Origin: Persephonella sp. IF05-L8
Lineage (GTDB): Bacteria > Aquificota > Aquificia > Aquificales > Hydrogenothermaceae
Length of the DNA stretch: 64,000 bases
Direction: 5' to 3'
NCBI RefSeq assembly: GCF_000703045.1
Contig: NZ_JNLJ01000001.1
Span: 1-64,000, forward strand
The notes below the pieces were generated by a model that ran no database searches, had not been told where the DNA came from, and saw only the letters and a list, made by a program, of their open reading frames with translations. Positions 1 through 64,000 of the stretch are shown here, in pieces. Position 1 is the first letter of the stretch, and every line of letters starts with the position of its first letter. The position numbers and the translations under genes were made by a program.

Positions 1-414
<414 letters not shown>

Positions 415-473
415 ATAGGGAAAACCTATTACAAACGAAATAAAGGCTCCCAGCTCCCTTACTCTAATGCTAA

Positions 474-547
474 GGGCCTTTAGCTCAGACGGTTAGAGCG
501 TACCCCTGATAAGGGTGAGGTCGGTGGTTCGAGTCCACCAAGGCCCA
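474..547 (+). tRNA. tRNA-Ile (GAT anticodon)
   Basis: A 74-base cloverleaf lies in the 16S-23S spacer. The acceptor arms GGGCCTT and AAGGCCC pair, the anticodon loop is CTGATAA with anticodon GAT, and the T arm holds GGTTCGAGTCC. CCA is not encoded; the gene ends in discriminator A followed by TTA. Ile-GAT plus Ala-TGC is the standard spacer pair in bacterial rRNA operons. Confidence 0.97.
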
Positions 548-558
548 TTAAGCAAAAT

Positions 559-631
559 GGGGACGTAGCTCAGCTGGGAGAGCATCTGCTTTGCACGCAG
601 AAGGTCAGGGGTTCGAATCCCCTCGTCTCCA
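559..631 (+). tRNA. tRNA-Ala (TGC anticodon)
   Basis: A 73-base cloverleaf follows tRNA-Ile by 11 bases. The acceptor arms GGGGACG and CGTCTCC pair (with one G-T), the D arm has TAGCTCAGCTGGGAGAGC, the anticodon loop TTTGCAC carries TGC, and the T loop is GGTTCGAATCC. CCA is not encoded. It is co-transcribed with the rRNAs. Confidence 0.97.
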
Positions 632-634
632 TTA

Positions 635-696
635 GGCTACATGGCACTATCGCCAATAGGCGGAAGAGCCATTAGACGCGAAGCGGCTACATGGCA
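635..696 (+). repeat. 12-bp direct repeat in the 16S-23S spacer
   Basis: GGCTACATGGCA occurs at 635-646 and again at 685-696, 50 bases apart, between tRNA-Ala and the 23S processing stem. The second copy runs into the 5' arm of that stem. It could reflect a small spacer duplication; no function can be read from the sequence. Confidence 0.7.
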
Positions 697-741
697 ATAG
701 AATAAGGGTAGGAAAGTAAGGCGAGTTAAGAAGTAAGAGTA

Positions 742-749
<8 letters not shown>
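693..749 (+). other. 5' arm of 23S rRNA processing stem
   Basis: This arm pairs with 3705-3758 beyond the 23S gene. Bases 693-713 match the reverse complement of 3738-3758 with one mismatch, and 725-749 match that of 3705-3726 except for a TA bulge. A stem closing on both ends of 23S is the usual RNase III precursor structure; that use here is inferred. Confidence 0.85.
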
Positions 750-3704
<2,955 letters not shown>

Positions 3705-3714
<10 letters not shown>

Positions 3715-3758
3715 CTTACTTCTTAACAAGCCTGAAATCCTACCCTTATTCTATCGCC
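3705..3758 (+). other. 3' arm of 23S rRNA processing stem
   Basis: This is the partner of 693-749. It spans the 3' end of 23S and the short 23S-5S spacer, ending four bases before 5S. The near-perfect complementarity over about 45 paired bases makes accidental pairing very unlikely. Confidence 0.85.
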
Positions 3759-3761
3759 AGT

Positions 3762-3881
3762 TGCCCGGTGCCCATAGCGGGGAGGCAACACCCGGTCCCA
3801 TTCCGAACCCGGCAGTTAAGCTCCCCAGCGCCTATGATACTGGCCGCGAGAGCGGTCGGGAAAGTTGGTCGGTGCCGGGTC
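3762..3881 (+). rRNA. rrf: 5S ribosomal RNA
   Basis: About 119 bases with the terminal helix GCCCGGTGCC near 3763 pairing with GGTGCCGGGT at 3871-3880. The loop A/B/C segments TCCCATTCCGAACCCGGCAG and TTAAGCTCCCCAGCGCC are typical of bacterial 5S. Its 3' end touches the stop codon of the convergent gene at 3882, so no intrinsic terminator fits between them. Confidence 0.95.
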
Positions 3882-4568
3882 TTAATTATTTTCCAGTACT
3901 ATTTTAACAGTTCCAACTTTGATTTTTATTTCTGCTTTATATAATCGTGGTTTACGGGCATCTATCCATAACTTCCAGATACCTGTTGGTTGTAAAATTC
4001 CACCGATGTTTATTTTGGTAGGATTTATTTCAACGTAGATAACTTCTTTGTTATTAATCTGTAATTTTTTTCTCTTTTCATAAGGAACATAATAATCTTT
4101 TCCATTAAAGAAAATTCTTTTCTCAATTGGTTTGTTATTTAATATCTGCTTGTAATAATAAAGTGTTGCTGTCAGGGGGTCTGTAAAATTTTTGTTTTCT
4201 ATCTTCTTTTTAATCACCTTTTCATTAGCTCCTTTAATTATCACTTTCTTGAAATAAATCCAGTTTTTGTCAAAAAAATAATCATGTATTTCTATAAAGG
4301 ACTTTTCTTTTTTGAAAAAATAGAACTTTTCGGAATTAAATCTTATATCAGAGATTGCTTTTCCTTCATATTTAATATCCTTTAGTAGTTTCAGAAATCC
4401 AACTGTATAAGCACTAACTGCTGTCTTGATATTCTTGTCTGTAGTCTCATAAGATATACAACTTCTGGCTACATTAAAAAATAGATAAGATATTTGGTAA
4501 CAGTCCTTTTGAAGCTCTTTTGCGAAAACTACTCCAAGAGTAAGTAGAAAAATCAGTAAATATCTCAT
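3882..4568 (-). CDS. DUF3108-type exported protein
   Basis: 228 residues with an N-terminal signal peptide (hydrophobic 3-14, cleavage probably after VFAK or nearby), so envelope-located. The C-terminal half has the DUF3108 pattern: DPLTATLYYYK, a GKDYYVPYEKRKK strand, then GIWKLWIDARKPRLY and a closing KVGTVKIVLE strand. DUF3108 proteins are beta-rich periplasmic proteins of unknown function in Gram-negative bacteria. The gene is convergent with the rRNA operon and its TAA abuts 5S. No Shine-Dalgarno precedes the ATG; a TACAAT box ends about nine bases upstream, so a near-leaderless transcript is possible. Confidence 0.75.
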   Translation of the reverse strand: MRYLLIFLLTLGVVFAKELQKDCYQISYLFFNVARSCISYETTDKNIKTAVSAYTVGFLKLLKDIKYEGKAISDIRFNSEKFYFFKKEKSFIEIHDYFFDKNWIYFKKVIIKGANEKVIKKKIENKNFTDPLTATLYYYKQILNNKPIEKRIFFNGKDYYVPYEKRKKLQINNKEVIYVEINPTKINIGGILQPTGIWKLWIDARKPRLYKAEIKIKVGTVKIVLENN

Positions 4569-4617
4569 AGGGCTATTATTGTATAATTATTAAGAGATTT
4601 CAATAAGGAGGCTTTTA

Positions 4618-5940
4618 ATGGCTTTAAAAAAGGCTGATTTAATAATTACTGATATAGACTTTATTCTCACTATGGATGAGGATTTAACTGAATTTAGAAA
4701 TGCAGATATTGTCATAAAAAATGGAAAAATCATAGATATTGGACAGGATAAAAAGAATGAATATTTTGGTAAGACAATCATAGGAAAGGGGAAAATAGCA
4801 ATTCCCGGGCTTATTAACACACACACCCATGCAGCAATGACATTACTTAGAGGGTATGGTAGTGATAATCCTCTCAAGGTATGGCTGGAAGAATATATCT
4901 GGCCAGCAGAAGGGCAGTTTGTCAGTTATGAGTTTGTAAAAGATGGGACAGAGATTGCTGTCTATGAAATGCTCAGAACTGGAACAACAACATTTGTGGA
5001 TATGTATTTTTATGAAAATGCTGTGGCAGATGTTATAAAAGAAGTGGGGATTAGAGGTGTTTTATCAACTGGTATCCTTGATTTTCCAACTCCTGGGGCA
5101 AAAACCCCAGATGAAGGAATAGCAAAGACTATTGATTTTATTAAAGAATACAAAAATCATCCTTATGTTATTCCTGCTATTGGTCCCCATGCTCCTTATA
5201 CCTGTTCACCTGAAACTCTGAAAAAGGCCTATAAAGTGGCTGAAGATTATGATGTTGTATACCACATACATATTGCAGAAACAGAATTTGAGGTTAATAC
5301 AATAAAAGAAAAGTATGGGAAAACGCCGGTTCACCACTTAAATGATATTGGGGTGTTATCCGAAAGAACTCTGGCAGCTCACATGGTTTATCCAACAGAG
5401 GATGAAATAGATATTCTTGCAGATAAAGGGGTAAAGATTGCCCATTGTCCGGAAAGTAATCTAAAACTTGCCTCAGGTGTGGCTCCTGTTCCTGCAATGA
5501 TTGAAAAAGGTGTTAATGTAGCTATAGGCACAGATGGAACTGCATCAAATGACGACCTTGATGTTATAGGTGAAATTTCTACAGCTGCTAAACTTCACAA
5601 AGGAGTTAATAAAAATCCTACCGTTGTAAATGCAAAAGAGGCTCTCCTTATGGCAACCAGATGGGGTGCAAAGGCAATATTGATGGAAAACCAACTTGGT
5701 TCTATTGAGGTTGGAAAGCTGGCTGATATTGTTTTGATTGACATTAATGACCCTCATATAAATCCTGTTTATGACCCTTATACCCAGATTGTATATTCCT
5801 CGAATGGACTGGATGTTGATACGGTTATTGTAAATGGAGAAGTTAAAGTTTTAAATAAAGAAGTTCTGCCTTTTGATAAAGAATATCTGCTTCACAAAGC
5901 AAAATATTGGAAAGAAAAAATTGAAGCCATCAAGAAATAA
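4618..5940 (+). CDS. mtaD: 5-methylthioadenosine/S-adenosylhomocysteine deaminase
   Basis: 440 residues of the amidohydrolase superfamily. It deaminates 5'-methylthioadenosine and S-adenosylhomocysteine to the inosine derivatives, part of SAM by-product salvage in the cytosol. Metal-site motifs are visible: HTH at residues 69-71, HIHIAE at 216-221, AHCPESN near 276-281 and GTDGTASND at 304-312 with the metal Asp at 306. The ATG follows AAGGAGG at a normal distance. It is a single-gene unit on the plus strand, closed by a strong terminator at 5945-5966. Other amidohydrolases (guanine or chlorohydrolase types) are less likely given the VWLEEYIWPAE segment. Confidence 0.93.
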   Translation: MALKKADLIITDIDFILTMDEDLTEFRNADIVIKNGKIIDIGQDKKNEYFGKTIIGKGKIAIPGLINTHTHAAMTLLRGYGSDNPLKVWLEEYIWPAEGQFVSYEFVKDGTEIAVYEMLRTGTTTFVDMYFYENAVADVIKEVGIRGVLSTGILDFPTPGAKTPDEGIAKTIDFIKEYKNHPYVIPAIGPHAPYTCSPETLKKAYKVAEDYDVVYHIHIAETEFEVNTIKEKYGKTPVHHLNDIGVLSERTLAAHMVYPTEDEIDILADKGVKIAHCPESNLKLASGVAPVPAMIEKGVNVAIGTDGTASNDDLDVIGEISTAAKLHKGVNKNPTVVNAKEALLMATRWGAKAILMENQLGSIEVGKLADIVLIDINDPHINPVYDPYTQIVYSSNGLDVDTVIVNGEVKVLNKEVLPFDKEYLLHKAKYWKEKIEAIKK

Positions 5941-5944
5941 TGAG

Positions 5945-5966
5945 AACCCGCTTTTGCGGGTTTTTT
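5945..5966 (+). terminator. Rho-independent terminator after mtaD
   Basis: AACCCGC, loop TTTT, GCGGGTT then TTTT begins four bases after the mtaD stop. It forms a 7-bp GC-rich stem with a T run, oriented for the plus strand. The stop codon of the convergent GTPase gene lies within its T run. Confidence 0.9.
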
Positions 5967-6519
5967 AGAGATATTTTGCTATTTCTTCAAGCAAAATTAA
6001 GAGTGCATTTTTTACACTTTCTTTGTCTTTGGCTACCAATGGGACTACTTTAACATCCTCATCTAAATCCAGAGCAATCCTTATATCTTTAGGGTCCCAT
6101 GCTCCCTTTAAGTCTTGCTTATTACATCCTACAATAAAAGGTGCTGGATATCTTGATTCAAAGTAATTTATTATCCTACGAGCTTCATGGAAAGTCTGGG
6201 GGTCTGTAGAATCAACCAGTACTACCAGTCCTACCATTCCTTTTCCAAGAATATCCCACATAAAATCAAACCTTGACTGTCCTGGTGTTCCAAACAGATA
6301 AAGAACATGTTCATCGTCTATTGTAATTCTACCGAAGTCCATTGCAACAGTAGTATGGTCTTTGACTTCTTTTTCACCTTTTTTTGTGGTTCTTGCTTCT
6401 GTCTGAACAGTTTCTATTTCACTTACTGTGTTAATAAATTGTGTTTTTCCTGCTGCGTAGGGACCTGCTATAACAATTTTGATTTGTTTTTGTTTCGTAT
6501 TCTTTTTTTCTCCTGTCAT
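5965..6519 (-). CDS. Conservon-type (CvnD-like) small GTPase
   Basis: 184 residues, one Ras-like GTPase domain, predicted cytosolic. Visible motifs: P-loop GPYAAGKT (19-26), switch segment DHTTVAMDFGRI (54-65, Thr57 or Thr58), G3 FGTPGQ (76-81), and G4 NKQD (133-136). The sequence after G3 (SRFDFMWDILGKGMVGLVVLVD) follows the pattern of CvnD GTPases of Streptomyces conservons and relatives of MglA. Such GTPases switch state with help of Roadblock proteins. Its ATG overlaps the TAA of the DUF4388 gene (TAATG), so the two are translationally coupled. It is the last gene of the leftward module. The target is not evident from sequence. Confidence 0.85.
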   Translation of the reverse strand: MTGEKKNTKQKQIKIVIAGPYAAGKTQFINTVSEIETVQTEARTTKKGEKEVKDHTTVAMDFGRITIDDEHVLYLFGTPGQSRFDFMWDILGKGMVGLVVLVDSTDPQTFHEARRIINYFESRYPAPFIVGCNKQDLKGAWDPKDIRIALDLDEDVKVVPLVAKDKESVKNALLILLEEIAKYL

Positions 6520-7214
6520 TATAATCCCTTAATCCTTGCTATTATTTTTGATAAAAGCTTTTTGGTAAGTTCAAATCCAATTTTTCTCGTTTTAGGTTTC
6601 TTTCTTCTTATCAGTCCTGTGGCAAGGAAGCCATAAAGTATTCGTTGCAGGGTTAATTTGTTTATACTGGTTTCATTTAAAATATCTTCAACTGTCCTTT
6701 CTCCATCTATAAAGGAAAGGATTTTCTTTTCTGTTTCACTGAGATGGGATTTTTTCGCTATCTCTTCCCAGTTTTCTGTTTTTTCAAACTTGAGTTTCAT
6801 ATCCGAAATTTTACGGTCAACTTCATCCTGGGATAATTGCCTGCTTAAATACATTATTATTTTTTCCAGGGGGATAACTGGCTTTATGTCAGGTGGATAT
6901 TTTATAAAGCCGGGGGTAAATGAGAAATTTCCTTTTTTTACTCCAAGAAGTATAGGAAGACGTGATACCAGATATTGATACATCTCTTCTTTTGTAATTC
7001 CTTCTTTCTGTAATACCTGATTAAAATCCAGGTCAAGATATATATAGAATACCTTCTTTACCTCCCGTATATATACCATATCTCCTTCTTTAAAATAAAC
7101 AGCAAACTTCTTAGCCGGAGACTCTACTACCAGAATTCCATCCTTCTTATCACGTTTTAGTATCTGGAAAATATCAATAAAGTTAAAAGTCTCTAAGTTG
7201 CCAGTTATCGCCAT
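6519..7214 (-). CDS. DUF4388 (PATAN) protein with C-terminal winged-helix-like domain
   Basis: 231 residues, no membrane segment. Residues 1-110 fit DUF4388/PATAN: ITGNLETFNFIDIFQIL, then GILVVES, FAVYFKEGDMVYIRE. Residues about 150-212 (LSETEKKILSFIDGERTVED, then NKLTLQRILYGFLATGLIRR) look like a winged-helix fold, common at the C-terminus of such proteins. DUF4388 proteins occur beside Roadblock and GTPase genes in polarity and motility systems. It is placed like CvnC (DUF742, also winged-helix-like) in conservons, between Roadblock and GTPase. The basic C-terminus (RRKKPKTRK) might contact membrane or nucleic acid; this is speculative. Confidence 0.75.
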   Translation of the reverse strand: MAITGNLETFNFIDIFQILKRDKKDGILVVESPAKKFAVYFKEGDMVYIREVKKVFYIYLDLDFNQVLQKEGITKEEMYQYLVSRLPILLGVKKGNFSFTPGFIKYPPDIKPVIPLEKIIMYLSRQLSQDEVDRKISDMKLKFEKTENWEEIAKKSHLSETEKKILSFIDGERTVEDILNETSINKLTLQRILYGFLATGLIRRKKPKTRKIGFELTKKLLSKIIARIKGL

Positions 7215-7224
7215 ATTCTAACCT

Positions 7225-7581
7225 TTAAATCAAATTCTCCTCTATTTGTTTAGCTGCTCTTTTAATCTCCATAAGTAATAATCCTAACTTTGCATCTGCA
7301 GGGGCTAATATACCTAAAACTGCTAAATCCCCAATTCCTGTAAATATCATATATCCTTTAGTCCCTTTCACATATAATTGCTCTAAGTTTCCTTTGTTTA
7401 GTTCGCTTGTAACCCTTTCCCCAAGTGAAAGTATCGCTGCACCCATAGCAGCAACTCTATCTTCATCTACTCCCTCAGGCAATATGGAAGCTATTGCTAA
7501 GCCATCGGGACTGACAAGTACTGCTCCTTCTGCACCTGAATTTCTTACTACACTTTGAAGAATTTCATCAAACCTTGCCAT
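7225..7581 (-). CDS. Roadblock/LC7 domain protein (MglB/CvnB-like)
   Basis: 118 residues from the ATG at 7581, which sits five bases after AAGGAGGT; a longer GTG reading from 7602 would bury that site. The whole protein is one Roadblock/LC7 domain: FDEILQSVVRNSGAEGAVLV, SPDGLAIAS, AAMGAAILSLGERV, then GDLAVLGILAPADAKLGLLL. Bacterial Roadblock proteins such as MglB and CvnB dimerise and act as GTPase-activating or scaffolding partners of small GTPases, which fits the GTPase encoded two genes downstream. The final helix (MEIKRAAKQIEENL) is typical. Confidence 0.9.
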   Translation of the reverse strand: MARFDEILQSVVRNSGAEGAVLVSPDGLAIASILPEGVDEDRVAAMGAAILSLGERVTSELNKGNLEQLYVKGTKGYMIFTGIGDLAVLGILAPADAKLGLLLMEIKRAAKQIEENLI

Positions 7582-7650
7582 CTCAACCTCCTTAGTGTAC
7601 ACAAACTTTAGTAGTATATTCTAATTTATACAGCTATAACAGAATTTATA

Positions 7651-8790
7651 TCATAAAAACTTAGATGTTTTCTTAATAAAGTTTTCCTTTCTCTTAGTAT
7701 CTATAATATCAGTTAATAACTTTTTTATTAAGTTGTCCAGTTGTTTTTGTGTTATCTTTTCGGGGTCTATATTTAACTCTTTTAGTCTTTTTTTGAATAA
7801 GAAATTACCAATAGGTCCTATCTCCATTACCAGTGCTTCTCTTACTTTTTCTAAAACAGAGGGGTCAAAGTATTCATATTCTTCTACTGGAGGTAATATC
7901 GGCTCTATTTCTTTTTCTTCCTCTTCTTTTTCTTCTTCTTTGTCGGCTACTTCTTCTGTTTCTTCTACTTTTTCTTTGTTTTCTTCCTTTTGTTCTTCTT
8001 GGTGTTGTAGTTCATCTACACCTAATATCTCTTCTAAGGAAGGTATGTCTTCTTCTATTGTTTCTTCTTTTTTGGTTGTATTTTTTTCTTCTTCTTTCTC
8101 CTCCGAAGGGGTAGACAGGACATTTTCTAATTCAGGAATATCCTCTGTTTGTTTTTCTTCTTGAGCTTTTTCTATTTCCTCTATATCTTCTATAAATTTA
8201 TCCCGAACATCGGCTACTGTAATTTCTGTTTTCTCGTCTTCAAGTTCTGGTATTTCCTTTTCCAACGGAACTATTTCTATAGTTTCTTCCGTATGTTCAA
8301 GATTGTTTCTTTCTAATACAGGAGATGTTTCTAAAATGGAAGGTGTTTCTGACGAGGCTATAGGTTTAGATGGTTCTGTTATTTTTTGGGGTTCTGAACC
8401 TTCTGGAAGTTTTTCTTCTTTATCACTTCCCATATAAAGTTCACGGATTTTTTTTGCTGCTGCAATATGAACAAGCTTTAGAAGGGCGAATTTTATATCT
8501 CCTTCTATTATAGAGGCTATAGAGATTTCAGGGGTAACAAATATAACAAAGATAGATATATCTTTTCCCTCGGCATAAATATATTCTTCTCCAAAATCTT
8601 CAATAATTTCATTGGTTTGGTGTCCTCTCTCTATTATGAGTTTGATTAATTCAGAGAGATATTTTTCTTTTTCAGGATAGACTGTCCTGACTATTTCCTC
8701 TTCATTTTCCCTAAAAATACCACTGAAAGAAGCTCCCGTTTCTGTATATAGCTTATCAAGTATCTGTTTTAACTTGCTATCAAGTTCCAT
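7651..8790 (-). CDS. Acidic signalling protein: Roadblock-like N-terminus, Glu-rich linker, helical C-terminus
   Basis: 379 residues in three parts. Residues 1-120 look Roadblock-like (LDKLYTETGASFSGIF, then IFVIFVTPEISIASII and a helix LLKLVHIAAAKKI). Residues about 125-305 are a very acidic, Glu-rich, low-complexity linker with repeated short LEEILG/IPELEN-like motifs, probably disordered or coiled. Residues 310-379 form a compact helical domain with EIGPIGNFLFKKRLKEL and LLTDIIDTKRKENF; similar IGPI-type ends occur in other bacterial signalling proteins. The start has a GGGGGAG ribosome site. It probably tethers the downstream Roadblock-GTPase pair to the upstream membrane protein; this is inference from gene order. 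Confidence 0.6.
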   Translation of the reverse strand: MELDSKLKQILDKLYTETGASFSGIFRENEEEIVRTVYPEKEKYLSELIKLIIERGHQTNEIIEDFGEEYIYAEGKDISIFVIFVTPEISIASIIEGDIKFALLKLVHIAAAKKIRELYMGSDKEEKLPEGSEPQKITEPSKPIASSETPSILETSPVLERNNLEHTEETIEIVPLEKEIPELEDEKTEITVADVRDKFIEDIEEIEKAQEEKQTEDIPELENVLSTPSEEKEEEKNTTKKEETIEEDIPSLEEILGVDELQHQEEQKEENKEKVEETEEVADKEEEKEEEEKEIEPILPPVEEYEYFDPSVLEKVREALVMEIGPIGNFLFKKRLKELNIDPEKITQKQLDNLIKKLLTDIIDTKRKENFIKKTSKFL

Positions 8791-8804
8791 GTCTCCCCCA
8801 CAGC

Positions 8805-9194
8805 TCAGAAATCATCCTCTTCAAGTTTTTCTATTATAGTTTTCATACTTATTCTCATTCTTTCAAACGATTTAGCTAATTCTGCTAATTCATTATCTCC
8901 TTCTATATTTATTTCATAATCCAGATTTCCCATACTAACTTCTTTCAATGCATTGGTAACTTCTTGAACTTTAGATATTATATACTTTTCTATCATTGCT
9001 CTGATAAGATATACAGGAATAAGAAAGGCAATCTGTATTATAATTATAGAATAAATAGCTTTAATTAGAGCATCTTCTACTTTTGCTGAGTTTAGAAGGA
9101 AATAGACCAGAACTCCTACAAAAAGGGAACCAATAATAGAACCACCAAATACTATCCAGGATATTTCATCTAAAATAGACTTTTTATTTACCAT
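8805..9194 (-). CDS. Two-helix membrane protein ending in a HAMP domain
   Basis: 129 residues from ATG 9194, preceded by GGAGGAG. Two membrane helices (about 12-34 and 41-66) flank a very short external loop, followed by a HAMP domain at about 69-120 (ISKVQEVTNALKEVSMGNLD, then GDNELAELAKSFERMRISMK) and a short acidic tail. There is no kinase, cyclase or chemoreceptor output domain. HAMP normally transmits signals to a fused output, so this one probably works through the protein encoded next, 14 bases downstream. Its place matches the membrane sensor CvnA in conservons, but stripped of the ATPase part. Confidence 0.8.
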   Translation of the reverse strand: MVNKKSILDEISWIVFGGSIIGSLFVGVLVYFLLNSAKVEDALIKAIYSIIIIQIAFLIPVYLIRAMIEKYIISKVQEVTNALKEVSMGNLDYEINIEGDNELAELAKSFERMRISMKTIIEKLEEDDF

Positions 9195-9224
9195 ACTCTC
9201 CTCCAAAAAAAATTAAAGAAATAT

Positions 9225-9725
9225 TTAACTGTTTCTTTCTTTTCGACTTCTTAAGAAATAATATTGAAACAAATAAACTTCAATGGCAAGATTAAATAAA
9301 TTTACCAGGCTTGAGATGGTATGTAGGGTCTTGAATTTTGAGTGAATTTTTTCTGCATCTGCTTTTTTTTCTTCCTGGAGAAGTTGATAGTACTGGTGGT
9401 TTAGGGTTCTTGCCATAGGAAGTACTGTTTTATGAAGAGCCATATGGGATAAAATCAGTATGGAAAGAGCGATTATAAAACCTAAATATCTTCTTATTAT
9501 TCCTTTATCTTTTATGGATTTTATGCCTATAAATGTATAAATAACTACTCCTACTACCCAGCCAGATGCAAAATAATAAGGAAATATTAAATTCATTATA
9601 TCGCCAGCTGTTTTCTTATCAAAATGGGAAAAGATTACAGGGGCTACCACAAAGGTAGTCCAGATATTCGCCCCTATTAAGATACCTATAAGTAGTAAAA
9701 TTAATACATCTATATACTTACTCAA
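9225..9725 (-). CDS. DUF4149 family membrane protein
   Basis: 166 residues with four predicted membrane helices (about 4-26, 48-68, 79-98, 138-158). The first helix has GANIWTTFVVAPVIF and the middle has LSHMALHKTVLPMARTLNH, which fit the DUF4149/TMEM205-like family, whose function is unknown. The start is TTG overlapping the ndk stop by eight bases, with AGGT upstream, indicating coupling to ndk. It lies between ndk and the HAMP gene, 30 bases from the latter, so the signalling module may be transcribed from the ndk side. Confidence 0.75.
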   Translation of the reverse strand: MSKYIDVLILLLIGILIGANIWTTFVVAPVIFSHFDKKTAGDIMNLIFPYYFASGWVVGVVIYTFIGIKSIKDKGIIRRYLGFIIALSILILSHMALHKTVLPMARTLNHQYYQLLQEEKKADAEKIHSKFKTLHTISSLVNLFNLAIEVYLFQYYFLRSRKERNS

Positions 9726-10140
9726 CTATTTCTAACCTGCTGAAGAAAAAGGGTATTTCATAGTCTGCTGATTTCTTAGAGTCTGAACCATGAACAGCAT
9801 TTTCACCGATGTTTGTTCCATATAACTTTCTTAAAGTTCCTTCTGCAGCTTCTTCAGGATTAGTTGCTCCCATAATTTCTCTTATTCTTTCTATTGCATT
9901 TTCTCCTTCCCATACCATAGCAACAATAGGACCTGAAGACATAAATTCGCATAATTCTTCATAAAAAGGTCTTTCTTTATGAACTATATAAAATTGTGCA
10001 GCCTGTTCTTTTGTTAATTTTAGTTTTTTAAGGGCAACAAGCTTAAATCCTTTTTCCTGAACATGAGCAATAATTTTTCCTTCAACTCCTTTTCTTACTG
10101 CATCAGGTTTGATTAACATTAATGTTCTTTCTACTGCCAT
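9718..10140 (-). CDS. ndk: Nucleoside diphosphate kinase
   Basis: 140 residues, full length. It transfers the gamma phosphate of ATP to NDPs through a phosphohistidine. The catalytic His is H117 in NAVHGSDS, and the N-terminus TLMLIKPDAVRKG and the RPFYEELCEFM segment are classic. The ATG directly follows the TAA of the 43-residue peptide gene, whose 3' end supplies its GGAGG ribosome site. Ndk sits upstream of a GTPase module, a suggestive but unproven link since it makes GTP. Confidence 0.97.
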   Translation of the reverse strand: MAVERTLMLIKPDAVRKGVEGKIIAHVQEKGFKLVALKKLKLTKEQAAQFYIVHKERPFYEELCEFMSSGPIVAMVWEGENAIERIREIMGATNPEEAAEGTLRKLYGTNIGENAVHGSDSKKSADYEIPFFFSRLEIVE

Positions 10141-10272
10141 TTAATCCTCCGTTTTGTTTTTTCTATTATTATACAGTATCTTATAGAAGGAAAAGATATT
10201 AAGACCAATAACTATTCCCCATGAAATTGCCATAAATAAAGCACCATAAGTATTAAGTAGATGCTCTTTCAT
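10141..10272 (-). CDS. 43-residue single-helix membrane peptide, probable small subunit of the LeuT-type symporter
   Basis: An open frame of 43 codons plus TAA, ATG at 10272. It begins 20 bases inside the 3' end of the symporter gene and ends exactly one codon before ndk. The peptide has one membrane helix, LFMAISWGIVIGLNIFSFY at about 13-31, then a basic tail (YNNRKNKTED). Size, gene order and the Trp-Gly in the helix recall the MetS-type small subunits encoded next to bacterial NSS transporters; I see no longer homology. The gapless packing between two real genes, with the ndk ribosome site inside it, supports a real gene. Confidence 0.72.
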   Translation of the reverse strand: MKEHLLNTYGALFMAISWGIVIGLNIFSFYKILYNNRKNKTED

Positions 10273-11794
10273 TTCTCTTACTCCAGGCTATTTTTATTAA
10301 AACAATTCCTAATATGAGAACAGCAAGTATAAAACCTCTTGCTATCCATATTCCTGTGCTGGATTGGGTAAGCTTTTCAGGTAGCTTTTCAACAGCCCAG
10401 AAACCAAGTATCACCAGCAATAAACCAGGAGCTACATACTTCATAATATAATAAAATATGCCCGGTATCTTTATATCATTATCTCTGGTTAGTTCCTGCC
10501 ATGCTTTTTTAGAGTCATAAATCCAGAAGAATAAAACAGCTTCAAGGAGGGCAAAAATCACAAGACCAAAGGTTCCTACCCAGAAATCAAGTTCATCCAG
10601 AGCTCCTTTTATGAAGATAGGTATATGGGCTGTTATAAACAAAAATGCTCCCAGTGAGAACACTGCCTTCTGTCTGGAAAATCCCAGCTCATCTTCCAGA
10701 AATGCTATTGCAGGCTGACTAAGGGCAATAGAAGAGGTAATTCCTGCAAAAAATAGCAGTAAAAACCAGATAAAGCTAAAAAACTGACCAAAAGGTATAT
10801 TGGCAAAAATTGCAGGCAAACTCATAAATCCCAGATTAAAAGCTCCTTGACTTGCAATGAGCTCTGTGCCTGCTATACCAAAGAAAATCACAGATGCGGT
10901 AATTGCGATAGAGCCCCCCAGAATAACCTCAGCAAATTCGTTAACAGAAGCCCCTGCCAGTCCGTTAAGGGCAATATCATCTTTAGGTTTTATGTATGAT
11001 GCATAAGTCAGGATTGCACCAAATCCAACACTAAGGGTAAAAAACACCTGTCCCGCAGCTGCAAGCCATACCTTTGGATTTAATAATGCAGAAAAATCAG
11101 GGTTCCACAAAAATCCAAGACCATCTAAAAAGTTTCTCCCATCTGGGGAAGTAAGGGTGAAAACCCTAACCATTAGAATAATTGCCATAATAAATATTGC
11201 AGGCATTGCAAATTTAGCAACCTTTTCAATACCTGCACTAACTCCTCTATACAGGATATAAAGGTTCATTAAAAGGGTGATAACAAATATCAGATATGTT
11301 TCAATAGGTGGTATTAAAAAGATAGAACTTCCTGAATTTAGTCCTATTTCCTGAACAAGGAAATTTTCAAAAGGCTTTAGGTAGTTTTCAACATCACCAT
11401 CTATAGGAGTTGAAGGCAATTTTCCAAGTAGACTGGAAAGACTATACAGCAATGTCCAGGATTCAATATAGGTGTAATAGACAACAACTATTAGAGGAAT
11501 TAAAACCCCCAAAAATCCCAGATATTTAGCTACTGGATTTTTCCACATATAATCAAAAACTGCTACTGCTATTCCATGACCTTTTGCTCCACCATATCTT
11601 CCAAGAGCCCACTCAATCCAGAGCAGTGGAATACCCAGCAAGAGCAAAGAAATCATATATGGAATCATAAAAGCTCCACCACCATTATCAGCAGCCTGAA
11701 CAGGAAATCTTAAAAAATTTCCAAGCCCTATTGCATTACCGGCAACAGCAAGAATAAGCCCTATTCTACTACCCCAGTGCTCTCTCTGTATCAT
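10253..11794 (-). CDS. leuT: LeuT-type Na+-coupled amino acid symporter (NSS family)
   Basis: 513 residues, about 12 membrane helices. It reads like an orthologue of Aquifex LeuT: REHWGSRIGLILAVAGNAIG, then GLGNFLRFPVQAADNGGGAF in helix 1, YYTYIESWTL in helix 3, QVFFTLSVGFGAI in helix 6 and TSSIALSQPAIAFLEDEL in helix 8. Residues that bind substrate and sodium in LeuT (the unwound NAxGLG of helix 1, the helix-6 Phe-Thr-x-Ser, the helix-8 Ser pair) are kept, so uptake of a small hydrophobic amino acid is likely; one helix-8 Ile is Leu. A small membrane peptide gene overlaps its 3' end. Start ATG follows GGGGG. Confidence 0.92.
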   Translation of the reverse strand: MIQREHWGSRIGLILAVAGNAIGLGNFLRFPVQAADNGGGAFMIPYMISLLLLGIPLLWIEWALGRYGGAKGHGIAVAVFDYMWKNPVAKYLGFLGVLIPLIVVVYYTYIESWTLLYSLSSLLGKLPSTPIDGDVENYLKPFENFLVQEIGLNSGSSIFLIPPIETYLIFVITLLMNLYILYRGVSAGIEKVAKFAMPAIFIMAIILMVRVFTLTSPDGRNFLDGLGFLWNPDFSALLNPKVWLAAAGQVFFTLSVGFGAILTYASYIKPKDDIALNGLAGASVNEFAEVILGGSIAITASVIFFGIAGTELIASQGAFNLGFMSLPAIFANIPFGQFFSFIWFLLLFFAGITSSIALSQPAIAFLEDELGFSRQKAVFSLGAFLFITAHIPIFIKGALDELDFWVGTFGLVIFALLEAVLFFWIYDSKKAWQELTRDNDIKIPGIFYYIMKYVAPGLLLVILGFWAVEKLPEKLTQSSTGIWIARGFILAVLILGIVLIKIAWSKRNERAST

Positions 11795-11820
11795 TCTGCC
11801 CCCATCTTCATATTTTTTTA

Positions 11821-11849
11821 TTGATTAATGCCCAAAAAAAACGCATATT
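11821..11849 (+). promoter_or_regulatory. Possible hemA promoter
   Basis: TTGATT (11821-11826) and CATATT (11844-11849) are separated by 17 bases, each 4 of 6 against the sigma-70 consensus. Two further TATAAT boxes lie at 11853 and 11866 without a good -35. The region is the divergent spacer between leuT and hemA and must contain promoters, but the exact site is uncertain. Confidence 0.3.
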
Positions 11850-11899
11850 ATATATAATAACTTATTATAATTATGGATAATAACTACTTAGGGATATAA

Positions 11900-13225
11900 A
11901 TGGAAATCTTTGCAACAGGATTAAATTATAAAACAGCTCCCGTAGAAATAAGAGAAAAGTTAGCCATTACAGAAGAGATATATCCTGACATCCTTTCAAA
12001 GCTTAATCAAATCCCAACTATATATGAAAGCTGTATTTTATCCACATGTAATAGAGTAGAAATTTATGGAATAACCGACGACATACAGACTTCCTATAAA
12101 GAAATCCTTAAGATACTTTCATCTTATTCAGGTATAAAAGTTGAAGAATTAAAAAAATATGTGTTTTTATACACAGACAAAGAAGCAATAAAACACATAT
12201 TCAGTGTTTCTTCCAGTATAGATTCTATGGTGATTGGAGAACCTCAAATCGTTTGCCAGTTTAAAGATGCATTTTCAAAATCCAGAGAGCAGAAAACAGT
12301 CAAGCATATTATGACAAGGCTTTTTGATAAGGCAATGAATGTTTCTAAAAAAATTAGAACTTCCACTGGCATAAGTAAAAGAGCTGTTTCCATAAGCTAT
12401 GCAGCCATAGAACTCGCTAAAAAAATATTTGGGGATTTATCAGATAAAAATGTTCTCCTCCTTGGTGCCGGAGAAATGGCCGAGTTAGCAGCACGGCATC
12501 TGGCATCTTCAGGTGTAAAACATATTTTTGTTTCAAACAGAACCTTTGAAAAGGCTGTTCAACTTGCAGATGAATTTGGCGGTTCAGCAATAAGATTTAA
12601 CAAACTGTTTGAGTTTCTCCCTGAAGCAGATATCATCATTGTCTCAACAGGTGCAAAAGAGCCTATTCTCAGGAAAGAGCATTTTAAATCTATTGAAAAG
12701 CAACGTCAGGGAAAACCTGTATTTATTATTGATATATCCGTTCCAAGAAACGTGGCAGATGACGTTAATGAGCTGGAAAATGTATTTCTATACAACATAG
12801 ATGACCTAAAAACAGTTGTTGATAAAAATCTTGAAGAAAGGAAAATAGCAGCAGAAAGTGCAAAACTACTGATTGAAGAAGAGGTCGCCAAATTTGACAG
12901 ATGGTTAAAACAACTAAAGGTAAACCCTGTAATCTCAAAAGTTAGAAACTACGCTGATGAGATTAGGGAAGCACAGCTTGAAAGACTTTTCAGAGATATG
13001 CCTTATCTAAATGAAAAAGAAAGGGAAAATATAGACCTTGCAGTCAGAGCTATTATCAATAAACTCCTTCATCGTCCTACAATGTATATAAAGGACAAAG
13101 CAGCAAAAGAAAACAGTGAACTTTATATTGAGATATTTGAAGATATGTTTAGCTCAAGATGGGATTTAAGAAGAAAACATACAAATAAAGCCCATTCCAA
13201 AAAAGGAAAAGGCAGTGAAAAATAA
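11900..13225 (+). CDS. hemA: Glutamyl-tRNA reductase
   Basis: 441 residues. It reduces glutamyl-tRNA to glutamate-1-semialdehyde with NADPH, the first committed step of C5 haem synthesis. The catalytic Cys is C50 in [11 protein letters not shown]; the N-terminal [16 protein letters not shown] and the NADP-domain glycines [16 protein letters not shown] are conserved, and the C-terminal helical dimerisation domain is complete (to about 415) with a short basic tail. It leads a rightward gene run; lptC starts 11 bases before its end, which suggests translational coupling. A weak AGGGA precedes the ATG. Confidence 0.96.
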
Positions 13226-13727
13226 AATTCTGCTGTATACTGCTGTTTTTTTTGTTATATCAATCCTTTTTTCACAGATAACCCAGATTTTCACCGATGT
13301 TAAAATTTCCAGCTTAAAACCCGTTCAGGGAAAAATAGAAAATTTTACACTGGTAGGGGTAAATTCAGATAAATATATATTAACTGGCAAGAGTATGATT
13401 GAACTTCAAAATAAAATTTTAATAGATGACTTTAACCTGAAATATACTAAAAATAATGAAATTATTTTTATCATTTCTGATAAGGCAACCTATCATAAAA
13501 AGAAAAATTTTTTAGATTTATTCCAAAATGTTAAAATAACAACAGGAGAAATGAAGTTATACACAGATAAGTTAAGAATTCTGGTTAATGAACGAAGAGC
13601 TTATAACACAACAAAAGTGAAACTTATATCTGACAATATGGAAACCTTTGGAGAGAATATTTTTATAAATTTAAAACAAGAAGATATGAAACTGGAGAAT
13701 GTAAAAACAATATACAGGGGTTCATAA
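13215..13727 (+). CDS. lptC: LptC-like LPS export protein
   Basis: 170 residues with one N-terminal membrane helix (5-25) and a periplasmic beta-strand region. Small size, the single anchor, the repeated short strands ([26 protein letters not shown]) and position directly before an LptA-like gene support LptC, the inner-membrane bitopic component of the Lpt bridge that receives LPS from LptFG. LptC sequences are weakly conserved, so the call rests partly on context. It overlaps hemA by 11 bases and abuts lptA. Confidence 0.7.
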
Positions 13728-14204
13728 ATGCTGAGATTTTTTATAGCTCTACTACTAATTTTTGGGATAACATACGCAGAAACTCCAGAAAAAAAACAAA
13801 TCCCCATTGTAATAGAAGCAGACACTCTTAATTACTCTAAAAAAAATAATCTGCTCATATATAAAGGAAATGTAGTTGTAAAAAAAGAAGATTTTATATT
13901 ACATTCAGATATACTGAAAATAATTCTTGACCAGAAAGGAGATATAAGTCGGATTATAGCAATTGGAAATGTCCGTTTTAAAAAAGGAGACCGAACTGGA
14001 AGAAGTGACAAAGCAGAATATTTTAAAGACAAAAACTACATAATACTGACAGGAAATGCCCAATTACAACAAAATAACAATATAATTGAAGGGGACAAAA
14101 TCATATATTATCTTGATACAGAAAAAGCTGAGGTAATCGGTCAGAAAAAAAGAGTTAGAACAATATTCTTCCCTAAAGAAGATAAAGGGGAGAAAAAACA
14201 ATGA
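13728..14204 (+). CDS. lptA: LptA-like periplasmic LPS transport protein (OstA domain)
   Basis: 158 residues with a signal peptide (1-18, cleaved after TYA) and an OstA/LptA beta-jellyroll: PIVIEADTLNYSKKNNLLIY, KGNVVVKKEDF, AIGNVRFKKGDRTGRSDKAE, LTGNAQLQQNNNIIEGDKI. LptA bridges LptC and LptD across the periplasm. It starts directly after lptC and overlaps the next ATPase gene by four bases. LptB is absent from this locus. Confidence 0.85.
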   Translation: MLRFFIALLLIFGITYAETPEKKQIPIVIEADTLNYSKKNNLLIYKGNVVVKKEDFILHSDILKIILDQKGDISRIIAIGNVRFKKGDRTGRSDKAEYFKDKNYIILTGNAQLQQNNNIIEGDKIIYYLDTEKAEVIGQKKRVRTIFFPKEDKGEKKQ

Positions 14205-15124
14205 CATATCTGGAATTCTTTGGTCTCAAGGAAGACCCCTTTAAAATAACACCAGACCATAAATATTTTTATCCATCAAGAGCACATAGAATAGCTGATG
14301 ATTTACTTAAATATGTGGTTAAACACGGGGAGGGTTTTTGTGTTATTACAGGTGAACCGGGAACAGGAAAAACCACAGTCATAAGAAAGTTTATCAGTTC
14401 TCTGAAAGATAATATTATCTATGCCCTTATCCTGACGCCTAATTTACAGCCTGACGAATTCCTAAAGGTAGTTTTTGATGACCTGGGAATTCCTATACAA
14501 GCAGATTCCAAACACGAACTTCTAAAAAAATTCAGAGATTTCCTTGAAGAAAAAGTTAAAGAAGGCAAAAGAGTTATGATTATTGTTGATGAAGCCCAAA
14601 ATTTACCTGTTGAAACACTGGAAGAACTCAGACTACTTTCCAATCTTGAAACCGAAAATGAAAAACTGGTTCAGATAATATTACTGGGACAACCTGAACT
14701 GGATAAAAAATTAAAACTCCCTGAGTTGAGACAGTTAAATCAGAGAATAACTAACAAAATAAAATTATTTCCCCTTTCTGAAGATGAAACATTCCGATAT
14801 ATATACCATCGTCTTGCTATAGCAGGTAAAGGTAATATCAAATTTGATGACAAGGCAATCAAAAGAATACATAAGTATTCCAAAGGCATTCCCAGACTAA
14901 TCAATATACTTGCTTCCCGTTCTTTAATGTCAGCATTTATGTTAGGTTCTTTTGTAATTAAACCTGAGAATGTTGATGCAGCAAAGGAAACTCTTAATCC
15001 AGATATGGTTGCAGGAAATTCGATAGACTATTTTACAAAAAACAAGGTACTTATCTACGCATTGATAATTGCCAACATTCTGGGTATTATGTATTTAATT
15101 TATAAACTCTTCATAGAGGGATAA
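14201..15124 (+). CDS. ExeA/GspA-like AAA+ ATPase with C-terminal membrane helix
   Basis: 307 residues. The N-terminus YLEFFGLKEDPFKITPDHKY and the following AAA+ core are typical of ExeA/GspA and related MshM-type ATPases. Walker A is GEPGTGKTT (51-59), Walker B MIIVDEAQN (about 124-132), followed by RLINILASRSL in the lid region. One C-terminal membrane helix (about 283-302) would anchor it with the ATPase in the cytosol. ExeA proteins help assemble secretin or pilus complexes through peptidoglycan. Here it occupies the place where lptB would usually follow lptA, but it is not an ABC ATPase and should not be taken for LptB. Confidence 0.82.
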   Translation: MTYLEFFGLKEDPFKITPDHKYFYPSRAHRIADDLLKYVVKHGEGFCVITGEPGTGKTTVIRKFISSLKDNIIYALILTPNLQPDEFLKVVFDDLGIPIQADSKHELLKKFRDFLEEKVKEGKRVMIIVDEAQNLPVETLEELRLLSNLETENEKLVQIILLGQPELDKKLKLPELRQLNQRITNKIKLFPLSEDETFRYIYHRLAIAGKGNIKFDDKAIKRIHKYSKGIPRLINILASRSLMSAFMLGSFVIKPENVDAAKETLNPDMVAGNSIDYFTKNKVLIYALIIANILGIMYLIYKLFIEG

Positions 15125-16423
15125 ATGGAAAAGGAAGTCAAAAAAGTAAAATCCATAAAAGGAAGTCTAAGAGTTCCTTCTGATAAATCCATCTCACATA
15201 GAGCAATTATAATCACTTCCCTTGCAGAAGGCATAAGCACTGTAAAAAATTTTCTCAGAGCAGGAGATACATTAACAACTCTTAATGTATATAGGAAATT
15301 AGGTATCAAAATAGAAGATGAAAATCAGGTTTTGAAAGTCCATGGAAAAGGTTTAAAAGGGCTTGCCGAACCTGATGATATTCTTGATATGGGTAATTCA
15401 GGAACAACAACAAGGCTAACTATGGGTGTTCTCGCAGGACAAGATTTATTTGCTGTAATGACAGGAGACGACAGCCTAAGAAAAAGACCCATGGGAAGGG
15501 TAATAAAACCTTTATCACAGATGAATGCAATTTTATACGGAAGAAATAATAATAGCCTCCTTCCTGTTGCAATAAAAGGAAATAGACTTAAAGGATTAAA
15601 ATTCTTTAATGAAAAAACAAGTGCACAGGTTAAGTCTGCCCTTTTACTGGCAGGACTTAACGCCGAAGGAGAAACTATCGTTGAAGAACCTGTTAAATCA
15701 AGAGACCATACTGAAAAAATGCTTCTATCTATGGGAGCAGATATAAAAATAGAGGAAAACAATATTTACAAAGTCAGCATAAAATCTGGAAAATCTTTAT
15801 CTCCAATAGAAATAGATGTTCCGGCAGACCCCTCTTCAGCAGCATTTTTTGCAGCTGCAGCTGTGATTGTTCCTGGTTCTGAACTTACTCTTAAAGATGT
15901 TTTAATTAATCCAACAAGAGATGGATTTTTCAGAAAACTAAAGGAAATGGGAGCAGATATAGAATACACAAATATAAGAGAAAAAGCTGGAGAACATATT
16001 GCAGACATTATAGTTAAATACTCACCTGACCTTAAAGGAATAAAAATCAAAAAAGAAGATATTGCCTCTATGGTTGATGAGATACCTGTCCTTGCAATAG
16101 TAGCAACACAGGCTGAAGGTGAAACAGTTATCACAGGAGCAGAAGAACTCAGGGTAAAAGAAAGCGACAGAATAAAAGCTGTAGTTGAGAATTTTAAAAG
16201 GCTTGGTCTCCAGATAGAAGAACTTCCAGATGGGATGATTATATCAGGAAAACAAAAAATAAAAGGTGGTGTGGTAGATAGCTATAAAGACCATAGAATT
16301 GCTATGGCTTTTAGTATCTTAGGATTAATTTCTGAGGAGGGTATTAAGATAAAAGATGCAGATTGTGCTTATATATCTTATCCCACATTTTATGAAGACC
16401 TACAATCAGTAATACAAAAGTAA
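15125..16423 (+). CDS. aroA: 3-phosphoshikimate 1-carboxyvinyltransferase (EPSP synthase)
   Basis: 432 residues. It joins phosphoenolpyruvate to shikimate-3-phosphate in aromatic amino acid synthesis. Visible motifs: VPSDKSISHRA at about 19-29, DMGNSGTTTRLTMG (PEP site), DDSLRKRPMGR, and near the end RVKESDRIKAV and YKDHRIAMAF. Full length, in the cytosol. It directly follows the ExeA-like gene and ends the hemA-lptCA run, convergent with the LptF/G gene whose stop is next to its own. Confidence 0.96.
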   Translation: MEKEVKKVKSIKGSLRVPSDKSISHRAIIITSLAEGISTVKNFLRAGDTLTTLNVYRKLGIKIEDENQVLKVHGKGLKGLAEPDDILDMGNSGTTTRLTMGVLAGQDLFAVMTGDDSLRKRPMGRVIKPLSQMNAILYGRNNNSLLPVAIKGNRLKGLKFFNEKTSAQVKSALLLAGLNAEGETIVEEPVKSRDHTEKMLLSMGADIKIEENNIYKVSIKSGKSLSPIEIDVPADPSSAAFFAAAAVIVPGSELTLKDVLINPTRDGFFRKLKEMGADIEYTNIREKAGEHIADIIVKYSPDLKGIKIKKEDIASMVDEIPVLAIVATQAEGETVITGAEELRVKESDRIKAVVENFKRLGLQIEELPDGMIISGKQKIKGGVVDSYKDHRIAMAFSILGLISEEGIKIKDADCAYISYPTFYEDLQSVIQK

Positions 16424-17443
16424 TTATTTCTTCCTGTATAACCAAAAAAGTATAACCCCAAAGTAACCTATAACAACAATCAGATATATAGCAGGATGCA
16501 GATTTCCTTTCTGGATAAGCTTTATAAAATAAGTATTAAACGTCATATAAATAATTGAGATAATAACAGCAATTCCAATCAATGTATCTCTGCTTTTTTC
16601 AATCTGAATTCCCATCAAAAGACCTATAATTCCTATAAATAAAAATGGGATGGTAAAAAGAACTCTATCTGTTAGAACTGCAATAGCCCTGTTTTTCTGC
16701 TTGTTATCTTTACCTTTGATAAATTCTATAAGTTTTTTATTTTCTAAATCTTCAAACTCATATTTTTTCATATAGTCAACAGACAAATCAAAATCATATT
16801 TTTCAAACTTTAGAAAATTAAAACCTTCCTGAGAAGGAATTTGTATATATCCATTTTTTAGAATTATATGATTACCCTTAAATGTGGCTTCTTTAGCTGA
16901 TATACTTAACCCACCATTACCATTGTATATAAAAATATCCTCCATTGAGTTTTCATTTTTTTTATCAACATAAATAGTTAATCTTTCTGAAAGTTTCATA
17001 AAATTTTTTTCAGAGATAGAATCAAGTATATGCTGCTTAACATTGACAGTTATAAACTGTGCCCTCTCCCTGTTTGCATAAGGTACAAGGAAAAGACTTA
17101 TAACACCTGCAACTACCACAAAAACAATAGATAACCATAAAACAGGAGAAATTAGTTGTCCTCGGGAAATTCCTGAAGAGTAAATTGCATATATTTCTCT
17201 ATTTTCCCGTAAAGAATAACCAACTATAAGAGAAGCTATAAAAAATCCAAAAAATACCTGATATTTTAAAAATGAAAGATTTACAAAAAATAAAACCTGC
17301 AGGAATTTAAAAAAACCAATATGGTAAAGAACAGAGGGTAAATGGAGAAGCTGAGAAGACACAATTACTATAGAAAAAAAACCAATAAGCAGTAAGAAAT
17401 TTTTTATTAAATTCCAGCTAATATAACGATATAGTATTTTCAT
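16424..17443 (-). CDS. LptF/LptG family LPS export permease
   Basis: 339 residues with the YjgP/YjgQ layout: three N-terminal helices (about 12-32, 48-72, 98-118), a periplasmic beta region (about 130-240), then three C-terminal helices (about 262-338). LRENREIYAIYSSGISRGQL, a coupling-helix-like segment, and RDTLIGIAVIISIIYM fit the family. LptF and LptG form the membrane core of the LPS ABC exporter. Which of the two it is cannot be told; the partner is not in the window. lptC and lptA lie 2-3 kb away on the other strand. Confidence 0.85.
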   Translation of the reverse strand: MKILYRYISWNLIKNFLLLIGFFSIVIVSSQLLHLPSVLYHIGFFKFLQVLFFVNLSFLKYQVFFGFFIASLIVGYSLRENREIYAIYSSGISRGQLISPVLWLSIVFVVVAGVISLFLVPYANRERAQFITVNVKQHILDSISEKNFMKLSERLTIYVDKKNENSMEDIFIYNGNGGLSISAKEATFKGNHIILKNGYIQIPSQEGFNFLKFEKYDFDLSVDYMKKYEFEDLENKKLIEFIKGKDNKQKNRAIAVLTDRVLFTIPFLFIGIIGLLMGIQIEKSRDTLIGIAVIISIIYMTFNTYFIKLIQKGNLHPAIYLIVVIGYFGVILFWLYRKK

Positions 17444-17462
17444 CTAAAAGATTTTAGCATAT

Positions 17463-18263
17463 TTACAGTTTACGAACGAACCCCTTTGAAAGTTTATGTT
17501 TCTTCTTAAACTCATAAGCTTCTTTCCTGTTTTTGAAACTTCCAATTAAAACTTTGTACAGTTTCCCTTCTTTATGAATATAAACATTGGGAAGATTAAG
17601 TTTTTTCTTTAGCTTTTCTGCATTGGTTAGGGAACTTAAAGCTCCTATCTGTATATAATAACCTGAAGGTAGTTTTGAAACTACTGAAGAGCTATTATTT
17701 TTTTGTGATTTTAGAGTTTTCTTTTTATCTACCTTTTCTGTTTTCTTTGCAATTTTTTTATCTTCCTTCTTTACTTCTGTTTTTTTGGTTTTCTGGTTGT
17801 TTTCCTTTCTAACCTGTTTAGAAGAAACTGTTTTTTCTGATTTTTCTGCTATTTGCTTCTCTTCTGTTTTCTTTTCCAGCTTGATAGCAGTTACCTGACT
17901 TACAGTTTTTTCCTCTAATTTTTTAATTACTTCCTTATCAGCAATTTCTTTTTTATCTTCCTTTTCTGTTTCCTGTTCTGGTTTTGTCTGGGGAATAGCT
18001 GTCTGACTTTTAGAAATTTCCTGTTCTTGAATTTTCTGCTCATTAGAAACCGAATTTACAGGTTTAGGAGCACTTTCAGCAACAATATTTACTTCTGGTT
18101 CAGACACAGTTTTATCTTTTCCTGAGTATAGATAAATCCCTATAATTGCGAATACTATAACTATAAAAATTCCTGAAAGAAATATTATTATCCTCTCTAT
18201 CTTTTCCTGTCTATTTTTTACCTCTTCTATTCTTTTTATTGCATCCTTTAAATCTTGATCCAT
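17463..18263 (-). CDS. SPOR-domain membrane protein
   Basis: 266 residues: short cytosolic coil (1-22), one membrane helix (23-45), a long Lys/Glu/Gln-rich low-complexity stretch (about 60-190), and a C-terminal SPOR domain (about 194-266: GYYIQIGALSSLTNAEKLKK, YKVLIGSFKNRKEAYEFKKK). SPOR domains bind denuded peptidoglycan at division sites, so a role in cell division or wall remodelling is likely. The gene starts one base after the argS stop. Confidence 0.9.
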   Translation of the reverse strand: MDQDLKDAIKRIEEVKNRQEKIERIIIFLSGIFIVIVFAIIGIYLYSGKDKTVSEPEVNIVAESAPKPVNSVSNEQKIQEQEISKSQTAIPQTKPEQETEKEDKKEIADKEVIKKLEEKTVSQVTAIKLEKKTEEKQIAEKSEKTVSSKQVRKENNQKTKKTEVKKEDKKIAKKTEKVDKKKTLKSQKNNSSSVVSKLPSGYYIQIGALSSLTNAEKLKKKLNLPNVYIHKEGKLYKVLIGSFKNRKEAYEFKKKHKLSKGFVRKL

Positions 18264-18264
18264 C

Positions 18265-19926
18265 TTACATCCTCTCTACAGGTGTTATTCCCATAAGCCT
18301 GAAAAGTGTTCTGAGGGCTTCCCTGATAGCCTTTAAAAGATACAGTCTTGCCCTCATTAAATTTTCGTCATCACCGATTAAAAACTTAAAGTTGTTGTAA
18401 TAATAATGAAACTGGGATGCAAGCTCATAAGTTATCTGTGTTAGCTTATGGGGTTGCTGTTTAACAGCAGCTTCTCTGATTAAATCTGGTATAAATGCAA
18501 GGTCTTTTATTAAAGCCCTTTCAGTTTCTTCCTTTAAAAGAGATATATCTGCTTCAAAATCTGTTTCAGGGTCAAATCCAAATCTTTCTTTTGCTTCCCT
18601 GAAAACGCTACATATTCTTGCGTGGGCATACTGGACATAATAGACAGGGTTTTCCGAGGATTTTTTTAAGGCAAGGTCTATATCAAAATTAAGATGTGTA
18701 TTACTGTCCTTTGTCAGAAAGAAATATATAACAGCATCTTTACCTACTTCATTTATCAGGTCTTTTAGAGTTACAAACTCACCAGCCCTTTTGGACATCT
18801 TTACTTCTTTGCCTTCTTTGAATAATTTAACAAGCTGGATAAATATTACCCTTAACCAGTCATCTGGCACGCCAAAGGCTTTTACTGCTGCTTTCAGTCT
18901 TGGGAAGTATCCATGATGGTCAGCACCCCAAACATTCAGGGCAAAATCATATCCCCTCTGGAATTTGTCATAATGATAGGCTATATCCGCCGCAAAGTAT
19001 GTATATGAGCCATCTGATTTTATAATTACCCTGTCTTTGTCATCTCCATAAAGGGAGGTTTTTACCCATACAGCCCCTTCTTTTTCATAAATAAGGCCTT
19101 TTTCTTTTAGAAAGTTAATAGCCTCATCAACTTTACCGGAGGTGTAAAGTTTTTTTTCACTGAACCATATATCAAACTCAACTCCAAACTCTTTCAGGTC
19201 ATTTTTTATTCTCTCTAAAAGCATTTCTTTGGCAAATTCTGCACAGAAATCTATAGCCTGCTGCTCATCAACAAAAGATAATATTTTTTCCCTTTCGTAT
19301 TTGTATAAATGCTGTGCTATCTCTTTTATATATTCCCCGTGATATCCATCTTCCGGAAATGGATAATCAGGCTCTTCTATCTGTCGAAATCTTGCATATA
19401 CCGACTCACCTAATTTTTTTATCTGGTTACCAGCATCATTTATATAAAACTCTCTATCTACTGCATAGCCTATATACTCAAACAGATTTGATTGAACATT
19501 TCCTACAACTGCCCCCCTGCCATGTCCAAGATGAAGGGGTCCTGTTGGATTTGCACTTACAAACTCAACATTTACCCTACCAAGATTTTTCTCCCTAACA
19601 GCTCCATATCTGTCCTTCTCTTTTAGAATAGTCTGTAAAACTTTTTTGTAATACTCCTGTGATAAAAACAGATTGATAAATCCTGCTCCGGCGACTTCAA
19701 CCTTTGAGAACTCAGGAAGTTTTTCAAGAATTTCTTTAATCTGATTTGCTATATCAAGGGGCTTCTTTTTCAGGGTTTTTGTAAGTAAAAAAGCGACATT
19801 TATTGAAAGGTCTCCGAATTTGTCTTCCTTTGGAATATCAATCTTTATCTTGTCTGCAATCTCTTTAACCTGTGGTATTTCCTTTTCTAATGTGGTTAGT
19901 ATCTTTTCTTTTAGCTCCTGTTTCAT
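18265..19926 (-). CDS. argS: Arginyl-tRNA synthetase
   Basis: 553 residues, class I. The HIGH motif is HLGH (132-135) in [20 protein letters not shown]; the KMSKS counterpart reads [15 protein letters not shown]. The N-terminal Add1 domain (about 1-110) and the C-terminal anticodon domain ([20 protein letters not shown]) are present. Start ATG follows AAGGAG. It is divergent from pyrG with only 74 bases between starts. Confidence 0.97.
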
Positions 19927-20000
19927 TTTTCTCCTTCTTCAGTTTTTTAATTTATTTTACAATAATAAGGTTGCCTAAAATAACACAAAGAGGTGGGAAA

Positions 20001-21608
20001 GTGCAGAAGTTCATATTTATTACCGGTGGTGTTTTATCCTCACTTGGAAAAGGAGTTGCATCTGCAAGTATCGGCTCCCTTCTGGAAAGTATGGGATACA
20101 AAATCACCTTCCTGAAACTTGACCCTTACCTGAATATAGACCCTGGAACAATGAACCCTTATCAGCATGGAGAGGTCTATGTTACAGAAGATGGTGCAGA
20201 AACAGACCTTGATTTAGGCCATTATGAGAGATTTACAAATGTAGTTCTCAGTAAATATAACAACACAACTTCTGGAAAGCTGTATCATACACTTCTGGAA
20301 AAAGAAAGGAGAGGTGCTTATCTTGGTGCCACCGTTCAGGTTATTCCACACTTTACCAATGAAATTATCAGAAGTATAGAAAAAGCAGCTGCAAAATCAG
20401 AAATAGCACTTGTGGAAATCGGTGGCACGGTAGGGGACATAGAGAGTTTACCATTTTTGGAAGCAATCAGACAGATGGGACTTGAGCTTGGCAAAGAGAA
20501 TGCTCTGTTTATTCATCTTACTTATGTGCCTTACATAAAAGCTGCCGGTGAGCTTAAAACAAAACCTTCCCAGCACTCAGTTAAAGAACTCAGGGCGATA
20601 GGTATCCAGCCTGATATCCTGATATGCCGTGCAGACAGACCACTACCTAAAGCAATAAAAAGAAAGTTAGCATTATTTACCAATGTTGATGAAGAAGCTG
20701 TTATATCAGCTCCCGATGTGGATATTATTTACAGATTACCTTTATATTTCCACAAAGAAAAAATAGACCAGATTATTGCAAAACAGTTAAATCTTGAGTA
20801 TAAAGAAGCAAATTTAAAACACTGGCAGAAGATTGTAAATACTCTTTCAAAACTAACAGAAGAAGTTGATATTGCCGTTGTTGGAAAATACGTTGAACTT
20901 AAAGATGCCTATAAGAGTATCATAGAAGCATTTACCCATGCCCAAATTCCTAACAATGTAAAGGTAAATCTACACTGGATTAATGCTGATGAGCTTACAG
21001 AAGAAAATATTAAAGAGAAATTAAAAGATATAGATGGTATTCTTGTTCCTGGCGGATTTGGTGAAAGGGGAGTTGAAGGAAAGATACTAACAGCCAAATA
21101 CGCAAGAGAAAACAAAATCCCATATTTTGGAATATGTCTTGGTATGCAGGTTGCAGTTATTGAGTTTGCCAGAAATGTTGCAGGTCTGAAAGAGGCTAAC
21201 TCAACAGAGTTTGACCAGAATACTCCTTATCCTGTTATAGACCTGATGCCTGAACAAAGGGGAGTTGATAAAAAAGGTGGAACAATGAGACTTGGAGCTT
21301 ACAAATGTACACTTATAGAAGGGACAAAGGCTTACTCAATATACGGAGAAAAAGAAATCTATGAAAGACACAGACACAGATATGAGGTAAATCCAGAGTT
21401 CAGACCTATATTAGAAGAAAACGGGCTTGTGGTTTCAGGGGTTTACAAAGCAAAAAATCTGGTTGAGATTATTGAACTACCTGAGGATAAACATCCATGG
21501 TTTGTTGCCTGTCAGTTTCACCCTGAATTTAAAAGCAAACCATTTAAGCCACATCCATTATTTGTAGCATTTGTTAAAGCTTCTTATAAAAACAAAAAAG
21601 GTAAGTAA
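20001..21608 (+). CDS. pyrG: CTP synthase
   Basis: 535 residues when started at GTG 20001, which lies just after AGAGGTG; the open frame runs 43 codons further upstream but that part overlaps argS and encodes non-family residues. It makes CTP from UTP, ATP and glutamine. The synthetase domain has [20 protein letters not shown] and [17 protein letters not shown]; the C-terminal class I glutaminase has [10 protein letters not shown] with the Cys nucleophile and [11 protein letters not shown] with the catalytic His-x-Glu. It heads a rightward run to the terminator at 25716. Confidence 0.96.
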
Positions 21609-21610
21609 AA

Positions 21611-23737
21611 ATGAATATTTTAGACAGACTATTTAACCCTCAATCTATTGCAATTATAGGAGCAACAGATAAAAAGGAAAAAGTAGGATACGCAATTTTT
21701 AAAAATATAATAGATGGTGGTTTTAAAGGGAAGGTATACCCTGTCAACAAACGGCTTAAAGAATTGGAAGGGTATCCCGTTTATTCATCAGTGCTGGAAA
21801 TCCCTGACCAGATAGACCTTGCAATAATTGCCATTCCAATTGTTTATATTCCTGAGGTATTTGACCAGCTTGGAGAAAAAGGGGTAAAGGCTGCAATTGT
21901 AATATCTGCCGGAGGAAAAGAGGCTGGAGAAGAAGGCAGAAAAATAGAAGAAACTCTAAAAGAAAAAGCAAAACAATACGGAATAAGATTTCTGGGTCCT
22001 AACTGCCTTGGATTTGCAAATACATTGATTGACCTTAATGCCAACTTTGGTCTGGACAAACCACTGAAAGGGAAAACTGCTTTTATCTCCCAGAGTGGTG
22101 CTTTATTTACAGCCATTATGGACTGGGCATTACAAGAAAAAATAGGATTTTCTTATGCAGTTAGTGTAGGTAATATGGCAGATATAGATTTTGGAGATTT
22201 AATTGAGTACTTAGGGGAAAAAGAAGAAGTAGAAACAATCCTGATTTATATGGAAAGTCTTACACAACCTGAAAAATTTGCTAAAGCCTGTAGAACTATA
22301 GCACTTAAAAAACCTGTAATAATTGCAAAATCAGGAAAATCAGAGGCAGGACAGAAAGCAGCTGTTTCACATACAGGGGCAATAGCAGGAAAAGACTTTT
22401 TATACTCGGCTTTGTTCAAAAGGGTAGGAACTCTTAGAGTTGAAAACGTTCTACAATTATTTGATATGACAGAGGCTCTGTCTAAAGAGCCTGTCCCTGA
22501 GGGAAATAGTTTTGCCGTTGTAACAAATGCAGGGGGTCCCGGAGTTATGGCTGCAGACGAGTTTGATAAATGGCATACTCTCCCTGCAAAACTGTCTGAA
22601 GAAACCATAGAAAAACTTAATCAGATACTTCCACCTGTATGGAGCCATAACAATCCTGTAGATATAATTGGAGATGCTCCTCCTGAAAGATATAAAGAAA
22701 CATTGAGAATTCTGTTTGACGCTCCTGAAGTTGATGGAATTATCTGTATTCTCACCCCCCAATTTATGACAAAACCACTTGAAAGTGCACAGGCTTTTTA
22801 TGAAGTATCAAAAAACCAGAAGAAACCTTTTTACACTGTTCTGCTTGGAGGGGAAAAACTCCAGCAGGCAAAACAATTTCTGGAGGAGCATGATATTCCG
22901 GTTTTTGAAACTCCTGAAGAAGCTGTTGATAGTATGTTTATGGCATGGGAATATAAATACAACACAAAACTTCTATCAAAAGACATTATAACCCTCAGAG
23001 TAGACAGAAAAGTTGAAGTTGAAAAACTTATCACATCAAAAATAGAAAACAACCAGCTATTGCTAACAGAATTAGATGTGAAAAAAATTCTAAAAGCTTA
23101 CTCAATTCCTGTAAATCCTACGTTTAACGCAAAAACCAAAGAAGACGCAGTAAAAATAGCACAGGAAATAGGCTTTCCTGTAGTAATGAAAATCAACTCT
23201 CCAGATATACTTCATAAATCAGATGCCGGCTGTGTAATCCTTGATATTAAGGATTCATCTCAGGCTGAAAAGGCATACGAAACTATTATCCAGAATGCTA
23301 TTACATACAAAAAAGATGCAAAAATAGAAGGAGTTATTGTAGAAAAACAGGTTAAAGGTGATTTTGAGCTGGTTATAGGCAGTAGCTATGACAGATTATT
23401 TAAACAATACATAATGTTTGGAATGGGTGGAACATTCGTTGAGTTTTTCAAAGATGTATGGTTTGACTTTGTTCCTCTATCAGAAATAGCTGCCAAGGAA
23501 ATGATTTCCTCAACAAAGATTTATAAACTTCTGAAAGAAGGCTTTAGAGATAAAAAACCAGTGGAAATTAAAAACCTTGTAAATATATTAATGAATGTAT
23601 CAAATTTATTACAGAGCTTTCCTGAAATTGAGGAACTTGACATAAATCCACTAATTGTAAAGGAAAATCAGGTATGGGCTGTAGATGGAAGGATAAAGCT
23701 TCAACCACAGATAAGAAAAAATACAATTCTTGTTTAA
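21611..23737 (+). CDS. ADP-forming acyl/acetyl-CoA synthetase, alpha-beta fusion
   Basis: 708 residues. A CoA-binding Rossmann domain (about 1-130, [18 protein letters not shown]) is followed by succinyl-CoA-ligase-like domains with the phosphohistidine candidate H254 in [11 protein letters not shown], then an ATP-grasp domain (about 480-708: [29 protein letters not shown]). This is the fused form of ADP-forming acetate-CoA ligase, which interconverts acyl-CoA plus ADP with acid plus ATP. The acyl substrate cannot be told from sequence. It begins two bases after pyrG, and hslU starts close to its end. Confidence 0.88.
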
Positions 23738-23747
23738 GGAGGTGGCA

Positions 23748-25094
23748 TTGATAAAGGAAGAATTAACCCCAAAACAGATAGTTCAGGAACTTGATAAATA
23801 TATAGTTGGTCAAAAAGAAGCTAAAAAAGCTGTGGCAATTGCCCTCAGAAATAGATGGAGAAGGCAACAACTTCCAGAAGAATTAAGGGATGAAGTTATT
23901 CCCAAAAATATCCTCATGATAGGTCCAACAGGTGTAGGTAAAACAGAAATAGCCAGAAGGCTGGCAAATCTGGTGGGAGCACCTTTCATAAAGGTTGAAG
24001 CAACAAAATTTACAGAAGTTGGTTATGTGGGAAGAGATGTTGAAAGTATCATAAGAGAACTTGCAGAAGCCTCTTTCAAAATGGTTAAAGCAGAAAAAAT
24101 GGAAGAGGTTCAGGAAAAGGCAAGAAAACTGGCAGAAGAAAAAGTCCTTGACTATCTTGTTCCAAGAAGAGTAAGAACCTTTGGCAGTCTTGGAGGAGAA
24201 ATAGAGGAAGAAAGTTCACCTGCCAGAGAAAAATTCAGGGAAATGCTACAAAAAGGAGAATTAGACGACAGAATAATAGAGATAGATGTTGAGGAAAAAC
24301 CTGTTTCAGTAATAGGTGGAGTAATTGCTCCCGGAATGGAAGATATTGAAAATCAGCTCAGGGATTTATTCTCAAATCTAACACCATCAAAAAGAAAAAA
24401 AAGAAAAGTAACTGTCAAAGAAGCCCTCAAAATTATTCAACAACAGGAAGCTGAAAAGCTGATAGATATGGATGAAGTTGCATCTGAAGCAATTTACAGG
24501 GCTGAAAATTTCGGAATAGTATTTATTGATGAGATAGATAAGGTGGCAGGTAAATCTTCAGGTTCGTCCCCTGATGTATCAAGGGAAGGTGTTCAAAGGG
24601 ATTTACTACCTATAGTTGAAGGAACAACAGTATCCACAAAGTATGGTCCCATTAAAACAGACCATATTCTATTCATAGCAGCAGGGGCATTCCATTTATC
24701 AAAACCATCTGACCTTATACCTGAACTACAGGGAAGATTTCCTATCAGGGTTGAACTACAACCATTGACAAAAGAGGATTTCGTAAAAATACTAACCCAA
24801 CCTAAAAATGCTCTTATAAAACAGTATAAAGCTCTAATGTCCACTGAAGGTGTTCATCTGGAATTTACAGATGAAGCCATTGAGGCTATTGCTGAGATAG
24901 CAGAGGAGGTAAATGAAAAAACAGAAAATATCGGAGCAAGAAGACTTCATACAATACTTGAAAGAATTATGGAAGATTACTCATTTGAAGCACCAGACCT
25001 TAAAGGACAGCATATAATAATTGATGAAAAGATAGTTAAACAAAAACTTGAAAATGTAATACAAAGCGAAGACCTTACAAGATATATACTTTAG
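23748..25094 (+). CDS. hslU: ATP-dependent protease ATPase subunit HslU
   Basis: 448 residues from TTG 23748, chosen because AAGGAGGTG lies directly upstream and E. coli HslU begins at the equivalent point; longer TTG or GTG readings start inside that ribosome site. Motifs: [20 protein letters not shown], Walker [10 protein letters not shown], pore GYVGRDVES, the I domain (about 110-240), Walker B FIDEIDKV, sensor segment GRFPIRVEL and the terminal YIL that in HslU inserts into HslV. HslV itself is not in the window. It overlaps the CoA ligase stop region and is followed by two small genes. Confidence 0.95.
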
Positions 25095-25106
25095 GAGGTG
25101 ATAGAT

Positions 25107-25382
25107 ATGGCTGAGAAAAAAACAAAACAGGAAGAAAAAAAACAGCCCCAACAAGAAGAAGAAATCAATCTTGATGTAATTAAACAAGACCTGGAGAGAT
25201 TAAAGCAGGATTTAGAAAGACTTAAACTCAGAGCAATTGAAAAAACTCCAGGAGAAATGATTAAGAAAGAAACAGTTATCAAAGTTTTAGATGAAACTGA
25301 AAATATTGTGAAGAAAACTTTTGCCGTTATTGAAGGTGCAATAATTGGAGCTATAGAAGGAGCCAAGAAAAATCTAAAATAA
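25107..25382 (+). CDS. Small Lys/Glu-rich coiled-coil protein, unknown function
   Basis: 91 residues from ATG 25107, which follows AGGAGGTGA; a GTG nine bases earlier lies within that site. Residues 1-25 are polar (Lys, Glu, Gln), 26-50 hold a repeated LERLKQDLERLKL heptad pattern, and the C-terminus (KTFAVIEGAIIGAIEGAKKN) is an Ala/Gly/Ile amphipathic or peripheral membrane helix. I do not recognise a family. It lies 12 bases after hslU in the same run. Confidence 0.7.
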   Translation: MAEKKTKQEEKKQPQQEEEINLDVIKQDLERLKQDLERLKLRAIEKTPGEMIKKETVIKVLDETENIVKKTFAVIEGAIIGAIEGAKKNLK

Positions 25383-25394
25383 GAGGTGGAAGAA

Positions 25395-25697
25395 ATGGAA
25401 GAACAACTCAATGAAGCCCCTATTCCTTTCTCTGAGTTGCTTAAAGAGATTGATGTAAAGGATAAAGCTACTGCTTACGTGCTTATTGAGGCAAACCCCC
25501 CTGATATTCCATTTATAATGGAAGAGCTTTCTAAGATAGAAAATGTAAAATCAGCAGATGTTGTAACAGGAATATACGATATAATCATATTTCTGGAAGG
25601 TGAAGACCAGAACGAAATTGGAAAAGTTGTTATAAGGGACATCCACTCCATAAAAGGAGTAAAAAAAGCAACCACCTGTATGGTGGTTAAACTTTAA
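25395..25697 (+). CDS. Stand-alone Lrp/AsnC ligand-binding (RAM) domain protein
   Basis: 100 residues from ATG 25395, preceded by AAGAGGTGG. After a 25-residue lead the protein is a single RAM fold: ATAYVLIEANPPDIPFIMEE, VKSADVVTGIYDIIIFLEGE, VVIRDIHSIKGVKKATTCMV. There is no DNA-binding helix-turn-helix. Stand-alone RAM proteins bind amino acids or modulate full Lrp proteins in other organisms; the ligand here is unknown. It is the last gene before the terminator. Confidence 0.85.
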   Translation: MEEQLNEAPIPFSELLKEIDVKDKATAYVLIEANPPDIPFIMEELSKIENVKSADVVTGIYDIIIFLEGEDQNEIGKVVIRDIHSIKGVKKATTCMVVKL

Positions 25698-25715
25698 AAC
25701 TCAACATAACCATGC

Positions 25716-25746
25716 ACCCCTGTTATTAGAGCCAACAGGGGTTTTA
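25716..25746 (+). terminator. Rho-independent terminator after the pyrG-hslU run
   Basis: ACCCCTGTT (25716-25724) and AACAGGGGT (25734-25742) form a 9-bp stem with a 9-base loop, followed by TTTT. It closes the rightward run and sits over the 3' end of the convergent lipoprotein gene. Confidence 0.85.
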
Positions 25747-26136
25747 TCTTCTTCTACATATTTTTCTTGTTTTAACTCTAATCAGTTTCTTACCTTTGTA
25801 ATATTTCAATTTAACTATTCTGCAATGTCCTCTCCAACCACGAGGCACTGCTACTATTCTGATACGTTCTCTACATCTATAACATCTATATTCTACAGGC
25901 TTATCATACTCTATACTTTCATAAGCAGCCCGTGAAGATATTTCTGCTATCGTTCCTGTAATTACAGCACCTACTACACCGCCTATAAAAGCACCTCTCC
26001 ATGGATTTTCCTCATCTAATATGGCACCTACAGCTGAACCTGCCGCACCTCCAATAACTGCACTTTCATAGGAACGTTTAGAACAGGATGTAAAAATAAC
26101 TGCTATAGCCAATAAAAAGATTAAAAGTCTGTTCAT
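25744..26136 (-). CDS. Glycine-zipper lipoprotein with Arg/Cys-rich tail
   Basis: 130 residues with a lipoprotein signal (hydrophobic 4-15, lipobox FTSC, Cys18). Residues 28-65 form a glycine-zipper two-helix region (AVIGGAAGSAVGAIL, GAFIGGVVGAVITGTIAEIS) as in outer-membrane 17-kDa-antigen-type lipoproteins. The C-terminal half is basic with Cys pairs (YRCYRCRERI, then HCRIV and KICRRR), which may form disulfides. A strong AGGAGGTAAA precedes the ATG. It follows the two paralogous small genes downstream of smpB. Confidence 0.8.
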   Translation of the reverse strand: MNRLLIFLLAIAVIFTSCSKRSYESAVIGGAAGSAVGAILDEENPWRGAFIGGVVGAVITGTIAEISSRAAYESIEYDKPVEYRCYRCRERIRIVAVPRGWRGHCRIVKLKYYKGKKLIRVKTRKICRRR

Positions 26137-26138
26137 GA

Positions 26139-26381
26139 CTATTTACCTCCTTGCACCTGTCTAATTCTTCTGGCAAGTTCCCTAATAGCTTCCATCTGGG
26201 ACATCCCTTGCTCCATTAATTCTCTAACTGTCTGGGCTTTTGCAAGAGTGTTAACAACCTCTTCCACATCTCCGGTTATATCACACTCATTTTTCCCATC
26301 CTGAATGGTCTGTAAAATACAATTTTCCAGCTGCTCAGGAGTAAACTTACTGGCAAGCTCTTTTATCTCTTTTATATTCAT
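26139..26381 (-). CDS. Small protein, paralogue of its upstream neighbour
   Basis: 80 residues, unknown family. It begins MNIKEIKELASKFTPEQLEN and ends with a helical region TVRELMEQGMSQMEAIRELA. It shares most positions with the 84-residue product encoded just upstream, including the start, two central Cys and the C-terminal helices; the copies differ most in the middle (QDGKNECDITGDVEE). The start overlaps the upstream stop by four bases. No catalytic motif is seen; the shape suggests a small helical binding protein. Confidence 0.75.
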   Translation of the reverse strand: MNIKEIKELASKFTPEQLENCILQTIQDGKNECDITGDVEEVVNTLAKAQTVRELMEQGMSQMEAIRELARRIRQVQGGK

Positions 26382-26632
26382 TTTTCTACTCCCTGCACTC
26401 TTCTAATTCTTCTGGCCAGTTCTCTGATAGCTTCAACCTCTGTCATTCCTTGCTCCATTAACTCTCTGACTGTTTCAGCTTTTGCAAGGGTATTCAGGAT
26501 TTCCATTACATCTCCTGATAGTTCACATCCTTTTAGAGTTGGATGTCCTATCTTAAGGGTCTGGTCTATACACATCTCAAGCTGCTCAGGAGTAAATTTT
26601 TTTGCAAGCTCCTTTATCTCTTTTATATTCAT
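26378..26632 (-). CDS. Small protein, paralogue of its downstream neighbour
   Basis: 84 residues, starting MNIKEIKELAKKFTPEQLEM and ending TVRELMEQGMTEVEAIRELA plus a basic tail. It is clearly a tandem duplicate of the next gene, with a four-residue longer middle (IGHPTLKGCELSGD). It overlaps smpB by four bases (ATGA), so the pair is probably translated with smpB. Unknown function; Cys20 and a central Cys are shared by both copies. Confidence 0.75.
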   Translation of the reverse strand: MNIKEIKELAKKFTPEQLEMCIDQTLKIGHPTLKGCELSGDVMEILNTLAKAETVRELMEQGMTEVEAIRELARRIRRVQGVEK

Positions 26633-27087
26633 AGCTTAATCCTGCCTTTGTATTTTTTGGCAAGTTCTCTTCTTGTTTCCCTTTCTTTTATAGCCTGACG
26701 TTTTTCATATTTTGCTTTACCTTTTGCCAGGGCTATTTCCAACTTAGCTTTTCCATTTTTAAAATATAACTTAAGGGGTATGATTGTCAGTCCCTTTTCC
26801 TGAACTTTTCCCATAAGTTTCAGGATTTCCCTTTTGTGTAGAAGGAGCTTTCTTTTCCTGTATGGGTCGTGCTGAAGTTTTGCAGCAGGCTTATAAGGAG
26901 CTATATACATGTTATAAACATAAGCCTCTCCATCATCTATTCTTATAAATGCGTCCTTCAGGTTAACAGCACCTTCTCTTATTGATTTTACTTCAGAGCC
27001 TTCCAGAACAAGTCCAGCTTCATATGTTTCCAGTATGTCATAATTGTGATAAGCCGGTTTGTTTGTTGCTACTACTTTTATTCCCAT
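26629..27087 (-). CDS. smpB: SsrA-binding protein
   Basis: 152 residues, full length. It binds tmRNA and brings it to stalled ribosomes for trans-translation. Characteristic segments: ATNKPAYHNYDILETYEAGL, LEGSEVKSIREGAVNLKDAF, RKRKLLLHKREILKLMG, LTIIPLKLYFKNGKAKLEIA and the basic C-terminal tail (KGKAKYEKRQAIKERETRRE) that enters the decoding site. First gene of a leftward four-gene unit. The tmRNA gene is not seen in this window. Confidence 0.96.
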   Translation of the reverse strand: MGIKVVATNKPAYHNYDILETYEAGLVLEGSEVKSIREGAVNLKDAFIRIDDGEAYVYNMYIAPYKPAAKLQHDPYRKRKLLLHKREILKLMGKVQEKGLTIIPLKLYFKNGKAKLEIALAKGKAKYEKRQAIKERETRRELAKKYKGRIKL

Positions 27088-27155
27088 TTTCCCTATTTTT
27101 TCCTTTTTTCAAGTTAGAATATTTTTATAAATTAAAGCATAAAAAGGAAAAAATC

Positions 27156-30026
27156 ATGAAAAAATTCTTAATATTATTTTTTCTGTTTTTCAATATATCC
27201 TATGCCGAAATTTTTTACAAATTAGATATTCAAATTATTCCTGAAAAAAATCTGTTAACAGGAAAAGCTATCATCTACTCTGATAGACCTGAAGAAATTA
27301 GAGTTTATTTAGATAAACTTGATACTGTTTCCATCTACTATCAGGGTAATAATATCTCACAAAAAAATCATCTTAAACTAAAAATCTCTCCAGAAAAAAG
27401 AGTTGAAATTAAATATTCAAAAAAATTACTGGACTTTAATACAGGAAATATAATTACTGATGAATTTATAAGTCTGATAGATAACTGGTATCCCTATGTT
27501 AATAAACTCGCTGTTTATAAACTATCTGTTGAAGTTCCTGAGGAATTTATTCTGGTAACAGAATTTGAAAAAGTATCTGTAGAAAAAAAGGGAGCAAACA
27601 AAAAATACCAGTTTGAGTTTCCATATCCTACAGAGATAATCCATCTTATTGGTTCAACCAAATACCAGATTAAAAGGAAAAAATTTGAGGATTTAGTAAT
27701 AGAAACCTACTTCTTTAAAAAAGATGCACAGCTATCTGATAAATATATAGATTTTGCTTATAAATACATACAGGAATACAAACAGCTTATTGGAGAATTC
27801 CCCTATAAAAGATTTGCAATTGTGGAAAACGCTTTTCCCACAGGATACTCAATGCCCACATTTACACTTATTGGTCAACAAATTATAAAATTTCCATTTA
27901 TAGTTGAAAAATCTTTAGCCCATGAAATCCTCCACCAGTGGTTTGGTTGTGCTGTTTATATTAAGGGTGGAAACTGGGCAGAAGGTTTAACTACATATTT
28001 ATCAGACTACAGACTTGCCCAAAATAAGAAAGCTTACAGAAAAAATGTTCTTTTAAAATATCTGGCTTATGCCAAAGATGATTATCCACTGAGCAAGTTT
28101 TACGGAAAAACAGACCTGAAATCAGAAGCTATCGGATACGGAAAATCTATGTTTTTCTTCCACATGCTAAGGAATGAAGTTGGAGAGGAAAATTTCAAAA
28201 AAGCCCTGTCCCTTTTCTACTCAAGCTTCAAATTCAGTCAGGCATCATGGGAGGATATAAAGACAGTTTTTCAGCAGGTTTCAAGTAGAGACTTAAACTA
28301 TTTCTTTAAGCAATTTGTGTATAAAAAAGGTATGCCTAAGATAGAAATCAACCTGAAAAATCTGGTTATGAAAGATGATGGCTTTCATATATCCTTTGAA
28401 ATTACCCAAAAACAACCTTATAAACTTAAAATTCCAATAACAGTTGAAACATATCTGGGACAGGAACATTTCAGTGTGAACCTCACAAAAACTAAGCAAA
28501 AATTTGAGATTACAACAAAAAATGAACCACTAAGAATGTATATAGATAAAGACTACAATATCTTTAGGGATTTAAACTGGGAAGAGATAAACCCCGTTCT
28601 ATATTTTGTTAATGGAGCAAGAAAACCTGTTGTTTATATACCAGAGCAGGAAGTTAAATATGCCCCTATTGTAAAACATTTCCCAGAAGCAATCATAAAA
28701 TACCCTCAAGAATTCAGTTATAAAGATATCCAAGGAAAAAATGTATTCATAATGGGAGGAGATAATCCTGTTGCTCTAAAAGTGTTAGGAAAAAATCATA
28801 GAACAGACAAAGCATATATAGAGCTATTTAAAAATCCTTTTGGAAAATCTACTGTAATTGCTCTTTTTAATATAAAAAATCCAGAAGAAGCTAAAATCTT
28901 TGCCAGAAAAATTATTCATTATGGTAAATATTCAAAACTGGTACTGGAAAACGGTAAAATCACCTCTAAAACCGTTAAAAATACTATAGATGGTATCAGA
29001 CTAACCCTCAGAGAAGAAGCAGAAATAGTTTCTGAAAAAGGTATTAAAGATTTTCAAAACCTGATTAATGATGCCCTGAAAAAATCAGTTATTTATCTTG
29101 GAGAGCAGCACACTTTATTTTCTAATCATGCATTCCAGCTAAGTGTTATAAAAGCCATCCATAAAAAATATCCAGACATTGCCGTTGGAATGGAAATGTT
29201 CCAGCGTTCAAAACAGCCTATTATTGACCAGTTCATAAATGGAGAGATTTCTGAAAAAGAATTTCTTAAAAAATCAGGATATTTTGTTTCATGGAAATAC
29301 AACTATCATTTATATAGACCTATCTTACTTTACTGTAGAGAACATAGAATACCTGTAATAGCCCTTAATATAGATAATTCTATAATTAAAAAAGTATCCT
29401 CCAAAGGTATCACAGCCCTTACCCCTGCCGAAAAAAAACTATTACCTGAAGATATGGATTTCTCAGATTTTAAATATATAACCTTTTTGAAAGAAGTTTT
29501 CAGCAGACATAAATCTATGGATAAAGACAGATTTTATAACTTTATCCAGTCCCAGATAATATGGGATGAAACAATGGCACAGACCATTTCCAATTACATC
29601 AAAAACAATCCCGAAAGGAAAATTATAGTTCTCGCAGGAAGTGGACATATAAGGTTTAGATACGGAATTCCTTCAAGGGTTGAAAGAAGAACAGGAAAAA
29701 AAGGTCTTACCGTCGTTATAGATGACCAGTTAAAGAAAAATATTGCAGATTATATTGTATACACTGCCCAGCTTGAAGGAGAAAAGGAAAAAAAATTAGG
29801 TGTACTTGTTGAACCTACAGTAAAAGGATTGAAAGTTGTTGGCATAGCAGAAAAAGCAGTGGCAAAAAAAGCAGGTATCAAAAAAGGAGATATTATAATT
29901 GAGTTTGACGGTGTGCCTGTTGAAAACATATCCCAATTGAAAACAGAAATATTTTTTTCCGGAAAAGAAGCTACAATAACTGTGCTTAGAAATGGAAAAA
30001 AAGTTGAGCTAAAGATTGATTTTTGA
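27156..30026 (+). CDS. Exported fusion protein: M1-type metallopeptidase, ChaN-like domain, PDZ domain
   Basis: 956 residues from ATG 27156 (AAGGA upstream); the open frame extends upstream but that part lies antisense to smpB. A signal peptide (1-17) leads to a peptidase region (about 18-450) with zinc motif HEILH (256-260) and GNWAEGLTTYL with E276, the M1 pattern though the HExxH-Glu gap is shorter than in classic M1. About 640-860 is a ChaN-like domain (VIYLGEQHTLFSNHAFQL, VGMEMFQRSKQPIIDQF, VLAGSGHIRFRYGIPSR). Residues 870-956 form a PDZ domain (GVLVEPTVKGLKVVGIAEKA, GIKKGDIIIEFDGVPV). Periplasmic or surface location is inferred. ChaN proteins bind haem in Campylobacter. Confidence 0.85.
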   Translation: MKKFLILFFLFFNISYAEIFYKLDIQIIPEKNLLTGKAIIYSDRPEEIRVYLDKLDTVSIYYQGNNISQKNHLKLKISPEKRVEIKYSKKLLDFNTGNIITDEFISLIDNWYPYVNKLAVYKLSVEVPEEFILVTEFEKVSVEKKGANKKYQFEFPYPTEIIHLIGSTKYQIKRKKFEDLVIETYFFKKDAQLSDKYIDFAYKYIQEYKQLIGEFPYKRFAIVENAFPTGYSMPTFTLIGQQIIKFPFIVEKSLAHEILHQWFGCAVYIKGGNWAEGLTTYLSDYRLAQNKKAYRKNVLLKYLAYAKDDYPLSKFYGKTDLKSEAIGYGKSMFFFHMLRNEVGEENFKKALSLFYSSFKFSQASWEDIKTVFQQVSSRDLNYFFKQFVYKKGMPKIEINLKNLVMKDDGFHISFEITQKQPYKLKIPITVETYLGQEHFSVNLTKTKQKFEITTKNEPLRMYIDKDYNIFRDLNWEEINPVLYFVNGARKPVVYIPEQEVKYAPIVKHFPEAIIKYPQEFSYKDIQGKNVFIMGGDNPVALKVLGKNHRTDKAYIELFKNPFGKSTVIALFNIKNPEEAKIFARKIIHYGKYSKLVLENGKITSKTVKNTIDGIRLTLREEAEIVSEKGIKDFQNLINDALKKSVIYLGEQHTLFSNHAFQLSVIKAIHKKYPDIAVGMEMFQRSKQPIIDQFINGEISEKEFLKKSGYFVSWKYNYHLYRPILLYCREHRIPVIALNIDNSIIKKVSSKGITALTPAEKKLLPEDMDFSDFKYITFLKEVFSRHKSMDKDRFYNFIQSQIIWDETMAQTISNYIKNNPERKIIVLAGSGHIRFRYGIPSRVERRTGKKGLTVVIDDQLKKNIADYIVYTAQLEGEKEKKLGVLVEPTVKGLKVVGIAEKAVAKKAGIKKGDIIIEFDGVPVENISQLKTEIFFSGKEATITVLRNGKKVELKIDF

Positions 30027-30050
30027 CAGATAATTTTTCCGTGCTATATT
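30023..30050 (+). promoter_or_regulatory. Sigma-70-type promoter of the helicase gene
   Basis: A perfect TTGACA (30023-30028) and TATATT (30045-30050) are 16 bases apart. The -35 box overlaps the stop codon of the preceding gene. The expected transcription start, six to eight bases after the -10 box, falls at about 30057-30058, that is on the helicase ATG, so the mRNA would have no leader. Confidence 0.65.
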
Positions 30051-30057
30051 TTTCCCT

Positions 30058-32508
30058 ATGGAAACACTGAAGTATTACAAAAATAAAATAGCATATGCAA
30101 AAATGCTTCCTCCTGTGGAAGCCCAATACGGACAGTTTGATTTTAAAAATAAAAAAATAGAAAAATTTCTGCAGGAAAAAAATATCAGACTGTATTCACA
30201 TCAGGTTGAGGGTCTTAAACTAATTAAAGAAGGAAAAAACATTGTTGTAACCACACCAACAGCCTCAGGAAAATCATTTATATATATACTTTCTGTTTTA
30301 GAAAGACTACACCAAAACCCCGAAAGTAAAACAATAGTAGTTTTCCCACTGAAAGCCCTTGCCAGAGACCAGTATGGAAAGATAATGGATTTAATCTTTG
30401 AAACAGGTATAAACGCAACTGTAGAAGTTTATGACGGGGATACCCCAAGGGATAAAAGACAGGAGATAAAAAGAAATCCACCTAATTTTTTAATTACTAC
30501 TCCTGATATGCTTAATGCGGGTATTCTTCCTTATCATACAGGGTGGGCTTCATTTTTTGAGGAGCTTGAGTTTGTAGTTCTTGATGAGATACATGCCTAC
30601 AGAGGTGTTTTAGGCTCCCATATATCAAATATAATCAGAAGGCTAAAAAGGATAATAGGGTATTACAGGAGTAGAAAACCTGTTTTTATAATGAACTCTG
30701 CCACAATACACAATCCTGGAGGATTTGCCTCTAAACTTATTCAGGATGAGGTTGTTGAGATTTCAAAATCAGGGGCACCATTACCAGAAAGAGAAGTCCA
30801 GATTTTTAGAGGTTTAAGAAACAGTGAAAAAGCAGAGCTAATAGCAAATACAGTTATAGAGGATATATCAACTATAGTATTTGTTGATAGTAGAAAAGAG
30901 GCTGAGATACTTGCCCTCAGGGTAAAGGATATCCTGAAGAAAAAAGGCAGAGAAGACCTTATTGACAAGGTAAGCCCTTATCGGTCAGGTTATACACCAG
31001 CAGAAAGGAGAGAAATAGAATTTAAACTTCTTACACGGAATATTCTGTCTGTAATATCCACAAGTGCACTTGAGATGGGAATTGATATTGGAGACCTTGA
31101 AGGTTGCATACTGATAGGTTATCCGGGAACACTGGCACAGGTATGGCAGAGATTTGGAAGGGCAGGAAGAAGGGATAAAAAAGCCTATAATATCCTGGTT
31201 CCTAAAAGGGATGCCCTTGACCAGTATTTTGTAAAAAATCCTGAAGAGCTATTCTACAGACAGATGGAAGAGCCTGTTATTAATCCCCAGAACAAATACA
31301 TCCTGAAAAAACATCTGCCTGTAATGGCATCTGAAATTCCTATAAAACTAAATGAGCTTTCAGAAGAAGAAAAGGAAGTTGCAAGGGAGCTTTATAAAGA
31401 AAAAAAACTCAGATTTGCAAACAACAAATTATATGCCAGCAGACAGGAACCTTTCAGCATAAGGTCTGCAGGTGAGAGTTTTAGGATAGTAGAAAGTATC
31501 TCTGGCAGAACAATAGGAGATATATCTGGGGATATCGTTATTTATGAAGCACACCCGGGAGCAGTTTATCTACATAACGGGGAAAAGTTTATTGTTGAAC
31601 ATTTAGATATGGATAATAACACCGTTTATGTTGTCAGGTCAGAGGTTTCTTATATAACAGAGCCCCTAAAACAATCAGAGATAGAAATAGTTCAGATAAC
31701 AGATGGCAGGAAAAAGGGAAAGATAGAGATATTTCAGGGAAAGGTAAATGTCAAAACAACAGTTGTCGGATACTCTATGCGGGATATGGAATTTGATGAA
31801 AAGCTAAAAGATGAGATTTTTGATGTGAATAACTTCCTGTCAAAAGAGTTTGAAACCATTGCTTTCTGGTGGACTATGCCACCTGAATGGGAAGAGGAAA
31901 TCATTTATAAAAATGCAAAGCATAACGCCAGACTGATAGAAGAGTTTGTTTTCAAGAAAGGAAGATTATACGAAGGTAAGTATATCTATCATGACCTTGT
32001 TTTTGAGAATTTATTAAAATTCAGGAAAGAAGGGAATATTGATGCTTTCCATTTTGCAATCAAAGCCATAGAAAGCCTGTCAGCAAAACTACACGAAAAA
32101 GAAAAAGAAGAACTAAAGGAATATATCAAAAGAATAAAAGAAAGAAAAAATGGCTTTCTGGGAGCACTTCACGGGGTAGAGCATGCACTTATCGGTATAT
32201 ATCCTCTGTATGCAATGAACGACAGATGGGATATCGGTGGACTTTCAACCCCATTTTTTGCTGAAACAGGAAAACCTACAATTTTTATTTATGATGGATA
32301 TGAGGGAGGAGTTGGATACTCTGAAGTAGGTTTCAGAAAGCTGGAAGAGATGATGGAAAGTACATATAAAACAATCTCCAAATGCTCCTGTATAGCAGGT
32401 TGTCCTTCCTGTATCTATTCTCCCAAATGTGGAAACTCAAATGATTATCTGGATAAAACAGCCTCAATCCTTCTCTCTCATAAAATATTAAAAGAGTTTA
32501 ATAAATAG
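30058..32508 (+). CDS. DEAD/DEAH-box helicase of the MrfA/Hrq1 group with DUF1998 Cys cluster
   Basis: 816 residues. Superfamily 2 helicase motifs: TPTASGKSF (motif I, about 65-73), LDEIHAYRG (II), NSATIHNP (III), STSALEMGIDIGDLEG and WQRFGRAGRRDKKA (V-VI). The C-terminus has the DUF1998/MZB-type cluster CSCIAGCPSCIYSPKCG. MrfA/YprA helicases act in DNA repair of mitomycin-type damage in Bacillus; relatives include Hrq1. No ribosome-binding site precedes the ATG and the promoter lies directly before it, so leaderless initiation is probable. Confidence 0.9.
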   Translation: METLKYYKNKIAYAKMLPPVEAQYGQFDFKNKKIEKFLQEKNIRLYSHQVEGLKLIKEGKNIVVTTPTASGKSFIYILSVLERLHQNPESKTIVVFPLKALARDQYGKIMDLIFETGINATVEVYDGDTPRDKRQEIKRNPPNFLITTPDMLNAGILPYHTGWASFFEELEFVVLDEIHAYRGVLGSHISNIIRRLKRIIGYYRSRKPVFIMNSATIHNPGGFASKLIQDEVVEISKSGAPLPEREVQIFRGLRNSEKAELIANTVIEDISTIVFVDSRKEAEILALRVKDILKKKGREDLIDKVSPYRSGYTPAERREIEFKLLTRNILSVISTSALEMGIDIGDLEGCILIGYPGTLAQVWQRFGRAGRRDKKAYNILVPKRDALDQYFVKNPEELFYRQMEEPVINPQNKYILKKHLPVMASEIPIKLNELSEEEKEVARELYKEKKLRFANNKLYASRQEPFSIRSAGESFRIVESISGRTIGDISGDIVIYEAHPGAVYLHNGEKFIVEHLDMDNNTVYVVRSEVSYITEPLKQSEIEIVQITDGRKKGKIEIFQGKVNVKTTVVGYSMRDMEFDEKLKDEIFDVNNFLSKEFETIAFWWTMPPEWEEEIIYKNAKHNARLIEEFVFKKGRLYEGKYIYHDLVFENLLKFRKEGNIDAFHFAIKAIESLSAKLHEKEKEELKEYIKRIKERKNGFLGALHGVEHALIGIYPLYAMNDRWDIGGLSTPFFAETGKPTIFIYDGYEGGVGYSEVGFRKLEEMMESTYKTISKCSCIAGCPSCIYSPKCGNSNDYLDKTASILLSHKILKEFNK

Positions 32509-32569
32509 CTAAAAAAGCACTACAGAAAAAGATTGCACAGAAAAATTAGTTTTATTTCTTTTTTTAGCT
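32507..32569. repeat. 10-bp inverted repeat between convergent genes
   Basis: AGCTAAAAAA (32507-32516) and TTTTTTAGCT (32560-32569) are perfectly complementary, 43 bases apart, in the spacer between the helicase and the radical SAM gene. It may help end transcription from either side, but the long loop and AT-rich stem make this weak. Confidence 0.4.
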
Positions 32570-32594
32570 ACAAAAGAAATATCTGTTCTGAAAG

Positions 32595-33506
32595 TTAAAT
32601 AATAAGCAGCTTTTTGCTTTCCTTTTTTTTCTGGATTGCATTTTCTATGGCTGTAAGCACTTCCATTTTTCTTTTGGGAGCACACCAGTCTGGAGCAATA
32701 AGCTCATCTTCACTTGCTTCACCTGTAAGCCTGTGGACAATAATATCATCCGGTAAAACTTCCAGAATATCTGCCACAATGCTTGCATACTCTTCAAGGT
32801 CAAGAAGCCCAAACTCTCCGTTTTCATACTGCTTTGCCATAACTGTATGCTTAACAACATGAAGAGGATGAATTTTGATACCATCAATTGGAAGTGCTGC
32901 TATCAGTTTAGCCGTTTCTATGTAATCCTCATATTCATCCCCAGGAAGTCCAACAATCATATGGGCACATATTTTTATATTTGGTCTTTTTTTGGTTCTT
33001 AAAACTGCGTCAACAAACTCAGAAACTCCATGTCCCCTGTTTATATTTCTAAGGGTTTTTATATTTGCAGTCTGAAGGCCATACTCAATCCATATCTCTG
33101 GTTTATCTACAGTATAACTTGCAATTAAATCCAGAACAGGTTCAGGAACAACATCCGGTCTTGTCCCAATAGACATTCCTATAATTTCAGGATATTCCAT
33201 TGCTTTATCGTATATTTCTTTTAGCTTATCAACAGGTGCATAGGTGTTTGTAAAAGCCTGAAAATAAGCTATATATCCCTTTAGATTTTTAAATCTCTTT
33301 GAATAAAACTCCATTGATTTTTCTATCTGTTCCTCAACAGACTGGCGGGTCATCGCATAAGGACTGAAGGAGGTATTATTACAAAATGTACAGCCACCAA
33401 AAGCAACATTACCATCTCTGTTTGGGCAGGTAAATCCTGCATCTATAGAGATTTTTTGAATTCTGCCGCCGTATTTTTCTTTGAGATACTGGTTAAACTT
33501 TATCAT
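32595..33506 (-). CDS. Radical SAM protein of the YhcC (TIGR01212) type
   Basis: 303 residues. The N-terminus KISIDAGFTCPNRDGNVAFG then GGCTFCNN holds the Cys cluster of this subgroup, with the radical SAM site formed by the CxxxxxxxxxxGGCxFC arrangement. Other family segments are QAFTNTYAPVDKLKEIYDKA, GTRPDVVP, EYGLQTAN, MIVGLPGDEYEDY and HPLHVVKHT. It is an iron-sulfur enzyme of unknown reaction in the Elp3-like group. Start ATG follows GAGGT. It lies 42 bases after the GGDEF/EAL gene. Confidence 0.9.
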   Translation of the reverse strand: MIKFNQYLKEKYGGRIQKISIDAGFTCPNRDGNVAFGGCTFCNNTSFSPYAMTRQSVEEQIEKSMEFYSKRFKNLKGYIAYFQAFTNTYAPVDKLKEIYDKAMEYPEIIGMSIGTRPDVVPEPVLDLIASYTVDKPEIWIEYGLQTANIKTLRNINRGHGVSEFVDAVLRTKKRPNIKICAHMIVGLPGDEYEDYIETAKLIAALPIDGIKIHPLHVVKHTVMAKQYENGEFGLLDLEEYASIVADILEVLPDDIIVHRLTGEASEDELIAPDWCAPKRKMEVLTAIENAIQKKKESKKLLII

Positions 33507-33548
33507 TTTAACCTCTTCATAGAAGGTTTTATAAATAGTTTAATAAAT

Positions 33549-35654
33549 CTAAGATTTTTTTTCAGGAAAGCAACATTCTTCAGTAGGTTTACCTATATAA
33601 TTTCCCTGGGAATAATCTATATCGGTGGATTTTACCACTGAAAAAACATCCTCATTATAAACAAACTCTGCAATTGTTTTTATTCCCAGTTTTCTGGAGA
33701 AGTCAACAATTGTAGAAACAACAACCTGAACGTATATATCATAAGGCAGCTTTTTAATAAGGGAGCCGTCTATTTTTATAAAATCAGGGTCAAGCTCAAC
33801 AATTCTTGCAAAATTAGAATATCCACTACCAAAATCATCAATGGCAATTTTTACCCCTGCAGCTTTCACATTTTTTATAAATTCTTTAACTTCCTCATAA
33901 TTATTAATACTTTCACTTTCTAAAATTTCAAATGTTAATCTCTGTGCTATTTCAGGATATTTATCAAGCATAGCATATATATAATTTCTTATTTCTTTAT
34001 CTGTAATATCCTCTGCAGAAAGATTTATAGAAAATAGGTCGGTAGTATCTTTAAATTTATTAAAAGCATGATTGATAACTCGTTGGGTAATCTGTTCATA
34101 ATATTTTGAGTCCCGTGCAACAGACAAAAATTCTCCAGGATATACTATATTGCCATTCTGGTCTTTAATTCTGACCAGACACTCGTATTTTACAACATTC
34201 ATCGTTTTGTTATCTATTATTGGCTGATAAACGAGAAATACTTTATCGTTTTGAAGAGCATATTTAACCTTATCTACCAGATTAAGGTTCCTCTGGATAT
34301 GCTTATAAAGTCCCATATTTCTGTTGTAGATTAAGTATTTTTTTCTGTTTAATTTTGCATATTTAAGAACCATATCTGCTGTCTCAAGAAGAGGATACAT
34401 ATACGAAACTCCTGCAGAAACGTTAATAGAAATTTCAAGTAGTATTACTCTGTTTCTTTTTTTAACTTTCAGTAAAAATGTATTATTCTCAATATCTTTA
34501 ATTAGCTCTTCTACTATTTTTTTTGTTTCTTTTCTTCTATCTTCATACAGTAAACCAAAATCATCTGCACCTAATCTGAAAACTTCTGCATTTATTTTTA
34601 GGGATTTTTCCTCTATAAACCTTCCAAGTTCAATAAGTAATTGGTCTCCTACCGCTGACCCATAAAGGTCATTTATATGCTTGAAATTATCTATATTCAC
34701 CAATACAAAAGTAGGTTTTTGATATTTTTCTAATCTCTCAAAAAAGGCTTTTCTATTAGGTAATCCGGTTAAATCATCTGTCACTAATCGTTGACGTAAA
34801 TCTTCTTTTAATACCTTTAAAGTCTCATTGCTAATATCTAATTTTACAAGTAATAGAGCCAGATAAATCAATACAGAAAGAAAAATTACCCCTATTCCAA
34901 AATTAAATGTGATTATCTCATTTACCTCTTTCTGACTTTCTTTTATAAAATTCTTCCTTATCTTTGAAAGAAGATTTAAATCCTCTTTATTATTTATCAA
35001 TTTTCTAAATTCTTTCTGATACCACTCAAAATTCTTCAGAATAACCCCCAGATGAAGTAAAAATGTTTCGTGGAATTTTTGAAGTTTTTCGTTATCCTCC
35101 ACATTATAGTTTTTCAGTATTTCATAATATATCTTCAAATCTGAAAGAAAATTGGTATCCATACTATTCTGAAGAAGGAATATCGTAGAAACAGCTTTAT
35201 CAATAAGAAGATAGTAAGACATATCAATATTAGAATTTAATTGTAAATATTTTAAGGATAGTTCTGGAATGTATATCTGCGAATTTTTTATTGCAGAATT
35301 TACTATCTCAAATCTATAAATTTCTTCTTCTTTTTGATAAATCCTTCTTTCATATTCCTTAACAAGTTTATAAGTGTTCTCATGAATTTTCTCTCTTATA
35401 TGGCCTTTTTTGAGTTTTTCTATAATTTTCTTAATTTCTTGAATAGGCTCGTGAATTCTACCGTAATCATAGTAGAGAAAAAATTTACTTTTAAGGATTT
35501 CACTCTCTAATTTAAATTCGTTTTTTTCTAATCTTTTTAAACTAAGTAGTATTTGAGAGGTTGTCTTTGTATAGTTTAGTGTATTCTGGGATGAATACAA
35601 AAATGCAGCAGTCACCACGACTGCAAGAAAAAGGATAAAATATATTCTTCTCAC
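33549..35654 (-). CDS. Membrane GGDEF-EAL protein, probably a c-di-GMP phosphodiesterase
   Basis: 701 residues: membrane helix (4-22), a helical periplasmic sensor (about 23-245), second helix (about 246-270), GGDEF (about 285-445), EAL (about 455-695). The GGDEF signature is GADDF (362-366), with the second Gly and the Glu replaced, so cyclase activity is doubtful. The EAL side keeps key residues: ECLVR (E491), SINLSAED, LTFEILESES, AIDDFGSGYSNF, DFIKIDG, TIAEFV. A GTG start overlaps the peroxidase stop (GTGA), with GAGGA upstream. The periplasmic input domain is not a family I can name. Confidence 0.88.
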   Translation of the reverse strand: MRRIYFILFLAVVVTAAFLYSSQNTLNYTKTTSQILLSLKRLEKNEFKLESEILKSKFFLYYDYGRIHEPIQEIKKIIEKLKKGHIREKIHENTYKLVKEYERRIYQKEEEIYRFEIVNSAIKNSQIYIPELSLKYLQLNSNIDMSYYLLIDKAVSTIFLLQNSMDTNFLSDLKIYYEILKNYNVEDNEKLQKFHETFLLHLGVILKNFEWYQKEFRKLINNKEDLNLLSKIRKNFIKESQKEVNEIITFNFGIGVIFLSVLIYLALLLVKLDISNETLKVLKEDLRQRLVTDDLTGLPNRKAFFERLEKYQKPTFVLVNIDNFKHINDLYGSAVGDQLLIELGRFIEEKSLKINAEVFRLGADDFGLLYEDRRKETKKIVEELIKDIENNTFLLKVKKRNRVILLEISINVSAGVSYMYPLLETADMVLKYAKLNRKKYLIYNRNMGLYKHIQRNLNLVDKVKYALQNDKVFLVYQPIIDNKTMNVVKYECLVRIKDQNGNIVYPGEFLSVARDSKYYEQITQRVINHAFNKFKDTTDLFSINLSAEDITDKEIRNYIYAMLDKYPEIAQRLTFEILESESINNYEEVKEFIKNVKAAGVKIAIDDFGSGYSNFARIVELDPDFIKIDGSLIKKLPYDIYVQVVVSTIVDFSRKLGIKTIAEFVYNEDVFSVVKSTDIDYSQGNYIGKPTEECCFPEKKS

Positions 35655-36586
35655 TTACGTTCCTCTGTGAGAATTGGAGGAAGTTCTCCCTTCAATGTTT
35701 CTAAAAAAGCAATTATTTTTTCTATTTCTTCATCGGTAATATCTATCCCAAGATTATAGCGTGCCATCAGGCTGATAGTTTTTTTTAAATCTGCAACACT
35801 ACCATCATGAAAATATGGATAAGTACATGTTATATTCCTTAGGGTAGGAACTTTATAAACATTTTTGTCCTCTTCTCTTTTGGTAATCTGGTATCTATCA
35901 GGGTTTGTTGGTTTCCAATTATACGGAACTACTATACCTAATTTTTGGAATGAATTTCCCCCGAGATTTACTCCATTATGACAGGAAATACATCCCAGTT
36001 TTTTAAATAGTTTAAATCCTTCCTCTTCTTCTGGAGAAAGTCTAACTAAACCTTGAAGATACCTATCAAATTTACTATTTGGTGTTATAAGGGCTTTTTC
36101 AAATTCAACTATTGCTTCAGCAAACTGTTCAAAGGTTATTCTGCTTGTGTTATATACTTCTTTGAACTTTTTCCTATAAAACTGGCTATTATTCAGTTTT
36201 TTTTCTATTTCTTCTGGAGTAGTATTCATTTCAACAGGATTAGTTATTGGACCCATCAATTGTTCCCGTAAATCAGCGGCTCTCCCATTCCAGAACTGCC
36301 GAAAATTAAAAACTGCATTAAAAACTGTAGGTGAGTTAACTGTTCCTTTCCTGCCGGCAAAACCTGTTGATACAGGTTTCTGGTCTGTTCCACATTTTGT
36401 ATAAAGGTCATGACATGTTGCACAGGATACCTTACCATCTTTTGATAAAGATGGGTCATGGAAAAGAATTTTTCCAAGTTCAGCCTTCGCCCTGTCATAT
36501 TTTATTGTGGTAGGCAAAGGCTGAACGGCTTCAAAAGCAAACACCGTCTTTAAAAGCAGAATAGATATTACCAGTATTCTTTTCAT
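35651..36586 (-). CDS. Di-haem cytochrome c peroxidase (CcpA/MauG family)
   Basis: 311 residues with a signal peptide (1-17). Two c-type haem sites are seen: CATCH (55-59) and CISCH (199-203). Segments [20 protein letters not shown] and [20 protein letters not shown] are typical of bacterial di-haem peroxidases, which reduce H2O2 in the periplasm using cytochrome c. The ATG overlaps the leuB stop (ATGA) and its stop overlaps the GGDEF-EAL start, so it is coupled on both sides. Confidence 0.93.
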
Positions 36587-37656
36587 AAATTCTGGATAAT
36601 TGCCTGTGTAATTTCTTTTGTGTTAACCCTTTTTGTTCCTGGAGCCCAGATATCTCCTGTTCTGTAGCCTTCTTCCAGCACTTTATCTATAGCCTTTTCA
36701 ATATCCCTTGCAGCTTCTGGAAGTTTACAGGTTATTTCAAGCATCATTGCTGCAGAAAGTATCATGGCTATTGGGTTTGCTATCCCCTGTCCGGCAATAT
36801 CAGGTGCAGAACCGTGAACAGGTTCATAAAGGGCATATCTTTCCCCGATACTTGCAGATGGGAGCATTCCCAGTGAACCTGTTAAAGCTCCAGCTTCGTC
36901 AGAGAGAATATCTCCAAAAAGGTTTCCGGTAACTATTACATCAAAATCCTTTGGTCTTCTAACAAGTTGCATTGCACAGTTGTCAACATACATATGTTCA
37001 AGCTCTACATCCTGATAATCGGCATGAACCTCAGTTACAACCTCTCTCCATACAGCAGACACTTCAAGAACATTTGCTTTATCAACACTTGTAACTTTTT
37101 TTCTTCTCATTCTTGCCATCTCAAAGGCAAGCTTTGCAATTCTTTTAATCTCGTGCTCGTAATATATCATTGTGTTATATCCAACTTTTTCACCATTTCT
37201 CTCTTCTATTCCCCTTGGCTCTCCAAAATATATTCCACCTGTAAGCTCTCTTATAACAAGAAGGTCAACACCTTTAATAAGAGTTTCTTTCAGTGGGGAT
37301 GCATCCAGCAATGCTGTGTATGCCTTTCCCGGTCTGAGATTTGCAAACAGGTCTAATTCCTTTCTTATTCTGAGAAGTCCCTTTTCCGGTCTTTTATCTG
37401 TAGGCAGGTTATCCCATTTTTCTCCACCTACTGCTGCCAGTAAAACAGCATCGCTTTTTTTAGCAAGCTCAAGGGTTTCTTCTGGAAGGGGATTTCCTGT
37501 TGCATCTATTGCAGCTCCCCCTATCAACGCCTCATGGAACTCAAAATTTATTCCGTATTTTTTAGAAATAGCATTTAAAACCTCAATGGCAGACTCCATA
37601 ATCTCCGGTCCAATACCATCTCCCGGTAAAACAGTAATCTTACAGCTTTTTTTCAT
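36583..37656 (-). CDS. leuB: 3-isopropylmalate dehydrogenase
   Basis: 357 residues, full length. It oxidises and decarboxylates 3-isopropylmalate in leucine synthesis. Motifs: [12 protein letters not shown], the substrate Arg region [30 protein letters not shown], then [19 protein letters not shown] and [20 protein letters not shown] (metal Asp residues), and [20 protein letters not shown] for NAD. Ribosome site AAGGAGGT. It is 16 bases after nadC in the leftward run; no other leucine gene is nearby. Confidence 0.95.
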
Positions 37657-37672
37657 AAACTCTAACCTCCTT

Positions 37673-38509
37673 TTATTTGAATTTTAGACTTAAATCCAGC
37701 CATCTACTTGAATGGATAACTGCACCGGTTGATATAAAATCAACTCCAGTTTTTGCATACTCCTCAACATTATCAAGTGTTATATTTCCTGAAACTTCAA
37801 GTTTTTTTCTACCCTGATTTATCTCCACAGCCTTTTTTATCTGTTGAATATCCATATTATCAAGCATAATTATATCTGCTTCAGTTTCCAAAGCTTCTTT
37901 AAACTCATCAAGGGATGAAACTTCCACCTCTATTTTTACCATAGGTGAAACCTTTGATTTTATCTGTTTTACTGCTTCTGCTATACTTCCTACCAGTGCT
38001 ATGTGATTATCTTTTATCATTACCATATCATAAAGGGCAAATCTGTGGTTATGCCCTCCGCCAACTCTGACGGCATATTTTTCAAATGCTCTTAAGCCTG
38101 GTGTTGTTTTTCTTGTATCAAGAAGTTTAACAGAAGTTCCTTTTAACTTCTGGACATACTTGTTTGTAGTTGTTGCTATTCCTGAAAGTTTTTGGACAAG
38201 GTTTAAAAAAACCCTTTCCCCTTTTAAAATTGATTTTCCACTTCCTGAGAGTTTTATGATTTGGTCGCCTTTCTGGAACTTATCTCCATCATTTTTATAT
38301 TTTTCCATTTTTATATCAGGGTCTAAAACATTAAAAACCTCAAGAGCTATATCAACACCTGCAAGAATACCTTCATCTTTGGCAATTAGAACAGCTTCTA
38401 CATCCTTAGCCACATCCAGATTATCGGTGGTTAAATCCTGGTATCCTATATCCTCAAGTAAAAATTCTTCTATCTTTTTTCTTACAAATAATCTGTCTAA
38501 CATATTCAA
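37673..38509 (-). CDS. nadC: Nicotinate-nucleotide pyrophosphorylase (quinolinate phosphoribosyltransferase)
   Basis: 278 residues. It converts quinolinate and PRPP to nicotinate mononucleotide in NAD synthesis. Motifs: [87 protein letters not shown] and [20 protein letters not shown], with ISTGA near the end. Complete at the usual family length. It starts just after hemJ. Confidence 0.96.
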
Positions 38510-38512
38510 ATC

Positions 38513-38941
38513 CTAAAATGGTCTGACAATTGCCATTATTACTATTATTATCATCAAAATTGTTGGCACTTCATTGTAAAATCGGAAAAATTTACCTGAC
38601 TTTGTGCATTCATCATTTTCTAATTTTTTCCTGATAAATGAAAGATGTATAAAATAGGCAATAAGCAGTAAAGCTGCTGTCAGTTTAAGATGTATCCAGC
38701 CACCTGTTTTGAACATTTCAGGGTTCATTGCAATCATAGCTATTCCTGTCAGAACTGTTCCCCAGAAGGCCGGAACTCCAATATATTTAAAAAGTTTATA
38801 CTCCATTACTTTTACTACAGATACAAACTCTTTTTTGTCTTTGTTTTCCACATGGTAAACAAAGAGACGGGGAAGATAAAATAAAACAGCCATCCATGAT
38901 ATAACAGATATTAGGTGTAAAGCTTTTATCCATAAATACAT
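38513..38941 (-). CDS. hemJ: Protoporphyrinogen IX oxidase HemJ-like membrane protein
   Basis: 142 residues, four membrane helices (about 4-28, 52-72, 83-103, 122-140). The first helix YLWIKALHLISVISWMAVLF and WIHLKLTAA carry the conserved His (H9) and Lys (K86) that match the residues known to matter in Synechocystis HemJ. HemJ oxidises protoporphyrinogen IX to protoporphyrin IX in haem synthesis. It heads the leftward hemJ-nadC-leuB-peroxidase-GGDEF/EAL run, with AGAGGA before the ATG. Confidence 0.88.
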   Translation of the reverse strand: MYLWIKALHLISVISWMAVLFYLPRLFVYHVENKDKKEFVSVVKVMEYKLFKYIGVPAFWGTVLTGIAMIAMNPEMFKTGGWIHLKLTAALLLIAYFIHLSFIRKKLENDECTKSGKFFRFYNEVPTILMIIIVIMAIVRPF

Positions 38942-39003
38942 TTTAATCCTCTTTTCATCAGTATTTTGCTAATTAATTATTTTACTATGATTAATAAAAT
39001 TTA

Positions 39004-39032
39004 TTACTGAAATCATACAATCTATCTATAAT
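39004..39032 (+). promoter_or_regulatory. Possible promoter of the small Cys-rich membrane protein
   Basis: TATAAT (39027-39032) has a weak -35, TTACTG (39004-39009), 17 bases upstream. It lies in the AT-rich divergent spacer between hemJ and the small gene at 39074. Confidence 0.35.
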
Positions 39033-39073
39033 AGTGTTAAACTTAAAAATATAAATTAGTCTGGAGTAACCTT

Positions 39074-39238
39074 TTGGATTTCAAGGAATTCTTTGAATAT
39101 GTTTTGGTTGGAATAGCTATTTCCTTAGCTATTTTATTTGTAATAAAAAGGGTAAGGAAAAATATAAAAAGGAGGCAATGTGCCTCCTGTCCGTTGTATG
39201 AGCAATGTGAGAGAAAGGATAAAGTTCCTTTAGATTAG
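39074..39238 (+). CDS. 54-residue single-helix Cys-rich membrane protein
   Basis: An open frame of 54 codons starting at TTG 39074, seven bases after GGAG. One membrane helix (about 8-24, YVLVGIAISLAILFVIK) is followed by a basic stretch and CASCPLYEQC with Cys36, Cys39 and Cys45. This layout recalls FeoB-associated Cys-rich membrane proteins, but no feoB is present here. Its stop overlaps the stop of the convergent A-type Fe-S carrier gene by four bases, leaving no wasted sequence. A metal or iron-sulfur link is a guess from the Cys pattern and neighbour. Confidence 0.55.
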   Translation: MDFKEFFEYVLVGIAISLAILFVIKRVRKNIKRRQCASCPLYEQCERKDKVPLD

Positions 39239-39576
39239 CAAGAGAATGAATTACCGCAGCCGCAAGAACTTGCAGCGTTAGGGTTCTTAATTGTAAATCC
39301 GCCGCCCATAAAGTCCTGAACATAATCTAAAACAGCTCCACCGATATATGGTGCAGAGAATTCATCAATAGCAATTTTAACTCCGTTTTCCAGTTCAACA
39401 ACTTTGTCATTTTCTTCTATAGCTTCATCAAATCCCATTGCATATTGAAATCCTGAGCATCCTCCAGGAACAACTCTAACCCTGAGGATTGGATTTTCTA
39501 TTCCCTGTTCATCAGCTATTCTTTTGATTTCAGCTGCAGCTGCTTCTGTTACAGTAAAATTAACAGTTGATTGCAT
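39235..39576 (-). CDS. A-type iron-sulfur carrier protein (IscA/ErpA family)
   Basis: 113 residues. The three family Cys are present: C40 in VVPGGCSGFQYAMGF and C105/C107 in SSCGCGNSF; an extra C113 is the last residue. Such proteins carry [4Fe-4S] or [2Fe-2S] clusters to target enzymes, fitting the many Fe-S proteins here (POR, radical SAM). IscA, ErpA and SufA cannot be told apart reliably. It is followed by no other isc/suf gene. Confidence 0.93.
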   Translation of the reverse strand: MQSTVNFTVTEAAAAEIKRIADEQGIENPILRVRVVPGGCSGFQYAMGFDEAIEENDKVVELENGVKIAIDEFSAPYIGGAVLDYVQDFMGGGFTIKNPNAASSCGCGNSFSC

Positions 39577-39643
39577 AATATAAACCTCCGATTTTGTTTT
39601 TTTACATATTATATTCTGGCCATCAGTTTTATTATGATTGTTA

Positions 39644-40477
39644 TCAGAATTTCATTAGATACATAAATTGTGGAACGGTAAGTATATCAGATATGGAAAT
39701 TTTTGAGCCTGTTAATTTTTGTAGAAAAGATTTTTCTTTCCTGATATATATTACCTGAACTTCTTTTCCTTCCATTTTAGAAAGTTTTTTTGCTTCATTA
39801 ATGGCATCCTGAATGTTTCCCAGTTTATCTACCAGTCCTATCTTTTGAGCCTGTTTTCCTGAGAAAATCCTTCCATCTGCATATTTTTTAAGTTCCTCTT
39901 TTTTGATTGGTCTGTATTTTACAATAGCATCTAAAAACTGGTCATAAACATCCAGTATAGTGGCTTCCAATAATCTCTTTTGCTCAGGGGTAAGTGAGTG
40001 ATTTGGATAAAGGATATCTTTGTTCTGACCGCTTTTTATATTCTCTATTTTTATTCCTATTTTATCCAGAACTTTAGAGGCATCTACATGCTGGATAATA
40101 ACACCTATTGAACCTGTTATTGTTCCGGGATTTGCATATATAACATTTGCAGGGGCACTTATGTAATAACCTCCTGAAGCGGCTACATTTCCCATTGATA
40201 CAACAACAGGTTTTGTTTTTCTGAGTTTTTCAATGGCAGTATATATCTCCTGTGCAGCTCCAACTGCTCCACCAGGACTATCAACCAGTAAAACCACAGC
40301 TTTTATTGAGGAGTTTTTTTGAGCTTTATCTATATTGGAAACAGTATCCATATAGTTGGATATTACTCCTTTTACCTCTATAACAGCTATCTTAGGTAAA
40401 GACTTGTAGTTTAGATAAGACAGAAACCAAAAAACTCCCAGAAATATCAAAATTCCTATTATTATTTTTTTCTTCAT
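39644..40477 (-). CDS. sppA: Signal peptide peptidase SppA, short form
   Basis: 277 residues, one N-terminal membrane anchor (about 4-22), ClpP-like fold. The nucleophile is S101 in MGNVAASGGYYISAPA, and the Lys partner lies in ENIKSGQNKD (about 145-154). VDSPGGAVGAAQEIY and TGSIGVIIQ are typical. SppA clears signal peptides from the membrane. It follows rbfA by 11 bases. Confidence 0.93.
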   Translation of the reverse strand: MKKKIIIGILIFLGVFWFLSYLNYKSLPKIAVIEVKGVISNYMDTVSNIDKAQKNSSIKAVVLLVDSPGGAVGAAQEIYTAIEKLRKTKPVVVSMGNVAASGGYYISAPANVIYANPGTITGSIGVIIQHVDASKVLDKIGIKIENIKSGQNKDILYPNHSLTPEQKRLLEATILDVYDQFLDAIVKYRPIKKEELKKYADGRIFSGKQAQKIGLVDKLGNIQDAINEAKKLSKMEGKEVQVIYIRKEKSFLQKLTGSKISISDILTVPQFMYLMKF

Positions 40478-40488
40478 CTCTTCCCCAC

Positions 40489-40782
40489 TTAAATTGTTGG
40501 TGATGGAACTGGAATAAATTTTAATACTGGAATTTTTCTAATTCTAACTCTGTTGGAAAGTAAATGTCCAATATATCCCTGTTTCTGATTAAGTTCCTGT
40601 GCAACTTTTTCCACATCTTTTAAAGCTGTTATATAAATATCTGCCTTACTTAAATCCTGTGCTGTATCAACATTTACTATAGTTATCATATTGTCCTGAA
40701 TGGGCATATCGTATATAAATATTTCACTTAATGCTTTCTTGATAGCTGCATTAACTTTTTCTGATTTGTGGCTTTTTTTCAT
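40489..40782 (-). CDS. rbfA: Ribosome-binding factor A, short C-terminus
   Basis: 97 residues with the KH-type fold of RbfA: KVNAAIKKALSEIF, MITIVNVDTAQDLSKADIYI, LLSNRVRIRKIPVLKFIPVP. RbfA helps mature the 30S subunit. The usual acidic end after the PxLxF motif is missing; the protein stops at SPTI. No frameshifted remainder is obvious in the 12 bases before sppA. It sits after ylxP, the common ylxP-rbfA order. Confidence 0.85.
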   Translation of the reverse strand: MKKSHKSEKVNAAIKKALSEIFIYDMPIQDNMITIVNVDTAQDLSKADIYITALKDVEKVAQELNQKQGYIGHLLSNRVRIRKIPVLKFIPVPSPTI

Positions 40783-40784
40783 TT

Positions 40785-41066
40785 TTAGTAAATCTCCTTA
40801 TATATATTTATATGTATTTCTGGAAAGTTAATCTCTACAAAGTTTATTATATTTTGCATAACTTTTTCCACCTGTTTTTGGTCTGGAGCAACCATTACAA
40901 CTGCAACCTGTGCAGACTGCCATAAATCTTGATTTCCAACCTCTGAAACAGAAACATTAAATTTTGCCTTTAGTTTTTCCTTCATTGAACGGATAACCAT
41001 TCTTTTTTCCTTCAATGAGGTTGCATGGGGAATATACATATCAAAAACAATGCTTCCTATAAACAT
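40785..41066 (-). CDS. YlxP/DUF503 family protein
   Basis: 93 residues. Segments PHATSLKEKRMVIRSMKEKL, FNVSVSEVGNQDLWQSAQVA and VVMVAPDQKQVEKVM define DUF503. These small proteins are encoded before rbfA in many bacteria and are thought to act in ribosome maturation; the precise role is unknown. It starts two bases before rbfA. Confidence 0.92.
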   Translation of the reverse strand: MFIGSIVFDMYIPHATSLKEKRMVIRSMKEKLKAKFNVSVSEVGNQDLWQSAQVAVVMVAPDQKQVEKVMQNIINFVEINFPEIHINIYKEIY

Positions 41067-41121
41067 CTTCTCCCTGAAAAAAATTTTTTTGTGAATATAT
41101 ATATTTTAAGGAATTTTTCAA

Positions 41122-41886
41122 TCAGGAATTTTTAAAAAGGTCTATAAAGTCTTCTACTGTAAGCTCTTCAGCCCTTGCAGTTTCAGGGATATCTGCTCTT
41201 TTTAAAACCTCAACAGGCAGTTTAGTCCTGAGCATCTTTCTACGGGCTGAAAATAGATGGGAAACAAAGTTTTTATACTCTTTTACTTTGTCAATTGGGG
41301 GTTTTTCTTTTGGAATAAGTTTTACGACGGCAGATGTCACCTTAGGTGGTGGCTTAAAAAATCTGGCAGGAACACTCATAACATATTCCACATCAAAAAA
41401 TGTCTGTATAAAAACAGATAAAAATGTGTATTGCTTTGTTTTAGGTTTTGCAATTAGCTTTTCTGCAACTTCTTTTTGTAGCATAAATACACATAGCTGG
41501 ATAATATCAAGATAAAAAGGCATATTTACCAGAATAAGAGATGCCACATTGTAAGGGAGATTTCCAACTACTTTGATTTTTTGACCTTCAGATAGTTCAA
41601 AGAGGTTTACATCAAAAAAATCTTTTTTAATTAGCTGGAAATTTTTATACTCTGAAAATTTTTCTTCTATGATTGGATAGGCCTCAGGGTCTATTTCTAT
41701 TCCATAAAGTTTTTTAGGATTTCTTTTTAGTATTTCTTCTGTTAGCTGCCCTGTGCCTACCCCTATTTCAACAATAATATCTTCTGCCTGGACATCTATC
41801 TCATCTACTATTTTTTGTATTACCCCTGGTGCTACTAAAAGATGTTGTCCAAACTTTTTTTTGGTTCTAAATCCTTTACCCTTCAA
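41122..41886 (-). CDS. rsmA: 16S rRNA dimethyladenosine transferase
   Basis: 254 residues. It dimethylates two adjacent adenines in the 3' hairpin of 16S rRNA (KsgA). SAM motif IIVEIGVGTGQLTEEI, catalytic NLPYNVAS, and C-terminal FSARRKMLRTKL are all present, and the N-terminal KKFGQHLLVAPGVI is conserved. The start is TTG at 41886, overlapping galU by 11 bases, with only a weak ribosome site. Confidence 0.95.
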   Translation of the reverse strand: MKGKGFRTKKKFGQHLLVAPGVIQKIVDEIDVQAEDIIVEIGVGTGQLTEEILKRNPKKLYGIEIDPEAYPIIEEKFSEYKNFQLIKKDFFDVNLFELSEGQKIKVVGNLPYNVASLILVNMPFYLDIIQLCVFMLQKEVAEKLIAKPKTKQYTFLSVFIQTFFDVEYVMSVPARFFKPPPKVTSAVVKLIPKEKPPIDKVKEYKNFVSHLFSARRKMLRTKLPVEVLKRADIPETARAEELTVEDFIDLFKNS

Positions 41887-42757
41887 GCTCTTTTGCCTTT
41901 TGAAGTATTAACTCTTTGACGAAGTCCTTTGTATCTTCCCTTTCCAGAGCAAAATCAACAATAGCTTTTATATATCCAAATTTATTACCTGTGTCGTGTC
42001 TTATTCCTTCTATATCCTTTGAGTAAATAACTTCATCTTTTCTCAGGGTCATCAGGGCATCCGTAAGCTGAAGCTCACCGCCTTTTCCAAACGGTGTTCT
42101 TTTTAAAGCATCAAATATATTTGGGGTAAGGATATATCTACCGATAATTGCAGATGTGGATGGGGCTTCTTCTGGTTCTGGCTTTTCCACAAGATAATTA
42201 ACCAGTCTTATATTTTCTTCTATAAATGTTCCTTCCACTATCCCATATTTGTATGTTTCTTCTTTGGGAACTTCTGTTGTCCCTATAACAGATTTACCAA
42301 ATTTTCTATAAACATCTATCAATTGTTTTAATCCCGGGTATTCATGATTTATTATTAATTCATCTCCAAGTAAAACGGCAAATGGCTCATTTCCTATAGC
42401 CGGTTCAGCTGTAAGTATGGCATGTCCAAGACCAAGCTGCTCTTTTTGTCTGATATATATGAAATTTGCAAGGTTTGATACCTCTCTAACAAGCTGAACC
42501 AGTTCTTCCTTTCCTGCCCTTTCAAGAGCTTCCTCAAGGTCTGGTGCATAATCAAAATGGTCTTCTATCGCCCTTTTGTGTCTTCCTGTAACAAAGATTA
42601 TTGTATCAATGCCTGAGGCAACAGCTTCCTCAACTATATACTGGATGATAGGTTTGTCCACAATAGGCATCATTTCCTTTGGAGTTGCTTTTGTAGCAGG
42701 TAAAAATCGTGTTCCAAATCCTGCAACAGGAATAACTGCTTTTCTAACCTCAAGCAT
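41876..42757 (-). CDS. galU: UTP-glucose-1-phosphate uridylyltransferase
   Basis: 293 residues. It makes UDP-glucose for glycans and possibly trehalose. The nucleotide loop AGFGTRFLPATKATPKEM, the VDKPIIQYIVEEAV segment, EQLGLGHAILTAEPAIG, VLLGDELI and KFGYIKAIVDFALERED mark the GalU family. Complete length. Overlaps purC by eight bases and rsmA by 11. Confidence 0.95.
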   Translation of the reverse strand: MLEVRKAVIPVAGFGTRFLPATKATPKEMMPIVDKPIIQYIVEEAVASGIDTIIFVTGRHKRAIEDHFDYAPDLEEALERAGKEELVQLVREVSNLANFIYIRQKEQLGLGHAILTAEPAIGNEPFAVLLGDELIINHEYPGLKQLIDVYRKFGKSVIGTTEVPKEETYKYGIVEGTFIEENIRLVNYLVEKPEPEEAPSTSAIIGRYILTPNIFDALKRTPFGKGGELQLTDALMTLRKDEVIYSKDIEGIRHDTGNKFGYIKAIVDFALEREDTKDFVKELILQKAKELEG

Positions 42758-43469
42758 CTTTCTTTTCTCCTTCTATCTTTTCAAGTATTTTTTTATATCC
42801 TTCTATAAGGTCTCCAAGGTCAAATCTAAATCTGTCTTTATCAAGGCTTTCTCCTGTTTTTGCATCCCAGAACCTGCATGTATCAGGTGATATCTCATCC
42901 GCAAGAACTATCTCACCATCTTTTCTTCCAAACTCCAGTTTAAAATCAACAAGTATTACACCCTGTTTTGCCATAAATTCTTTGAGGATTTCATTTACTT
43001 TTAGGGCAAGCTCTTTCATTTTTTGAACTTCCTCAGGTTTAGCAAGGTTCATGGCATATATATGCTGTTCGCAGATTATAGGGTCATGGAGTTCATCATT
43101 TTTCAGATAAAACTCAACCAGAGGTGGATTAAATTCTGTCTTTTCAGGGATACCAAGTCTTTTTACTATACTGCCGGCTGCGATATTCCTGACCACAACC
43201 TCAACAGGTATGATTTCTACTCTGTATATAAGCATTTCCCTGTCTGAAAGCTGTTTTATAAAGTGGGTGGGAATGCCTTTCTCATTTAGGAGTTTAAAGA
43301 AAAATGAAGCAATTGTGTTGTTAAGGACGCCTTTTCCCTTAATTGTGGCTTTTTTAATGGCATCAAAAGCAGTGGCAGCATCCTTGTAATAAGCCACCAC
43401 CTTATCAGGTTCATCTGTAGCATATATTATTTTTGCCTTTCCTTCATATAGTTTTTCTTTTTTTTCCAT
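42750..43469 (-). CDS. purC: Phosphoribosylaminoimidazole-succinocarboxamide synthase
   Basis: 239 residues, full length. It joins CAIR and aspartate in purine synthesis. Motifs: LYEGKAKIIYATDEPDKVVA, FKDAATAF-like YYKDAATAFDAIKKA, GSIVKRLGIPEKTEFNPPLV, LVDFKLEFGRKDGEIVLADE and EISPDTCRFWDAKTGESLDK. Ribosome site AAGGAGG. First of a tight run with galU and rsmA. Confidence 0.97.
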   Translation of the reverse strand: MEKKEKLYEGKAKIIYATDEPDKVVAYYKDAATAFDAIKKATIKGKGVLNNTIASFFFKLLNEKGIPTHFIKQLSDREMLIYRVEIIPVEVVVRNIAAGSIVKRLGIPEKTEFNPPLVEFYLKNDELHDPIICEQHIYAMNLAKPEEVQKMKELALKVNEILKEFMAKQGVILVDFKLEFGRKDGEIVLADEISPDTCRFWDAKTGESLDKDRFRFDLGDLIEGYKKILEKIEGEKKDA

Positions 43470-43480
43470 CTAAATCCTCC

Positions 43481-44116
43481 TTAAAGATTTTCTTTTGCTA
43501 AAAGTTTGAAGTAGTCATATTTTGAAAGCTGGAGAATTTCATTAAATACATTTTTTGCTTCAGAAAAGTTTCCTGTTTTTTGTAGTGTAAAGGCCTTAAG
43601 AGTAAGTGCTGAAATATAGTTATAATATCTCTGGTCTATTGTTTTTATGGTGTTTAATGTTTTGCCATATTCTTTGTTTTTGTAATACAGATATCCTTTA
43701 TATTCTGTAAGCCCTGCATTAAGCTGCTGTGAATTAAGCCTTACCTGTAGTTTGTTGATATCATCTGGGGTTATTTTGTTCTGGTCTTTTTTGATAAGAA
43801 GGTCATAAGCAATAGCTACTTTCACAAAAGGGGAATTTGGATACTCTTTTTTCATTTTATTTATAAGTTTTTCTGCCTCTTGATATTTTTTATTCTGATA
43901 AAGTTTGCTTATCTGATAGGCTATTGATGATGATTTATTGAGTATTTCTTGCTGATGGTGTCTGTAATAAAAAAATGCAATTATCAGTAAGATTATCAAA
44001 ATTATACCTGCAATGAAAAGCTTTATATTTTTTCTTACAAAATCAAGGAACATATAGACTTTGTATTCAAATTCAATATCAACATCTTGCTCAAGGGGAA
44101 GTTTTTTCTTCTCCAT
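43481..44116 (-). CDS. Single-helix membrane protein with TPR-like periplasmic domain (YfgM-like)
   Basis: 211 residues from ATG 44116, six bases after GGGAG; a TTG reading four codons longer is less likely. A cytosolic lead of about 30 residues, one membrane helix (about 31-50), then helical repeats (YQNKKYQEAEKLINKMKKEY, YLYYKNKEYGKTLNTI, LQKTGNFSEAKNVFNEIL). The layout is that of YfgM/TPR_21 proteins, which accompany the SecYEG translocon. Assignment is by architecture, not strong identity. Between the heptosyltransferase and purC. Confidence 0.65.
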   Translation of the reverse strand: MEKKKLPLEQDVDIEFEYKVYMFLDFVRKNIKLFIAGIILIILLIIAFFYYRHHQQEILNKSSSIAYQISKLYQNKKYQEAEKLINKMKKEYPNSPFVKVAIAYDLLIKKDQNKITPDDINKLQVRLNSQQLNAGLTEYKGYLYYKNKEYGKTLNTIKTIDQRYYNYISALTLKAFTLQKTGNFSEAKNVFNEILQLSKYDYFKLLAKENL

Positions 44117-44145
44117 ATCAGCTCCCAAAAAATTTTTAGTAATTA

Positions 44146-45123
44146 TTATAACTTAATTAACTTCAGGGCTTTTTCTGTAATTTCAGAAGGAGCTATGCCG
44201 GTAAGACAATCTCCTGTCTCAAGTTTGCATTTTTTCTTTCCGTGTATATCACAGGGCTGACAGGGAAGGTTAAGGCATATATAATCCCCTTCCTCTTTTA
44301 AAGGAGCAAATCCAAAATATGGATGGGTAGCACCATAAATCATAAGGACAGGGACTTTAACAGCTCTTGACATGTGAGCCACTGCACTATCATTGCTAAT
44401 GGTAAGTTTTGCATGGGAAATAACTGCAAGACTTTCTCTAAGGGAAAGCTTTCCCCTTAAATCAATGGTATTTTCAGGATAAATGCTAAAATCTCTTTCT
44501 TTATCTTCCTTGCTACCAATTAAAACAATATTAAATCCTTTTTGCTCCAGTAATTTTACCACTTTGTCATAGTAAGGATATGCTTTGTTTAGATATCTTG
44601 CTCCTGCTCCTATGACGATAAAATTTTCAGGAAGTAATTTTTTTACTGTCTCTTTTTCTTCAGAAGTTAAAATAATTTTAGGTTTTGGTATTTCTGATAG
44701 ATTTATACCCAGTTCCTTCAAAGGCTGGTTGTAAGCCTGCAAAACATTAAATTCATCTTTTATGAATTTTCTTAAAAATGGGTTCGTGTAAGCCCTTCTT
44801 TTTAATGCATTCTTTGGATATTTTAAAACTTTGGTATTTAAGAACTTAGTTAACAAAAAAGACCTTAGATTTCTATGGATATCAATAACTACATCATAGT
44901 TTTCAAGAGAAGAAGCAAATTGTTTAATCTGGAGAATTGATTTTAGATTTTCTTTTTCAGGAGCTACAACTTTGTTAATCCTGTAATCCTTCTCAAATAA
45001 AGATGCAAAAGGTTTAAGTGTAAGGAAATCAACAGTATAACCAGCTTCATAAAGAGGATTAATAATGCTACTGGCTAATATCACATCTCCCAGTGAAGAA
45101 AATCTGATTACCAGTATTCTCAA
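44146..45123 (-). CDS. Glycosyltransferase family 9 (LPS heptosyltransferase type)
   Basis: 325 residues, two Rossmann domains. RILVIRFSSLGDVILASSII is the family N-terminus; the donor side has ISNDSAVAHMSRAVKVPVLM and IYGATHPYFGFAPL. A Cys group near the end (LPCQPCDIHGKKKCKLETGD) is also common in the family. Such enzymes transfer heptose from ADP-heptose to lipid A-core at the inner membrane. Heptosyltransferase I or II cannot be settled. It supports a Gram-negative envelope with LPS. Confidence 0.9.
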   Translation of the reverse strand: MRILVIRFSSLGDVILASSIINPLYEAGYTVDFLTLKPFASLFEKDYRINKVVAPEKENLKSILQIKQFASSLENYDVVIDIHRNLRSFLLTKFLNTKVLKYPKNALKRRAYTNPFLRKFIKDEFNVLQAYNQPLKELGINLSEIPKPKIILTSEEKETVKKLLPENFIVIGAGARYLNKAYPYYDKVVKLLEQKGFNIVLIGSKEDKERDFSIYPENTIDLRGKLSLRESLAVISHAKLTISNDSAVAHMSRAVKVPVLMIYGATHPYFGFAPLKEEGDYICLNLPCQPCDIHGKKKCKLETGDCLTGIAPSEITEKALKLIKL

Positions 45124-45131
45124 AACTTCCC

Positions 45132-45452
45132 CTAAAGTATACTTTTTAGATTTTCTATCTCAGCCTTAAACTCTTCAACCATAGAGTTATGATTGAATTT
45201 TTTAGCCTGTTCAATACCTTTCTGGTAATACTCTATTGCTTTTTCAATATCTCCAATATTCAGATAAGATTGTGCCAAAAGTCTATATGCAGAACCTTCA
45301 TCCTCATGGATATCAAGATATCTTTTCAGGTATAAAATTGCCTCGTCATATCTTTTTTCCTTAAAAAGCTCTACTGCCAGTCCATATAACCCAAGAGGGT
45401 TAACTGGGTCTTTTTCTAAAGCCTTTTTTAAAATATTTATCCTATCTGACAT
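45132..45452 (-). CDS. Tetratricopeptide repeat protein
   Basis: 106 residues made of about two and a half TPR units: NPLGLYGLAVELFKEKRYDE, GSAYRLLAQSYLNIGDIEKA, IEYYQKGIEQAKKF. No signal peptide or membrane helix, so a cytosolic scaffold. Strong AAGGAGGAATT before the ATG. It is the first gene of the leftward run to the heptosyltransferase, nine bases away. The partner is unknown. Confidence 0.88.
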   Translation of the reverse strand: MSDRINILKKALEKDPVNPLGLYGLAVELFKEKRYDEAILYLKRYLDIHEDEGSAYRLLAQSYLNIGDIEKAIEYYQKGIEQAKKFNHNSMVEEFKAEIENLKSIL

Positions 45453-45579
45453 AATTCCTCCTTAACCAGAAATAGATATTATATGCTATTTAACTCTGAT
45501 TTCATAAATATATCTTATATATAGACAATAATTAATTATATTTTTATATTTAACATAAAAATATAAGGGGGTGATTATT

Positions 45580-46068
45580 ATGAAAGCAATTATGCTAACT
45601 ATAGCGTTTTTAATTGGTTTTAGCTACGCCTATGAGGACTTTGTCCAGTATGAAAAGGGCTATTACTATGTGGTGATAAAAAAGGGTTCCTTTAAGGTGA
45701 TAAATGCCAAATTACAGGAAGAAATCATCAATCACGGATGGGATGTAATTCATACAATTAATGTGGACAAGACTGTAAAATCTAAAACTCCTTACAAAAC
45801 TCATCTGCTTTGTAAAGCTAAATATCTAAAAAAAGGCGTTGAGTATTTTAAACCTATCGGTGTCATTATCCCATGTAAAATGGCTATATTTGTAGACGGA
45901 AATAATGTTGTTATTATGGTAGAGGATGTTATGGAACTGGGGAAGATTTATGCTCCTGAAGACAAAAAATTTGAAAAATTTTTAAGACAGGTAAAAAGTG
46001 AGATGATTGATATCCTGAACAAAACAGCTGCCAGATTTATGAGTAGTAAATATACTCCTTATGAGTAA
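45580..46068 (+). CDS. Exported DUF302 domain protein
   Basis: 162 residues from ATG 45580, with AAGGGGGTGAT upstream. A signal peptide (about 1-18, cleaved after SYA) precedes a DUF302-like region: KLQEEIINHGWDVIHTINVD, LLCKAKYLKKGVEYFKPIGV, IIPCKMAIFVDGNNVVIMVE. The Cys in LLCKA and IPCKM match positions often seen in the family. DUF302 function is unknown. A single-gene unit on the plus strand, ended by the terminator at 46073. Confidence 0.78.
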   Translation: MKAIMLTIAFLIGFSYAYEDFVQYEKGYYYVVIKKGSFKVINAKLQEEIINHGWDVIHTINVDKTVKSKTPYKTHLLCKAKYLKKGVEYFKPIGVIIPCKMAIFVDGNNVVIMVEDVMELGKIYAPEDKKFEKFLRQVKSEMIDILNKTAARFMSSKYTPYE

Positions 46069-46072
46069 TACA

Positions 46073-46098
46073 AGGGGGCTTTCGCCCCCTTTATTTTA
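46073..46098. terminator. Bidirectional terminator between DUF302 gene and porB
   Basis: AAGGGGGC, loop TTTC, GCCCCCTT followed by TATTTT serves the plus strand; the run AA before the stem gives a short T run on the minus strand for porB. The GC stem is 8 bp and lies in the 27-base convergent gap. Confidence 0.85.
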
Positions 46099-47118
46099 GT
46101 CTTCTGGAACTTTGAATAATTCTTCGTAGTCAATACCTTCTTCTTCTGCCAGTTTTTTGGACATCTCTTCAAGGTGAAGGAGAAGGTTCCACTTTTCATC
46201 AACTTCCTTTTGAATTCTTTCCAGAACCTCTGGATATTTAAGAACGTGTTTCCATCTTGGTTGTGCTGCAATGTATTCTTCAATTGGTTTTGGTTTTTTA
46301 GGTTTTATATTTACTTTCCAGTATTTTCCATCTATTACTTCGTAAACAGGCCAGTATCTTGTTTCAACAGCCAGTTTAGCAAGTCTCATTGTATCCTCTG
46401 GAGCAAATCTCCAAGAAAGTGTACAAGGCTCCAGAACATTTATAAACTTAAATCCTGGCATTGACATTGCTTTTTTAGTTTTCTTTGTAAGGTCTCTAAA
46501 TATGTGTGGAGAAGCCTGTGCAACATAAGGAATTCCGTGAGCAGCCATAATCATTGTAAGGTCTTTTCTTGGTTCTTCTTTACCGATATGTGCTTTTCCT
46601 ACAGGTGTTGTTTTTGTGTAAGCACCTATTGGTGTAGCAGAAGACCTTTGATATCCTGTGTTTTGATATCCTTCGTTGTTATAACAAACGTAAAGAACAT
46701 CATGTCCTCTTTCAGCTGTAGCAGATAAAGCCTGAAATCCAATATCATAAGAACCACCATCTCCACCGAAAGCAACAACATGAACTTTTTTATCTTCAGG
46801 AATAACTCCTTTCTTCTTTAGAACTTTATATGCAGCCTCAACACCTGCGGCAACAGTTGCTGTAGATTGGAAGTTTACGTGTATCCATGGCACGTTCCAT
46901 GCTGTTACAGGATAAACACCTGTTGTAACTTCCAGACACCCTGTTGCGTTTGCAACAATAACAGGCTCGTTTATTGCAAGTAAGATTTCATTAACAATTG
47001 GTGGAATTCCACAACCGATACACATTCTATGACCAGGTGCAAGTGGCATCTGGTCGCCAAAAGTTTCTCTATGAGAAGCTAACTCTGATAATAATGCTAT
47101 AGGTCTCTTTTTTGCCAT
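46096..47118 (-). CDS. porB: Pyruvate:ferredoxin oxidoreductase, beta subunit
   Basis: 340 residues, the thiamine-diphosphate subunit. It has APGHRMCIGCGIPPIVNEIL, CLEVTTGVYP, VAFGGDGGSYDIGFQALSAT and CYNNEGYQNTGYQRSSATP, with VLEPCTLSWRF near 220-235; conserved Cys for the third [4Fe-4S] cluster are seen. A C-terminal tail of about 60 helical residues goes beyond the usual family end. In autotrophs with the reductive TCA cycle this enzyme carboxylates acetyl-CoA to pyruvate. Last gene of porGDAB. Confidence 0.95.
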   Translation of the reverse strand: MAKKRPIALLSELASHRETFGDQMPLAPGHRMCIGCGIPPIVNEILLAINEPVIVANATGCLEVTTGVYPVTAWNVPWIHVNFQSTATVAAGVEAAYKVLKKKGVIPEDKKVHVVAFGGDGGSYDIGFQALSATAERGHDVLYVCYNNEGYQNTGYQRSSATPIGAYTKTTPVGKAHIGKEEPRKDLTMIMAAHGIPYVAQASPHIFRDLTKKTKKAMSMPGFKFINVLEPCTLSWRFAPEDTMRLAKLAVETRYWPVYEVIDGKYWKVNIKPKKPKPIEEYIAAQPRWKHVLKYPEVLERIQKEVDEKWNLLLHLEEMSKKLAEEEGIDYEELFKVPED

Positions 47119-47120
47119 GA

Positions 47121-48314
47121 TTACTCCCTCACTTGTAAGTATTCTACAAAGCTGTCTCTTGTATCGATGCCTTTTTCAAGGCGTTCAAGTCTATCAAATG
47201 CTCTCATAAATTCTTCTTCATGGATTTCCCTTCCGCCAAGTCCATAAATGAAGTTATGAACAAAAGGATTATTTTCTGTCCACATAAGAGAGGTAACTAT
47301 ATCTTTGAATAATGGTCCACCTATTCCATCAAAGGAGTCAGCTCTGTCTAAAACAACAACCCCTTTAGCTTTAGAAAGTGCCTGAGCTATTTCTTTAGCT
47401 GGGAAAGGTCTGTAAAGTCTTATTTTAATAGCTCCAACTTTTTTACCCTGCTCTCTTAATCTATCCACAGCATCCTTCAGTGTTCCAAAAGATGAACCCA
47501 TTGATATTCCGATATATTCTGCGTCTTCTGTTTTGTATTCTTCTATAAAGTCATAATGTTTTCCTGTAATTTCTGCAAACTCTGCAAAAACTTCTTTAAC
47601 AATGTCATAGACCTTTAGGAAATCAACATGCTGTTGATACTTACATTCTGTGTAGTAATCTGGTTGAGCTGTTGCACCGTAAGTAACTGGTTTTTCAATG
47701 TCTAAGAGAGGATATGGAATTCTATGTATATCAGAAGGCCCTACAAAATTTCTAACTGTTTCATCGTCTAAAATTTCTACGTCTTCAATAGAGTGTGAAA
47801 CAATATATCCATCATAGTTAACAATAATTGGGAACATTGCTTTTTCAGAGATTTTTACAGACATTATTATGTTGTGGTATGCTTCCTGGGCATTTTCAGA
47901 GAATAGGGATATCCAGCTTGTATCCCTTGTAAGCATACTATCTGCGTGGTCACAGTGAATAGAAAGTGGTGCAGATAATGCTCTGTTAACATCTAAGAGA
48001 ACAATTGGAACCCTCATTCCAGAAGCAACATAAAGGTTTTCAACCATATAAGCTATACCTGGACCAGCAGAAGCAGTAATTGTCCTTGCCCCTGCGGCTG
48101 CAGCACCTATACAGGTTGCCATTGCAGAGTGCTCACCATCAACAGCAATTAATTCTGTATCTACTTCTCCATTTGCAACATACTCTGCAAAAAATCCCAT
48201 TAATTCTGTTTGGGGAGATATTGGATAAACCGCTGCAACATCAAAATTAATCTGTCTCATGGCCTCTGCAGCGGCCTGATTACCTGTTAAAGCTACTACC
48301 TTTGTTTGAGCCAT
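47121..48314 (-). CDS. porA: Pyruvate:ferredoxin oxidoreductase, alpha subunit
   Basis: 397 residues. Characteristic segments: ALTGNQAAAEAMRQINFDVA, YPISPQTELMGFFAEYV, DGEHSAMATCIGAAAAGART, TASAGPGIAYMVENLYVASG and PVVLLDVNRALSAPLSIHCD-like. It forms the catalytic core with PorB and binds the pyruvate end. Ribosome site GGAGG. Between porD and porB. A 2-oxoglutarate paralogue is less likely given the separate small delta subunit and the close fit to PorA. Confidence 0.94.
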   Translation of the reverse strand: MAQTKVVALTGNQAAAEAMRQINFDVAAVYPISPQTELMGFFAEYVANGEVDTELIAVDGEHSAMATCIGAAAAGARTITASAGPGIAYMVENLYVASGMRVPIVLLDVNRALSAPLSIHCDHADSMLTRDTSWISLFSENAQEAYHNIIMSVKISEKAMFPIIVNYDGYIVSHSIEDVEILDDETVRNFVGPSDIHRIPYPLLDIEKPVTYGATAQPDYYTECKYQQHVDFLKVYDIVKEVFAEFAEITGKHYDFIEEYKTEDAEYIGISMGSSFGTLKDAVDRLREQGKKVGAIKIRLYRPFPAKEIAQALSKAKGVVVLDRADSFDGIGGPLFKDIVTSLMWTENNPFVHNFIYGLGGREIHEEEFMRAFDRLERLEKGIDTRDSFVEYLQVRE

Positions 48315-48333
48315 ATTTTAAACCTCCAATTTT

Positions 48334-48663
48334 TTAGCCTAATTCTTCTTCAAGTTCTTTTAGTTTAACTTCCATTTCAGGAACCATTTCAAGAGCATCA
48401 TAAGGACATTCAACTGCACAGATACCACAGCCTTTACAGTAGTCAAAATCTGTTTCAAATCTTTCCTGTGGAGATACAGGAATAGAATCATCTGGGCAGA
48501 AAATCCAGCATATAAGACAGTGTGTGCATTTGTCATAGTTCAGGACAGGCCTGAGCATTCTCCATGAACCTGTATGGTTAACTCTACTTGAGCCTGCTTC
48601 TGGAACTATAGAACCTATTGGTATTTCATGCCATGCTTTAAGTTGCCATTCTCCGTAAGCCAT
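48334..48663 (-). CDS. porD: Pyruvate:ferredoxin oxidoreductase, delta subunit (2[4Fe-4S])
   Basis: 109 residues. Two ferredoxin-type motifs: CTHCLICWIFCP and CKGCGICAVECP. The N-terminal 40 residues (WHEIPIGSIVPEAGSSRVNH, TGSWRMLRPVL) match PorD. It relays electrons between the thiamine centre and ferredoxin. Placed between porG and porA. Confidence 0.95.
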   Translation of the reverse strand: MAYGEWQLKAWHEIPIGSIVPEAGSSRVNHTGSWRMLRPVLNYDKCTHCLICWIFCPDDSIPVSPQERFETDFDYCKGCGICAVECPYDALEMVPEMEVKLKELEEELG

Positions 48664-48732
48664 TTATATAATCCTCCTTTTACTTTGATTGTATCAATAT
48701 TCTATTTTCAAACATTGTTTGATTTTATGAGA

Positions 48733-49332
48733 TTATTCAGCTTTATAAACCTCTTCATAACCTCTTTCAAGTGCTCTAAGGTTTTGTGGAATTAAGGCTC
48801 TAAGTTTAGAAGAAGCTTCAAATGCTTCTGTAATTTCTTGCTTTAAAGCATCTAAATCAACAATTCCTGTTGCTTTTGCAACTGCTCCAAGAACAGCTGT
48901 GTTTGGAATGTTTCTTCCAAACTCTTCTAAAGCAATTTTGGAAGCATCAACAATCCAGAGTTCATTATGTGGTATATCAAGGATTTTTCTTACTTTGTCT
49001 GGGGGGAAGTTTGTATTTACTATGAAAACTGTGTTTTCATCTGTTCCTGCTTTGATTATATCTTTTATTGTAAACATAAGAGATGGGTCTGTGATAATTA
49101 CTATTTCTGGATTATCCACAGGGGCTCTTGTGTTTATATATTGGTCGCTTATTCTTGTTGAAACTTTAACAGGAGTTCCTGACCTTTCAAGACCAAATTC
49201 CGGCATAGCCTGTCCGTGTTTTCCTCTGATAATCGCTGCTGAGGCAAGCATTTTTGCTGCTGTAACTGTTCCCTGACCGCCTCTACCGTGCCAGCGGATT
49301 TCCCTCATAGATTTATCTGTAGCGGTTGCCAT
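48733..49332 (-). CDS. porG: Pyruvate:ferredoxin oxidoreductase, gamma subunit
   Basis: 199 residues. MREIRWHGRGGQGTVTAAKM, HGQAMPEFGLERSGTPVKVS, RISDQYINTRAPVDNPEIVI and NTAVLGAVAKATGIVDLDAL fit PorG. First gene of the leftward porGDAB unit, AGGAGGTC before the ATG. The spacer to porD is 69 bases. A promoter and a palindrome precede it at 49353-49399. The fifth subunit PorE known from Hydrogenobacter POR is not here. Confidence 0.95.
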   Translation of the reverse strand: MATATDKSMREIRWHGRGGQGTVTAAKMLASAAIIRGKHGQAMPEFGLERSGTPVKVSTRISDQYINTRAPVDNPEIVIITDPSLMFTIKDIIKAGTDENTVFIVNTNFPPDKVRKILDIPHNELWIVDASKIALEEFGRNIPNTAVLGAVAKATGIVDLDALKQEITEAFEASSKLRALIPQNLRALERGYEEVYKAE

Positions 49333-49352
49333 TGTGTTGACCTCCTAAATTT

Positions 49353-49367
49353 TATAACACTGTTATA
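49353..49367. promoter_or_regulatory. 7-1-7 palindrome over the por transcription start
   Basis: TATAACA-C-TGTTATA is a perfect 15-base inverted repeat 21-35 bases before the porG ATG. It covers the expected start of transcription from the promoter at 49371-49399, the usual place for a repressor operator. The 7-1-7 spacing recalls Fur-family boxes (Fur, PerR), but the half-site is not theirs, so the regulator is unknown. Confidence 0.55.
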
Positions 49368-49370
49368 TAA

Positions 49371-49399
49371 ATAATAACACAATGACATATATAAAACAA
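49371..49399 (-). promoter_or_regulatory. Sigma-70-type promoter of porGDAB
   Basis: On the minus strand TTGTTT (49399-49394) and TATTAT (49376-49371) are 17 bases apart, 4 of 6 and 5 of 6 against consensus. Start of transcription would fall near 49364, inside the palindrome, giving a leader of about 30 bases with AGGAGGTC. Confidence 0.6.
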
Positions 49400-49490
49400 A
49401 AAGATGTAGGTGTAAGATTAAATTTATCAGAAATAATTTAACTTAGAAGACACCTGAGAAATATATTAGAAAGATAAAGAGTTACATCTT

Positions 49491-49745
49491 TTAATTATCT
49501 TTATCTTTATAACGCCAATCAATATAGGCTTCTAAATCTTCTTTATCCAAAAGATTTCTAATAATGAAATTTATCTTTTTGTGAAGTTTCCAGTTATCTT
49601 TACTTTCAACATTTACTATCAGACCAATATCTGCTCCTTCTATAGGTTTCCCTATGTCCACTTTTACTTTCACCGGTAAATTTGAGTTGTCAAGTTCTTT
49701 CTGAATACTATTTATGATATCCACAATAGATTTAGTCTTTACCAT
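49491..49745 (-). CDS. Small protein with degenerate nucleotidyltransferase-like segment, HEPN partner
   Basis: 84 residues from ATG 49745, with AGAGG upstream and a 14-base overlap with the HEPN reading frame. KPIEGADIGLIVNVESKDNW followed by KLHKKINFIIRNLLDK resembles the second half of the minimal nucleotidyltransferase (MNT) fold found with HEPN proteins, but the GSxARG loop is absent and the DxD reads DIG. So it is either a catalytically dead, shortened MNT or another small alpha-beta protein. Unsure. Confidence 0.45.
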   Translation of the reverse strand: MVKTKSIVDIINSIQKELDNSNLPVKVKVDIGKPIEGADIGLIVNVESKDNWKLHKKINFIIRNLLDKEDLEAYIDWRYKDKDN

Positions 49746-50109
49746 TTTCAACAACCTCTAACATTTCCCCTACCAGATTAATATAGTCTTTTACACGAAA
49801 TTTGTCTATCTCTCTTGTTGTATAGTCAGCTCTTCTTCTTTCTTCATAAAAATCTTTAATTAAAGTAATTTCCTCTTTAGAAAATGCATCTATTTTGTTT
49901 TTCTCAAAAAGGGCTTTGAAAAAGCATTTAAGTATTCCTTTGTGTGCCCATCTACCAGATGGAGGGTCACCGCACACAAAAACCATTATAGAATATGCAG
50001 AATAATATAATCTTGCCAGACTGTCTTTGTATAGTTTATTTTCATATAGAATTTTCCCGGCAATAAAATGTTCCTTTGCCTTTAATTTTCACTTTTTGTT
50101 TTGACTCAA
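49732..50109 (-). pseudogene. HEPN domain gene with an in-frame stop near its start
   Basis: The frame beyond the in-frame ATG at 49986 continues upstream with HEPN sequence: AKEHFIAGKILYENKLYKDS then LARLYYSAYS, followed downstream by AHKGILKCFFKALFEKNKI and the R-x-x-ADY signature at ERRRADYT. In the same frame a TGA at 50091-50089 interrupts it, three codons before the conserved helix; six codons further up is a TTG (50109) after AGGAAATAGGA. So the gene seems to have lost its start region to one nonsense change. If ATG 49986 is used, the product lacks the first HEPN helices. HEPN proteins pair with MNT partners, often as toxin-antitoxin systems. Confidence 0.65.
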
Positions 50110-50168
50110 ATCCTATTTCCTGTTTGTCTAACTTTTAGAAGTTATCGTCCTTTTTATAAAAAAGTTGA

Positions 50169-50771
50169 TTAAAGTGGAGTTTTATGTTCAAGGGCTTTGG
50201 ATAGTGTGAAATCATCTGCGTTTTCAAGGACTGCTCCAAATGGTAGACCGTATCCTATTCTGGATATTGTAATGTTTTTATCTTTGAGAAGATTGTAAAT
50301 ATACGAAGCTGTTGCTTCACCTTCTACCGTTGGGTTTGTCGCCAGTATAACCTCTTTTACAGGTAGTCTATCAACCCTTTCTATCAGGCTATCAATATTC
50401 AAATCTTCTGGTGTAATCTCTTCAAGGGGAGATAGCCTTCCACCTATTATATGATAAAGTCCGTTGAATTTTCCTGTTCTTTCTATTGCAAAGGCATCAA
50501 AACTTTCCTCTACCACACATATAACTGACCTGTCTCTGTCTTCACTTGTGCATATCGGACATAGTTCATCTTCCGTATAAATACCACATTCTTTGCATGG
50601 ATGGACTTTTTCCAGTAGTTGCATAAATGTTTTTATCAGGTCTAAGGCTTCTCCACGGGGCATGTTCAAAATATTCACGGCAAGTCTCTGGGCAGACTTT
50701 TCCCCGTAGCCTGGAAGTCTGGATATCTCTTCTACTACTTTTGAAAGTGTTTCAGGAATTATATTTTCCAT
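50169..50771 (-). CDS. recR: Recombination protein RecR
   Basis: 200 residues. Helix-hairpin-helix ISRLPGYGEKSAQRLAVNIL, zinc finger CKECGIYTEDELCPIC, Toprim domain VICVVEESFDAFAIERTGKF and GGRLSPLEEI, and the C-terminal ISRIGYGLPFGAVLENADDF are all seen. RecR works with RecO/RecF in gap repair. It overlaps ybaB by one base (TAATG), in the standard dnaX-ybaB-recR order. Confidence 0.97.
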   Translation of the reverse strand: MENIIPETLSKVVEEISRLPGYGEKSAQRLAVNILNMPRGEALDLIKTFMQLLEKVHPCKECGIYTEDELCPICTSEDRDRSVICVVEESFDAFAIERTGKFNGLYHIIGGRLSPLEEITPEDLNIDSLIERVDRLPVKEVILATNPTVEGEATASYIYNLLKDKNITISRIGYGLPFGAVLENADDFTLSKALEHKTPL

Positions 50772-51103
50772 TAGAGTAAGTTATTCAACCCCGGGATATT
50801 TCCAAGCACTCCTGCAGCTTGAGATAGCTTTTCTGTCATAACTTCTTTTGCTCTTGCGTTTGCTTCATTTATAGCTGCAACAAGTAAGTCCTGAAGTATT
50901 TCATGATTATCTTCTGTTAAAAGGGATTTATCTATAAAAACATCTTTTGCCTCTCCAAGACCGTTAACTACTATTTTTACCATTCCGCCGCCAACTTCAA
51001 CGATAATCTCTTCATTCCTTAGCTCTTCTTTTGCCTTGGCCATATTTTCCTGCATTGTTTTCATCATTTTCATCATATCGCCTAAATTTCCTAAATTAAA
51101 CAT
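50771..51103 (-). CDS. YbaB/EbfC nucleoid-associated protein
   Basis: 110 residues. LGDMMKMMKTMQENMAKAKE, VEVGGGMVKIVVNGLGEAKD and LLVAAINEANARAKEVMTEK define the family. These dimers bind DNA and are encoded between dnaX and recR in most bacteria. Its ribosome site GGAGGA lies inside the last codons of dnaX, so it is coupled to dnaX. Confidence 0.96.
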   Translation of the reverse strand: MFNLGNLGDMMKMMKTMQENMAKAKEELRNEEIIVEVGGGMVKIVVNGLGEAKDVFIDKSLLTEDNHEILQDLLVAAINEANARAKEVMTEKLSQAAGVLGNIPGLNNLL

Positions 51104-52546
51104 TTACTCCTCCTTATAGCTAATTAGTTTTCCTTGAAACAAATCCAGCACTTTGTCTACTGCTTCATCTCTTTTTTTGCTCTTTTTTTTCTCAGGCTTT
51201 ATCTCTATTTCCTGTATTTCTACAGCTTTTGGGAAGTATTTCTGTATTATATCTAATTTGCTTTTTAAAAGGTCAGCTATTGTTTTTTCAACCAGTATCA
51301 CAAATTTGTCATTTTCTTCTTTTATGCTGGCATTTTTCAGTGCTCCGGATACTATTCCACCAGCTTCTTTACCTATTTTCAGTATTGCTTTTTGGATATC
51401 AAACTTTTCTTCTTTAGGTTCTGTTTGCTTGGTTTCCTTTGTCTGTGGTGCTGCCTGAACTGAAATTCCTTTTTCAAGCAGTTCTTTTATCGGAATAAGA
51501 TTTTTCATAAATTTAAGTTTTAAAACTGCAAGCTGGTATATATCCTTTTTCTCTGTAAAATTTCTTGCTTCAAGGTATGCTTTTTTGAATATATCCAGTG
51601 TGTAAATCAATAGTTCTGTATCTTCTTCTGAAAAGATATCATCTTTCTGCCCAAGTGCAATGGAAACCATCGCTTTGTGAAGCTTTTCCATTATTTGTTG
51701 CCAGAATACATTCAGGTCATATCCTTCGCTGTCAAGGGTTTCTATGGTCTTTACCATATCTTTCAAGGATTTTTCCTTAAGGTCGGCTAAGAATTTATTG
51801 ACTATATTTTCTGGAATTACGCCAAGCAGTTGTCTGGTTGTTTCAACTTTAACAGAGCCGCTACCGTATATAACAGCCTGGTCTAATATGCTTGCTGCAT
51901 CTCTAACTCCGCCTTCGCTTGCTTCTGCTATTAGATAAAGTGCTTCCTCCTCATAAGGAATATTCTCATTTTCTAAAATCCATTTCAGGTATTCCTTAAT
52001 CTGTTCTTTTGTAGGTGGTTTGAATATAAAAGTTTGACATCTGGAACGGATTGTATCCGGTATTTTGTGGAGTTCAGTTGTAGCAAGTATAAAAATATTA
52101 TTAGGCGGAGGCTCTTCCAGTGTTTTTAAAAGTGCATTAAAAGCCTCTCTGGTAAGCATGTGAGCTTCATCTATTATATAAACCTTGTATCTGCCTTTTA
52201 TTGGGGCATAGGAAACATTATCCCTTAGTGCTCTGATATCATCTATTCCACGGTTTGAAGCTGCGTCTATCTCATACATATCAGGGAAAGAACCTTTCTC
52301 TATCTCCTGACAGTTTTCACATACTCCGCAGGGTTCAGGGGTTATTCCTTTTTCACAGTTTAGGCATTTTGTGATTATTCTGGCTATGGTTGTTTTTCCA
52401 AGCCCACGGGAGCCGGCAAATATATATGCATGGGATATTCTATCCAGTTTAATAGCATTTTCCAGAGTTTTTTTAACAGTTTCCTGTCCTACAACCTGAA
52501 TAAAGTTTTTAGGTCTATACTTTCTTGCAAAAGATTGGTAAGCCAT
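51104..52546 (-). CDS. dnaX: DNA polymerase III gamma/tau subunit
   Basis: 480 residues. N-terminal AAA+ clamp loader: FARKYRPKNFIQVVGQETVK, Walker A GSRGLGKTT, zinc site CLNCEKGITPEPCGVCENCQ, Walker B IIDEAHML, SRC motif TIRSRCQTFIFKP. Domain III follows to about 370, then a basic linker and a short C-terminal domain (about 385-480). It is shorter than E. coli tau. Two A runs (A8 and A7 on the coding strand, near residues 450-458) are close to the end. Confidence 0.95.
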   Translation of the reverse strand: MAYQSFARKYRPKNFIQVVGQETVKKTLENAIKLDRISHAYIFAGSRGLGKTTIARIITKCLNCEKGITPEPCGVCENCQEIEKGSFPDMYEIDAASNRGIDDIRALRDNVSYAPIKGRYKVYIIDEAHMLTREAFNALLKTLEEPPPNNIFILATTELHKIPDTIRSRCQTFIFKPPTKEQIKEYLKWILENENIPYEEEALYLIAEASEGGVRDAASILDQAVIYGSGSVKVETTRQLLGVIPENIVNKFLADLKEKSLKDMVKTIETLDSEGYDLNVFWQQIMEKLHKAMVSIALGQKDDIFSEEDTELLIYTLDIFKKAYLEARNFTEKKDIYQLAVLKLKFMKNLIPIKELLEKGISVQAAPQTKETKQTEPKEEKFDIQKAILKIGKEAGGIVSGALKNASIKEENDKFVILVEKTIADLLKSKLDIIQKYFPKAVEIQEIEIKPEKKKSKKRDEAVDKVLDLFQGKLISYKEE

Positions 52547-52613
52547 AAAAATGCTCCATTTTTCAAATATTTATAAAATATTTTATGTCAATTTAATGTT
52601 TTATTGGGAAAAA

Positions 52614-53012
52614 TCAACCTTCTATGATTTTTACGATTACTTTCCTTGTTCTGGGACCATCAAACTCAGCAAAGAATATACCCTGCCATGTTCCAAGCAT
52701 AAGCCTGCCGTTTTTTATGGGAATAAATGTATTTGTGCCTACTAAAACAGATTTGATATGGGCAGCTGCATTTCCTTCTATATGTTTGTAGTTATTTTCC
52801 CATGGGATTAGTTTTTCAAGGGTCTGTTCAATATCCCATTTTACATCTGGGTCTGCATTTTCATTAATAAAAATCCCTGCTGTTGTATGGGGAACATATA
52901 GATAACATATTCCTTCTTGAACCCCGCTTTCATCTACTACTTCCTGAACTTCACCTGTTATATCTTCAAAATGTGTTCTTTTCTGGGTAATAACTTCTAT
53001 ATATTTAAGCAT
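52614..53012 (-). CDS. YjbQ/UPF0047 family protein
   Basis: 132 residues. [56 protein letters not shown] mark the family, with the conserved His residues. Reported weak thiamine-phosphate-synthase activity exists for relatives; the true role is unknown. Divergent from dtd, 57 bases between starts, with a TATAAT at 53032 in between. Confidence 0.93.
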
Positions 53013-53069
53013 TTTTTCCTCCAGAAACCTTTATAATATAAAACATAATACCATTAATAGAGGAAAATA

Positions 53070-53513
53070 ATGAAAGCCGTTATACAAAGGGTAAATAAAT
53101 CATGGGTTGAGGTTGATGGAAAAATAGTAGGCAGTATAGATAAGGGTTTGAATATACTTCTCGGTGTTGAGAAAGGGGATACAGAAGAAGACATAAAAAA
53201 AATGATAAATAAAATTCCTTATCTGAGAATTTTTGAGGATGAAAATGGGAAGATGAATTTATCTTTAATCGATATAAATGGTAAAGCCCTTGTAATCTCC
53301 CAATTTACCCTTGCAGGAAATATAAAAAAGGGTAGGAGACCATCTTTTGACACTGCTGAAGAGCCTGAAAAGGCTAAAAAAATTTATGAAAAATTTGTTG
53401 AGGAACTTGGAAAAATAGTTCCTGTGGAGACAGGTATTTTTGCAGCACACATGAAGGTTTTTATTGAAAATGATGGTCCTGTAACATTTATAGTGGATTC
53501 ACGACAGTTGTAG
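53070..53513 (+). CDS. dtd: D-aminoacyl-tRNA deacylase
   Basis: 147 residues. It removes D-amino acids from tRNA. The family motifs [17 protein letters not shown] (S-Q-x-T) and [11 protein letters not shown] (Gly-Pro) are present, and the N-terminal [20 protein letters not shown] is standard. Complete. Convergent with the trehalose-phosphate synthase gene; the 3' ends overlap by 15 bases. Confidence 0.96.
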
Positions 53514-54953
53514 TATTTCGTGGAGTGGAAAGTCTTCCTCAAGGACAGGGAAATCCTCTATTTTCCTGTCAAATGCCGCTTCCAAGAATGCATTACTCCA
53601 CCAGTTTATATCGTATTTCTTAATATGTTTTCTCAGATTTTTCATTCTTCTGGATTTCTGGCTATCTTTCATTGTCAGGGCTTTATACAGAATATAGGCT
53701 GTTCCTTCAAGGTCATAAGGATTTATCAGCAACGCATCCTTATAAAGTTCTGTGGCTGCTCCTGCAAATTCGCTAAGGAGTAATACCCCGTTTTCATCAA
53801 TATTTGCAGCTGCATACTCTTTTCCAACAAGGTTCATACCGTCTTTCAAGGAATTTACCCAGCAGATATCTGAGTATCTGTAATAAGCAATCAGTTTCTC
53901 AAAATCCAGTCTACCTGCAATATACCTTACAGGTGTCCATCTATCTGTCCCGAATTTTCCGTTAATCTCACTTACAAGATGCTCAAACTCTATCTTTAGC
54001 TGGTCGTATTCAGGCAACTTTTTAATATTAGGGGCTACTGCCTGAACAAGCTGGACTTTGCAATGGAGTTCCGGATATTTTTCAAGGAAGAGTTTAAATG
54101 CTTTTAGCTTATGTATCAGTCCTTTGGTATAATCCAGCCTGTCTATTCCCAATATCAATTTTCTTTTTTTGTCCAGAGGTTTTACCTGTTTTGCCAGATT
54201 ATTGTATTTTTCAAAATCTATGCTTATAGGAAATACCCCTACTTTAATGGTTCTGCCTTTGTATTTTATCTGGGTTATTGGCTCTTTTACTTTTATCTGG
54301 ATACCGTCTATAAGCTCATCAAGACAGTCTAAAAAGTTTTTTCTATCTATGTATGTATGAAATCCTATCAGGTCGTAATGAAGTAGTCCTTCAAGTAATT
54401 CAATACGCCATGGGATTTTAAAAAACAGTTCAGGATTTGGGAAAGGTATATGAAGGAAAAAGCCTGTTTTGTTTTGAACTCCTGAATTTTTTAGATATTC
54501 CGGCAGCAAGAAAAAGTGGTAATCATGCACCCAGATTAAATCATTTTTGCTGACTAATTTTTTGATGTAATCTGCGAACTTTTTGTTGACCTTTTTATAA
54601 GCCTGCCAGTATTCTGGCTCAAATCTGGCATAAGCTGGAAATGTATGGAAAAGAGGCCATATAATCCCGTTGGAAAATCCATCAAAGAAGTTTTTTCTCT
54701 CTTCTTCTGTAAGGGGAAGAGGATAAAGTGCAAAACCCTCTTTTTTTCCTGTTTCAAGGATTAGTTGTTTGAGCTCTTTGTTTATATGGTGTGTTCCTCC
54801 CCAGCCAAGCCAGATAGCCTGCCTTTTGTAAAGTGCCTGTTTAAGTGCTGTTACAAGTCCACCGGGACTTAATTTAACTGTGTATTTTTTATCTTTTCTT
54901 TCAACATGAACAGGCAGTATTGCCGAAACAACAAAAAGCCGCTCTTTTTCCAT
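53499..54953 (-). CDS. otsA: Trehalose-6-phosphate synthase family glycosyltransferase (GT20)
   Basis: 484 residues, GT-B fold. [13 protein letters not shown] at the acceptor loop, [79 protein letters not shown] and the donor site [15 protein letters not shown] with [12 protein letters not shown] match OtsA. It forms trehalose-6-phosphate from UDP-glucose and glucose-6-phosphate. GT20 also includes glucosylglycerol-phosphate synthase, which I cannot exclude. No phosphatase (otsB) is adjacent. It follows der by nine bases; galU elsewhere in the window can supply UDP-glucose. Confidence 0.85.
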
Positions 54954-54962
54954 TTTTTCCTC

Positions 54963-56306
54963 TTATTCTCTATCTTTACCTCTAAATATTAATTTAATAG
55001 GTGCTTTTTCAAAACCAAGTATTTCTCTCAGGTTATTTTCCAGAAATCTGACATAATGTTCTTTAAAGCCTTCTGGATAGTTTACAAACATAAGGAAGCA
55101 AGGGGGTTTTCCTTCAAGCTGTGTTGCATAATAGATTTTTAGAGGTTTTCCCCTATATGCCGGTGGTTGTCTAAGGGATAAGATTTGCTGCAATGCCCTG
55201 TTCAGTTGTCCTGTTCCGACCCTTTTCCATGCCTGATTATAAACCTCAACAATTTCCTGTAATAGCTGTTTTATACCCTTTTTCTGTTTTGCTGAGGTTA
55301 AAACTATTGGTGCATAAGGCAGGAAGTATAATCTTTCTCTAACCTGATTTTTTATTCTGTTTAAAACTTCTTTTCTCTGGGGTAGTGTATCAATCTTATT
55401 TATTACGATAACAGCTGGTTTTGAATACTTTTGTATCAGATGGGCTATTTTTGTGTCCTGCTCAGTTGCTCCTTCTTTTGCATCTATAACATGGACTACA
55501 ACATCAGCCCTTTTTAATGCTTCAAGGGTTCTTCCTACGCTGAAAAACTCTATCCCGTAATCAACCTTTGATTTTTTTCTCAGTCCTGCTGTATCAAGGA
55601 AAAGGAATTTATGCCCGTTCCATTCAAAAAGGGTATCAACCACATCCCTTGTAGTTCCGGGGATGTTTGATACTACTGCCCTTTCCTCTCCTAAAATCGC
55701 ATTTAGTAAGGAAGATTTTCCAGCATTTGGTTTTCCTACAATGGCGACTTTTATAACTTCATCCTTTTCCTTTTTCTCCTGTTTTAACTCCTCTCTGGCA
55801 GCTTCCACTTCATAATCAGGTATATGTTTAACAACCTCATCAAGTAGGTCTCCAACGCCATATTTCTGAATAGATGAAACAGGAAAAACCTTATCAAATC
55901 CCAGTTCATAAAACTCATAAATTCTATCTTCATGGGAAGGGTCATCTATTTTGTTCACTGCTACTAAAACAGGCTTTTCTGTTTTGTGGAGTATTTTTGC
56001 TATATCTTTATCTGCAGGTGTTAAACCTTCCTTTCCATCAACAACAAATATAAACAGGTCTGATAAATCCAGCTCCTTTTCTATCTGTTTTCTGATATAT
56101 GGAGCAAATTTATCCTCATCTCCTTCAATATACCCACCTGTATCAACAATCTCAAAAGGCACACCAAGCCACTCGGCTTTTGAAACCACTCTATCCCGTG
56201 TCACACCGGGAATATCTTCTACTATTGCCTTTCTTTTCCCTATTATTCTGTTAAACAGGGAAGACTTACCAACATTAGGTCTCCCAACGATTGCCACTCT
56301 AAACAT
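54963..56306 (-). CDS. der: Ribosome assembly GTPase Der (EngA)
   Basis: 447 residues with two tandem GTPase domains and a KH-like end. First domain: GRPNVGKSSLFNRI, DIPGVTRD, DTGGYIEG, NKIDD. Second: GKPNAGKSSLLNAI, NIPGTTRDVVDT, DTAGLRKKSKVDYGIEFFSV, NKIDTL. C-terminal KIYYATQLEGKPPCFLMFVN and HYVRFLENNLREILGFEKAP. Der acts in 50S maturation. Good AAGGAG before ATG. Confidence 0.97.
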   Translation of the reverse strand: MFRVAIVGRPNVGKSSLFNRIIGKRKAIVEDIPGVTRDRVVSKAEWLGVPFEIVDTGGYIEGDEDKFAPYIRKQIEKELDLSDLFIFVVDGKEGLTPADKDIAKILHKTEKPVLVAVNKIDDPSHEDRIYEFYELGFDKVFPVSSIQKYGVGDLLDEVVKHIPDYEVEAAREELKQEKKEKDEVIKVAIVGKPNAGKSSLLNAILGEERAVVSNIPGTTRDVVDTLFEWNGHKFLFLDTAGLRKKSKVDYGIEFFSVGRTLEALKRADVVVHVIDAKEGATEQDTKIAHLIQKYSKPAVIVINKIDTLPQRKEVLNRIKNQVRERLYFLPYAPIVLTSAKQKKGIKQLLQEIVEVYNQAWKRVGTGQLNRALQQILSLRQPPAYRGKPLKIYYATQLEGKPPCFLMFVNYPEGFKEHYVRFLENNLREILGFEKAPIKLIFRGKDRE

Positions 56307-56386
56307 TTTTTCTCCTTGATAAGATTGGATTTTTGTATAAAATTTTTTAAAGGATATTAAATATTCTATAACTAAAGGGGTGCAAA

Positions 56387-56791
56387 ATGTTAAAAAAAGT
56401 AATTTCAGCTTTTCTTATTTTCAGCACATTTTCCTTTGCTGCCCTATCAGCAGGGGAAATAGAATTTAAGCCAGAAAAAAAAGTTTTCAAGAAATCGGAA
56501 AAAATATGCTTTTATCTAAAAAATAATTCTAACCAGAAGATATATCTTCCTTCATCTGCACCATGGGCAGTATTTCAGGACAAAAATTATGAAAAAGTTG
56601 TTTATTCTCCAATCGCCATGCAATCAATAATAGAAGTAAAACCATCAGAAGAAAAAAAATGGTGCTGGGAACAAAAGGATTTCAAAAATGAACAGGTTCC
56701 ATCTGGAGAATACACAATCAGATTAACGGCATTCCAAAATGGAAAGAAAATATTCTTAAGCTCATCTGTGCAGATTAAAAACTCACAATGA
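56387..56791 (+). CDS. Small exported protein, unknown
   Basis: 134 residues with a signal peptide (about 1-18, after TFSFA). The rest is a predicted beta sandwich: [57 protein letters not shown]. This resembles BsuPI-type or other immunoglobulin-like small domains, but I cannot name a family. AAGGGGTG precedes the ATG. It overlaps the rlpA start by four bases, so it belongs to an envelope-related unit with rlpA and murJ. Confidence 0.7.
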
Positions 56792-57171
56792 GAGCTATTT
56801 TACTGGGTTTAATTGTTGTCTTTTTGTTTTCCTGTGCAGGGAAAAAGGAACGGTATTATGGACGTTGTCCAACGACTATAAAGGGTATTGCCTCTTATTA
56901 CGGCAAAAAGTTCCACGGTAGAAAAACTGCCAGCGGCGAAAGATACAATATGTATAAATACACAGCAGCCCACAAGTATTTGCCCTTTGGCACCATTCTA
57001 CTGGTAAAAAATCTAAAAAATGGTAGAACTGTAAAAGTAAGAATTAATGACAGGGGGCCTTTCGTAAAAGGAAGAGTTCTGGACTTGTCCTATGCTGCAG
57101 CTAAAAAATTAGGAATGCTCAGGGCTGGAATTGTCCCTGTTATTGCAAAAGTTTTAAGGTGCGGCAGGTGA
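56788..57171 (+). CDS. rlpA: RlpA-like lipoprotein (double-psi beta-barrel)
   Basis: 127 residues. Lipobox LFSC with Cys16. The barrel has [60 protein letters not shown]. RlpA proteins are septal lytic transglycosylases acting on stem-free peptidoglycan; the SPOR domain common in longer RlpA is absent here, so activity and targeting may differ. Its TGA overlaps the murJ GTG. Confidence 0.92.
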
Positions 57172-58673
57172 AAGGAACACATTTTGTTAAAGGAACACTC
57201 TTATTTTCTTCTGCTACTTTTGTAAGTAGAATTTTAGGCTATATCAGAGATGCCACCATAGCCTATGTTTTCGGTGCAAATCCCTTAACAGATGCATTTT
57301 TTGTTGCATGGAGAATTCCTAACACACTCAGGCAGCTTGTTGCAGAAGGTAGCTTTAATGCTGCTTTTATCCCTATCTATACACAGCTAAACAAAAATGA
57401 CCCTGAATATGCGAAAAAATTTGCCTCTTCAATGTTTTCCTTTTATACACTTATTCTTGCTGTTATAACCATTATTTCTGTTGTTTTTGCAAAATATATT
57501 GTTGTTCTTATTGCTCCTGGACTTGCTGAAAAAGGAACTCTGGATACAGCTGCATCCCTATTAAAGATTGTTTTTCCTTATCTAATTCTTGTTGGCTGGG
57601 TTTCATTTTTTATGGCTTTATTGAATACAAAAGACAGATTTTTTATTCCTGCTGTTTCTCCTGCACTTCTTAATCTTTCTTTTATATTTTTTGCATTACT
57701 GTTATCTGAGAGATTTGGCATATATGCCCTTGCTTACGGGGCAATTGTTGGTGGTATTTTGCAGGTTATTCTCCAGATACCACTTCTGATAAAAGAAAAA
57801 ATGGTGCCTTCTGTATCGTTTAATTTTTTACCTGAAATTAAGGAAACAATTAAAAGGCTTGCCCCTGCTTTTGCGTCCTTTGGTGTTAGTCAGTTTGGTT
57901 TTGTGGTTGACACTATTATTGCATCATTTTTAATTGGTGGGGCAATATCCTACCTTTATTATGCCAACAGAATTTTCCAGCTTCCTATTGGGCTGTTTGC
58001 AATAGGACTGGGTAATGCTTTGCTTGTTTCCCTGTCAAGACATTTTTCTGAAGAAAATAAAAAGGAGTTTAACAAGGATTTAAATAATGGCCTTAGATTT
58101 GCATTTTTTATCTCAATTCCTGCAATAGTAGGGATGATTGTTTTAGGGCAGGAAATTATAAAAATTCTGTTTGAAAGGGGTGCTTTCTCACAGGAAGATG
58201 GTCTGTGGACTTATTATGCTCTTGTTGGATATTCAATAGGACTGGTGGGATATGCTGCATCAAGACCGCTAAAAAGTGCATTTTTTGCTATGGGTAATAC
58301 AAAAATCCCCCTTTATTCAACTATTGTTGGTGTTCTTGTCAGTATAGTTCTGGCAGTCATTTTTGGTTTTGTTCTTAACTGGGGAGTGTTTGGTCTTGCA
58401 TTTGCCTCATCAATCGGCGGGATAATGAGTTTTGTTTATCTATATCTAATCTCAAAATTTGAGATTGATAAAAAAGGTGTTCTGGAAACTGTTTTTAAGT
58501 CTGCAATATCTGCAGTCTTAATGGCTGCTGCCGTGTTTGGTGTGAAAATTTTAACCGGAAATCTGTATATTCAGGTTTTTGGTGGGATTGCTATTGCAAT
58601 TATAGTTTATTTTGGCGTGGCATATCTGCTAAAGGAAAACTCTGTTTTAATGCTTAAAAAACTCAGGAAATAA
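57168..58673 (+). CDS. murJ: Lipid II flippase MurJ
   Basis: 501 residues from GTG 57168, which overlaps the rlpA TGA (GTGA) and follows AAGGTG. About 14 membrane helices. [40 protein letters not shown] (with the conserved Arg-Ile-Pro and Arg residues) and [10 protein letters not shown] are the MurJ signature; later [40 protein letters not shown]. It flips lipid II across the inner membrane. It is the last of the three-gene unit and overlaps the convergent hydrolase gene by 11 bases. Confidence 0.95.
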
Positions 58674-59340
58674 TATTTTTTATCAAGTCTTGCGTATCCC
58701 TTTCTAAAAACGGGGCATGGTGGGAGTTTGTCAGATAAAGCTGGGCATTTTTAATCTGCTGTGAGGCAAAAACACTACCTTGATAGTTGATTATTTTGTC
58801 TTTTTTGCCGTGGATTAAATATGTTGGGACAGAAATATCCTTTAGTTTTTGGGTCAAATCCAGCTCTATAAACTCCTGTAGAAGTTTAATACTGCCTTCT
58901 TTTTCTGGTAGTGAAATATCTATGAATGTATCCCCTGCCACTGTTTTACGGAAATTGTAAATGGTGTCCGGAAAATCAATCTTTAATGCAATCATAAAGG
59001 CTTTTACAAGAATTGGATTGTGCCCCAGATTTTTGTCTTTGAATTTAGGGGAAAACCCGATTAGGACAAGTTTTTTTAGATTTGGTGGTTTTTTCAAGGC
59101 TGTTAAAACTGATACTGAAGCACCCAGCGACCAGCCTATTAAAACAACTTCTTCCTGTGATTTTTGTATCTGATGGTATATATCTTCTGCAAAATTTTCC
59201 ATTATATTTTGGTCTGTGTAGTTTTTATTCTGGCCGTGAAATGGAAGGTCTATAAACTGACTATCAGGAATATCAAAAAAATCCTTCCATATCTGTGAGG
59301 AAAAACTCCAGCCGTGGATAAATATCTTTTTAATCTTCAA
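58663..59340 (-). CDS. Alpha/beta hydrolase (BioH-like), linked to bioW
   Basis: 225 residues. IFIHGWSFSSQIWKDFF (oxyanion His-Gly), nucleophile GWSLGAS, LIHGKKDKIINYQGSV (acid Asp) and NSHHAPFLERD (catalytic His) give a complete triad. Size and motifs resemble BioH-type esterases that cut pimeloyl thioesters or esters. It is the last gene of a tight leftward unit with bioW; the start is TTG 59340, very close to an AAGGAG, so the true start may differ by a few codons. Function from context: release of pimelate for BioW is possible. Confidence 0.75.
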   Translation of the reverse strand: MKIKKIFIHGWSFSSQIWKDFFDIPDSQFIDLPFHGQNKNYTDQNIMENFAEDIYHQIQKSQEEVVLIGWSLGASVSVLTALKKPPNLKKLVLIGFSPKFKDKNLGHNPILVKAFMIALKIDFPDTIYNFRKTVAGDTFIDISLPEKEGSIKLLQEFIELDLTQKLKDISVPTYLIHGKKDKIINYQGSVFASQQIKNAQLYLTNSHHAPFLERDTQDLIKNIIS

Positions 59341-59680
59341 ACTCCTTAAATATTCTTTTTAACTCATTTTGCCAAAATTTTAATTTTTCTTCATCATTTT
59401 TAAACTCTATGTTATAAAGTTTTTGGGCAAATTTAAAAAATCCTTCTGACGGAATGCCTGACTTTTTGCTTACAACAAGGCTGCCTATCATTGCTTTTCC
59501 ATCTTTTACATAGCTTTCACATAGTTTATGAAGATATTTTGACAAAACTATTCCCATTAATCTTCCTGAAGGGATTTTTTTGTCAGAAATCTGGTTTATC
59601 TGTTTCACAAGCTCTCCGTATGTTATTGTCTTTTTCTTCTTCGCACAATCAATCAGTATTTTTTCAATTTTATTCAACAT
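59330..59680 (-). CDS. Unknown small protein between bioW and the hydrolase
   Basis: 116 residues, no signal peptide or membrane helix. ITYGELVKQINQISDKKIPS, GRLMGIVLSKYLHKLCESYV, AMIGSLVVSKKSGIPSEGFF suggest a compact helical start and a short strand region; the pattern Y-G-x-L then L-V-V-x-K-x-x-G-x-P-x-x-G-F-F recurs in small proteins of unknown role. Overlaps bioW and the hydrolase by 11 bases each, so the three are likely made together. I do not recognise a function. Confidence 0.65.
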   Translation of the reverse strand: MLNKIEKILIDCAKKKKTITYGELVKQINQISDKKIPSGRLMGIVLSKYLHKLCESYVKDGKAMIGSLVVSKKSGIPSEGFFKFAQKLYNIEFKNDEEKLKFWQNELKRIFKEFED

Positions 59681-60410
59681 CTTTGATTAAAACCGGTGTT
59701 TGCTCCAAAAATCTGTAAAGCCTGTCTATCTCTGTGTCTGTTTTCACAAAATATATCCTGCCGCCTTTTGTGTTTCCTTTTTCTTTCAGGGGGGTTAATC
59801 TGTAATATTTTTCCTTTGTTGCCACATAACCGGTTAGATAATCCGGTTCATCCGATATGCAGTATTCGGCAACTATATCAGGGTAAAGCATATTTTTTGT
59901 GGTCAGTGCTAAGGCATCTGCTGTTCTTTCAGTATAGCCTTTTTGCAAAAGTTTCTGAACTGCCTTTTCCCTGTCCATAAAATCCACATCTGTTGTCCTC
60001 ACTCCTCTAAAACTATCTCTTTCTATTCTCTTTCCATCTAAATTTATTATCATTGCACCTCGCATATTGCTACCGTCAGGTGCAGCTCCTGAGTGGATTA
60101 GAGTAATAAGTTGTTTGAGTATGTTTTCCGGTAATCCTGTTATTTCATTCAAAATCCGAATAGCCTTTTGGTTAGCTTCAATATGATTTTTAAATTGCAA
60201 CTCTTCTACCGGTAATGTTTTTTCTACTATTAAAGGCTTTTCCTTTATAGGCTGGATTTTTATGTTAATATCGTCGTATTTTTTTAAAGCAACACGGCTA
60301 TATAAATCAGACAGGGTTTGCTTGATTTTTTCTTCGGGAACTATTCTTTCGGCTCCTGAAACATGTTTTCCATTTAAAGAAGCTCTCAGCTTTATGCTAA
60401 AAAGTTTCAT
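59670..60410 (-). CDS. bioW: 6-carboxyhexanoate-CoA ligase (pimeloyl-CoA synthetase)
   Basis: 246 residues. KLRASLNGKHVSGAERIVPE at the start, LIHSGAAPDGSNMRGAMIIN, SFRGVRTTDVDFMDREK, TERTADALALTTKNMLYPDI and KGGRIYFVKT match BioW. It activates free pimelate with ATP and CoA, the entry to biotin synthesis in Bacillus and Aquifex. The ATG overlaps the rnhB stop (ATGA). Other bio genes are not in the window. Confidence 0.95.
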   Translation of the reverse strand: MKLFSIKLRASLNGKHVSGAERIVPEEKIKQTLSDLYSRVALKKYDDINIKIQPIKEKPLIVEKTLPVEELQFKNHIEANQKAIRILNEITGLPENILKQLITLIHSGAAPDGSNMRGAMIINLDGKRIERDSFRGVRTTDVDFMDREKAVQKLLQKGYTERTADALALTTKNMLYPDIVAEYCISDEPDYLTGYVATKEKYYRLTPLKEKGNTKGGRIYFVKTDTEIDRLYRFLEQTPVLIKDVE

Positions 60411-61003
60411 AGCTCAAGATGATGTTGAATTCCCAGATTAAAACTTTTTCTGTGTATCGGAGTTAAACCATATTTTTGAATTTCCTGTTTATGTAGCTTT
60501 GTTGGATAGCCTTTGTGTTTTTCAAAGGAATGGGGGAAGACTTTTCCAAACTCTTCCATTATTTTATCTCTTGTGACCTTTGCTATTATTGAGGCTGCTG
60601 CAACTGACAGGCTTTTTTCATCAGCTTTTTTAACAGATATATGGGGATACGGTTCAAATCTAATATAATCGGTAATTAAAAAATCATAATCTGTTTTAAG
60701 GTCTTCAAGGGCTCTTTCCATTGCCAGTTTTGTGGCATTGTAGATATTAATTTTGTCTATGATATTGCTGTCAACTATGCCGATACCAACTGCTATGGCT
60801 TTTTGTTTAATTTCTTCTATGAGATTTTCCCTTTGTCTTGAGGTGAGTTTTTTTGAGTCTTTGAAAATAAAAGGTTTTATATCAGATGGGAAGATAACAG
60901 CGGCAGCAACTACGGGGCCTGCGAGAGGGCCCCTGCCTGCCTCATCTATTCCTGCAACTTTTGAGTAGCCTTTTTCCCAAAGGCTTTTTTCAATCTCAAG
61001 CAT
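60407..61003 (-). CDS. rnhB: Ribonuclease HII
   Basis: 198 residues. Motif KVAGIDEAGRGPLAGPVVAA holds the catalytic Asp-Glu; KKLTSRQRENL and DEKSLSVAAASIIAKVTRDK and HKGYPTKLHKQEIQKYGLTP are conserved. It cuts RNA in RNA-DNA hybrids and removes misinserted ribonucleotides. It begins four bases after rplS, a common bacterial pairing. Confidence 0.96.
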   Translation of the reverse strand: MLEIEKSLWEKGYSKVAGIDEAGRGPLAGPVVAAAVIFPSDIKPFIFKDSKKLTSRQRENLIEEIKQKAIAVGIGIVDSNIIDKINIYNATKLAMERALEDLKTDYDFLITDYIRFEPYPHISVKKADEKSLSVAAASIIAKVTRDKIMEEFGKVFPHSFEKHKGYPTKLHKQEIQKYGLTPIHRKSFNLGIQHHLEL

Positions 61004-61007
61004 TAAC

Positions 61008-61406
61008 CTACTGATTTTCTTTAGCAGCAGCAGATTCCTGAGCTCTTTTTCTGAGCTCCCACTCTTTGATTTCTCTAATCTTAGCAGCCTTACCTCTTCT
61101 TTCTCTGAGGTAGTAGAGTTTAGCTCTTCTGACTTTACCTCTCTTGGTCAGTTCAATTTTATCTATTGATGGGCATGCAAATGGGAATGTTCTTTCAATT
61201 CCTACACCATAAGACTCTTTTCTTACAGTAAAGCTTTTGCCTGTTCCACTTCCTTTAATTCTAATTACAACACCTTCAAAAACCTGAATTCTTTCTTTGT
61301 TTCTTTCTTTAACTTTTACATGAACTTTGATAGTATCTCCTACTCTAAATTCTGGAATATCCTGTGGAATGTATCTTTGCTCTATTTCTCTGATTAACTG
61401 GTGCAT
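61008..61406 (-). CDS. rplS: Ribosomal protein L19
   Basis: 132 residues. [80 protein letters not shown] are standard L19. It has a C-terminal helical tail ([20 protein letters not shown]) longer than in E. coli, common in thermophiles. GAGGAGGAAG before the ATG. It starts the leftward unit rplS-rnhB-bioW-unknown-hydrolase. Confidence 0.97.
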
Positions 61407-61535
61407 TTCTTCCTCCTCAAGCTAATTTAGCAAAACAATAGTTTACTATAACTTTTTTATATGAGCAACTTAAAATTACTGAAATTTTTGAGGAGTTTTT
61501 ATATTAGCTGAGCTTTATATAGAAAACATAAGTAA

Positions 61536-62030
61536 TTAAAAAACTACAGATACTTCACAGGTTCCTTCTCCGTTTGCATTACATTTGGTTTCTCTGGCTA
61601 TGACTTTTTTATTACCTACAAAATGCTCAACCAGACCTGCAACCAGCCCTGTTTCAAAATAACAAATTCTTTTGCCTATATTATCCATGCCTGCACAGGT
61701 GATACACTCGTCAAGCTGAACCACTAATTTGTTATCTGTAAGTTCAATAATCTTTAATATTCCTATCTTTTGTTCTTTACAAAAATTACTTATATTTTCA
61801 AGATATTTTTTCAGGTCATTATCATGAAGTTTTTCTCCTAATTTTTTTCCAAGCTCTTTTCCTGCATTTAGAAAAACTATATTTGATGCTTTTTCTCCCA
61901 TAAGGTCTTCCATGTAAATCTGGGAATAATGTCTCAGAACCCTGAAAATCAGAATTGGTATATCCTTTCCAAGAACAGGTCTATCCACTTTTGAGATGGC
62001 ACTCAATATATCTTCATCCTGAGAAAACAT
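61536..62030 (-). CDS. V4R domain protein
   Basis: 164 residues. The C-terminal half is a 4-vinyl-reductase (V4R) domain: DECITCAGMDNIGKRICYFE, TGLVAGLVEHFVGNKKVIAR, ETKCNANGEGTCEVSVVF, with Cys that in relatives bind zinc or ligand. The first 80 residues are helical (LIFRVLRHYSQIYMEDLMGE) as in the extended V4R fold. V4R usually senses small molecules in regulators such as PoxR, but here no output domain is attached. Separate unit; 129 bases follow it before rplS. Confidence 0.85.
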   Translation of the reverse strand: MFSQDEDILSAISKVDRPVLGKDIPILIFRVLRHYSQIYMEDLMGEKASNIVFLNAGKELGKKLGEKLHDNDLKKYLENISNFCKEQKIGILKIIELTDNKLVVQLDECITCAGMDNIGKRICYFETGLVAGLVEHFVGNKKVIARETKCNANGEGTCEVSVVF

Positions 62031-62137
62031 AATAAATCCTCCAAAAAATTATTAACTATTAATAAATATAGGTAAGATAGATGAAAGATAATTGATTTGT
62101 GTCAAGTAAGTATTTGAAATTAAAGGGAATTTAATAG

Positions 62138-62170
62138 AAGCCCCCCTCCAACAAATTAGAGGGGCAAAAA
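62138..62170 (-). terminator. Terminator after bcp
   Basis: On the minus strand GCCCCTC, a 10-base loop, GAGGGGGGC then TTCTATT follows the bcp stop by about 10 bases. The stem is 6-7 bp and GC-rich, the T run is short. It separates bcp from the V4R gene. Confidence 0.7.
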
Positions 62171-62178
62171 GACAATAA

Positions 62179-62664
62179 TTACTGGGTTAATAATTTCTCT
62201 AATTCTTCTACTACTTTTGCAACATGACCTTTGGCTTTAACATTTCTCCATTTTTTGACTATTGTTCCATCGGGAGCAATTATATATGTGGAACGGATAA
62301 CTCCTTTTGTTACCTTTCCATACATCTTTTTTTCACCATAGGCATCATAGGCTTCTAAAACTTTTTTATCTGGGTCTGAAAGGAGATAAAAATTCAGATT
62401 ATACTTCTCTTTAAATTTCTTGTGGCTGTTTATACTATCTGGGCTAACACCTGCAACAACAGCTTTATCCCCAATCACATTTAGATTATCCCTAAAATCA
62501 CAGGCTTCAGTGGTGCAACCGGGAGTATTATCCTTTGGATAAAAATATAAAATGAGATATTTCCCTTCAGAAAGTAAGTCCTTCAGGCAGATTTCTTTTT
62601 CTTCACCTTCAGGTGTCAATCCCTGTAGGCAAAAATCTGGTGCTTTATCTCCTTCCTTTAACAT
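62179..62664 (-). CDS. bcp: Peroxiredoxin of the BCP/PrxQ type
   Basis: 161 residues. LKEGDKAPDFCLQGLTPEGE, YFYPKDNTPGCTTEACDFRD with peroxidatic C50 and resolving C55, VAGVSPDSINSHKKFKEKYN and the GVIRSTYIIAPDGTIVKKW end are typical thiol peroxidases that reduce hydroperoxides. An extra Cys12 lies near the N-terminus. Own transcription unit with a terminator. Confidence 0.96.
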   Translation of the reverse strand: MLKEGDKAPDFCLQGLTPEGEEKEICLKDLLSEGKYLILYFYPKDNTPGCTTEACDFRDNLNVIGDKAVVAGVSPDSINSHKKFKEKYNLNFYLLSDPDKKVLEAYDAYGEKKMYGKVTKGVIRSTYIIAPDGTIVKKWRNVKAKGHVAKVVEELEKLLTQ

Positions 62665-62700
62665 AAACTTCCTCCTTTTTTCTAAGGATTTTACCAGATT

Positions 62701-64000
62701 TTACAGTTTCTGTTTAAGCATTAAATTATTTTTCAAATTGGGAATTTTCAGTAAAATACCTGATTTCAAGACTTTACCATTTTTGTCCAGTATCAGAGGT
62801 TTAACAGGTAGTTCTAAGGAAGGAGCTTTGTAATAACTACCTTTTTCTGGGACATAATAATCAAGAACAAGATGACCATCAACACTATCGTAATAAAGAA
62901 CTGCTCCTATTGTGTATTGTTTATCTTTGGAATTACAGCCTGGAAATCCTCCTGCATATTTAACACTGATACTTGTTGATTTTTCAAAACTTATTTTATG
63001 TGTGTTAATACTGGTCTTTGTATAGTTTCCCTGTAATTTTACATCGGTCTTTACAAGTCCTAAACTGCCTTTTTTCCCAAGTTTTATACCTATTTTATGT
63101 GTTATTTTAGATTTTTGAATAGAAACTGTTCCTTCTTCTTGAGAGAAAAATATCCCTGAAGGTGCACAGCTAATCTTCATCTCCCAGCTGGCTATTTCTG
63201 TACCAGCTGAATAGTTATGAAGTTTTGTCTTCCTATCTGGATAAGAAGCCACATAACCATTAATATGTTTGTTTGACCTGTAAATTCCTATATTTTTTGT
63301 ATTCAAAGATACTGGAACAGATATCAGGATATACTGCTGTTTCCCATCTATTTTAGCAAGGTAAGGAGGGCTTATAATTGGATATTCATACAGATTATAA
63401 GTTGATGTTAAAGTGAACGCTCTGTCTTCATAAACATCTGCATTCATATTTTGACCTATTGTTACAGATAGGGTATATCCTTTAGTCTTTTCAGTATAGA
63501 ATTCCACCTGACGTTTTACCTTTATACTCATAGTTGATACTTTAGGTATTCCTGCTTTTACTGAAGCATCTAATGAAAAAGCAACACTACTAATGGCAGA
63601 CACTGTTTGCTGAGTTGTTTTCTGTTCCTGATTTTCATAAGAGGCGTAGAGTTTACCCAGAGAGTTTTGGCTGTCAGGTTTTCCAAATAGGGTTCTTTCT
63701 TTAGGTGGTTCATTAATAACAGCTATTACCTGATTTTCTATTACCATCTGTTTGGGTCCAATAGGCTTACCTACAACTACAGAATCGCTATCTGTATCTA
63801 TAAGTGCTATACTGTCATATCTTTCTATGCCTGCCTTTATACTTCCTAATTCTCTTGTTGGTGTGTAAACATGGATTTTGTTATCTTTTGCGTAAGCAAT
63901 TACAATCTCATCTCTTCCATCAGAATTTACATCTCCAACTGCCACATGGCTGTATTTGTCATACTTGAATTTTGATGGATTCATTTTTTCATTTTTCTGG
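62701..64000 (-). CDS. Large FG-GAP/EF-hand-like repeat protein, 3' part
   Basis: At least 432 residues; the frame stays open to the window edge, upstream of the in-frame ATG at 63984, so the true start lies outside. VAVGDVNSDGRDEIVIAYAK is an FG-GAP/calcium-loop repeat, with IALIDTDSDSVVVG another near it, after which the protein is rich in Ser/Thr/Lys beta strands (TMSIKVKRQVEFYTEKTKGY, SKITHKIGIKLGKKGSLGLV). Such repeats are common in exported surface proteins and beta-propellers. No family can be named for the rest. Ends 36 bases before bcp starts. Confidence 0.7.
   Translation of the reverse strand, partial: QKNEKMNPSKFKYDKYSHVAVGDVNSDGRDEIVIAYAKDNKIHVYTPTRELGSIKAGIERYDSIALIDTDSDSVVVGKPIGPKQMVIENQVIAVINEPPKERTLFGKPDSQNSLGKLYASYENQEQKTTQQTVSAISSVAFSLDASVKAGIPKVSTMSIKVKRQVEFYTEKTKGYTLSVTIGQNMNADVYEDRAFTLTSTYNLYEYPIISPPYLAKIDGKQQYILISVPVSLNTKNIGIYRSNKHINGYVASYPDRKTKLHNYSAGTEIASWEMKISCAPSGIFFSQEEGTVSIQKSKITHKIGIKLGKKGSLGLVKTDVKLQGNYTKTSINTHKISFEKSTSISVKYAGGFPGCNSKDKQYTIGAVLYYDSVDGHLVLDYYVPEKGSYYKAPSLELPVKPLILDKNGKVLKSGILLKIPNLKNNLMLKQKL

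Follow-up and report, generated by a model that had tools for sequence, protein, structure and literature searches.

A five-gene operon in the window, the 64,000-nucleotide stretch of DNA from the heat-loving bacterium Persephonella sp. IF05-L8 that was analysed, probably codes for a small-GTPase switch at the membrane whose receptor has no kinase; the complete chain from HAMP through STAC and Roadblock domains to the GTPase is favoured here with moderate confidence. Because the HAMP protein is nearest to Af1503 and the C terminus of the adjacent adaptor resembles Af1502 and its STAC domain, the front end appears to be of a different known kind than CvnA. As far as sequence tells, the operon is conservon-like in layout and is not a conservon.

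Organization and conservation of the operon

As the preliminary description had it, five leftward genes with coupled or short spacers occupy this region; all five open reading frames lie on the minus strand (Table 1), and Pfam recognizes DUF4388, Robl_LC7, and HAMP among their products. The gaps measure 14 nt between the HAMP and adaptor genes, 48 to 69 nt between the adaptor and Roadblock genes, and 10 nt between the Roadblock and DUF4388 genes, and the DUF4388 and GTPase genes overlap by 1 nt. The GTG at 7602 is a less likely start of the Roadblock gene than the ATG at 7581. The window and 19 of 20 related Hydrogenothermaceae loci keep order, strand, and short gaps; in the remaining locus a contig end interrupts the module. 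This recurrence excludes a chance arrangement and shows that the genes stay together throughout the family. The upstream DUF4149 gene is probably on the same transcript as the module; nothing ties its protein to the GTPase switch.

Table 1. Features of the operon and its surroundings
Feature	Position	Strand	Remarks
Nucleoside diphosphate kinase gene	9718-10140	-	conserved, upstream of DUF4149 gene
DUF4149 membrane protein gene	9225-9725	-	conserved upstream neighbour
HAMP membrane protein gene	8805-9194/9206	-	
Adaptor gene	7651-8790	-	acidic, 379 aa
Adaptor Roadblock-2 domain, residues 1-120	8431-8790	-	predicted; AlphaFold model and structure/profile matches
Adaptor acidic linker, residues 121-305	7876-8430	-	pLDDT mostly low
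Adaptor STAC-like domain, residues 306-379	7654-7875	-	predicted; four helices, EIGPIG motif
Roadblock/LC7 gene	7225-7602	-	MglB/CvnB type; ATG at 7581 favoured by relatives
DUF4388-winged-helix gene	6519-7214	-	231 aa; DUF4388 PATAN-type
DUF4388 domain	about 6828-7205	-	Pfam PF14332, 4.5e-21
Winged helix	about 6585-6752	-	homology to winged helix of Calditrichota STAC proteins
GTPase gene	5965-6519	-	predicted Ras-like MglA-family small GTPase, 184 aa
Hairpin AACCCGC-AAAA-GCGGGTT	5945-5962		3' of GTPase gene; common to convergent gene 4618-5940

The putative receptor and adaptor

Af1503 is a HAMP-terminated receptor encoded next to Af1502, the founder of the STAC domain, and was the source of the first HAMP structure. 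The HAMP protein of the window (Pfam HAMP, 2e-9) consists of two transmembrane helices with almost no periplasmic loop, followed by HAMP and the end of the protein. HAMP is its sole cytosolic part, with neither a kinase nor an MCP domain, and outside the membrane it has only the short loop between the two helices and no sensor domain. Relatives in the Aquificaceae and Calditrichota do carry one, Tll0287-like and Cache, respectively, and every STAC-adjacent copy measured ends 0 to 6 residues past HAMP. A comparison of the HAMP profile with solved structures ranked Af1503 first (2.4e-7). Kinase-less receptors of the Af1503 type have no recognisable effector module (PMC4834066).

The acidic adaptor gave no domain match in Pfam or NCBIfam. 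The AlphaFold model of its Roadblock-2 domain has MglB as best solved-structure matches (6hjm, TMt 0.85, prob 1.00), and profile-profile comparison with Group 1 MglB gave a probability of 93 (E 3.4e-7). Model and profile together support an MglB-like Roadblock at the N terminus, in keeping with the earlier proposal that the adaptor is Roadblock-like. The C-terminal domain is predicted by AF2 to be a four-helix bundle (pLDDT 88), for which Foldseek placed Af1502 first with a probability of 0.95 and an E value of 0.5, four-helix bundles being common. Af1502 was also first in a profile search of all PDB sequences, with 3.3e-4 over 30 positions and the next entry at 0.42. These profiles and the model suggest a remote match. 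The published STAC motif, LGPx(x)A, lies between helices 1 and 2 (PMC4834066), and G-P is invariant in the STAC-like domains, with MEIGPIGN in the window and VLGPVAG in the Calditrichota. DUF8082, another candidate for this domain, was dropped, having no Pfam support.

GTPase, Roadblock, and DUF4388 proteins

The GTPase presents the motifs GPYAAGKTQ, HTTVAMDFG, LFGTPGQ, and NKQD. Pfam matched it to ATP_bind_1, Arf, and Ras; ATP_bind_1, the best of these, was dropped as its family, as PDB matches, motifs, and the tree point to MglA/Arf-type GTPases. GTPGQ in G3 and a threonine replacing the Group 1 arginine in G2 are common to MglA Groups 2 to 5 (PMC4316618). In a tree built without published Group 5 reference sequences, a split with 100/100 support sets the protein apart from Group 1, and it lies outside the separate 100/100 clade formed by the Actinobacterial CvnD sequences. 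Judged by these features, it is a Ras-like MglA-family switch that may be Group 5-like, and its earlier placement with MglA and CvnD and not with metabolic ATPases is upheld by the tree. Its Aquificaceae orthologues lie beside Roadblock and DUF4388 genes, with neither STAC nor a clear HAMP gene.

The stand-alone Roadblock protein matches Pfam Robl_LC7 (PF03259, 5.7e-19) and the cvnB5 structure (2.3e-9) and carries the Asp-Gly pair of Group 2 to 5 partners. The DUF4388-winged-helix gene occupies the slot of CvnC in conservons, and profile comparison of its winged helix gave a probability of 96.6 with the winged helix on Calditrichota STAC proteins and weak similarity to CvnC (25 to 62). A 2014 study already remarked on PATAN-type DUF4388 proteins in the neighbourhood of MglA from Groups 1 and 5 (PMC4316618). 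A tblastn search of plasmids with the DUF4388 protein gave no match, and full-text literature searches retrieved no paper for DUF4388 with Roadblock and GTPase and nothing related for DUF4388 alone.

STAC-HAMP pairs in other lineages

Of 78 loci that could be assessed, about 74 encode a STAC-like domain beside a HAMP-terminated receptor, and the gene pair was found in four families or phyla. It accompanies a Group 5-like GTPase in the Hydrogenothermaceae, and mglB with a different, Group 1 mglA in the Aquificaceae and Calditrichota. In the Desulfurobacteriaceae, as in one Aquificaceae locus (L215), it has no adjacent Roadblock or GTPase gene, so that STAC-HAMP may have partners other than a GTPase. 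A Calditrichota locus is among the matches listed in a HAMP-profile scan of genome contigs. Operons of this phylum contain Robl2, wHTH-STAC, Cache-HAMP, and MglB in 29 to 30 of 30 loci, with MglA present where the flank is long enough and REC and DUF4388-like genes ahead in several; the assignment of their upstream Roadblock-2 is weak (best, 21 bits). Fusions also join these domains, as Robl2-STAC in the window, DUF4388-wHTH-STAC in the Desulfurobacteriaceae, and a further Robl-STAC open reading frame in another phylum. Searches for STAC found it in 2 of 189 genomes of the phylum of a deltaproteobacterial MAG and in none of 151 of the phylum of a Chloroflexota genome.

Proposed mechanism and alternatives

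From these parts we infer the following path. The HAMP protein would be a homodimeric receptor of the Af1503 type, with the STAC-like domain of the adaptor as its partner, as Af1502 couples to Af1503. The acidic linker would keep the MglB-like Roadblock domain close to the membrane, and this domain may pair or compete with the stand-alone Roadblock protein, the putative GAP on the MglA-family GTPase. The DUF4388-winged-helix protein may be an effector or may promote nucleotide exchange, the role reported for MfpC. Rearrangement of HAMP would in this way shift the GTPase between its GTP and GDP forms with no phosphotransfer step. A polar or surface machine, type IV pili for example, is the probable output. 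PilT occurs in 101 of 101 Aquificota genomes, which does not separate the hypotheses. Two Hydrogenothermaceae genomes with the module, G051 and G072, gave no match to FliG, so flagella are apparently not a required output.

An output in transcription, with the DUF4388-winged-helix protein binding DNA under control of the GTPase, is unlikely. The homology of the winged-helix region across Aquificota and Calditrichota would suit it, as would the predicted winged-helix partner of Group 3 MglA systems (PMC4316618), but Calditrichota and Desulfurobacteriaceae have this winged helix in one protein with STAC, fitting a protein-interaction role, and MfpC, a CvnC homologue, is reported as a likely GEF and MfpD as a GAP (PMC13343842). 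It is improbable that HAMP-STAC controls solute transport, as proposed for Af1503/Af1502, with the GTPase genes as neighbours that have a separate job. While a role of STAC in transport control has been proposed (PMC4834066), some STAC-HAMP pairs have no GTPase gene beside them, and a DUF4149 membrane protein is encoded next door, the STAC domain of the window is fused to a Roadblock domain, and two phyla have STAC-HAMP within mgl operons whose GTPases belong to two different groups.

That the operon is a true variant of the Actinobacterial CvnABCD type, which lost its sensor kinase and replaced CvnC by DUF4388, is very improbable, since the shared slot order (sensor, Roadblock, third protein, and GTPase, as in Streptomyces, Nocardia, and Kitasatospora) and the faint resemblance of the winged helix to CvnC are set against a GTPase outside the CvnD clade, an Af1503-like receptor of a type that elsewhere pairs with Group 1 MglA, and one extra adaptor gene. 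A CvnB-type Roadblock is present, and a CvnA with HAMP and histidine-kinase module, a DUF742 CvnC, and a CvnD within the MglA Group 2 clade are absent. The preliminary view of a kinase-less variant signalling through the adaptor is largely supported, whereas the name conservon is not.

Fusion and operon tie STAC-HAMP to Roadblock proteins and Ras-like GTPases in two phyla. With STAC-HAMP joined to two MglA groups in Aquificota and Calditrichota, we tentatively suggest, at somewhat less than even chances, that HAMP-terminated receptors form a general bacterial, perhaps archaeal, class, a simple analogue of GPCRs, that reaches Ras-like GTPases by way of STAC adaptors and Roadblock proteins and needs no kinase. 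The module suggests a testable target for receptors that have no known downstream partner, although the original STAC paper may mention such loci, and offers a candidate receptor for MglA-family switches outside Myxococcus and Actinobacteria. It joins two poorly understood domains, DUF4388/PATAN and STAC, in one system and would make the old question of Af1503 accessible to simple assays of binding and GTP hydrolysis, for which the proteins are thermostable.

Comparison with known systems

Conservons (CvnABCD; Mfp) share with the module a membrane HAMP protein, a Roadblock, a small third protein, and a GTPGQ GTPase in the same slots, whereas the module has neither kinase nor DUF742, adds a Roadblock-STAC adaptor, and has its GTPase in a separate clade. 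MglA/MglB of Myxococcus and Thermus likewise combine a Roadblock partner with an MglA-family GTPase, and the adaptor N terminus is MglB-like; however, the GTPase of the window lacks the Group 1 arginine, and receptor and STAC adaptor are foreign to the known Myxococcus system. In Thermus plasmid clusters, a DUF4388 gene overlaps or abuts the GTPase gene with a Roadblock nearby, and Deinococcus clusters are similar, the abutting gene being annotated as hypothetical, but Protoglobin/EAL or other neighbours stand in place of HAMP-STAC. Af1503/Af1502 of Archaeoglobus fulgidus, which rank first among solved structures for the HAMP protein and the C-terminal domain of the adaptor, are alike in that HAMP is the sole cytosolic part of the receptor and a four-helix domain with a GP motif is encoded next to it. 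They differ in that the STAC domain of the window is joined to a Roadblock by an acidic linker, the receptor has no periplasmic domain, and the operon, with no recognised transporter gene, adds a Roadblock, a DUF4388 protein, and a Ras-like GTPase.

Organization and conservation of the module

The five open reading frames of the preliminary description lie on the minus strand, at the positions proposed and with short gaps. Pfam recognized HAMP, Robl_LC7, DUF4388, and a GTPase family among their products, and the 379-residue acidic protein gave zero Pfam matches. Nucleoside diphosphate kinase and DUF4149 genes lie upstream in nearly all Hydrogenothermaceae, the former being a possible GTP supply link to the module.

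The GTPase served as query against 101 Aquificota genomes, and the neighborhoods of its matches were retrieved. The expectation that the five genes are constant neighbors was borne out, as 19 of 20 relatives within the Hydrogenothermaceae have them in an uninterrupted row on a single strand, the remaining locus sitting at a contig end. The parts of the module, their order, and their recurrence are established. Aquificaceae retain the Roadblock-DUF4388-GTPase trio, with the HAMP and adaptor genes substituted by a protein with two transmembrane helices and a coiled coil in some genera and by a permease-like gene in others. On Thermus plasmids, a DUF4388 gene adjoins an MglA-type GTPase gene with a Roadblock gene close by; on Deinococcus plasmids, also with a Roadblock gene close by, the gene abutting the GTPase is annotated merely as hypothetical.

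Features of the module, its surroundings, and related loci
Feature	Coordinates	Remarks
Five-gene module	5965-9194	Minus strand
Convergent gene	4618-5940	Closes module downstream, with common hairpin
Hairpin	5945-5962	Common to GTPase end and convergent gene; closes unit
DUF4149 gene		Upstream, same direction; conserved
Nucleoside diphosphate kinase gene	9718-10140	Upstream, same direction; conserved
Probable rRNA operon	~2494-3589	ORFs overlap on both strands, as over rRNA genes
Paralogous GTPase, 77-aa ORF, Roadblock	L073:5903-9128	Own genome, C1 ~640-643 kb
Second short HAMP-terminated membrane protein	L228:1219-1680	Own genome, C1 ~837 kb; ends DRMRMSLKVIIEKLENEEL; adjoins small CxxCH protein
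HAMP-terminated Tll0287-like receptors	L120:2773-3684, L121:6537-7439, L125:6647-7558	Aquificaceae; adjoin Group 1 mglBA
Two successive naked HAMP proteins, then STAC protein	L215:4718-6201	Aquificaceae
Roadblock-2-STAC ORF	L233:1507-2253	Protein-kinase-like gene nearby

The GTPase and the two Roadblock domains

The GTPase carries the motifs GPYAAGKT, TTVAMDFG, FGTPGQ, and NKQD, which place it in MglA Groups 2-5 and not in Group 1 by published criteria (Wuichet and Sogaard-Andersen, PMC4316618). Aquificae members have been assigned to Groups 1 and 5, with PATAN-domain neighbors recorded (PMC4316618). In a 68-sequence tree, its clade stands apart from Group 1 (support of 100/100) and outside the Actinobacterial CvnD clade (100/100). 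We label it Group 5-like, because the tree contains no reference Group 5 sequences. The paralogous trio of the same genome (L073) lies directly 5' of a protoglobin-CZB-GGDEF-EAL gene, with ATP synthase genes upstream; Thermus plasmids likewise group GTPase, Roadblock, and protoglobin genes, one with an EAL gene too.

The folds of the module proteins are predicted. In an AlphaFold2 model of the adaptor (19 homologues), the N- and C-terminal domains are confident and the acidic middle is of low confidence. The N terminus resembles MglB in Foldseek (6hjm; TMt, 0.85; prob, 1.00) and matches Aquificaceae Group 1 MglB in profile comparison (prob, 93; E, 3.4e-7), and therefore the module encodes two Roadblock domains.

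A front end resembling Af1503/Af1502

Modeled in isolation, the C-terminal domain forms four helices (pLDDT, 88), and its top Foldseek match is Af1502 (prob, 0.95; E, 0.5). Its profile also ranked AF1502 first among all PDB sequences (E, 3.3e-4; runner-up, 0.42), and that of the HAMP protein ranked AF1503 first (2.4e-7), a receptor overrepresented among solved HAMP domains. Af1503 is an archaeal receptor whose sole cytosolic part is a HAMP domain, and the adjoining gene encodes the STAC protein Af1502 (PMC4834066). Each match is remote taken alone; no single argument for this identity is stronger than the convergence of separate searches on two adjacent genes of one organism.

The 80-residue domain profile matches an approximately 380-residue Aquificaceae protein encoded directly 3' of Group 1 mglBA (E, 8e-19 to 1e-16) and a winged-helix protein (1e-5) at a Calditrichota locus that was among the matches listed in an earlier HAMP profile scan. 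In whole-genome searches, all 40 Calditrichota genomes and 62 of the 101 from Aquificota carried the domain. A HAMP-terminated membrane protein is encoded beside it in about 74 of 78 retrieved loci, counted by hand with double-retrieved loci merged, further loci added, and contig ends excluded (a script gave 74/82 before merging, the matching 74s being coincidental).

Outside the membrane, these receptors have no domain in Hydrogenothermaceae, a Tll0287-like domain in Desulfurobacteriaceae, a single Cache domain in Calditrichota, and in Aquificaceae a Tll0287-like domain with a CxxCH motif or, in one copy, a double Cache domain. CxxCH, a possible c-type heme site, is present in both fully read receptors of the three adjoining Group 1 mglBA. 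Neither Roadblock nor GTPase genes lie near the HAMP-HAMP-STAC genes of L215. The second HAMP protein of the genome (L228), whose adjoining genes gave no match in a STAC profile search of the genome, could feed the same adaptor as the module.

Recombined parts in other lineages

Calditrichota loci combine Roadblock-2 (29 of 30 loci; matches weak but consistent), winged-helix-STAC, Cache-HAMP, and MglB genes, with MglA wherever the retrieved flank was long enough. The winged helix of their STAC protein and that of the window DUF4388 protein are homologues (prob, 96.6). Several of their mgl operons (L236, L237, L239, L240, and L241) begin with stand-alone REC-like and DUF4388-like genes, beside which no kinase was recognized. 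Desulfurobacteriaceae carry DUF4388 (Pfam, 1.6e-13), winged helix, and STAC in a single chain, and Roadblock-2 and STAC profiles match a single ORF (L233) in one genome in the phylum of a deltaproteobacterial MAG. Such fusions and reshuffled orders of the same parts are the trace that a functional unit would leave.

Proposed mechanism and comparison with known systems

Interactions among the module proteins, and their function, are inferred. In the mycobacterial Mfp system, GAP activity belongs to the CvnB homologue, and the CvnC homologue probably serves as GEF (PMC13343842). By gene position, the window Roadblock would act as GAP and the DUF4388-winged-helix protein as GEF or effector; profile comparison of CvnC with this winged helix gave weak similarity (prob, 25 to 62). 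The output could plausibly be type IV pili, because the pilus motor PilB1 of Synechocystis is a binding partner of PATAN proteins (PMC9090330) and every one of the 101 Aquificota genomes has PilT.

The module resembles an MglA-type switch fitted with an Af1503/STAC front end, a link of which we found no description in the open-access literature searched. The preliminary description called it conservon-like, which stands for the outline of its working; compared with the Actinobacterial conservon, the module is alike in that outline but is not itself a conservon.
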